A DNA stretch of 32,425 bases from an uncultured Mycoplasmatota bacterium (GTDB lineage Bacteria > Bacillota_I > Bacilli_A > RF39 > UBA660), in the NCBI GenBank assembly GCA_946403755.1, contig CAMJBC010000010.1, positions 1 through 32,425 on the forward strand. Reading direction: 5' to 3'. The position numbers and the translations under genes are program-made. The notes beneath the pieces were generated by a model that saw only the letters and a program-made list of their open reading frames with translations, ran no database searches and was not told where the DNA came from. Below are positions 1-32,425 of this stretch, piece after piece (positions within the stretch are counted from its first letter, which is position 1; each line of letters begins with the position of its first letter).

Positions 1-92
1 ACCCCCTGAAGAGAGCAATTTGTCTATTTTTTGTCTATTCGTATCGATATTTGAGTTAAATATGATAAAATTAATATAAGAGAGGTATTTTT

Positions 93-1916
93 ATGTGCGG
101 AATAGTTGGTTTTAATGGAAAGAATAAAGCTGTTGATATATTGTTAGATGGATTATCTAAATTAGAGTATAGGGGTTATGATTCTGTTGGAATAGCTATA
201 AAGGAAAAAGATATAGAAATATATAAAGCTAAGGGGAAAATAGTTAATTTAAAAGAGAAAATTAAAGATAAAGAATTAAATGGTACTTGTGGTATTGGTC
301 ATACTAGATGGGCTACTCATGGTGAACCTAGTGAAAAAAATGCTCATCCACATATATCTAATGATGGTAATGTTACTCTTGTTCATAATGGTATTATTGA
401 AAATTATCAAGAGTTAATTGAGAAATTACATAAGCATGGATATACTTTTTATAGTGATACTGATACTGAAGTACTTGCTAATTTAATTGATTATTATTAT
501 AAAAAGTATAAAATGGGTCCAATAGATGCGATTAATAGAACAATGGTTAGGGTAAGGGGATCTTATGCTATAGTTGTTATGTTTAAAGAATATCCTGATG
601 AACTTTGGGTAGCCAAAAAGGATTCTCCTATGATAATAGGTGAATCTAAAGATGGAATGTATGCTGCATCTGATGTACCTGCAATACTTAAATATACTAA
701 TACTGTTTATTATATAAATGATATGGAAGCTGCATGTTTAAAGAAAAATAAAGTAGTATTCTATGATTTAAATGGTGATGTAATAAAGAAAGAATCTAAG
801 AAAATAGATTGGGATATATCTTCTGCTGAAAAAGAAGGTTATGAACATTTTATGATTAAGGAGATTCATGAACAACCTGGAGTTATAGAAAAAACAATTC
901 ATTCATTTATTAATGATAATAAAATAGTTTTTAATAATATTGATAGAGATGAATTAAAAAAGATTGATGAAGTATATATAGTAGCATGTGGTTCTGCATA
1001 TCATGTTGGAGTATGTGCTGGATATATAATTGAAGATTTATCAAGAGTAAGTGTTAAAGTAGATATAGCATCTGAATTTAGATATAGAAATCCTATATTT
1101 AGGAAAAATGAATTTGTAATTATAATTAGTCAATCTGGTGAAACAGCTGACTCTCTTGCTGCTTTAAGGGAAGCTAAAAAAATGGGTGCTAAAACACTTG
1201 CAGTAGTAAATGTAGTAGGTTCATCTATTGCTAGAGAAGCAGATTATGTATTATATACACTTGCAGGTCCTGAAATAGCAGTTGCTACTACAAAAGCATT
1301 TAGTACTCAGTTAATAGTAATGTATTTATTTGCTATTGAACTATCTAGAGCTAAAAAACAAATAAAAGCAACTGAATATAAAGAGTTAATTGAAGAAATA
1401 AAATTATTACCTGATAAGACTAAATATATACTTGATAATGAAGTTAAGAATATACAAAAAATTGGTGATAAATTATCTACTTTTCAAGATGCATTCTATA
1501 TTGGACGTCGTCTTGATTATGCTATTGCACTTGAAGGTAGTTTAAAGCTAAAAGAAGTTAGTTATATTCATAGTGAAGCATATGCTGCTGGTGAATTAAA
1601 ACATGGAACAATTAGTTTAATAGAAGAAAATACTCCTGTAATAGGAATAATTTCACAAGAAGACATATATGAAAAAACAATAAGTAATTTAGTTGAAGTT
1701 AAATCAAGAGGTGGATATATATTAACAATATCTCCTAAAAAAATAGATATAAGTAAAGTATCTAATTATGAAATACATATACCAGAAACTTATAAATATT
1801 TTTATCCATCATTAATAGTAATACCACTTCAATTACTTAGTTATTATATATCAGTATCTAGAGGAGTAGATGTTGATAAACCAAGAAATTTAGCAAAATC
1901 TGTTACTGTTGAATAG
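93..1916 (+). CDS. glmS: Glutamine--fructose-6-phosphate aminotransferase (isomerizing)
   Basis: Makes glucosamine-6-phosphate from fructose-6-phosphate and glutamine, the first step toward UDP-GlcNAc for peptidoglycan; cytosolic. The 607 residues match the usual family length. The N-terminus begins MCGIVGF, giving the Cys2 nucleophile of a class II glutamine amidotransferase after Met removal, followed by the conserved GHTRWATHG and HNGIIENY segments. The second half holds two SIS sugar-isomerase domains, with ISQSGETADSL near residue 347 and EGSLKLKEVSYIH near residue 480. The chain ends in the typical DKPRNLAKSVTVE. The start is set by an AGAGAGG ribosome site at 79-85. No glmS ribozyme core is visible in the 92 bases present upstream, but the window begins too close to judge. 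A terminator hairpin follows directly. Confidence 0.97.
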   Translation: MCGIVGFNGKNKAVDILLDGLSKLEYRGYDSVGIAIKEKDIEIYKAKGKIVNLKEKIKDKELNGTCGIGHTRWATHGEPSEKNAHPHISNDGNVTLVHNGIIENYQELIEKLHKHGYTFYSDTDTEVLANLIDYYYKKYKMGPIDAINRTMVRVRGSYAIVVMFKEYPDELWVAKKDSPMIIGESKDGMYAASDVPAILKYTNTVYYINDMEAACLKKNKVVFYDLNGDVIKKESKKIDWDISSAEKEGYEHFMIKEIHEQPGVIEKTIHSFINDNKIVFNNIDRDELKKIDEVYIVACGSAYHVGVCAGYIIEDLSRVSVKVDIASEFRYRNPIFRKNEFVIIISQSGETADSLAALREAKKMGAKTLAVVNVVGSSIAREADYVLYTLAGPEIAVATTKAFSTQLIVMYLFAIELSRAKKQIKATEYKELIEEIKLLPDKTKYILDNEVKNIQKIGDKLSTFQDAFYIGRRLDYAIALEGSLKLKEVSYIHSEAYAAGELKHGTISLIEENTPVIGIISQEDIYEKTISNLVEVKSRGGYILTISPKKIDISKVSNYEIHIPETYKYFYPSLIVIPLQLLSYYISVSRGVDVDKPRNLAKSVTVE

Positions 1917-1930
1917 ATGTAAATAAAAAA

Positions 1931-1956
1931 GATTCATAATTTTATGAATCTTTTTT
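1931..1956 (+). terminator. Rho-independent terminator after glmS
   Basis: GATTCATA (1931-1938) pairs perfectly with TATGAATC (1943-1950) around loop ATTT and is followed by six T. An A-run before the stem also lets it work on the other strand. Confidence 0.85.
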
Positions 1957-1972
1957 ATTTACTTTCAACTTG

Positions 1973-1981
1973 TGATATAAT
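1973..1981 (+). promoter_or_regulatory. Extended -10 promoter for the two-helix/hydrolase gene pair
   Basis: TG, one base, then TATAAT (1976-1981), just after the glmS terminator and 25 bases before the next start codon. No convincing -35 is seen, which an extended -10 can tolerate. Confidence 0.5.
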
Positions 1982-2006
1982 TTTAATTAGAGATAGGAGA
2001 ATTAGT

Positions 2007-3113
2007 ATGTTGTCTATATGTGATAATGCAGATGTTTTATCTACAATGAGAATTGTTAAGATATGTATACAAGTTATTAAGATAATTGTTCCAATTATTT
2101 TGATGATTACTATTGCTATGTCATATACTAAGGCAATAGCAAGTAATGATGAAAATGCTGTTAAAAAAGCACATCAATCTATGATTAAGAAAGCTATTGC
2201 TGCAGCTATTATTTTTTTAGTACCAACATTAGTAGGTATAATAGCCAAATTAACTGTTAATAATCTTGAATATATGAAATGTATAGCTAATGCTAATTCT
2301 GCTGGCATATCTGAAGTTAGATATAGTGAAGCTGTTGAATTAATTAGTGTAGCTAGAAAATCATTAAATGAATCTGATTATTTAAGAGCAAAATCTGCTG
2401 TTCTTGCTATAGAAGATGAATCTAAAAGAGCTTCTCTTACAAGAGATTTAAATGCTATAGCTAATTCTATTAATAATAAAAATGCGCAACAAAATAATAA
2501 TACACAAAATAATCCGTCTAATACTCAAACAACTCCACAAAGTAATCCAAATAGTCAAAATACACCTGCTACTCAAGTACAACCTCAAGTACAAGGTGCA
2601 TATAAATATTCAATATTTATGGGTGACTCAAGAACAAATGGTATGAAGAGTGTTACAAATTCATCAACTGATTTTATTATTGCTAAAGATGGTGCTAATT
2701 ATACTCATTTAGATGGGCATATTAATCAAGCAAAACAAATATTAAATAAATATCCAGATACTAGTTTTAATATAGTATTAAGTTATGGTGTTAATATGCC
2801 TAGTGGTATTAATACTTATTGTAGTAAATATCAAAATTTTGTTAATAGTATTAATTCTAAACATAGAATATTTATTATATCTGTTAATCCTGTAGATGAT
2901 AATAGAAGTCCATATGTTAAGAATAGTGATATAGCTTCTTTTAATAAAAAAATTAAAAGTTGTGTTTCTGGTAGTAATGTTCATTATTGTGATGTAAATA
3001 GTGCAGCATCTCTTTCAACATGGATTAGTTCTTATATTAGTGATGGTATTCATTATAATAGATCAGGATATAGTTTTATATATAATCAAATAAGTAAATG
3101 TATGGGTAAATAA
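2007..3113 (+). CDS. Two-helix membrane-anchored SGNH/GDSL-type hydrolase
   Basis: 368 residues from the ATG at 2007. An upstream in-frame ATG at 1944 lies inside the terminator; AGGAGA at 1995-2000 and alignment with the next gene both favour 2007. Residues 1-100 form a small module with two hydrophobic helices (about 16-41 and 62-85) joined by a charged loop, a topology like VirB2/TrbC pilins. A Gln/Asn/Pro/Thr-rich linker (about 158-195) follows. The C-terminal domain has SGNH-hydrolase signatures: GDSRTNG with Ser208, GVNMPSG as a block III-like segment, and SDGIHYN with Asp346 and His349. SGNH enzymes are esterases or acetylhydrolases; the substrate here is unknown, but a cell-surface polysaccharide or peptidoglycan ester is likely. 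The first 95 residues closely match the N-terminus of the following gene. Confidence 0.75.
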   Translation: MLSICDNADVLSTMRIVKICIQVIKIIVPIILMITIAMSYTKAIASNDENAVKKAHQSMIKKAIAAAIIFLVPTLVGIIAKLTVNNLEYMKCIANANSAGISEVRYSEAVELISVARKSLNESDYLRAKSAVLAIEDESKRASLTRDLNAIANSINNKNAQQNNNTQNNPSNTQTTPQSNPNSQNTPATQVQPQVQGAYKYSIFMGDSRTNGMKSVTNSSTDFIIAKDGANYTHLDGHINQAKQILNKYPDTSFNIVLSYGVNMPSGINTYCSKYQNFVNSINSKHRIFIISVNPVDDNRSPYVKNSDIASFNKKIKSCVSGSNVHYCDVNSAASLSTWISSYISDGIHYNRSGYSFIYNQISKCMGK

Positions 3114-3125
3114 AGGAGAATAAAT

Positions 3126-4418
3126 ATGTTATCAATATGTGATAGTGCAGATGTTTTATCTACTTTAAGAATTGTTAAAATAATTATTCAAATTATTAAA
3201 ATAATTGTTCCAATTATATTAATAATTACAATGGCAATGTCTTATACAAAAGCAGTAGCAAGTAATGATAATGATGCTGTAAAAAAAGCACATCAATCTA
3301 TGATTAAAAAGGGTATTGCTGCTGCAGTAATATTTTTGGTTCCAACTTTAGTAGGTATAATAGCTAAGTTAAGTGCTAATAATTATGATTATATGAAATG
3401 TATAGCTAATGCTAATTCTGATGGAATAGATAGAGCATATACTGATCAAGTAAGTACTTCTATAGATAATTTAAGTTCTAATATTACATCTAGTGAATAT
3501 AATAGATTATTATCAGATATAAACAAAATAAAAAATCCTACTATTAGAAATCAGGAATTAAATAAATTAAATAGATATATGGTATATGCTGTAATAAATG
3601 ATGGCCTTGCTAATTTAGTTAATAATAATACTGAAGAGAATAGAAAAAAAGTACAAGATGAAATAAATAAATTAAGTGATAGTGATCCTCAAAAGAAAGT
3701 ATTTCAAGATAAATTAAATCAATATAGTTCTGGTAGTAAAAAACCTGGGGTTAATCTTGGTATAGCATCAGGTTATTATAAAGGACATAATGGTTCTCTT
3801 GATTATTATGTATATTTTCCACCAGAAGCTACTACTAATATGCCAGTAATATTATGGTTACATGGAGATAATCCTAGAATAGAATGGATTAAGAATAATC
3901 ATGTTGGTGAAACTGCATATAAAGCAGGTGTACCAGCAATAATGATAGAACCTTATGGTGGGGCTGATTTTGGTCAAAGATCTAATCCTGGTTGGGCAGA
4001 AGGAGGTCTATTACCAAATTTAAAAAATATAGTTGAAGAAGTATGCAATAAATATAGTTGTGATAGATCTAATATTAATATTGGAGGTCACTCAAGAGGA
4101 GCAATAGGTACATGGTTAATGGTATCTAAATATCCTAATTATTTCCATGCTGCTGCTCCAGTTAGTTGTTGTGCTTATGGAGACTTTAAACCAAAAAGTT
4201 TTTCAGGTATGAAAGTATGGGCTTGGCGTGGTAGTAATAAAGGTGTAGGAGATGATAATGACAATATATATGGTTCTTGTATGCAAAGTAATGTAAATGC
4301 TGTAAAGCCATATGCTAAAGTTGTAAAGTATACTATTCAACCTAATACTACTCATGGTGAAGCAACTGATAAATTACAAAGAGACCCTGAGTTTGTCAAA
4401 TTTATATTTTCTGATTAA
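3126..4418 (+). CDS. Two-helix membrane-anchored alpha/beta-hydrolase (esterase/PHB-depolymerase-like)
   Basis: 430 residues; AAAGGAGA sits just before the ATG and the gene lies 12 bases after the previous one, so the two are probably co-transcribed. Residues 1-100 repeat the preceding protein's anchor almost residue for residue (LSICD-ADVLST--RIVKI; SYTKA-ASND; KKAHQSMIKK), with two hydrophobic helices. A helical, polar middle region follows. The C-terminal half is an alpha/beta-hydrolase: an oxyanion segment with LWLHGD, nucleophile elbow GGHSRGA with Ser323, an Asp-rich loop after WAWRGSNKG, and catalytic-type His410 in TTHGEA. This resembles the feruloyl esterase/PHB depolymerase group. 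Substrate unknown; if the hydrolase domain is outside, it would act on an extracellular ester. Ends in a strong terminator. Confidence 0.75.
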   Translation: MLSICDSADVLSTLRIVKIIIQIIKIIVPIILIITMAMSYTKAVASNDNDAVKKAHQSMIKKGIAAAVIFLVPTLVGIIAKLSANNYDYMKCIANANSDGIDRAYTDQVSTSIDNLSSNITSSEYNRLLSDINKIKNPTIRNQELNKLNRYMVYAVINDGLANLVNNNTEENRKKVQDEINKLSDSDPQKKVFQDKLNQYSSGSKKPGVNLGIASGYYKGHNGSLDYYVYFPPEATTNMPVILWLHGDNPRIEWIKNNHVGETAYKAGVPAIMIEPYGGADFGQRSNPGWAEGGLLPNLKNIVEEVCNKYSCDRSNINIGGHSRGAIGTWLMVSKYPNYFHAAAPVSCCAYGDFKPKSFSGMKVWAWRGSNKGVGDDNDNIYGSCMQSNVNAVKPYAKVVKYTIQPNTTHGEATDKLQRDPEFVKFIFSD

Positions 4419-4442
4419 AAAGAGAGATGTCTCTCTCTTTTT
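4417..4442 (+). terminator. Rho-independent terminator
   Basis: AAAAAGAGAGA (4417-4427) and TCTCTCTTTTT (4432-4442) form an 11-bp stem with loop TGTC, overlapping the stop codon region of the hydrolase gene. Confidence 0.85.
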
Positions 4443-4446
4443 TATA

Positions 4447-4455
4447 TGATATAAT
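4447..4455 (+). promoter_or_regulatory. Extended -10 promoter for the EF-Tu-domain gene
   Basis: TGA then TATAAT (4450-4455), immediately after the terminator T-run and 26 bases before the start codon. No clear -35. Confidence 0.5.
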
Positions 4456-4481
4456 TTAATTAATAAATAATAGGAGGAAAT

Positions 4482-4817
4482 ATGGGAATATTAAGTAGTT
4501 TATTTGGAAGAAAAGAAATAGAGGATAATGTATCAAATACTCAAACATATGATACAAGTGACGGAAGTTTTCATTTTGTAGTAGATGATGTATTTACTAT
4601 AATGGGTAGAGGTACAATTGTAACTGGTAAAGTTGACTCTGGAGAAATACGTGAAGGTGAAACAGTTTTAATAAATGGAAGTGTTAGCACTGTAATAACT
4701 GGAATAGAAAAATTTAGAATGCAAACAGATATGGCAAAAGCTGGAGAAAATTGTGGACTTCTTCTTAGAGGCATAGAAAGAGAACAAGTACATAAGGGCG
4801 ATGTTTTAACTAAATAG
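4482..4817 (+). CDS. Stand-alone EF-Tu domain-2-like beta-barrel protein
   Basis: 111 residues with a TAGGAGG ribosome site at 4471-4477. After a short amphipathic/polar N-terminus (MGILSSLFGRKE), residues 29-110 are recognisably domain 2 of EF-Tu: DVFTIMGRGTIVTGKVDSG, then an ETVLING-type strand, TGIEKF, AGENCGLLLRGIER and KGDVL. In EF-Tu this barrel contacts the aminoacyl end of tRNA and the GTPase domain; here the GTPase domain and domain 3 are both absent. Role unknown: it may have been co-opted as a binding module. It is not a truncated EF-Tu remnant by appearance, since it has its own ribosome site, promoter and N-terminal extension. It is followed 9 bases later by a membrane protein gene, suggesting a two-gene unit. 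Confidence 0.7.
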   Translation: MGILSSLFGRKEIEDNVSNTQTYDTSDGSFHFVVDDVFTIMGRGTIVTGKVDSGEIREGETVLINGSVSTVITGIEKFRMQTDMAKAGENCGLLLRGIEREQVHKGDVLTK

Positions 4818-4826
4818 GTGGTTATT

Positions 4827-6248
4827 ATGAATGATAATAATATTGAAAATCAAAATAGTATTAGTACTGAACCAATAACTGAGAATATACAAAATAATGT
4901 ACCAACTATTGATTCAAAAGAAGAAAGAAGAAAGCTAATACGAAAATACTCTAAATTTATGATGATTGGATTTATCATAATGTTTATTTTTGGTGTTATA
5001 TCTTTTTTTACTAATCATGTATTGTTATATATGAGAATTGCTGTGATTATTGGAATTATATGTACTTCAGTTATAATGTTTAAAATGATTGATGCCACAT
5101 TAAAAACTAAAGTCATTAATCCTAGAATGCAAAAAACATTAGCATTAGAAAAACTTTTTGCTATATTTATTATAGTTGTTGTTGTATATTGTGCGGCTAA
5201 ACCTCTTTTTAAAGACTTAAAATCTACTGAAAATTCTATAAGTAATACAAATAGTGTAGAAAGCTATACCTCTTCTAATAGTGTTATACATAATAATAAA
5301 ATTTGTTATTTTAGACAATCTAAATCTAGTAAATCTATTGATTTATATGTAAGAGATCCAATTAGTAATGAAAAAAGAGAGCAATGTAATGGTTTTGATA
5401 ATGGTTATATAAATGGTGATCCTATTAATTATATTAAGGAAGATGAATTATATTATTCTGTTGATGGAAAATATAAAAAAGTTAATATAAATACTTGTAA
5501 AGTAACAGAATTAGGAAATGTATTTGAAAACAGATTAAATCCTCAAATTCATGTTGTAGGTGATTATTATTATAATGTTTTTAAAGATACAGAATTAACT
5601 TATGTAAAGAAGATAGATATAAAAACTAATGAAGTTGTAAAAGAAAATTCTGTGAATTCTATTATGCATAGCAGTTATATGGTAGATTATGATAATTTAG
5701 ATATTTATAGTTTTTCTTATAGTACTTCTAATGAACCATTTATAAGAAGAAATGGAGTAGTTATTTATGATTCCCCATTTTATGAATTATTAGATGTAAA
5801 TGAAAAATATATGTTAATATCAAAGAAAGAAAATAATGAATTTTGTGTATATAAAGTAAATACAAGTGGTAAAAAAATATCAGAAGAATCTATTGGATGT
5901 TATTCTGGAAGTCTTTTTGTAATAAAAAGTGATGATAACAGAAGATACTTTAATTCAAGACGATATATATATGAATACGATGCTGAATCAAATGAACTTA
6001 AACAAATATTAGATTTAAGTGGAGTAAGTGGTGGCACTACTAAAAGCGCATATAATATAAATGGCAAATTAGTATTTATTCTTATAGAAGTCAAAAATAA
6101 TACATATGATTTAGATAAAGATTATAATTTTGTTGTATATGATACTGATACAAAGAAAAATCAAATATATACAGGTGTAACTTCATACAATATTGATAAT
6201 GATAAATTAGCACTATCTGTGTATGGTAAAATTATTAATATAGAGTAA
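4827..6248 (+). CDS. Membrane protein with three N-terminal helices and a large outer domain
   Basis: 473 residues from ATG 4827, which follows a TAGGTGG ribosome site at 4815-4821; an in-frame GTG at 4818 lies within that site and is rejected. The N-terminus is polar (Asn/Glu/Thr-rich, about 40 residues), then come two hydrophobic helices (roughly 44-62 and 66-87) and a third (about 110-130, FAIFIIVVVVYCAA). The remaining 340 residues have repeated short beta-like stretches (ELYYSVDGKYKKVNI; YYYNVFKDTELTYVKKIDI; KYMLISKKENNEFCVYKVN). This looks like a beta-propeller or repeat sensor domain of the DUF5050 kind, though I cannot assign the family. Probably translated together with the EF-Tu-domain gene. 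Confidence 0.6.
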   Translation: MNDNNIENQNSISTEPITENIQNNVPTIDSKEERRKLIRKYSKFMMIGFIIMFIFGVISFFTNHVLLYMRIAVIIGIICTSVIMFKMIDATLKTKVINPRMQKTLALEKLFAIFIIVVVVYCAAKPLFKDLKSTENSISNTNSVESYTSSNSVIHNNKICYFRQSKSSKSIDLYVRDPISNEKREQCNGFDNGYINGDPINYIKEDELYYSVDGKYKKVNINTCKVTELGNVFENRLNPQIHVVGDYYYNVFKDTELTYVKKIDIKTNEVVKENSVNSIMHSSYMVDYDNLDIYSFSYSTSNEPFIRRNGVVIYDSPFYELLDVNEKYMLISKKENNEFCVYKVNTSGKKISEESIGCYSGSLFVIKSDDNRRYFNSRRYIYEYDAESNELKQILDLSGVSGGTTKSAYNINGKLVFILIEVKNNTYDLDKDYNFVVYDTDTKKNQIYTGVTSYNIDNDKLALSVYGKIINIE

Positions 6249-6251
6249 TAA

Positions 6252-6274
6252 AAACTGCTTTTAGCAGTTTTTTT
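6252..6274 (+). terminator. Rho-independent terminator
   Basis: AAACTGC (6252-6258), loop TTTTA, GCAGTTT (6264-6270), followed by further T. Confidence 0.85.
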
Positions 6275-6278
6275 AATA

Positions 6279-6287
6279 TGTTATAAT
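6279..6287 (+). promoter_or_regulatory. Extended -10 promoter for the HExxH/GH13-like pair
   Basis: TGT then TATAAT (6282-6287), directly after a terminator and 18 bases before the ATG; the ribosome site TAGGAGA is at 6293-6299. Confidence 0.5.
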
Positions 6288-6305
6288 ATTAATAGGAGAA
6301 TAGTT

Positions 6306-9008
6306 ATGTTTAAAAGACTTTTTGAAATTAAATATAATAATAAATTATTTGCAGTTTTTGTTAATGATAAACATAGATATGCTTTTATGGAAATCAAAGA
6401 CGGTGAATTAATTTATCCTGATTATGAAGACTTTAAGCATCTTTTTGAAGTATTTAATGTTAATAATGGTGTACTTACTTCTCCTATGATTGGTGAAAGA
6501 TTAGATGAGAAAGTTAATTTTAAGGGAACATTATTATCTCTTATATATACAGTATCTTTAATGTTTCCCATTGGATTACATATTGATCATATAGTAGATG
6601 AAAATAATAAATCTATTACAATAAAATATCAAAATGAAGAGATTGAAAAAGATTATGTTAATCCTGAAAGTGTTAGAGCATTAAATGCATATTTAGGATT
6701 TAGAGATATAACTAAAGAAGAAGTTTTTAATGCAATAGATAACAATGAAAGTTTTAATGATAGACAAAGAGAAATAACTAAAGCTATTATAGAAGCAAAA
6801 ATGGAAATAAATCCTAATATTGATTTAAGATTAATATATGAAAATGTTAAAGATATTAAGATTGAATATAGAACATCTGAAAAAATACTTAATGAATTAA
6901 AAGTACATGCATTAGGATGTTATTGTTCTTGGATAAATACAATTTATTTAACTTCTGATGATGATGTTTTATTTGGACATGAAATTAGTCATGCTATGCA
7001 TAACTATTCTAGAAGAGTAAACAATAGAGAAGTATATGTAACAGCAGGTAGAAGTTCACTACAAGAGTGCATGACTAATAAAGAAGCTAATATGGGACTT
7101 GGTATTAAACAAGAAAAATTTGGTGAAGATGAGAGAACTCTTGATTTTCTTCTAGAACATGCAGATAAATTTGATTTTAGTGTATATGATGAGTATGGAT
7201 TAAATCCTTTATTTGATGAATTAAAAAGTAAATATCCTGATGCTGATATCGAATATATTATAGATTTTTTCAATGGTGCTCATGACGCTGTTGTGAATGA
7301 TATGAATTTTGATATAAGTATGTTTGATAATGAATATTTACTTGATCAATTCTTTAACATGTCAATTCAAAGTATAAATAAATCAAATGTATTTGATGAG
7401 TTAGATATTTTACTACAATTAATTGGTACAAATGAAGAATGTGCTAAAAAATATAGTGAAAAATATTATAAGTATTTAATTGATAATTCACTTATTAACA
7501 TTGATTTTAATTTAGATACTATTGATTATATTGTGTATAAAGATAATAATGAATTATATTTGGGTACTAAGAATAATGAAGATAATTGTGTAAATATACC
7601 TTTAACTACTAAAAAGAAACTTATGATAATTAAAGACTATTGTGAAGGAATAGATATTTTTAGTAATGAATATGTCTCAAATTTAATTACAAGTTTTGAT
7701 ATTATAGATAATAATTATATTAAAGATAAATCATCTGAAGAAATTATAAAATCTTTTGAATTAATATTTGAAAAAACAATTGAAAATTGTTCTACTTTAG
7801 AAGAAATGCAAGAAGAGTATTTTCTATTTATTGATAGAACAGAAGAGTTAGATATAACAAATTCTAACTATAGAGATGCATTAATGCTTTTACATAACAA
7901 TAATTATTTCTTTGATAAATATATACAAATATGCAAAGAAAAAGGATTAATTAATAATGAAACATTTATTAATAACATTGATTCTATAATAATACTAGAT
8001 GGAAAATATTATTTAGTTAAGTCAATTGATTATACATATTTACCACGTAATACTCTTAAACGTTATGAATACGAATATACTATAGATTCTGAATTTAATG
8101 ATAGCCTTACTAAAATAGTATATTACGATGAAAACTTTAATGAAAAAGAATTAATTATTAATAAAACTGTTTATTCTATAATTGATTTAAAAAATAAAGG
8201 TAAAATAAAATTTCTTATGTCTATAAATAATGGTAATAATAGTTTATCTCAAGAAACTATTAAACAAGTTATGGATGAAGTAGGTATTGAAGAGATTAGT
8301 TATTCTAAAGCATTTACTTTATCAAATGGTGAAGTAATATATGATGGAGAGTTGGATGATAGTGTCTTTATAGAATTTGGTAAAAATAAAGAAGGACAAA
8401 TAACTTATCAAATTAGTAAAGATGATACTGTTATATATAAATCATGCGATGATTTTGAATCTTTAAGTTCAAAAATAAGTTATAAATTATTTTTAGATGT
8501 AGTACCTGGCGAAGATGATTATATGGATAGTTTGTTAACTAATGAAAATATATGTGAAGGATTATTCTTTTTAGAACCAATTATGAAAGAAGTAAAAGTT
8601 AATTGGATACCAGCTGAAAAGACTGTTGTACGTCATAATCAAGATGGAACAGAACAAGAATATACTTCATATTCTTATAGACGAGATGTTGATTTTATTA
8701 AACCAGTTTTAGTAAGCCTAGATGGTCAGTTATGTTATGCAAGAGATATAACTGTTACAAGTTCTCATAAAGATTCAAATCTTTATATTAATTATCCAGA
8801 TGGTAGTAGAGATATAGTTATAGATTTAGCTAAAGATAATTTATTTGATTATGAAGAAGAATTTTATTTTGAATATCTAGAACACTATATAGATTTATTT
8901 GTATTACAACCTAATGAAAATGGTGTTATAGAATTAAGTAAAGAAGAATTACATAGATTAATCTTAGAAGATTTTACCGATATATATGATAATGAAATGA
9001 AAAGATAG
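6306..9008 (+). CDS. Large protein with a gluzincin-type HExxH zinc-peptidase motif
   Basis: 900 residues, acidic and Asn/Asp/Glu-rich, with no signal peptide or obvious membrane helix, so probably cytosolic. The recognisable feature is GHEISHAMH with His225-Glu226-x-x-His229. It is followed about 25 residues later by LQECMTNKEA, where Glu254 (or Glu260) could be the third zinc ligand, the arrangement of gluzincin metallopeptidases. The region around the motif (about 130-340) is probably the catalytic domain. The remaining 550 residues have no family I recognise; they contain repeated SIDYTYLPRN/VYYDEN-like beta-rich segments that look like substrate- or partner-binding repeats. The GH13-like gene starts 8 bases downstream, so the two are likely co-translated. 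Peptidase activity is inferred from the motif only. Confidence 0.55.
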   Translation: MFKRLFEIKYNNKLFAVFVNDKHRYAFMEIKDGELIYPDYEDFKHLFEVFNVNNGVLTSPMIGERLDEKVNFKGTLLSLIYTVSLMFPIGLHIDHIVDENNKSITIKYQNEEIEKDYVNPESVRALNAYLGFRDITKEEVFNAIDNNESFNDRQREITKAIIEAKMEINPNIDLRLIYENVKDIKIEYRTSEKILNELKVHALGCYCSWINTIYLTSDDDVLFGHEISHAMHNYSRRVNNREVYVTAGRSSLQECMTNKEANMGLGIKQEKFGEDERTLDFLLEHADKFDFSVYDEYGLNPLFDELKSKYPDADIEYIIDFFNGAHDAVVNDMNFDISMFDNEYLLDQFFNMSIQSINKSNVFDELDILLQLIGTNEECAKKYSEKYYKYLIDNSLINIDFNLDTIDYIVYKDNNELYLGTKNNEDNCVNIPLTTKKKLMIIKDYCEGIDIFSNEYVSNLITSFDIIDNNYIKDKSSEEIIKSFELIFEKTIENCSTLEEMQEEYFLFIDRTEELDITNSNYRDALMLLHNNNYFFDKYIQICKEKGLINNETFINNIDSIIILDGKYYLVKSIDYTYLPRNTLKRYEYEYTIDSEFNDSLTKIVYYDENFNEKELIINKTVYSIIDLKNKGKIKFLMSINNGNNSLSQETIKQVMDEVGIEEISYSKAFTLSNGEVIYDGELDDSVFIEFGKNKEGQITYQISKDDTVIYKSCDDFESLSSKISYKLFLDVVPGEDDYMDSLLTNENICEGLFFLEPIMKEVKVNWIPAEKTVVRHNQDGTEQEYTSYSYRRDVDFIKPVLVSLDGQLCYARDITVTSSHKDSNLYINYPDGSRDIVIDLAKDNLFDYEEEFYFEYLEHYIDLFVLQPNENGVIELSKEELHRLILEDFTDIYDNEMKR

Positions 9009-9016
9009 GATAGTTT

Positions 9017-9922
9017 ATGAATAGAATACTAAGTTTATTTGATTGCCCTTTAAAAGATGTTAAAAGGTTATTACCTGTTATTAAAAGACAGGGATTTAAC
9101 ACTGTACAAATATCACCTTTACAAAGAAATAAGGTTGATGACACAAATGGATGGTGGTTATTATATCAACCACTTGGATTTGAAATAGGCAATAGAATAG
9201 GTACTAAAGAAGAATTATATGATTTATGTTTAGAAGCTAAAAAATATGGTATTAATGTAGTAGTCGATGCTGTTATAAATCATGTTGCTAATAAAAGTGA
9301 TAAAGAATTTTTAGTACCGCATCCTGATGCAGATAGGGAATTATTAAGTCATAGGGAGTGTTTTAAAAATCCAGTTCAAATAAATAATTGGGATGATAGA
9401 TATCAAGTAATAAATTATTGTTTGGGATTACCTGGTCTTAATCCTAATAATCCAATTGTTCAAAGAAAAATAATAGATATGTTAAATGAATATATTGATT
9501 TAGGAATAAATGGATTTAGATTTGATGCTGCTAAAAGTATTGCTTTACCTGAAGAAGGATGTAGTTTCTTTCCAAATGTAACATATTCTTTAAAAAGATG
9601 GTTACCAATAATATATGGTGAAGTATTATTTGCAGATAATGAATTAATAGAAAAATATGCTAGATACATGAGAGTACTTACTAATAGTGATGCTCGTGAT
9701 AGAAATAGTATTATTAAATTTGTTGAGAATAAAGATAGTTTTTTATCAAAAGATTTAGGATATACAAAAGATTGGCCTAAAGAAAAGGTAACAGGTATGT
9801 ATATGGATCTAGCATCTCAATATCCAAATACTTTATATTATGCTAGAAATTATACTGATGATTGGTATGAATGGCAAAGTAGAGATGTAAAAGAAGCAAA
9901 TTTAAGATTAGTAAAGAAATAA
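9017..9922 (+). CDS. Short GH13 alpha-amylase-like protein
   Basis: 301 residues. Clear glycoside hydrolase family 13 barrel features are present: QGFNTVQISPLQ at the first strand, YQPLGFEIGNRIGTKEEL, conserved region I VVDAVINHVAN, region II GFRFDAAKS with candidate nucleophile Asp170 and Arg168, and region III IYGEVLF with candidate acid/base Glu202. The third catalytic Asp, normally in an NHD motif, is not obvious; TNSDARDRN near residue 220 is the best candidate. The protein ends soon after and lacks the usual C-terminal beta-sandwich; typical GH13 enzymes exceed 400 residues. No signal peptide, so any glycan target is intracellular. It may be a compact amylase or a non-catalytic derivative. 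The RiPP operon promoter begins 5 bases after its stop codon. Confidence 0.7.
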   Translation: MNRILSLFDCPLKDVKRLLPVIKRQGFNTVQISPLQRNKVDDTNGWWLLYQPLGFEIGNRIGTKEELYDLCLEAKKYGINVVVDAVINHVANKSDKEFLVPHPDADRELLSHRECFKNPVQINNWDDRYQVINYCLGLPGLNPNNPIVQRKIIDMLNEYIDLGINGFRFDAAKSIALPEEGCSFFPNVTYSLKRWLPIIYGEVLFADNELIEKYARYMRVLTNSDARDRNSIIKFVENKDSFLSKDLGYTKDWPKEKVTGMYMDLASQYPNTLYYARNYTDDWYEWQSRDVKEANLRLVKK

Positions 9923-9926
9923 TTCC

Positions 9927-9954
9927 TTGACAATTATTATTATTTATATATAAT
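9927..9954 (+). promoter_or_regulatory. Strong sigma-A-type promoter of the RiPP operon
   Basis: Perfect -35 TTGACA (9927-9932) and perfect -10 TATAAT (9949-9954) with 16-base spacing, starting 5 bases after the upstream stop codon. It drives a leader of about 140 bases ahead of the precursor gene. With 29734-29762 and 22071-22099 it is one of the few promoters in the window with a good -35. Confidence 0.8.
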
Positions 9955-9971
9955 AAACATTAATTAAAGGG

Positions 9972-10035
9972 GGTTGCCCAATATTAATTTGCTATATAGA
10001 GGGCAAACTTTTTGTGGAGTTTTGTCCTCTTTTTT
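9972..10035 (+). promoter_or_regulatory. Attenuator-like leader: alternative hairpins ending in a terminator
   Basis: A terminator hairpin pairs AGAGGGCAAA (9998-10007) with TTTGTCCTCT (10021-10030, one G-U pair), with extra pairs possible toward the loop and a T-run at 10030-10035. Its 5' arm can instead pair upstream: TTGCCC (9974-9979) with GGGCAA (10001-10006). The two pairings exclude each other, the classic layout of a transcription attenuator or riboswitch expression platform. No known riboswitch class is recognised; the ligand, protein or ribosome that would choose between the states is unknown. Confidence 0.6.
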
Positions 10036-10041
10036 ATAACG

Positions 10042-10266
10042 TACACAACATAGGAGTCTATGTTTAATAAATATTTTAATTAGTAGAAGGAGGGGTTTAA
10101 ATGAAAAAAGTATCTTTAAAAAATGATATTGTTAAAAATTTAAAAACAAATCTTTCAAATAAAAAAATCAAAATTTCTTTTGGAAACAAAATAGGGTTGG
10201 GTTACGATGGTTGCGGAACCCATACTCACAAATAGTAATTAACTAAACAACTTCCTATGTTGTGTA
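10042..10266. repeat. 14-bp perfect inverted repeat flanking the precursor peptide gene
   Basis: TACACAACATAGGA (10042-10055) is the exact reverse complement of TCCTATGTTGTGTA (10253-10266); 197 bases lie between and hold the whole precursor gene with its ribosome site. The left arm can also fold locally (CATAG 10049-10053 with CTATG 10058-10062). The right arm ends about 8 bases before the TAGGAGG ribosome site of the maturase (10274-10280). It could be an RNA stem that loops out the precursor reading frame, a site for DNA inversion, or a processing stem. A chance 14-bp match at this spacing is unlikely even at this AT content. Confidence 0.85.
10101..10235 (+). CDS. Putative RiPP precursor peptide
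   Basis: 44 codons with a near-perfect ribosome site AAGGAGG (10087-10093) seven bases before the ATG. The peptide has a Lys/Asn/Leu-rich N-terminal part (residues 1-27, leader-like, amphipathic) and a sharply different C-terminal part, GLGYDGCGTHTHK (32-44), rich in Gly with one Tyr, one Asp, one Cys and two His: a core-like segment. It lies between a strong promoter/attenuator leader and a radical SAM/SPASM maturase gene 53 bases downstream, the standard arrangement for radical-SAM RiPPs. A single Cys rules out multi-Cys families such as SCIFF. A thioether from Cys38, or a cyclophane at Tyr35 or His41/His43, are chemically reasonable guesses. I do not recognise the family, and no cleavage site is assigned. 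Confidence 0.8.
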   Translation: MKKVSLKNDIVKNLKTNLSNKKIKISFGNKIGLGYDGCGTHTHK

Positions 10267-10288
10267 ATTTATTTAGGAGGTTGAAAAA

Positions 10289-11866
10289 ATGAGAAGTCCA
10301 TGGTTAAGCCGTGAATATGAAAAATCTAATGATGTAGTGGTTACTCAAGTAAAGGGTAAATATGAACTTAAGAACAAAAAAACTGGTTCTAGCATTCTTT
10401 TAGGAAAAAGAGAATATGATAAATATGAAAAGAATGCATTTAATGAAATAGAATGGGAAAAACTATTTCTTAGAGGATTAGCAGTAGATAAGAACTGTAA
10501 AGATTTAGTAATAGATGGTTCTTTTGATTTAGCTAGTAAGAAATTTATTAAATCTAAGAAAGTAGAAAGTTTTCCATTAAAAGTAGGAAGAAAAACATAT
10601 AAGATTCTTATTAATCCTGATATGGGATCTTGGATGGCTCTTGATGAAAAAGAGTTTGAAAGATATGAATCTGATAAATTAACTCAAGATGAATGGTTAA
10701 GTTTATTTATTAGAGGTCTTGCTGAAGATGAAGATCATACTGAAGTTGATTTTGATTTTCCATTACCAGCAGATTATCCAAGTGTTATAGTTGTTAATAT
10801 TACAACTGGATGTAATTTAAGATGTAAATATTGTTTTGCAGATTGTGGCCCATTTAAGGGTGAAGATATGACTGAAGAAGTTATGGATGCTACTATAGAT
10901 AGTATGTTATCTATGCCACAAGTAAAAGTTATTACATTTGAATTCCAAGGTGGAGAAGCATCAACTAATGTTCCTGGAATGAGAAAGTTTATTGAAAAAG
11001 CTGAAGCTGCAAAATCTAAATATGATAAATTAGTAAAATATAGAACTGAAATAAATTGTGTAGCAGTTACTCAAGAATTAATAGATCTAGTTAAAGAATT
11101 CAATGTTAGTGTTGGAGTAAGTCTTGATGGTCCAAAAGAAATGACTGATCAAACTAGAGTAGATATTAATGGAGTAGGAGCTTATGATAGAATTGAACAA
11201 GGTATTAAGAAATTAAGAGATAGTGGTATTTATATTGATGGTGCTGTATGTACTATTGGTCAACATAATGTACATTATCCAAGACAATTAATGGAATACT
11301 TTGATTCAGTTGGTATGAATTTTAAACCAAGACCAGTAAATATTTTAGGTAGAGAAAAAGAAAATCATTTAACTACTAAACCTGGTGAATGGGCTGAGTG
11401 CTTTAAAGAAATGCATCAAATGAAAGATAAAGTTGATGTTGAGAATTTCTCAGTACATATTTTTGAAGAAAATGTATATACTCCAATTAGAGATTATATT
11501 TGTTTAAGATATCCATGTGGAGCTGCTAGAGAATTAGTATCAGTTAATCCAAATGGAGATGTATTCCCATGTGATGGTTTCAAAGGTGAACCTAAATTTG
11601 TTATGGGAAATGTTTTAAATGAAAAAATAGAAGATATGTTAAAGAAACCTGAAATAGTAGAATTAAGAAGTAGAACATATAAATCTATTGAAAAATGTAG
11701 TAAATGTATGTTTAGAGGTATGTGTTGTTCTTGTTGTTATTCTGCTTATGGTAAATTTGGATCTGTATATAGAGAGGACCCTCATTGTGTAGATAGAAGA
11801 CAAATGTATATTTATTTAATGCAATCATGGCTTAAAGAAAATACAAAAGGAAAAGTAAATGAGTAG
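10289..11866 (+). CDS. Radical SAM/SPASM peptide maturase with tandem N-terminal repeats
   Basis: 525 residues; TAGGAGG ribosome site at 10274-10280. The radical SAM cluster motif is CNLRCKYC with Cys175, Cys179 and Cys182 binding the [4Fe-4S] that cleaves SAM; FQGGEA and the GVSLDGP-type segments fit the barrel. The C-terminal SPASM region carries Cys405, Cys410, Cys428 and a cluster CSKCMFRGMCCSCC, enough for two auxiliary iron-sulfur clusters. This architecture is typical of enzymes that form thioether or carbon-carbon crosslinks in ribosomal peptides. Before the barrel are two copies of a roughly 45-residue unit (about 25-67 and 104-147; each ends EW--LF-RGLA-D), which could be the leader-binding region. 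The substrate is presumably the 44-residue peptide just upstream. The last 8 bases overlap the next gene. Confidence 0.9.
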   Translation: MRSPWLSREYEKSNDVVVTQVKGKYELKNKKTGSSILLGKREYDKYEKNAFNEIEWEKLFLRGLAVDKNCKDLVIDGSFDLASKKFIKSKKVESFPLKVGRKTYKILINPDMGSWMALDEKEFERYESDKLTQDEWLSLFIRGLAEDEDHTEVDFDFPLPADYPSVIVVNITTGCNLRCKYCFADCGPFKGEDMTEEVMDATIDSMLSMPQVKVITFEFQGGEASTNVPGMRKFIEKAEAAKSKYDKLVKYRTEINCVAVTQELIDLVKEFNVSVGVSLDGPKEMTDQTRVDINGVGAYDRIEQGIKKLRDSGIYIDGAVCTIGQHNVHYPRQLMEYFDSVGMNFKPRPVNILGREKENHLTTKPGEWAECFKEMHQMKDKVDVENFSVHIFEENVYTPIRDYICLRYPCGAARELVSVNPNGDVFPCDGFKGEPKFVMGNVLNEKIEDMLKKPEIVELRSRTYKSIEKCSKCMFRGMCCSCCYSAYGKFGSVYREDPHCVDRRQMYIYLMQSWLKENTKGKVNE

Positions 11867-12488
11867 TAACCAGTTTATAGTTGAAGCTCAAGAAACTGGT
11901 AAAACAACATATTTATTTAATGAAATAGAAAGATTATTAAAAGAGGGTTCTGGTATTATAGTGATGGATTCAGCAACTGAACATGCTGATAAATCATTAT
12001 TAAGAAAAGTTTCTAGTAAATATGATAATTCATGTGTTATAGATTTAAGAGATGAAAGACAAGTTGTATTAGGAAATATAGATATAAATGATTTTATAAA
12101 TAATTATAAAAACTATTTTCCATTTAATGAAATAATGAATAATAGAGATAAAATCATTTGTTTTGACTTGTCTTATTTTCTAGAAAGAGGACATGATGAA
12201 TATGATGAAACTGGTGATATGAACCTATATAGATATTATAGAGGCTTATATAATGCATTATCAGAGCAAATAGCATTAACAATAATATTAATGGAAAGGG
12301 AAAAATTAATTAGAAATTGTTTTGTTGTAATGGATGAAATAGAATTTCCTGTTACTGAATATACTATTGATCAGTTAGAAGATGGTATATCATTTTTAGC
12401 ATCTGTTCATCCTGAAAATGCATTTGGAACTTTTTATGAAAGTTTTAGTAGATTAAAATTCCAAAAATATCAAATGAGAAAGGAGTAA
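11859..12488 (+). CDS. P-loop NTPase-like protein of the RiPP operon
   Basis: 209 residues; its ATG lies inside the maturase stop region (8-base overlap), so translation is probably coupled. A Walker A-like stretch near the N-terminus, EAQETGKTTY, has Gly14-Lys15-Thr16 but Glu9 where the first Gly is expected. A Walker B-like strand, CFVVMDEIEF, has Asp159-Glu160. Between them, IIVMDSA and KIICFDLSYF look like further core strands. This suggests a small, degenerate AAA/HerA-like ATPase. No family is recognised and its role is unknown; it could energise processing, act in immunity, or regulate the operon. Its tight placement between maturase and helD argues that it belongs to the pathway. Confidence 0.55.
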   Translation: MSSNQFIVEAQETGKTTYLFNEIERLLKEGSGIIVMDSATEHADKSLLRKVSSKYDNSCVIDLRDERQVVLGNIDINDFINNYKNYFPFNEIMNNRDKIICFDLSYFLERGHDEYDETGDMNLYRYYRGLYNALSEQIALTIILMEREKLIRNCFVVMDEIEFPVTEYTIDQLEDGISFLASVHPENAFGTFYESFSRLKFQKYQMRKE

Positions 12489-12492
12489 TAGT

Positions 12493-14526
12493 ATGAGTAT
12501 AACTAAGGAACAATTAGAAGAAGAAAGAAAACATCTACAAAGTATTCTTGATGTTATTAAAACTAAAATAGAGCATAGCGATTTATCTATTGAAGACAAG
12601 AAGAATGCTATTACTGAAATGAAAAGATATATTTGGGAAAATAATGCTATGTTAGATGAAGTTGAAATAGCAACAAGTAGATATAATGTTGAAACAAGTG
12701 TAGATCAAACTAATGATGATATTAGAAGACTTGAAAAATTAAGAAAATCTATGGCTAGTCCATATTTTGGTAGAGTAGATTTTGAAGATGATGAAGGTTA
12801 TTTAGATAAATTATATATTGGACTTAATGGTATTCAACAAGGCACTAAGTTATATGTATTTGATTGGAGAAGTCCAGTAGCAAGTTTATTTTATAATTAT
12901 GGAGTAGGTCCTTCATCTTATGAAGCACCTGTTGGCACTATAAATGGACAAACTGTTTTAAAAAGACAATATAAAATAAATAACGGTGTACTTGAAAGAT
13001 GCTTTGAAAGTGATATGAATATTGATGATGAATATTTACAAGAATTATTATCATCTTCATCATCAGAAAAAATGACTAATATAGTTAATACTATTCAAAG
13101 AGAACAAAATGAAATAATTAGAAATTTAAAAGATAGATATTTAATTGTTCAAGGAATAGCAGGTTCAGGAAAAACAAGTGTTGCTCTTCATAGAATAGCT
13201 TATTTGTTATATAGAGAAAATCAATTACAATCAAGAAATGTATTAATTTTTTCACCAAATGATGTATTCTCAACATATATATCAAATGTACTTCCAGAAC
13301 TAGGTGAAGATAATGTATTACAAACAACATTTAGTGATTTTGCTCGTTCTTATATAAAAGGATATGATTCTATAGAAAGTTTTACTTCTTTTATAGATAG
13401 ATTTTATAGAGAAGAAAAAAGTGATAAAGAAAGTTTTAAAGTTACTAAACATAAATTATCAGATGAATTTAAATCTGAAATAGATTCATATATTGAAGGA
13501 TTAAAAGAAAGAATAGCATTTGATAAAAGTATAGTTGTTAATGATAAAAGATTTAGTTCTGAAGAGTTAAATAATTTATTACATGGTTCATATTCAAAAA
13601 CACCATTATTACATAGATTAGATTTAATAGCTGAACATATATGTGATTCTTGTAATATTAATTATGAAAGATATGGTGAAAATGTTAAATCAAAATTATT
13701 AACTGCTTTAGGAAGTAAAATAGATATAAGAAAGCTTTATGGAGAACTAATTGGTGATAAGAATTTCAAAAATAAAAAGACATTAAGATATGAAGATTTA
13801 ATACCAATGATGTATTTATATTTTGAATTAAATGGATATCCTAAAGGTAAAGATATTAAACATGTTATTATAGATGAAGCGCAAGATTATACTTTATTAC
13901 AATTTGAAATGTTAAGAAAAATATTTGGTAATGCATCATTTACAATACTGGGAGATACGCATCAAACAGTTAATCCATATTATATGTATGATAGTTTAAA
14001 TAATGTAAATAGTGTATTTAATAATGAAGGTAAATATATTGAATTATTAAAATCATATCGTTCTAGTGAAGAAATAATAGATTATTCAAATAAAATACTA
14101 GGTATAAATAATGCATGCTCTATTAGAAAGAGTAATTCTATACCAGTATTATTAAGAGATACTACTAGTGAAAATGAAATAGAACAATTAGTTTCTGACA
14201 TTAAATATATGAAACAACAAGGTATGAAAAAAGTTGCTATTATAACTAAGAATAATGCTGAAACCAAAAGATTATATGAAGCATTAAAACCATATTTTGA
14301 TAGAATGGGTAAAGTAGAAGATTCAGGTAGAATTGTTAGAGGAGATGTAGTCGTAATGCCATCTTATATATCTAAAGGATTAGAATTTGATGGTGTAATT
14401 GTTTATACTGAAAGAAATCATAGATACAAAGAAAAAGATAAACATTTATTTTACGTTGTATGTACAAGAGCTCAACATAGTCTAGCAGTTTATAATCAAG
14501 AACCTGTATTAAAAAGGACATTATAA
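12493..14526 (+). CDS. helD: HelD-like RNA polymerase-recycling motor (UvrD/Rep superfamily 1)
   Basis: 677 residues; AAAGGAG ribosome site just upstream and a 4-base gap to the previous gene. The N-terminus is a long charged coiled coil (about 1-90), the arm HelD inserts into the RNA polymerase secondary channel. It is followed by the family-typical KLYVFDWRSPVASLFYNY segment, then Walker A GIAGSGKTS (221-229) and Walker B VIIDEAQDYT (from 458). C-terminal superfamily 1 motifs include LGDTHQTVNP, LLKSYRSSEEI, SKGLEFDGVIVY and VCTRAQHSL. HelD proteins release stalled RNA polymerase from DNA, and the actinobacterial HelR subgroup protects against rifampicin. Its place inside a peptide biosynthesis operon is unusual and suggests either self-protection or incidental co-transcription. 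Confidence 0.88.
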   Translation: MSITKEQLEEERKHLQSILDVIKTKIEHSDLSIEDKKNAITEMKRYIWENNAMLDEVEIATSRYNVETSVDQTNDDIRRLEKLRKSMASPYFGRVDFEDDEGYLDKLYIGLNGIQQGTKLYVFDWRSPVASLFYNYGVGPSSYEAPVGTINGQTVLKRQYKINNGVLERCFESDMNIDDEYLQELLSSSSSEKMTNIVNTIQREQNEIIRNLKDRYLIVQGIAGSGKTSVALHRIAYLLYRENQLQSRNVLIFSPNDVFSTYISNVLPELGEDNVLQTTFSDFARSYIKGYDSIESFTSFIDRFYREEKSDKESFKVTKHKLSDEFKSEIDSYIEGLKERIAFDKSIVVNDKRFSSEELNNLLHGSYSKTPLLHRLDLIAEHICDSCNINYERYGENVKSKLLTALGSKIDIRKLYGELIGDKNFKNKKTLRYEDLIPMMYLYFELNGYPKGKDIKHVIIDEAQDYTLLQFEMLRKIFGNASFTILGDTHQTVNPYYMYDSLNNVNSVFNNEGKYIELLKSYRSSEEIIDYSNKILGINNACSIRKSNSIPVLLRDTTSENEIEQLVSDIKYMKQQGMKKVAIITKNNAETKRLYEALKPYFDRMGKVEDSGRIVRGDVVVMPSYISKGLEFDGVIVYTERNHRYKEKDKHLFYVVCTRAQHSLAVYNQEPVLKRTL

Positions 14527-14527
14527 T

Positions 14528-15043
14528 ATGAAAAAAATATTATGTGGAAGTTCATGTGTTAAATATATTTTAGATAAGTATAATGTTGATTATAAAGATC
14601 TAAATATAAATATGAATTGGATATCTGAATTAGCTATATATTTAAAATCTAAGAATATAAATATTAATGTTAAATGTTATAAAAGTAATTTATATGATGA
14701 TTATAAAAAATTAAAAGATTTATCTTTTGATGGATTTAAATATATAGATGAATTATTAAAACTAGGAGTATCTATTAAAGAAGAAAAACTAACTAAAAAA
14801 GAATTAATAAGTGAAATAGAAAATAATGAATATATTATTTTATGTGTAGAATCTTCTAAACTAAATAATGATAAAACTATGAATGGTGGTCACTATATAG
14901 TATTAAATGGTATTAAAGATAACAAAGTTAATGTTATAAATCCAATTAAGGATAAATATGAAAATAGATTAGAAGATTTAAATGATATAATTAATTATTG
15001 TAAAGATTATGGTTCATGGAGAATCTTAGTAAAGGAGAAATAA
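14528..15043 (+). CDS. C39-like cysteine peptidase
   Basis: 171 residues starting one base after helD. The N-terminus LCGSSCVKYILDKYNVD matches the active-site helix of papain-like peptidase C39/C39_2 domains, with Cys6 as probable nucleophile. GGHYIVLNG supplies His122, and VNVINP puts Asn138 where many members have Asp. The usual upstream Gln of the oxyanion hole cannot be present because Cys6 is so close to the start. There is no signal peptide and no fused ABC transporter, so it would act in the cytosol. C39 domains normally cut leaders after double-Gly motifs; this one could trim the precursor at 10101, but the peptide has no classical GG site. A non-peptidase C39-like fold is the alternative. 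Confidence 0.65.
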   Translation: MKKILCGSSCVKYILDKYNVDYKDLNINMNWISELAIYLKSKNININVKCYKSNLYDDYKKLKDLSFDGFKYIDELLKLGVSIKEEKLTKKELISEIENNEYIILCVESSKLNNDKTMNGGHYIVLNGIKDNKVNVINPIKDKYENRLEDLNDIINYCKDYGSWRILVKEK

Positions 15044-15585
15044 TGATAAAAGTAATAGCATTTGATTTAGTTGGAGTTTTGGTTAATGAAAAAGATGTTG
15101 AATTAACAAAAGAAGAAGAAAAGTTAGAAAGAATGTTTGGACCAAATATTGATGATGCTGGATATATGCAAGAAGCTAGAAAAATATTTGATAAAGATTC
15201 TATACTAATGAGAACAACTGAAGATTTAATAGAAAAATTATATAAAGTTAGAACAGAAAATTTATTTAAAAATATTAAAGAAAAAAATAATGATGTTAGA
15301 ATAATTATTGCTACTAATCATGTATCATTTGTAAGAGGATTTATTGGTGAAAACTTAGAAGCAGATTATTTAGATGATGTATTAATATCTGCTGAAATGC
15401 ATAAGATAAAACCTAATAGTGATTTTTATGAACATATATTAAATAAATTTAATATTAAACCAGAAGAATTATTATTTGTAGATGATAATATAGAAAATGT
15501 AAAAGGAGCAGAAAAATTAGGTATCAAAACTATTAAAGTTAATAAAGATACTGACATTTTAAAAGAAGTAGAAAAATTTATATAG
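15043..15585 (+). CDS. HAD-superfamily hydrolase-like protein
   Basis: 180 residues from the ATG at 15043-15045, which overlaps the previous stop by one base and has AAGGAG at 15032-15037; an earlier in-frame ATG at 15016 has no such site. HAD motifs are visible: motif I AFDLVGVL with Asp8, motif II IIIATNH, motif III KPNSDFYEHIL, and motif IV LLFVDDNIENVKGAEKLG. Val10 replaces the second Asp of the phosphatase signature DxDx(T/V). This resembles the YihX/dehalogenase-type HAD-IA branch, or may mean weak or no phosphatase activity. The substrate is unknown. It sits within the RiPP operon, 12 bases before the methylase gene. Confidence 0.75.
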   Translation: MIKVIAFDLVGVLVNEKDVELTKEEEKLERMFGPNIDDAGYMQEARKIFDKDSILMRTTEDLIEKLYKVRTENLFKNIKEKNNDVRIIIATNHVSFVRGFIGENLEADYLDDVLISAEMHKIKPNSDFYEHILNKFNIKPEELLFVDDNIENVKGAEKLGIKTIKVNKDTDILKEVEKFI

Positions 15586-15597
15586 TAGGGGGATAAT

Positions 15598-16302
15598 ATG
15601 GGCAAGTTATTTGTCGTTGGAGTAGGTACAGGCAAATATGAAGATTTAACTATTAAAGCATACAATACTTTAGTAGAATCAGATCTAGTTTTTTGTGATG
15701 AAAAAATGTATCAATTATTATCTACATATTTAGATAAATCTAAATTAGTAAGTAATAGTTATAATGCTACTAGACAAAGATGCATTAATGCAGTAAATGC
15801 AGCCCATGATAAAAAAGTATCAATAGTTGGAAGTGGTGATACAGGTATATATGGTATTGCTCCAATAATACTTGAATTAAGTAGTGATACTGAAGTAGAA
15901 GTAATACCTGGTATGACATCATTTCTAAGTGCAGCAAGTACTCTTGGTTCTCCTTTAACAAAAGATTTTGCTGTTATATCATTAAGTGATAATTTTAATG
16001 AAAAAGATGCTACTAGAAATAGAGTAGAAGCAGTAGCTAAAAATAACTTTGCAATTGTATTTTATAGTCCATGTAATTCTACTCATGATAATTTAATAAT
16101 GGCTAGAGATATATTATTACAATATAGAGATGCTAGTAATGCAGTTGGTATAGTTAAAAATTTAGGTAGTAGTGACCAACAAGTAATTATTACAAATATT
16201 AGAGATTTAAATATAGATGATGTTGATTCTTTAACAACAATAATTGTTGGAAGAGATGATACTAAAGAAAAGAATTTAAAATTAACAACTCCGTTATATT
16301 AA
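15598..16302 (+). CDS. Solitary CobJ/CbiH-like tetrapyrrole methylase
   Basis: 234 residues; AGGGGG at 15587-15592. The fold signatures of SAM-dependent tetrapyrrole methylases are clear: N-terminal LFVVGVGTGKYEDLT, a VSIVGSGDTGIYG loop, EVIPGMTSFLSAAS, NFAIVFYSP and a C-terminal TTIIVGRDDT. The closest named family appears to be precorrin-3B C17-methyltransferase (CobJ/CbiH), which normally lies among other cobalamin genes. None occurs here. The same superfamily includes borosin alpha-N-methyltransferases, which methylate peptide backbones, so in this setting a peptide substrate is possible. It is the last gene of the operon and is followed by a terminator. Confidence 0.8.
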   Translation: MGKLFVVGVGTGKYEDLTIKAYNTLVESDLVFCDEKMYQLLSTYLDKSKLVSNSYNATRQRCINAVNAAHDKKVSIVGSGDTGIYGIAPIILELSSDTEVEVIPGMTSFLSAASTLGSPLTKDFAVISLSDNFNEKDATRNRVEAVAKNNFAIVFYSPCNSTHDNLIMARDILLQYRDASNAVGIVKNLGSSDQQVIITNIRDLNIDDVDSLTTIIVGRDDTKEKNLKLTTPLY

Positions 16303-16330
16303 AAAGAAGGATTATTCATCCTTCTTTTTT
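16301..16330. terminator. Bidirectional terminator between convergent operons
   Basis: GAAGGAT (16306-16312), loop TATTC, ATCCTTC (16318-16324), flanked by five A on the left and six T on the right. It ends the RiPP operon on the plus strand and the minus-strand pair from the right, and overlaps the last codons of the latter. Confidence 0.9.
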
Positions 16331-16710
16331 AATACTCTTCCTTTTCCTTTTAAATCTAGTTTATCAACAACTGGTTTACCAAGTTTTTCAGATAATTCTT
16401 TTACCTTTAATAATTTACGATATATAGCATCTCTAGCTAGTGAGAATATAGTTCCTCCTTCAACTTCAGGTGGAGCATCTATTATATTTCCTTCGCTATC
16501 CATAAATTTATAAGATATTTTTATTTCTTCAATACATGTATGATCTAAATATTCTCTATATTGTTTTTCAGCATTATTTTTAACAGCAAATAATAACATA
16601 GCTAATTCCATTTGTTGAAGAATATCATATCTTATTGCTTCTAGTTTTTTAATTCTTAATAAACCTTTATAATTTATTATATTTCCATTATTATCAGAAA
16701 AAAACAACAT
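16312..16710 (-). CDS. Hypothetical protein, partner of the gene at 16694-17287
   Basis: 132 residues if translation starts at 16710, where the ATG overlaps the last 17 bases of the upstream gene in another frame; an earlier in-frame ATG at 16761 would add 17 residues that merely shadow the upstream gene. The ribosome site is weak, so translational coupling is likely. The chain has a helical middle (ILQQMELAMLLFAVKNNAEKQYREY) and a lysine-rich tail ending VLKKKDE. GNIINYKG and EGNIIDAPPE are two beta-hairpin-like repeats. No family recognised and no membrane segment. Confidence 0.55.
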   Translation of the reverse strand: MLFFSDNNGNIINYKGLLRIKKLEAIRYDILQQMELAMLLFAVKNNAEKQYREYLDHTCIEEIKISYKFMDSEGNIIDAPPEVEGGTIFSLARDAIYRKLLKVKELSEKLGKPVVDKLDLKGKGRVLKKKDE

Positions 16711-17287
16711 TCCCAAGTAGCTTTTCAAGTATATCTTTTCTATGAGCATTATATACTTCAAATATTCTTCTTAATTCATCAGGATCTTCTACTACAACAT
16801 TTCTATCTCTATCCATAATATCATATATCATTCTTAAATATCTTTGTTCAGATGATACAGAACTAATTGGGCTAAATTGATATATGGAAATAATTTCATA
16901 TATTTGAGCTAATAATTCATTTTTAGTTTTATCATTCATAGAATTAGTAAAATTATTAATATTAAAATCATATTCATAGTGTTTAATAGTATTTCCATCT
17001 CTATAAGTTATATTTAAAACTCCTGTTGTAGGATCATAAGATAATGCTTCAACTAGACCAGTTTGAATTAATTGAGCAATTATAGTAAAGAAAGCATTAG
17101 TATTCATTAAAAATGGAGTAGCCATTCTTTGTTTGCCATCAGCAAGAGATTCATTTTTCATAATATCAAAATATAATTTAGATGAATTTCCAACAAATTT
17201 ATTTACATTTAATTTGAATTTTACTTCTAATTCACGAAATTCATTATTAGTTAATTTTTTAACTGAATAATTTGTATAGTTTGCCAT
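16694..17287 (-). CDS. Hypothetical cytosolic protein
   Basis: 197 residues with an excellent AGGAGG ribosome site six bases before the ATG; ends in TGA, one of the direct proofs that TGA is a stop here. No signal peptide or membrane helix. Visible segments include NNEFRELEVKFKLNVNKF, an aromatic stretch NAFFTIIAQLIQTGLVEALSYD, a beta-hairpin GVLNITYRDGN, and an acidic RDRNVVVEDPDELRRIFEVY. No family recognised. It lies divergent to the DHH phosphoesterase gene and forms an overlapping pair with the downstream gene. Confidence 0.65.
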   Translation of the reverse strand: MANYTNYSVKKLTNNEFRELEVKFKLNVNKFVGNSSKLYFDIMKNESLADGKQRMATPFLMNTNAFFTIIAQLIQTGLVEALSYDPTTGVLNITYRDGNTIKHYEYDFNINNFTNSMNDKTKNELLAQIYEIISIYQFSPISSVSSEQRYLRMIYDIMDRDRNVVVEDPDELRRIFEVYNAHRKDILEKLLGNVVFF

Positions 17288-17352
17288 ATATCCTCCTGTA
17301 TGTATAAGTTAATATCATAAACTAAATGTTATTAAAAATCAATAATATATTG

Positions 17353-17358
17353 TATAAT
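17353..17358 (+). promoter_or_regulatory. Probable -10 element for the DHH gene
   Basis: Perfect TATAAT 16 bases before the ATG at 17375; no good -35. The leader would be only about 10 bases. Confidence 0.4.
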
Positions 17359-17374
17359 AAAAGTGGTGATTAAT

Positions 17375-18265
17375 ATGAAAAAAGAAGCTTTAAAAATAAT
17401 AGAAGATTTAAAACAATATGATGAATTATATATAATTGGTCATAATAATACAGATTGTGATTCGTACTTTTCTAGTTATTTATTATATAAAGTTTTAAAA
17501 TCATTTAATATCAATGTTCATTTTTGTATATTAGATGATTATAGTATTTTAGAAGATGATAAAAAAACAATAAATGATTTTAGTAAAGAAGAACCTGAAG
17601 TAGTAAAAAGAAGTGAAATAGGTAGTAAAAAATTCATATTAGTTGATCATAATGATCCATCACAATCATTAAATGAAGAAGGATTAAATATTGTACTTAG
17701 TATTGATCATCACATAGTAACAAATAAAGTTAAAAATACATATTCAATTGAATATACCAGTACTGGATTATATATATATGATTTATTCAAAGAATTATAT
17801 GATTTTAGTCTAGAAGAAAGAGATTTAATAGCAATAACTGTAATGACTGATTCATGCTTCTTAACAACATCTAGATTCAAAGAAAGTGATAAAGTATTGT
17901 TTAATGAATTAAATACTAGTTTAGATGTTAACGAAACTAAAAAGAAATATTTTAGAATAACAGATTTTAGTTTAGATATGGATTTTAATATTACTAATAA
18001 TCATAAAGTTTATCATGTAGATGATTTAGAAATAAATAGAGTAATGATAAAAGGTTATACAGAAGAAAAGAAATATATGGATGAATATGTTAAAAGAAGT
18101 AATGAAATATATTCAAATAATTTATTTATATTTAATGATTTTGAAAAATTAGAGACATTTGTTTATTATAAAGGAGATTTATTAAAAACATATGATCATA
18201 TAGTTACTAGTAGTATGTTAATAACAAAAGATTTAATTAATGAAATTAAAACTTATGGTTTATAA
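17375..18265 (+). CDS. DHH-family phosphoesterase
   Basis: 296 residues from ATG 17375, set by a GGTGAT ribosome site at 17365-17370; a GTG at 17363 is rejected because it overlaps that site. DHH-family metal motifs are present in order: GHNNTDCDS (motif I), ILVDHND (II), SIDHH (III, the DHH signature) and VMTDSCFLTTSRF (IV). These residues bind two metal ions, often manganese, in phosphoesterases such as inorganic pyrophosphatases, RecJ and cyclic-dinucleotide or nanoRNA hydrolases. The short C-terminal part, with little of a classical DHHA1 domain, leaves the substrate open. The hpt gene follows 28 bases later, so a nucleotide-related role is plausible. Confidence 0.8.
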   Translation: MKKEALKIIEDLKQYDELYIIGHNNTDCDSYFSSYLLYKVLKSFNINVHFCILDDYSILEDDKKTINDFSKEEPEVVKRSEIGSKKFILVDHNDPSQSLNEEGLNIVLSIDHHIVTNKVKNTYSIEYTSTGLYIYDLFKELYDFSLEERDLIAITVMTDSCFLTTSRFKESDKVLFNELNTSLDVNETKKKYFRITDFSLDMDFNITNNHKVYHVDDLEINRVMIKGYTEEKKYMDEYVKRSNEIYSNNLFIFNDFEKLETFVYYKGDLLKTYDHIVTSSMLITKDLINEIKTYGL

Positions 18266-18293
18266 TATAAGTGTATATTAGAAAGGAATATGT

Positions 18294-18812
18294 ATGGATA
18301 AGATTAAAAAATTAATTAGTGAAAAAGAAGTAAAAGAAAGGGTAAATATTCTTGCTAAAGAATTATATAGTGAATATGGAAATAGTGAATTAGTATTTAT
18401 ATGTACATTAAAAGGAGCTGTATTCTTTGCATGTGATTTACTTAAAAAATATAAAGGTGATGCTAGATTAGAATTCTTAAGAGTATCTAGTTATAAAGGA
18501 ACAAAATCTTCTGGAAAGATAGAATTAAATCTTTCAATATCAAAAGAAAATATTGAAAATCAAAATGTAATTATTTTAGAAGATATAGTTGATACAGGAC
18601 ATACTTTAAAATTCTTAAAACAATATATAACAGATATGAATCCTAAATCATTAAAAATATGTACTTTATTAGATAAAAAAATGAGAAGAGAAGTTGAAAT
18701 AGAAGCAGATTATTCTTGTTTTGAAATAGAAGATTTATTTGTAGTAGGTTATGGACTAGACTATGATCAAAAATATAGAAATCTTCCATATATAGGTGTA
18801 ATAGAAAAATAA
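18294..18812 (+). CDS. hpt: Hypoxanthine phosphoribosyltransferase
   Basis: 172 residues, normal for the family; AGAAAGGAA ribosome site upstream. It salvages hypoxanthine (and usually guanine) with PRPP to make IMP/GMP. Visible signatures are ICTLKGAVFFACDLL, the flexible-loop segment LRVSSYKGTKSSG, and the PRPP-binding motif IILEDIVDTGHTL, followed by the base-binding VGYGLDYDQKYRNLPYIGV near the end. Encoded with the DHH phosphoesterase upstream and followed by a terminator. Confidence 0.93.
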   Translation: MDKIKKLISEKEVKERVNILAKELYSEYGNSELVFICTLKGAVFFACDLLKKYKGDARLEFLRVSSYKGTKSSGKIELNLSISKENIENQNVIILEDIVDTGHTLKFLKQYITDMNPKSLKICTLLDKKMRREVEIEADYSCFEIEDLFVVGYGLDYDQKYRNLPYIGVIEK

Positions 18813-18918
18813 AAAGGATTAAATAATTAATCCTTTTTTGTATCCCTAAATAAAATATTATTAAAGTTATTACAGTAAAATTGCTGTTAATTCAAAACCA
18901 CTTGTCATATTAATCGCC
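18811..18918 (-). ncRNA. Candidate small RNA or microgene (12-codon frame)
   Basis: On the minus strand there is a perfect -10 TATAAT (complement of 18925-18930) with only a weak TTAATA at the -35 position. The transcript would run from about 18918 to the bidirectional terminator near 18811, about 108 bases, with nothing else in it. It contains an ATG frame at 18908-18870 reading MTSGFELTAILL, preceded by a poor AGGCG site. Whether it is a non-coding RNA, a micropeptide or nothing cannot be told from the sequence alone. Confidence 0.3.
18814..18838. terminator. Bidirectional terminator after hpt
   Basis: AAGGATTAA (18814-18822), loop ATAA, TTAATCCTT (18827-18835), T-run to 18838; an A-run before it makes it work from the right as well. 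Confidence 0.85.
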
Positions 18919-18937
18919 TAGATAATTATACCATAAC

Positions 18938-18966
18938 TTGATTTATTTATTAAAATGTGCTATAAT
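18938..18966 (+). promoter_or_regulatory. Promoter of the gene at 18992
   Basis: -35 TTGATT (18938-18943), 17-base spacer, -10 TATAAT (18961-18966) with an extended TGC in front. It lies back to back with the minus-strand -10 at 18925-18930. Confidence 0.7.
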
Positions 18967-18991
18967 ATGCGAGTTTTTAAGGGGAAGTATT

Positions 18992-19948
18992 ATGGAAGAT
19001 GATGTATTATTTACTATTGCTTGGGCTAGAATGCCATTACCTAGAGAAGAATTATCTATGATAGATAGAGCTCATAGAACTCGTCCATATTTATTATGCC
19101 TTGATAAAGGCAACTATTATTATGCATTTCCATGTACTTCACATGTTTATGATAATAATATTAGATATGAGAATGAAAAAGTAATTATACATAGTCGTAA
19201 AAGCACATTAATTAAATTAGGAGAATTAGTTAAATTGCCAAAAAGTAATTTAGAAAGTTCTGAAATACCTGTTGGACCTGATTATGAAAATGAAATAATT
19301 AAAAAAATATCTGCTAATAGTTTTTATAAAGATTATCCAAATGATTTTATGGATTTTATAGATGAACAACCATATTATTGTGAAATAGGGGATATTATTG
19401 AAAGAGAAGGAGATTTATTTATTATCATAGGTGATAGAGATAAAAAATACTTCTCAGTATATCCAGTTTATACATTTCCAGTACAAGGTTCAGTAGAAAT
19501 TAGATTAGATGGTTTAAAATTCTATGTAGATGTATTTAGTTCACAAAAAATAAGAAAAGATGATGATTTTAGATATTTTTCACAACTTAATTTAGAAAAT
19601 ATTGGCCATAAAAAAGGTTTATTAAAATATTTTTTACAAGCTCCTGTTGTTCAAGAAGAAAAAGATTATTCACAATTTGGTCAATTAGAACCAGGTATGA
19701 TTATTTCATATGATTCTCAAGGATATACAAATAGATTAATTGTTTTAGAAAATAATGGAAGTGATTTAGAAGTACTTGCTGGTGATGAAGATCAAATATA
19801 CCATTCTTTTCAACCAATGAATTTACCATCTGATATAAGTTTTTATTATGAAATAGTTGGTACTTTAGGAGATGAAAGATTAGAACAATTAACTGAACTT
19901 AAACATGAAAAATTGTATGATGATTTAGTATTAAGAAGAGATATGTAA
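18992..19948 (+). CDS. Hypothetical protein with repeated SH3-like beta domains
   Basis: 318 residues from ATG 18992, with AAGGGG at 18979-18984; a longer frame from 18938 runs through the promoter and is rejected. The N-terminal 85 residues (FTIAWARMPLPREELSM, RTRPYLLCLD, YYYAFPCTS) recall the MazF/PemK-type SH3-like barrel layout, where a lead strand is followed by RPxLV. Two later segments begin similarly: CEIGDIIEREGDLFIIIGDRD and LEPGMIISYDSQGYTNRLIVL. They look like repeats of a small beta-barrel. No catalytic motif is assigned, and toxin activity is not claimed. Single-gene unit between promoter and terminator. Confidence 0.55.
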   Translation: MEDDVLFTIAWARMPLPREELSMIDRAHRTRPYLLCLDKGNYYYAFPCTSHVYDNNIRYENEKVIIHSRKSTLIKLGELVKLPKSNLESSEIPVGPDYENEIIKKISANSFYKDYPNDFMDFIDEQPYYCEIGDIIEREGDLFIIIGDRDKKYFSVYPVYTFPVQGSVEIRLDGLKFYVDVFSSQKIRKDDDFRYFSQLNLENIGHKKGLLKYFLQAPVVQEEKDYSQFGQLEPGMIISYDSQGYTNRLIVLENNGSDLEVLAGDEDQIYHSFQPMNLPSDISFYYEIVGTLGDERLEQLTELKHEKLYDDLVLRRDM

Positions 19949-19960
19949 TAATATAAAATA

Positions 19961-19987
19961 AAAAAGCTGTAGTAACTACAGCTTTTT
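19961..19987. terminator. Bidirectional terminator
   Basis: AAAAAGCTGTAG (19961-19972), loop TAA, CTACAGCTTTTT (19976-19987); lies between convergent genes. Confidence 0.9.
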
Positions 19988-20003
19988 ATTTTGATTAATT
20001 ATA

Positions 20004-20423
20004 TTATAAAGTATGTTTTTCTTCTAGAGTATTTAAATAATTTGCTAAAGCTTCTAAACTATCGAATACTGGAGTACCATCACTAATTAAATCCCTTGAT
20101 ATTTTAGCAACTGTTTTAGCATCATGTTTTTCAAATGCTTTACCAGCTCTTTCAGGTAAGAAACAAGCAACAACTTTTCCTGGTCTTAATAAACTAGTTC
20201 TTCCAACCTCGAAAGAAGCATATTGCCCGAAGCTTTCTGGTGTAAAGCAGAATAGAATTAAATCATCATTTTCTTTGTGATAATCTTCTTCTGCTTGTGC
20301 TTTTTCATCCCAATGTTCTACAACTGGATTAAAAGCACTAATTTTTGATTGATCTAACATAGGAATTAATTCATCTCTCCATGTAGAATTAGCACAAGTC
20401 CCTCCTAAAAATATTGTACGCAT
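20004..20423 (-). CDS. Nucleoside 2-deoxyribosyltransferase-like protein
   Basis: 139 residues. The N-terminus RTIFLGGTCANSTWRDELI is characteristic of nucleoside 2-deoxyribosyltransferase-like proteins (often phage- or plasmid-borne), followed by DLILFCFTPESFGQYASFEVG, where the acidic and aromatic residues form the sugar site. The family cleaves or exchanges the N-glycosidic bond of nucleotides; here it may instead bind a nucleotide. It is the second gene after the riboswitch-like leader, 16 bases after the preceding gene, so it is probably under that control. The base composition is a little richer in C and G than its neighbours. Confidence 0.75.
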   Translation of the reverse strand: MRTIFLGGTCANSTWRDELIPMLDQSKISAFNPVVEHWDEKAQAEEDYHKENDDLILFCFTPESFGQYASFEVGRTSLLRPGKVVACFLPERAGKAFEKHDAKTVAKISRDLISDGTPVFDSLEALANYLNTLEEKHTL

Positions 20424-20439
20424 ATATTAATCATTCCCC

Positions 20440-20850
20440 CTATCTTAATTTCAATATATTTTTATTTTTTTCACTAGATTTATTTGTTTTTAAGTGTAAA
20501 TGACTTGATAATTGTCTTAATTTTTCTAATCTAGCTTCTTTTTTTTGCTTTATTAAATCACGTTTAATTTTTAAATCCATATAATGTTTAAGCATAGTTT
20601 CTAAATATTCTATGTTAAAGTATACTGGTAATGGATAAGCATAACCACCATTGTAATAGTGTTCTCCATATTCTAAAGACTTACTATCAACATCGTAGTA
20701 TGCACATGATGAACTATAGTCTAACATATCTTGCTGTTCATAAGTTGAACCTTCTAAAACATATCCTCTAGCTTTTACTTGCGCAATAGCACTTTTGTAA
20801 GTAAGTATTCTGTCAGCTAACTCTTCATCAGATAAAATTTCTCTTTTCAT
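20440..20850 (-). CDS. Hypothetical protein behind the riboswitch
   Basis: 136 residues from ATG 20850, fixed by an AAGGAGG ribosome site six bases upstream; an in-frame ATG 11 codons earlier lies inside the leader hairpin region. The N-terminus (ILSDEELADRILTYKSAIAQVKA) is helical, the middle is unusually Tyr-rich (SSSCAYYDVDSKSLEY, EHYYNGGYAYPLPVYFN), and the C-terminus is a highly charged coiled coil (LKIKRDLIKQKKEARLEKLRQL). No family recognised. Being first in the unit, it is the most direct target of the riboswitch-like element. Confidence 0.6.
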   Translation of the reverse strand: MKREILSDEELADRILTYKSAIAQVKARGYVLEGSTYEQQDMLDYSSSCAYYDVDSKSLEYGEHYYNGGYAYPLPVYFNIEYLETMLKHYMDLKIKRDLIKQKKEARLEKLRQLSSHLHLKTNKSSEKNKNILKLR

Positions 20851-20883
20851 TCTAAACCTCCTTCCTTTGTAGAAGTCAGGCAT

Positions 20884-20998
20884 GAAAAAACAAGACTTCT
20901 ACATTTTGTAAAAGTCTTGTTCTAATCTACATCCGAATATCATAAGATACTGTGCTGACGGATTATAGTACATCTTTCGATGGAACTACTCCCTTTCT
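20884..20998 (-). promoter_or_regulatory. yybP-ykoY-like (Mn2+) riboswitch with terminator
   Basis: Read on the minus strand. The leader opens with AAAGGGAGTAG (complement of 20986-20996), contains a CATC-GAAA-GATG hairpin, then CCGTCAGCAC within a CCG...CGG helix capped by GTATC-TTAT-GATAT, and closes with ACAAGACTTTT. The opening GGGAGTAG, the internal CGTCA and the closing AAGAC-CTTT pairing match what I recall of the yybP-ykoY consensus. The closing strand is shared with a terminator: CAAGACTTTTACA (complement of 20907-20919) pairs with TGTAGAAGTCTTG (complement of 20891-20903), followed by six T. Ligand binding would block the terminator and turn the genes on. The class is assigned from motifs only. 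Confidence 0.6.
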
Positions 20999-21012
20999 TT
21001 TTAACGGTGCAT

Positions 21013-21041
21013 ATTATAGCATAAAACTCACTTTTTTTCAA
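21013..21041 (-). promoter_or_regulatory. Promoter of the riboswitch-controlled pair
   Basis: On the minus strand: -35 TTGAAA (complement of 21036-21041), 17-base spacer, and -10 TATAAT (complement of 21013-21018) with extended TGC. Transcription would start just before the riboswitch. Confidence 0.75.
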
Positions 21042-21069
21042 GTGATACTAGTGAAAATAATATAAAATA

Positions 21070-21078
21070 TGATATAAT
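21070..21078 (+). promoter_or_regulatory. Extended -10 promoter of the gene at 21100
   Basis: TGA then TATAAT (21073-21078), 21 bases before the ATG. No clear -35. Confidence 0.5.
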
Positions 21079-21099
21079 TTATTATGATAGGTGATTAAA

Positions 21100-21699
21100 A
21101 TGAATGATAACAACAATAATGTAGAAGAAAAGAAAAAAGAAGGTAGTGTACTTGGAACTATTCTTGGTTTCATATTTATAGGAATGCTAGTATGTGGTTT
21201 CTTATTTATGGGTGATGTAGTAGAATTCATAAATGAAAAATTACCAGATGTTGGTCATGCCACTGGAATAGATAGAGATGATACAAATCCATATGATTCT
21301 ACTAAATATTTTGTAATTGATGGATATTATACAAAACAAGGTGCTAATGGAGATACATTATCATTAATATTAAGATCAGATAATACATTTGCTTTAGATG
21401 ATAGTAGTGATAATTGTTATAATCCTTTAGTCGGAACATATGAAAAAATAGATAATTATTCAGTTACTCTTACAGGAAAAACATATTATGGATGTGATTC
21501 ATGTTATTATAAAAATGGAGCTAATATAAGAAAAGTAAATATAAGAGTAGAAGAGGGTAAGGCTATATTTAATGGTGAATATATTAAAGAAAATATAGTA
21601 GAAGAACAAAAAAATATTAATAGATATATAGTTGAACCAGAAAATGGAACAATACCAAGTGGTAATAATGAAACTTGGTTATATTGTGAAGAAGAATAA
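21100..21699 (+). CDS. Single-pass membrane protein with small Cys-containing outer domain
   Basis: 199 residues from ATG 21100, set by AGGTGAT at 21089-21095; an in-frame GTG at 21091 falls inside that site. A polar Asn/Glu/Lys-rich start (15 residues) precedes one hydrophobic helix (about 18-38, LGTILGFIFIGMLVCGFLFMG). The rest is outside: YFVIDGYYTKQGANGDTLSLILRSDNTFALDD and YSVTLTGKTYYGCDSCYYKNGA look like successive beta-hairpins of a lipocalin- or META-like small barrel, with four Cys that may pair. Function unknown. Confidence 0.6.
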   Translation: MNDNNNNVEEKKKEGSVLGTILGFIFIGMLVCGFLFMGDVVEFINEKLPDVGHATGIDRDDTNPYDSTKYFVIDGYYTKQGANGDTLSLILRSDNTFALDDSSDNCYNPLVGTYEKIDNYSVTLTGKTYYGCDSCYYKNGANIRKVNIRVEEGKAIFNGEYIKENIVEEQKNINRYIVEPENGTIPSGNNETWLYCEEE

Positions 21700-21700
21700 A

Positions 21701-21722
21701 AAAAGAGATTTAAATCTCTTTT
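21701..21722. terminator. Bidirectional terminator
   Basis: AAAAGAGAT (21701-21709), loop TTAA, ATCTCTTTT (21714-21722), between convergent genes. Confidence 0.85.
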
Positions 21723-21989
21723 TTATTTGAATATATTAAATTTATTTAGTTGTTCTTCGAGTAAATCAGAAGAAACAGATAGTTTATCTTGAATATTTTG
21801 TATTTGATCTAACTTTTCTTTATATTCAGATAATGTTAAATATACTTTATAACAAACAACAGCTAATGCAATAGTAATAACTAGTTTAAAACCCAGTGAA
21901 ATTCTACTCATTAATTTTCGTCTTCTTTCAACTTTTTCTAAAGCAGCTAATCTTTTTTCTAAATCTAATATTTTTTCTTCATTACTCAT
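21723..21989 (-). CDS. Small coiled-coil protein with one membrane helix
   Basis: 88 residues from ATG 21989, spaced eight bases from an AGAGATGA site; an ATG three codons earlier has no room for one. Residues 1-24 form a charged coiled coil (EEKILDLEKRLAALEKVERRR), then one membrane helix (about 32-48, LGFKLVITIALAVVCYKV), then a second coiled coil (LSEYKEKLDQIQNIQDKL). No enzyme motif. Such proteins are often scaffold or division-associated, but no specific role can be assigned. Confidence 0.6.
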   Translation of the reverse strand: MSNEEKILDLEKRLAALEKVERRRKLMSRISLGFKLVITIALAVVCYKVYLTLSEYKEKLDQIQNIQDKLSVSSDLLEEQLNKFNIFK

Positions 21990-22050
21990 ATTTATCATCT
22001 CTTTCTATATTAATTATATTATAAATGAAGAAGAAAACATAGTTTTTTTG

Positions 22051-22099
22051 ATATTGTCAACTTTAGATTGTTGACAATATAGGTAAGATGTGCTATTAT
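22051..22099 (+). promoter_or_regulatory. Promoter with overlapping operator-like palindrome
   Basis: ATATTGTCAAC (22051-22061) and GTTGACAATAT (22070-22080) form an 11-bp perfect inverted repeat with an 8-base spacer. The right arm contains the -35 TTGACA (22071-22076). The -10 TATTAT (22094-22099) follows after 17 bases with extended TGC. A dimeric repressor of MarR or TetR type bound here would block RNA polymerase. No candidate regulator gene is adjacent. Confidence 0.75.
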
Positions 22100-22133
22100 G
22101 AGGGTGAATTTGAAGATGAAAGGAGTGAGAATA

Positions 22134-22217
22134 ATGGTAAGTGAAACAAATTCAATAAAATTTAAATTTAACGAAAATGTACAGGTGACTTGTGAGGTAT
22201 TCTCACTTGGTCTTTAA
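22134..22217 (+). CDS. Microprotein or leader peptide upstream of ABC exporter
   Basis: 27 codons with an AAGGAG ribosome site (22119-22124) and the strong regulated promoter just upstream. The peptide starts MVSETNSIKFKF and ends VQVTCEVFSLGL, with one Cys. A hairpin with a T-rich tail separates it from the ABC transporter gene. It could be a leader peptide for attenuation, a peptide substrate of the exporter, or a small regulator. The well-formed translation start argues that it is really translated. Confidence 0.55.
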   Translation: MVSETNSIKFKFNENVQVTCEVFSLGL

Positions 22218-22241
22218 CTTTTAATTGAAATTAAAGAATAA

Positions 22242-22270
22242 GGAAGTCATGTGTATGGCTTCCTTTTATT
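22242..22270 (+). terminator. Terminator/attenuator between microgene and ABC transporter
   Basis: GGAAGTCAT (22242-22250), loop GTGT, ATGGCTTCC (22255-22263; one G-T wobble), then TTTTATT. The 5' arm segment AAGTCA (22244-22249) is complementary to TGACTT (22186-22191) inside the microgene, so an alternative pairing could prevent termination. Confidence 0.65.
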
Positions 22271-22290
22271 TGTAAGAAAGAGGTGGTTAT

Positions 22291-24021
22291 ATGCAAAAGT
22301 TAAAAAATTTTAAATTAATTCTTTATTATTTAAGAAATGATAAATTTAAAATGTTCTTGTATGTTATCTTAGTATTATTTACGTATATACCAGCCTTATT
22401 TTCAGCATATTTTTGGGGTAAAGCATTAGAACAATTACTAGCTAAATCAGTAGAAGGCTTTGTCCTATATCTAGGCATATGGATTGCTGTATATATAGTA
22501 TGTTTTACTATAGTGCAATACTTTAAAGACAAATTATATAATTATTTAGAAATTAAATTTACTGAAAATGTAACAATTGATTTATATAAAAAGATTGATA
22601 AACTACCAGCTATTGCTTTTGAAGATATTGGGGTTGGAGAATATATAAATCGTCTACACAATGATACAGATAGAGTAATGTCATTACTTAGTAGTTTAAT
22701 TAAATTAATATGTAAATCTTTAGTAGTTATATTTGTTGTAATTGTGTGTTTTAATATATCACTATTATTAGGAACAGAAATTGTTGTATTCGCAGTAGTG
22801 ATGGGAATTATATCTTGGTATTTCTTCCCTAAGATTAAAAAGACACAAGAAAATATTAAAAAGGAATCAGATTTATGTATTAAAAAAGCTACAGAGAATA
22901 TTACAGGTATAAGAGAAATAAAAGCATTAGGTATTAAGAATATTATAGAGAAAGATATTATAAGTGTTATTAAAAACTTATTTAAGCAAAATAAAGATAT
23001 TAAATCTTATGAAATAGTATATTATGCTTTAAATAACTTAACATATTTTATCTTAGAGGTTATTATTCTTTATACAGCAGGTAAATTCTTTATAGAAGGA
23101 AAAATTGTATATGCATTATTTACAGTAATACAAACATTTATATGGAGAATAGATGATGTTGTTGAATCAATTTCTGATTTCGGAGTTAATTTCAATAAAA
23201 TATCTGTTTCTTTAAAACGTATAGATGAATTATTAAATAATAGATTATATGAAGATGAAAAGTTCGGAAATAGAGTTTTGAATAAAACAAAGGGAATAAT
23301 TGAATTTAAAAACGTTAAATTTAAATATAGAGAAGATGAAGATTATACTTTAAAAGGTTTAGATTTAAAAATTGAACCTAATAAAAAAGTAGCAATTGTT
23401 GGTAAAAGTGGTAATGGTAAATCAACAATATTTAATTTATTATTAAGATATTTTGATACTAAAGAAGGAGAAATATTAATTGATGGTATTAACATTAAAG
23501 ATTTAACAGAAGATTCATTAAGAAAAAATATTTCTATTATTAGACAATCTCCATTCTTATTTAATGTATCTATATTTGATAATTTTAAATATGTAAAAGA
23601 AAATGTAACATTAGATGAAGTAAGAAAAGTTTGTAAAGAAGCGTATATTGATGAATATATTATGTCTTTACCAAACAAATATGACACAATAATAGGAGAA
23701 GGTGGAGTTAATTTATCTGGTGGTCAAAAACAAAGAATTGCTATTGCTAGAACACTTTTATTAAATACTAAAATTATATTATTTGATGAAGCAACTAGTG
23801 CTCTTGATAATGAATCACAAGAGTATATTAAAAAAACAATAGATTCTTTAGTAAAAGATCATACTATAGTAATAGTTGCTCACAGATTATCAACAATTGT
23901 TGATGCTGATATTATTAATATTATTGATAAAGGTAAATTATCTTCTTATGGAAAACATAATTACTTACTAAAACATTCCAAAGTATATAAGAGTTTATAC
24001 AAAAATGAATCTTTAAATTAA
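22291..24021 (+). CDS. ABC exporter, fused membrane and ATPase domains
   Basis: 576 residues; AAAGAGGTGG ribosome site. The N-terminal half (about 1-310) has the six helices of a type IV ABC exporter. The C-terminal half has Walker A VGKSGNGKSTI (near 371), Q-loop IIRQSPFLFN, signature LSGGQKQR (near 475), Walker B IILFDEATSALD and the switch His in VAHRLST. It works as a dimer exporting drugs, lipids or peptides. There is no N-terminal C39 peptidase, so any peptide substrate would not be trimmed by this protein. The operator palindrome upstream suggests inducible expression. The substrate could be the microprotein, the RiPP made 6 kb upstream, or a toxic compound; the sequence does not decide. 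Confidence 0.88.
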   Translation: MQKLKNFKLILYYLRNDKFKMFLYVILVLFTYIPALFSAYFWGKALEQLLAKSVEGFVLYLGIWIAVYIVCFTIVQYFKDKLYNYLEIKFTENVTIDLYKKIDKLPAIAFEDIGVGEYINRLHNDTDRVMSLLSSLIKLICKSLVVIFVVIVCFNISLLLGTEIVVFAVVMGIISWYFFPKIKKTQENIKKESDLCIKKATENITGIREIKALGIKNIIEKDIISVIKNLFKQNKDIKSYEIVYYALNNLTYFILEVIILYTAGKFFIEGKIVYALFTVIQTFIWRIDDVVESISDFGVNFNKISVSLKRIDELLNNRLYEDEKFGNRVLNKTKGIIEFKNVKFKYREDEDYTLKGLDLKIEPNKKVAIVGKSGNGKSTIFNLLLRYFDTKEGEILIDGINIKDLTEDSLRKNISIIRQSPFLFNVSIFDNFKYVKENVTLDEVRKVCKEAYIDEYIMSLPNKYDTIIGEGGVNLSGGQKQRIAIARTLLLNTKIILFDEATSALDNESQEYIKKTIDSLVKDHTIVIVAHRLSTIVDADIINIIDKGKLSSYGKHNYLLKHSKVYKSLYKNESLN

Positions 24022-24023
24022 AT

Positions 24024-24046
24024 AAAAAGTAACTAAGTTACTTTTT
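24024..24046 (+). terminator. Rho-independent terminator
   Basis: AAAAAGTAAC (24024-24033), loop TAA, GTTACTTTTT (24037-24046). Confidence 0.8.
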
Positions 24047-24055
24047 ATTTTTTTA

Positions 24056-24064
24056 TGATATAAT
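24056..24064 (+). promoter_or_regulatory. Extended -10 promoter of the HEPN-like gene
   Basis: TGA then TATAAT (24059-24064), 20 bases before the ATG and just after a terminator. Confidence 0.5.
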
Positions 24065-24084
24065 TATCATAGAATGGAGTATGT

Positions 24085-25590
24085 ATGAGAGACAAGGATT
24101 ATGCAATTACAAGAGCACAAAAATTTGCCCATGATACATTAAATGATAAACCTATTTTGGGTAATGTAGGTGATTTTATTCTTTTAGCAATATCTAGATT
24201 TTTATTATTAAAAGAACGTATCGTAATAAAAGATTTTAATAGCAAAGTCTTATTTTTTAATGTGGTAAATGACATGAAATATTTTTATGCTATAAGATTA
24301 CTAGTAGATGCAGTAGAAAAAAGAAATCCTATTATAGCTGAACCTGGTCTTAGTGTTAGCTTAATTCCTAAATCTTATAATGATAATCCAGAAAATGATT
24401 TTATAAAAGAATATATTTTAAAGTTTCATAAAATAAGAGATTCTTTAGCTCATGGTCATTATGATATAGATTATACTAATGGAATAATAATGATTAGAAA
24501 TACTAGAAAGAAAACAGTTAATGGAAAAGAACAAACTGAGTATAGTGTTGATTGTGATTTAAGATTAGCTGATTTTGAAGCATTTAATACTTTTTATGAT
24601 AGGCCAAATATTTCTTATGATGAAGCAACTAAAAAAATAAATCAAGATAGAGAAAGATATAAACTTAGTCCACTTAATAATAGAGGAGTAAGAAATATTA
24701 AGAAATATAGATATTTTCAATGTTTATATAAGTTTGATTTAAAACATGCTCGTATTATAGTTAGAATGTCTCCAATTATGTCTGATTCTTTAGATAGTCC
24801 TGATTTAAAAAATAATCCATTACAATTAGCAGCAAATGATAATATAAAAATATCATCAGTATATAATTATCTACAAACATTTTTTTCAAATAGAATTGAA
24901 ACTGTTTTAGGTGATACTGATGAATCAAAAAATATAGCAATTGGTTCTTTTAGAATGTCAAAAGCAAAATATTCATTTAAGAATAATGAAGATTTTAATA
25001 GAAAAGTAGATTTAATAGTTGAAGAATTAAAATCTCGTGCTAAAGCTTATAAAAAAAGTATGGAGTTATATAGTGAAAACTCTCATGCAGGTGTACTAAT
25101 TCATATAAATGAAAAAACTGAAAAATTTTATGAAAGTATGTTACATCATTTTTCAGATATTAATAAAATTATTATTGGATCAATTAGAAATGGAATAGAA
25201 CATGGAAATGTAGATTGTCATGATAGAGAAATGGTTATATTTAATGATGGTAGTTCTAAACAAGTAATAGATGATAAACAATTAACAACTGATAATACAG
25301 GTAGTTTATTTGCTATGTCAGCAGACCCTCAATACTTATGTGATGTTGTAGATGGTTTATATGAATTAACAAAATTAAATCCTGATATGGAAAAAATACC
25401 ATCACTTGGTTTTCATGAAATGTTAGAAGAATTAGAATATATATTAAAAATATCTGGTAAAAATAAAGAATTTATAGAATTTATGCAAGTATATAGAGAA
25501 GCAATGGCTTTATATAATACAGCTATTAAAGAAAAACAAACTGATTTAGTTACTGTTCTAAAAAATGTAGCTAATCAAAAGTCTAGATAA
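24085..25590 (+). CDS. Protein with two HEPN-like RxxxxH motifs
   Basis: 501 residues, soluble, ribosome site TGGAGT. Two segments have the form of HEPN ribonuclease active sites: KIRDSLAHGH with Arg118 and His123, and SIRNGIEHGN with Arg368 and His373. In each, a polar residue (Asp, Asn) follows the Arg and a helix precedes the motif, as in known HEPN domains. The chain could thus hold two HEPN domains, at about 30-130 and 310-380. HEPN proteins are common as toxins, abortive-infection effectors and RNA-processing factors. No nucleotidyltransferase antitoxin is adjacent; the only neighbour is a small gene 53 bases on. Nuclease activity is inferred from motifs only. Confidence 0.55.
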   Translation: MRDKDYAITRAQKFAHDTLNDKPILGNVGDFILLAISRFLLLKERIVIKDFNSKVLFFNVVNDMKYFYAIRLLVDAVEKRNPIIAEPGLSVSLIPKSYNDNPENDFIKEYILKFHKIRDSLAHGHYDIDYTNGIIMIRNTRKKTVNGKEQTEYSVDCDLRLADFEAFNTFYDRPNISYDEATKKINQDRERYKLSPLNNRGVRNIKKYRYFQCLYKFDLKHARIIVRMSPIMSDSLDSPDLKNNPLQLAANDNIKISSVYNYLQTFFSNRIETVLGDTDESKNIAIGSFRMSKAKYSFKNNEDFNRKVDLIVEELKSRAKAYKKSMELYSENSHAGVLIHINEKTEKFYESMLHHFSDINKIIIGSIRNGIEHGNVDCHDREMVIFNDGSSKQVIDDKQLTTDNTGSLFAMSADPQYLCDVVDGLYELTKLNPDMEKIPSLGFHEMLEELEYILKISGKNKEFIEFMQVYREAMALYNTAIKEKQTDLVTVLKNVANQKSR

Positions 25591-25603
25591 TAAATTAAAT
25601 AAA

Positions 25604-25612
25604 TGGTATAAT
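25604..25612 (+). promoter_or_regulatory. Extended -10 promoter of the small gene at 25644
   Basis: TGG then TATAAT (25607-25612), 31 bases before the ATG; separate from the HEPN-like gene's promoter. Confidence 0.5.
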
Positions 25613-25643
25613 TTTTATATGATAGAAAGAATAGGTGACTAAT

Positions 25644-25940
25644 ATGTATTATTATTTTAATTATTCTTTTTTAGAAGATAAATTAATTAGCCATTATAAA
25701 ACTAAAACATTAATTCAAGCAATTGATTGCTTTGGAAAAGAAATGCATAGTAATATTTATAGAATAAGAGATATTATATTAAACAAATTGGTTTATTTTA
25801 ATAGTAATGAAGTAATGAAAGGCATAGAATTATTGAATCTAAATTCAGATGAAACAATTAAGTGTTTCTTTAATGTTGAAGCTTCATTTGAAGATAAAAA
25901 AGATTTAATAAAATATATAAAAGAAAAGAAAAATAAATAG
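25644..25940 (+). CDS. Small Cro/DUF739-like putative DNA-binding protein
   Basis: 98 residues from ATG 25644, set by AGGTGA; an in-frame GTG at 25635 lies in the site. The layout FNYSFLEDKLISHYKTKTLIQAIDCFG, then SNEVMKGIELLNLNSDETIKCFF, resembles phage DUF739/Cro-like helix-turn-helix proteins, which start with a similar FNYSKL motif and end with an EI...LL.L..EEI..YFF motif. The turn region here is diverged, so DNA binding is uncertain. Its position after the HEPN-like gene could make it a regulator or antitoxin, but it has its own promoter and terminator. Confidence 0.5.
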   Translation: MYYYFNYSFLEDKLISHYKTKTLIQAIDCFGKEMHSNIYRIRDIILNKLVYFNSNEVMKGIELLNLNSDETIKCFFNVEASFEDKKDLIKYIKEKKNK

Positions 25941-25960
25941 CAAGTTATCTTGCTTTTTTT
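25939..25960 (+). terminator. Rho-independent terminator
   Basis: AGCAAG (25939-25944), loop TTAT, CTTGCT (25949-25954), then six T. Confidence 0.85.
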
Positions 25961-25978
25961 CTTGAAAACTCATATAAT
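25950..25978 (+). promoter_or_regulatory. Possible promoter of the histidine kinase pair
   Basis: -35-like TTGCTT (25950-25955) lies within the terminator 3' arm, followed by a 17-base spacer and a perfect TATAAT (25973-25978). The ATG is 36 bases on. Confidence 0.5.
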
Positions 25979-26014
25979 TATTAATATAGGAAAATAGGCA
26001 GAAAGGGAAGTGAA

Positions 26015-27865
26015 ATGATGTACCATAGAATCTTTTCAAGTATAGGATTTCCATTGTGCTCATTATTTTTTGTTATCTTTATTGTATTAATGTATTTAAA
26101 CAAAAAAAGATACAAAAATATTGAAAATACAATATTTATATCATTATTAACACTTTCTTTTTGTTGTATATTTTCAGAATTTTTATACGTTTATTTTTTA
26201 AGTTCAGAGACTGCTAGTGAAATAGTAAGAATAGTTTCTTGTAAAATGTTTTTAATATTCATGATTACATGGATAATGGCTTTTTGTTTATATTTGTTAG
26301 CTTTATTAACAAAGAATCAAGATCCAGATATTAAAAGAACTAAAAGAAGAAAGATATTTCCAGTCGCACTGTTATTAGAAATAATATCAGTTATTTTAGT
26401 GTGCTTCTTAAGTATAGATACTACATCTAGTAGTAATAATGTATATAACTTTGCTGGTGATGCTACATTAGTTGCTTATGTATTAGGTGGCTTTGATATT
26501 TTACTTGCATTATATACTATAGCATTTAGACCAGATTTAGTTAAAAAGGGTCAAAGAATGATAATGGGGTTAGCTATACTTTTTGTAGCAGTAACATTAT
26601 TATTACAATTCTTATTTCCTGCATTAGACTATAATATTCAAAACTTTCAATTTACTTTACTTTTACTAGCACTTTATTTGACATTAGAAAATCAAGATAA
26701 CAAATTATTAACAGAACATGAAGAACAAAAAGCTCAAGCAGAAGAAGCTAATAAAGAACAAACAGAATTCTTAACAAGTATGTCACATGAAATAAGAACA
26801 CCAATGAATACAATAATTGGATTTAGTGATGCTTTAATAAGAGAAGGCGCTACTAATGAAGAAGTTGTAAGAAGAGATGTTAAAAATATTCATAGTGCTG
26901 CTATTACATTATTAGATTTAATAAATAATATTCTAGATTTATCAAGAATGGAATCAGAACAAGAAAAAATAATTGAAAAAGAATTCAATACACAAGATGT
27001 TGCTATTGAATTAGATACAAGTGTTAAAAATAAAATTGAAAATAAAGATATTGAATATAGTATAACTATTGATCCTAATTTACCTCAAACTATGAAAGGT
27101 GATTATGTAAAAGTAAATAAAATAGTTTGTAATTTAGTAGGTAATATTATTAACTATACTAATGATGGTAGTATTGCTATAAGAATAGGATTTGTAAAAA
27201 CAGATGGTAGTGACTGTAGTTTATATTTTGAAGTATCAAGTAATGGTAGTGAGATACCTCAAGATGAATATGAAAAATATTATTTAAATGAGGAAGAAAA
27301 TAATAAAATAAATACTTATGCTTTAGAATTACATGTTGCTAGATTATATGCCCAAATGCTTGATTCTAAAGTTGAAACAGTTAAAGCAGATAGATTCAAT
27401 ATTGGATATAAAGTAGAAATACCATTACAAATAATTAATCCAACTCCAATAGGAGATATATCTGGATTGTTAGCTAAAGATGAAGAAATAAAGGATGTAA
27501 CTTTTGAAAATAAAAAAGCATTAATAGTAGATGATAATACTATTAATATTAAATTAATAGAAAGATTCTTAACTGAATTAAAATTCAATGTAGAATCTGT
27601 TACAAGTGGAAATGAATGTATAGAAAAAATTAAAACAAATGATTATGACATCATATTTTTAGATCATATGATGCCTATTAAAGATGGAATTCAAACATTA
27701 AGCGAAATGAGAGATTTAAAAGCTAATATGCCACCAGTAATAGCATTAACAGCTAATTCATATGCTGGTGTAAAAGAATTCTATGTAAATAACGGTTTTA
27801 AAGATTATATAGCAAAACCAGTTAATAGAGGAGATTTAATAAATTTAATAAGTAAATATTTATAA
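26015..27865 (+). CDS. Hybrid histidine kinase with degenerate ATP-binding domain
   Basis: 616 residues. About six or seven membrane helices occupy residues 1-225, a 7TM-type sensor region. A HisKA domain with FLTSMSHEIRTP (His258) follows, then an ATPase-like domain, then a receiver with ALIVDDN, Asp550 in IFLDHMMP and a C-terminal AKPV Lys. The ATPase domain keeps an Asn of the N-box (CNLVGNIINYT). Where the partner gene has DTGFGI it has SNGSEI, and where the partner has GTGLGL it has TYALEL. The G1 Asp/Gly and the G2 glycines are lost, so autophosphorylation is doubtful. It is likely a pseudokinase or phospho-acceptor partner of the next protein, 15 bases downstream. AGGGA precedes ATGATG; start 26015 or 26018. 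Confidence 0.85.
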   Translation: MMYHRIFSSIGFPLCSLFFVIFIVLMYLNKKRYKNIENTIFISLLTLSFCCIFSEFLYVYFLSSETASEIVRIVSCKMFLIFMITWIMAFCLYLLALLTKNQDPDIKRTKRRKIFPVALLLEIISVILVCFLSIDTTSSSNNVYNFAGDATLVAYVLGGFDILLALYTIAFRPDLVKKGQRMIMGLAILFVAVTLLLQFLFPALDYNIQNFQFTLLLLALYLTLENQDNKLLTEHEEQKAQAEEANKEQTEFLTSMSHEIRTPMNTIIGFSDALIREGATNEEVVRRDVKNIHSAAITLLDLINNILDLSRMESEQEKIIEKEFNTQDVAIELDTSVKNKIENKDIEYSITIDPNLPQTMKGDYVKVNKIVCNLVGNIINYTNDGSIAIRIGFVKTDGSDCSLYFEVSSNGSEIPQDEYEKYYLNEEENNKINTYALELHVARLYAQMLDSKVETVKADRFNIGYKVEIPLQIINPTPIGDISGLLAKDEEIKDVTFENKKALIVDDNTINIKLIERFLTELKFNVESVTSGNECIEKIKTNDYDIIFLDHMMPIKDGIQTLSEMRDLKANMPPVIALTANSYAGVKEFYVNNGFKDYIAKPVNRGDLINLISKYL

Positions 27866-27880
27866 GAAAGGAGGAAAACT

Positions 27881-29731
27881 ATGGTACCTAAAGTAATATT
27901 AACAATTGGTAGTTTATTATTCTTGTCATTGTTATTAGTAACATATTATTCAAAGAAGTTTAAACTTAAATTGAATAATAGAATATATAGATATTTGATA
28001 GTTCTATCAATTATATTATTAGTAACAGAATTTGCTTATGCAGTTGCGTTCGAAGTAATGAGTAATAAATTTTTATTTGTTGTATTATGGAGATTACACT
28101 GGATATCAGCGATTGTATTATTCTTGTTCATGTATTATTATGTTCTTACTACTATAAAAGATTATCCATATAAAGAACTAGGTGAATTTATTAAAGGTGT
28201 AAAAAGTTGTAAATACTATTCATTATTTACTCTTGTATGTATCATAGTATTTATATTCCTTCCTTTTACAGATATGACAATTGATACATTTAGTTTTATA
28301 CCTGGTACTGCTGCATATTTCTGTGTAGGATATTTTTCAGTAACAATGGCTATTATTATTGTAGAAGTACAAAAGACAGGTAAAGTTCCAGCAGGAGCTA
28401 AATTAGCATTCCTTGGTTCAATAGTATCAATGGTATTAGTTACAATACTTCAACTATTATATCCAGAAATATCATTCTTTGATTTATTAGATACACTTGT
28501 AATTTTCTTCTTTTATTTCTTAATTGAAAATCCAGATTTAAGATTAATTGAAGAAATAGATGAACTTAAACTTACTGTTGAAAGAAGTAGTAAAGCTAAA
28601 AGTGATTTCTTATCTAATATGTCACATGAAATTAGAAGCCCAATGAATGCTATTATTGGATTTAGTGAAACAATAATAGCTGATAAAACATTTGATAGTA
28701 ATAAAGTATTAAATGATATTAATCATATAAAATCATCTAGTAAAAACTTACTTGATATTATTGATAATATTTTAGATATTTCTAAGATTGAAACTGGAAC
28801 AGATACTATTGAAAGTAAGAATTATTCATTAAAAGAATTATTAATAGATTGGACTGGAATAGTTGAAACAAGATTAGAAGGTAAAAAGATTAAATTTATT
28901 CTTGAAGCAGAACAAAATCTTCCTTCTAAGTATGTAGGAGATTCTACTAAGATATTCCAAATAGTATTAAATATTCTAACTAATGCAGTTAAATATACTG
29001 AAGTAGGTAGAATTAAAATGATACTTATAGGTGAAAGATTAAGTGATTCAGTTGTTAAATTAAAATTTAAAGTTTCTGATACAGGTTTTGGAATTAAGAA
29101 AGAAGATTATGGTAAAGTATTCCAAAAATTCTCTAGACTAGATCAAGCTAAAACAAATGAAATAGAAGGTACTGGTTTAGGACTTGTATTATCTAAAAGA
29201 TATACTGAATTAATGGGTGGAAAGATTTGGTTTGAAAGTGAGTATGGTGCTGGAACAACATTTTATTTAGAAATACCACAAAGAGTACTTGATAATACAC
29301 CTATAGGAAATATTAATGAAAGTATTGAAGAGTCTAATAATCGTCAATTATTAGATTGCACTGGTACTAAAGTATTAGTTGTTGATGATGATGAATTAAA
29401 TCAAAAAGTTACAAAGAGATTACTAAGTGCATATAATATTACAGTAGAAACAATTAGTGATCCAGAAGAATGTATATACAAGATTAAAGCTGGCGAACAA
29501 TATGACTTAATATTCTTAGATCATATTATGCATAATATGAGTGGTGTAGAATTATTAAAAGTATTAAAAGGTTTACCAGGTTATAAAATTCCTCCAGTTG
29601 TAATGCTTACTGCTAATGCTATTACTGGTGTTAGAGAACAATATTTAAAAGAAGGTTTTGATGAATATTTATCTAAACCAATTGATATAAATGAATTAGA
29701 TAAAGTAGTAAATGTATTTTTAAAAAAATAG
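27881..29731 (+). CDS. Hybrid histidine kinase, intact
   Basis: 616 residues, the same length as its upstream neighbour; AAAGGAGG ribosome site. A multi-helix membrane region (1-220) is followed by a HisKA domain with FLSNMSHEIRSP (His249). The HATPase domain is complete: ILTNAVKYT N-box, VSDTGFGI G1 box, FSRLD F-box and EGTGLGL G2 box. The C-terminal receiver has VLVVDDDE, Asp547 in IFLDHIMHNMSG, and Lys in SKPID. It probably phosphorylates its own receiver and perhaps that of the degenerate partner. No separate response regulator with an output domain is encoded nearby, so the final target is unknown. The ABC-2 operon follows from its own promoter. Confidence 0.92.
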   Translation: MVPKVILTIGSLLFLSLLLVTYYSKKFKLKLNNRIYRYLIVLSIILLVTEFAYAVAFEVMSNKFLFVVLWRLHWISAIVLFLFMYYYVLTTIKDYPYKELGEFIKGVKSCKYYSLFTLVCIIVFIFLPFTDMTIDTFSFIPGTAAYFCVGYFSVTMAIIIVEVQKTGKVPAGAKLAFLGSIVSMVLVTILQLLYPEISFFDLLDTLVIFFFYFLIENPDLRLIEEIDELKLTVERSSKAKSDFLSNMSHEIRSPMNAIIGFSETIIADKTFDSNKVLNDINHIKSSSKNLLDIIDNILDISKIETGTDTIESKNYSLKELLIDWTGIVETRLEGKKIKFILEAEQNLPSKYVGDSTKIFQIVLNILTNAVKYTEVGRIKMILIGERLSDSVVKLKFKVSDTGFGIKKEDYGKVFQKFSRLDQAKTNEIEGTGLGLVLSKRYTELMGGKIWFESEYGAGTTFYLEIPQRVLDNTPIGNINESIEESNNRQLLDCTGTKVLVVDDDELNQKVTKRLLSAYNITVETISDPEECIYKIKAGEQYDLIFLDHIMHNMSGVELLKVLKGLPGYKIPPVVMLTANAITGVREQYLKEGFDEYLSKPIDINELDKVVNVFLKK

Positions 29732-29733
29732 TA

Positions 29734-29762
29734 TTTACAAATAAATAATTGTTTGTTATAAT
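29734..29762 (+). promoter_or_regulatory. Promoter of the ABC-2 transporter operon
   Basis: -35 TTTACA (29734-29739), 17-base spacer, -10 TATAAT (29757-29762). A second -35-like TTGACA at 29782-29787 has only a poor -10 (ATTTAT, 29805-29810). Confidence 0.65.
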
Positions 29763-29784
29763 CGATTTTAACAAGCAGAATTTG

Positions 29785-29834
29785 ACACATATTGATTTTT
29801 GAAAATTTATTTCATAATTATTATGTGTTTTTTT
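29785..29834 (+). promoter_or_regulatory. Weak attenuator-like hairpin in the ABC-2 leader
   Basis: ACACATA (29785-29791) can pair with TATGTGT (29822-29828), followed by a run of T to 29834, but the 30-base loop is long. It lies between promoter and ATG, so if it terminates it would be regulatory. Confidence 0.35.
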
Positions 29835-29859
29835 GTTTGTTAAAAGAAAGGAGTGAAGA

Positions 29860-30843
29860 ATGTCGTACATCAATGTTGATGGCATAAGCAAAACCTTTAA
29901 AGTTGCTAAAAGGAATAGTGGATTAAAAGCAGCTTTGAAGTCTTTTTTCAAAAGAGAATATGTATCTATTGACGCTGTCAAAGATATATCATTTCAAATT
30001 GAAAAAGGTGAAATTGTTGGTTATATTGGTCCAAATGGTGCTGGAAAAAGTACAACTATTAAAATGTTAAGTGGGATTTTATTACCAACCGCTGGAAGCA
30101 TAAAAGTTAATAATCTTGATCCTTTTAAGGACAGAAAAAAATATGTTTCTAAAATAGGTGTTGTTTTTGGGCAACGTAGTCAGTTAGCTTGGGACATACC
30201 TGCGGAAGATACCTTTGATTTACTAAAAGATATTTATCGATTAGAAGACAAAGAGTATCAAAAAACTAAACAAGAGTTAATAGAGTTACTAAATATTTCA
30301 CAAATAATTAAGAAACCCGTTAGATCTCTTAGTTTAGGAGAAAGAATGAGGTGTGAGATAGCAGCATCGTTATTACATAGGCCAAACATCTTATTTTTAG
30401 ATGAACCTACAATAGGTTTAGATGCTGTAAGTAAAAAAGTAATTAGGGACTTTATTCTTAAACTTAATAAAGAAAGAAAAGTTACAGTTATTTTAACTAC
30501 ACATGATATGCAAGATATTGCTTCTCTTGCTAAAAGAATTATTCTTATTGGCAAAGGGCAAATTTTATACGACGGATCACTTGAAAAATTAAAATCCAAA
30601 TATGGTAGTTTTAAGAGTGTAATTGTTAACACAAAGCAAACCATTAAGGAAATTAAAATGAAAGGAGTTATTAGTAAAAAGAAAATCGATGGTGGATATA
30701 ATTTCATTATTGATTCTAATTTGATAACAGTTTCTAAATTTATTAATCATCTAACTAGTAAATACCAAGTAGAAGATATAGATATAGAAAATGAACAAAT
30801 AGATGATGTAATCTTAAAATTATATCAATATTATCAGATATGA
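29860..30843 (+). CDS. ABC-2 type transporter ATPase (COG4586-like)
   Basis: 327 residues; AAAGGAGTGA ribosome site. Walker A GPNGAGKST, Q-loop VVFGQRSQLAWD, signature LSLGERMRC, Walker B ILFLDEPTIGLD and the switch His in LTTHDMQD are all present. The tail (about 240-327) is the extra C-terminal domain of this subgroup. The stop TGA overlaps the next ATG by four bases, so the ATPase and permeases are made together. The coding sequence uses more C and G at third positions than the genes around it (for example GCG, GAC, CCC codons), a possible sign of acquisition. Confidence 0.93.
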   Translation: MSYINVDGISKTFKVAKRNSGLKAALKSFFKREYVSIDAVKDISFQIEKGEIVGYIGPNGAGKSTTIKMLSGILLPTAGSIKVNNLDPFKDRKKYVSKIGVVFGQRSQLAWDIPAEDTFDLLKDIYRLEDKEYQKTKQELIELLNISQIIKKPVRSLSLGERMRCEIAASLLHRPNILFLDEPTIGLDAVSKKVIRDFILKLNKERKVTVILTTHDMQDIASLAKRIILIGKGQILYDGSLEKLKSKYGSFKSVIVNTKQTIKEIKMKGVISKKKIDGGYNFIIDSNLITVSKFINHLTSKYQVEDIDIENEQIDDVILKLYQYYQI

Positions 30844-31646
30844 AAGCTTACTTAAATTATTTTAAGTTAAGATTAATAACAAATTTACAATATAGAAGTG
30901 CAGCTTTAGCTGGTATATCTACTCAATTATTTTTTGGATTTTTATATATTATGCTATATTTAGCAATATATGAATCTAACAAAGGAGTTAATGCTCCGAT
31001 GGATTGGAATAGTTTAGTAACATATATGTGGTTACAACAAGCATTCTTTGCAATTACATATCCTTTTTTAAAAGATAATGAATTGTTAAATATGATTAAA
31101 AATGGAAATCTAGCTTACGAATTAGTAAGACCACAGAGTTTCTATTTTAAATTTTATATGAAAATGCTTGCTGAAAGAATAACTGCAACATTTCTTAGAA
31201 GTATGCCAATTATTATAATTGGATTGTTATTACCTTATCCTTATAAATTATGTTTACCTCCAACATTAGGAAATTTCTTATTGTTTGTAGGAGCATTAAT
31301 AGTAGCTTGTTTACTAGTAACAGCATTATCTTTAATAGTACACATAATTACTATGTTTACAATGGACGTTAGAGGAATATCAAGTGCATATTCAATGATA
31401 GCAGAAGTATTCATGGGAATAGTTATTCCAATACCTTTCTTCCCATTATGGATGAAAAAAGTAGCTGATGTATTACCATTTAGATATATAGGAGATTTCC
31501 CTTATAGAGTCTACTCTGGAAGCATAAGTATACTTGAAGGAAAAACACTTATTATAAGTAGTTTAATTTGGATGATGATTTCAATTATATGTGGATATTT
31601 ATTATCAAAATATGCTCTTAAAAAGGCGGTAATTCAAGGTGGTTAA
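30840..31646 (+). CDS. ABC-2 family permease, subunit 1
   Basis: 268 residues, six hydrophobic helices, ATG overlapping the ATPase stop. The layout LNYFKLRLITNLQYRSAALAG then LYLAIYES, and a loop WNSLVTYMWLQQAFFA, fits the ABC2_membrane_6 type of uncharacterised bacterial ABC-2 permeases, which work as two-subunit pores with a COG4586 ATPase. The substrate is unknown; such systems export drugs, lipids or peptides. The last 8 bases overlap the next gene. Confidence 0.85.
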   Translation: MKAYLNYFKLRLITNLQYRSAALAGISTQLFFGFLYIMLYLAIYESNKGVNAPMDWNSLVTYMWLQQAFFAITYPFLKDNELLNMIKNGNLAYELVRPQSFYFKFYMKMLAERITATFLRSMPIIIIGLLLPYPYKLCLPPTLGNFLLFVGALIVACLLVTALSLIVHIITMFTMDVRGISSAYSMIAEVFMGIVIPIPFFPLWMKKVADVLPFRYIGDFPYRVYSGSISILEGKTLIISSLIWMMISIICGYLLSKYALKKAVIQGG

Positions 31647-32418
31647 ACTTTATATTGAAAGTTTTAAAAACAATATAAAAAGTCAACTTGAATATAAATC
31701 ATCTTTTATAATGAACTCTATAAGTCAATTGTTTGTATTCTTTACATATTATTTCATAATAATTGCTTTATTTAGCAAGTTTGATAATATTAAAGGTTAT
31801 AATGTTTACGAAGTATTGCTTTGCTTTTCTATTATTCATTTTGGATTTGCATTTAATGAAACATTCTTTAGAGGAATAGACAAGTTTGATGATCTTATCA
31901 TAGGTGGAGACCTAGATAGATTTTTGGTTAGACCTCAAGGAATATTATTTCAAACTTTATGCAGAGAAATTGATTTTATAAAAGTATTTAGAATACTCCA
32001 ATCATTAATTGTAATGGTAATAGCACTTATAAACCTAGATATTGTCTGGAATATAAGTAAAGTTGTAGTACTATTATTAATGTTAATATCTTCAGTTTTA
32101 ATATTCTTTGGAATTTTTGTGTTAACAGCATCTTATTGTTTTATTACTGTACAAGGATTAGAAGTTAGGAACTTATTTACCGATGGAGGAAAGAATTTAG
32201 CTCAATATCCAATTTCTATTTATAGAAAAGGAGTGGTAGCATTCTTTACATTTATAATTCCATATGGATTTATAAATTACTATCCATTACTTTATTTTAT
32301 TGATAGAACTGATAATATATTATATATGTTATCACCACTATTAGTATTCGTATTTTTGATACCATGCTTATTATCATTTAAAATAGGTTTAAAACACTAT
32401 AATAGTGTAGGTTCTTAA
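31639..32418 (+). CDS. ABC-2 family permease, subunit 2
   Basis: 259 residues with a GTG start at 31639 overlapping the previous gene by 8 bases and an AAAGGCGG site upstream. Six hydrophobic helices; the beginning KLYIESFKNNIKSQLEYKSSF mirrors the first permease, and DLIIGGDLDRFLVRPQ resembles its NMIKNGNLAYELVRPQ, showing that the two subunits are homologous. Completes the transporter. The window ends 7 bases after its stop, so further operon genes may follow. Confidence 0.85.
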   Translation: MVKLYIESFKNNIKSQLEYKSSFIMNSISQLFVFFTYYFIIIALFSKFDNIKGYNVYEVLLCFSIIHFGFAFNETFFRGIDKFDDLIIGGDLDRFLVRPQGILFQTLCREIDFIKVFRILQSLIVMVIALINLDIVWNISKVVVLLLMLISSVLIFFGIFVLTASYCFITVQGLEVRNLFTDGGKNLAQYPISIYRKGVVAFFTFIIPYGFINYYPLLYFIDRTDNILYMLSPLLVFVFLIPCLLSFKIGLKHYNSVGS

Positions 32419-32425
32419 TAAAAAA

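Follow-up and report, generated by a model that had tools for sequence, protein, structure and literature searches.

A conserved radical SAM/SPASM gene block with its own HelD paralogue, a putative RiPP operon of small-genome Bacilli-like bacteria

A radical SAM maturase encoded directly after a short peptide raises the question of whether the two genes, together with those that follow them, form a RiPP pathway, and what the product of such a pathway might act on. We addressed this in a 32,425-nucleotide stretch of DNA from an uncultured Mycoplasmatota bacterium (referred to here as the window). An ORF and coordinate check of the window recovered the seven ORFs of the preliminary description, all on the forward strand, with the positions and spacing claimed for them: the peptide and maturase genes are separated by 53 bases, the maturase and P-loop genes overlap by 8, gaps of 4 and 1 bases precede the genes for HelD and a C39-like peptidase, the latter overlaps the HAD gene by 1 base (the HAD start being the ATG at 15043, inside TAATG), and 12 bases lie between the HAD and CobJ-like genes. 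Upstream stands a promoter, TTGACA-16-TATAAT (9927–9954, forward strand), that matches the consensus at 12 of 12 positions and ranked first among 63 promoter-like sites in a regional scan; promoter-like TTGAC boxes were found by eye at the equivalent place in loci L013–L015, L017, L018, L020, L034 and L035. At the other end, a terminator hairpin (about 16301–16330, assigned to neither strand; -12.3 kcal/mol, z -4.8) is common to the operon and to a convergent gene whose end is at 16312. As a description, one promoter and one terminator is incomplete, for a second terminator-like hairpin lies in the leader (9998–10030), between promoter and peptide; an automatic scan called no terminators in the region, yet both hairpins fold well.

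The distribution of the maturase is narrow and patchy, with copies in 9 of 291 sampled genomes of the family and in 11 of 385 genomes of the order, every one of the latter from that same family. Among 84,980 species genomes, a scan that detects close relatives only returned 11 loci, and almost all of these carry titles of Bacilli, Tenericutes or Mycoplasma MAGs. Merging the searches gave 14 distinct loci, window included, all from small-genome Bacilli-like MAGs. Within these, the P-loop and HelD genes follow the maturase in all 14 (in L019 on a separate contig of that genome), the C39-like and HAD genes are present in 13 of the 13 loci that reach that far, and gene order is constant in all loci but L020, where the HAD gene lies upstream. 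An accessory CobJ-like gene accompanies 8 of 13 loci, in linkage in seven and at a separate place in the genome in G217, so that of the seven-gene unit proposed earlier six genes are constant, namely those for the peptide, maturase, P-loop protein, HelD, C39-like protein and HAD protein. Since the genes flanking this block change from one genome to the next, the block behaves as a single unit, and by comparison of these genomes it is a conserved and co-inherited one.

The maturase is absent from three other genomes of the same genus; a flanking gene sought in same-genus genomes to place the insertion site had no match there. Maturases of the other loci are 70–85% identical to the window copy, whereas GlmS, where found, is 45–50% identical between the same genomes, and horizontal spread is therefore possible. 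Neither the maturase nor the peptide was found in plasmids, nor the maturase in viral contigs; a degenerate DNA pattern of the peptide core gave zero matches in viral contigs, and among 395 genomes of the class it matched in the window's genome only. Several neighbouring features were recorded by the way. In L020, similar ORFs (KIGT[L/V]NL..N starts; exonuclease/endonuclease-like by eye) lie on both sides of the operon (8228–9010 and 15569–16363), and in L015 about 580 bases (7713–8293) are inserted between the C39 and HAD genes. Elsewhere in the window are two neighbouring ORFs (1944–4418) with a near-identical membrane N-terminal part (MLSICD..ADVLST.RIVKI) and different C-terminal ends, and two adjacent hybrid sensor kinases of 616 residues with receiver domains (26015–29731; by eye) and a similar layout.

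The putative precursor, MKKVSLKNDIVKNLKTNLSNKKIKISFGNKIGLGYDGCGTHTHK (44 residues; 10101–10235, forward strand), adjoins the maturase on its upstream side in 14 of 14 distinct loci, which upholds the earlier expectation that it would be conserved there in relatives. Because the peptide is 79–91% identical beside the maturase in the 13 further loci, it and the other ORFs of the operon are not chance reading frames. Its C-terminal core, GLGYDGCGTHTH, is invariant and has accumulated synonymous changes only, with zero amino-acid changes from G32 to H43 over 13 distinct loci. When the window copy was compared with each other locus, codons 24–43 showed 4–11 synonymous and 0–1 non-synonymous changes, and the leader (codons 1–23) showed 4–9 non-synonymous changes. 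A leader that varies more than a core under purifying selection is what is looked for in a RiPP precursor, as is conserved linkage of an encoded precursor to a modifying enzyme; both are found here, the linkage in all 14 loci, which lends support to the reading of peptide and maturase as a RiPP pair. The peptide had zero family matches in Pfam, NCBIfam and PHROG, and its core sequence was not found in the literature searched.

The maturase (10289–11866, forward strand) scores above the cut-offs for PF04055 (Radical_SAM) and PF13186 (SPASM), and carries a CX3CX2C motif, whose cysteines (C175, C179 and C182) are invariant, together with a Cys-rich SPASM end, placing it within the radical SAM/SPASM proteins. 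It falls below every NCBIfam equivalog cut-off. The best match by E-value is to HxsB (TIGR03978; 167.9 bits over residues 105–519, cut-off 370), and the operon lacks the HxsC and HxsD partners of a His-Xaa-Ser system. The PapB model NF047865 gives 148.1 bits against a cut-off of 340 (residues 167–484, E 3e-43), and in place of repeated CX3D/E motifs the core has a single Cys, in YDGCGTHTH. For SCIFF the score is 122.5 bits against 425 (TIGR03974), with a precursor of one Cys; the top PDB sequence match is nevertheless the thioether-forming maturase CteB (5wgg, 1.4e-27). By sequence the cluster follows radical SAM RiPP logic with a peptide outside described families and a maturase under all known-family cut-offs, and the prospect that it would coincide with a well-characterised RiPP class was not borne out. 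In an AlphaFold 2 (AF2) model the N-terminal 150 residues were modelled well, as two similar tandem beta-rich/helical units, and our guess is that these bind the leader; the core was modelled poorly (mean pLDDT 59.7), and we therefore make no argument about substrate from it. The maturase of L035 (G217:C1) is reported to have one in-frame TAA near the alignment end, its ORF being slightly shorter (519 residues).

Domain searches bore out the radical SAM/SPASM, HelD and HAD assignments and, by a weak match above threshold, the C39-like one, and placed the last protein among the TP-methylases. The P-loop NTPase (11859–12488, forward strand) has zero Pfam matches and, in NCBIfam, only sub-cut-off chance matches to GroES. 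Its model is good (pLDDT 81) and has a VirB4/HerA-like fold (VirB4: Z 11.8, 4.2 Å, 167 residues), and CobA/BtuR scores little lower (Z 10.5, 3.6 Å, 146 residues); as VirB4, HerA and CobA(BtuR) lie within about 1.5 Z of one another, we assign the protein no single function. The C39-like cysteine peptidase (14528–15043, forward strand) matches PF03412 weakly (26.9 bits against a gathering score of 22) and has no PDB match; the catalytic residues C6 and H122 are invariant in 11 sequences. At 171 residues it stands alone and lacks the PCAT-type fusion to an ABC exporter, and we put it forward, as a guess, as the candidate leader peptidase. A HAD-family phosphatase-like protein (15043–15585, forward strand) comes next.

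The last gene of the operon (15598–16302, forward strand) encodes a CobJ-like protein with a tetrapyrrole-methylase fold: it scores 197.7 bits against the TIGR01466 cut-off of 246.35, below what is required of a precorrin-3B C17-methyltransferase. The gene occurs in 7 of 12 genomes with the operon versus 0 of 28 sampled genomes without it, and the window's genome (89% complete) has one other TP-methylase, of RsmI-like length, and no other corrin methylase. A role in cobalamin synthesis was rejected on these two grounds, absence without the operon and lack of companion corrin methylases. No borosin methyltransferase structure was among the 27 PDB matches of the protein.

HelD is an RNA polymerase recycling motor, and the copy encoded here (12493–14526, forward strand) is a class I HelD by its score against NF041464 (HelD_BACSU; 504.7 bits, cut-off 419), and almost all of it aligns with the B. 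subtilis protein (6wvk, residues 7–386 and 407–667). Protection of RNA polymerase against rifampicin is reported for HelD in B. subtilis (PMC12802891) and for HelR in actinobacteria (PMC10719064). No HelD beside a peptide maturase was found in the HelD literature searched; nor was a fixed partnership of HelD with a RiPP cluster in the literature searched, the supplementary tables of large RiPP surveys lying outside that search.

The region around the peptide gene also shows two signs of conserved RNA structure that the preliminary description had missed, an attenuator-like leader and an inverted repeat. The leader hairpin, AGAGGGCAAACUUUUUGUGGAGUUUUGUCCUCU (9998–10030, forward strand; -14.9 kcal/mol), is followed by a U run, and none of 60 shuffles was as strong. 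Similar hairpins were picked up automatically in L010, L012, L014, L016 and L035; those of L013, L015, L019 and L034 were recognised by eye, the scan having settled there on the antiterminator stem or overlooked the site. The 5' arm of the leader hairpin is complementary to an upstream segment, GGGGGUUGCCC (9969–9981, forward strand; GUUUGCC in relatives), whose pairing across eight loci lies well above that of shuffles and slid registers; 93.8% of cells are paired, a fraction inflated by the segments having been cut by hand and chosen by eye for complementarity, and four pairs have changed on both sides, which is the stronger evidence. Covariation thus supports the interpretation of 9955–10035 as a putative attenuator with an antiterminator. 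No Rfam gathering-score match was found in the window, and the leader region gave only a sub-threshold chance match. L017, L018 and L020 lack the leader attenuator; these are the basal loci, and they are likewise without the rare-codon core hairpin described below.

Wherever both ends can be read, the peptide gene is flanked by an inverted repeat of 12–14 bp (ACACAACATAGG/CCTATGTTGTGT), which is conserved across genera. The 5' arm of the repeat, TACACAACATAGGA (10042–10055, forward strand), occurs in each locus whose upstream sequence can be read and could also form a competing local hairpin with CTATG just downstream; the 3' arm, TCCTATGTTGTGTA (10253–10266, forward strand), lies upstream of the maturase ribosome site. 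In a test that left out L011, whose contig begins there, 96.4% of cells were paired, with double changes at two pairs; the one in L017/L018 probably arose only once. In all loci examined, folding at full length gave a structure closed by this stem. The 5' arm is the sole copy on its strand in the window's genome, and a multi-copy mobile-element end was rejected since neither arm recurs in the genome when up to one mismatch is allowed.

Taken together, we think it likely that the operon serves the biosynthesis of a single, highly conserved RiPP and works broadly as set out here; that the peptide is a genuine RiPP seems very probable, and its link to RNA polymerase is tentative, a little short of an even chance. 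We infer the chemical steps, leader cleavage, protection by HelD and the target as follows. The maturase would bind the leader, perhaps via its two N-terminal domains, and install a crosslink or other modification in YDGCGTHTH, the likeliest chemistry being a thioether from the single Cys, because the relatives are of PapB and HxsB type. The C39-like peptidase would then remove the leader, possibly after an IGLG stretch, and the CobJ-like enzyme, where present, may methylate the product or perform another SAM-dependent step. The dedicated HelD copy would remove or protect RNA polymerase, so that transcription would be the most likely target of the mature peptide, which could inhibit RNA polymerase, with HelD protecting the producer, or could be a regulator within the cell. 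The leader attenuator may gate expression, and the level or stability of the peptide mRNA relative to the enzymes is probably set by the long-range stem that encloses the peptide gene. A fuller version, in which the invariant radical SAM product founds a new RiPP class and targets bacterial RNA polymerase, with self-protection by the dedicated HelD paralogue, tailoring by an orphan CobJ-like enzyme in some lineages and control by a new leader RNA and the stem, strikes us as rather unlikely.

The operon encodes no transporter or other export gene, and this, with the invariant core, is the main argument against a secreted antibiotic, an invariant core being unusual for an antimicrobial in an arms race. 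It also counts against the main reading that HelD could serve genome maintenance instead of immunity. The missing transporter and the invariant core, and the His/Cys/Asp-rich end with its THTH, would suit a peptide that becomes a cofactor, metal-binding peptide or signal inside the cell, comparable to PQQ or mycofactocin, with HelD, the P-loop protein and the HAD protein belonging to the physiology it serves and no antibiotic involved. We regard this as possible, if on the unlikely side: the patchy distribution (9 of 291 family genomes, 0 of 3 other genomes of the genus) speaks against a basic cofactor, and the block holds no partner oxidoreductase.

Another explanation would make the 44-residue ORF a leader peptide that regulates the maturase operon, acting by nascent-chain arrest or as a translation attenuator, with rare codons, coding hairpin and inverted repeat as the switch. 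The conserved stretch is C-terminal and invariant, as in arrest peptides, and is flanked by the inverted repeat; its codon-usage rank is at or below 0.0023 in 11 of 14 loci, an indicative result for codons rare in the window's genome as the frequencies derive from the window alone, and the hairpin in its coding sequence in the window copy (10194–10229) is stronger than nearly all synonymous recodings, likewise in most loci. Yet L017, L018 and L020 encode the same amino acids with common codons, and selection therefore acts on the protein. Nor is the stretch fixed relative to the stop codon: in L020 the final K is replaced and 12 further residues follow (13 past THTH), and the L035 peptide runs one residue beyond the usual end. 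As a regulatory leader would, moreover, leave the radical SAM/SPASM maturase and the C39-like peptidase without a substrate in the operon, we consider this explanation improbable.

It is quite improbable, too, that the pathway consists of peptide and maturase only and that HelD, P-loop, HAD and CobJ-like proteins are co-transcribed housekeeping genes. HelD and HAD proteins do belong to common families, but these partners are kept in every sufficiently long locus, in the same order except in L020, while the flanks differ. Furthermore, the operon HelDs form a single clade of 14 in a phylogenetic tree (support 0.917), apart from the housekeeping HelDs, and the window's genome has a second HelD elsewhere, at about 43% identity to the operon copy. 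In favour of an anti-phage defence module using a modified peptide are matches, via shared domains, of HelD to UvrD-type PADLOC helicases and, weakly, of the maturase to viperin, and the patchy distribution. Against it, the other genes have no specific PADLOC family and there is no phage or plasmid context, and we consider it highly improbable.

If the product of the putative RiPP pathway does act on RNA polymerase, the operon would pair a natural inhibitor with its self-protection factor, and the protective role of HelD could be tested with a cognate ligand, in gut bacteria that have hardly been examined for natural products. The CobJ-like gene would be a clear instance of a corrin-methylase relative with a role other than making corrins, and the attenuator and the stem bracketing the precursor gene make up a compact RNA layout backed by covariation.

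Among known systems, PapB-type ranthipeptide maturases (NF047865; PMC9413430) share the radical SAM and SPASM domains and a core Cys with a nearby Asp. The core here differs in having its D two residues before its only Cys, where PapB has repeated CX3D, and the maturase in having an extra, duplicated N-terminal domain. With the His-Xaa-Ser maturase HxsB (TIGR03978) the likeness lies in a His-rich substrate end; in place of a pair there is one maturase, with no HxsC, HxsD or His-Xaa-Ser repeat peptide. SCIFF, whose maturase CteB (TIGR03974, 5wgg) supplies the top PDB match, is likewise a family with a strongly conserved precursor, but one with six Cys in forty-five residues as against one here. 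Borosin N-methyltransferases provide a case of the TP-methylase fold in a RiPP pathway. As in borosins (PMC8429565), an enzyme of this fold appears to have been recruited to a peptide pathway, whereas the methylase here is CobJ-like in sequence (197.7 bits) and accessory. Finally, the operon HelD resembles B. subtilis HelD (NF041464; 6wvk) and HelR in being a full-length class I protein above the family cut-off, and differs from both in belonging to an operon-bound paralogue clade encoded beside a peptide maturase.
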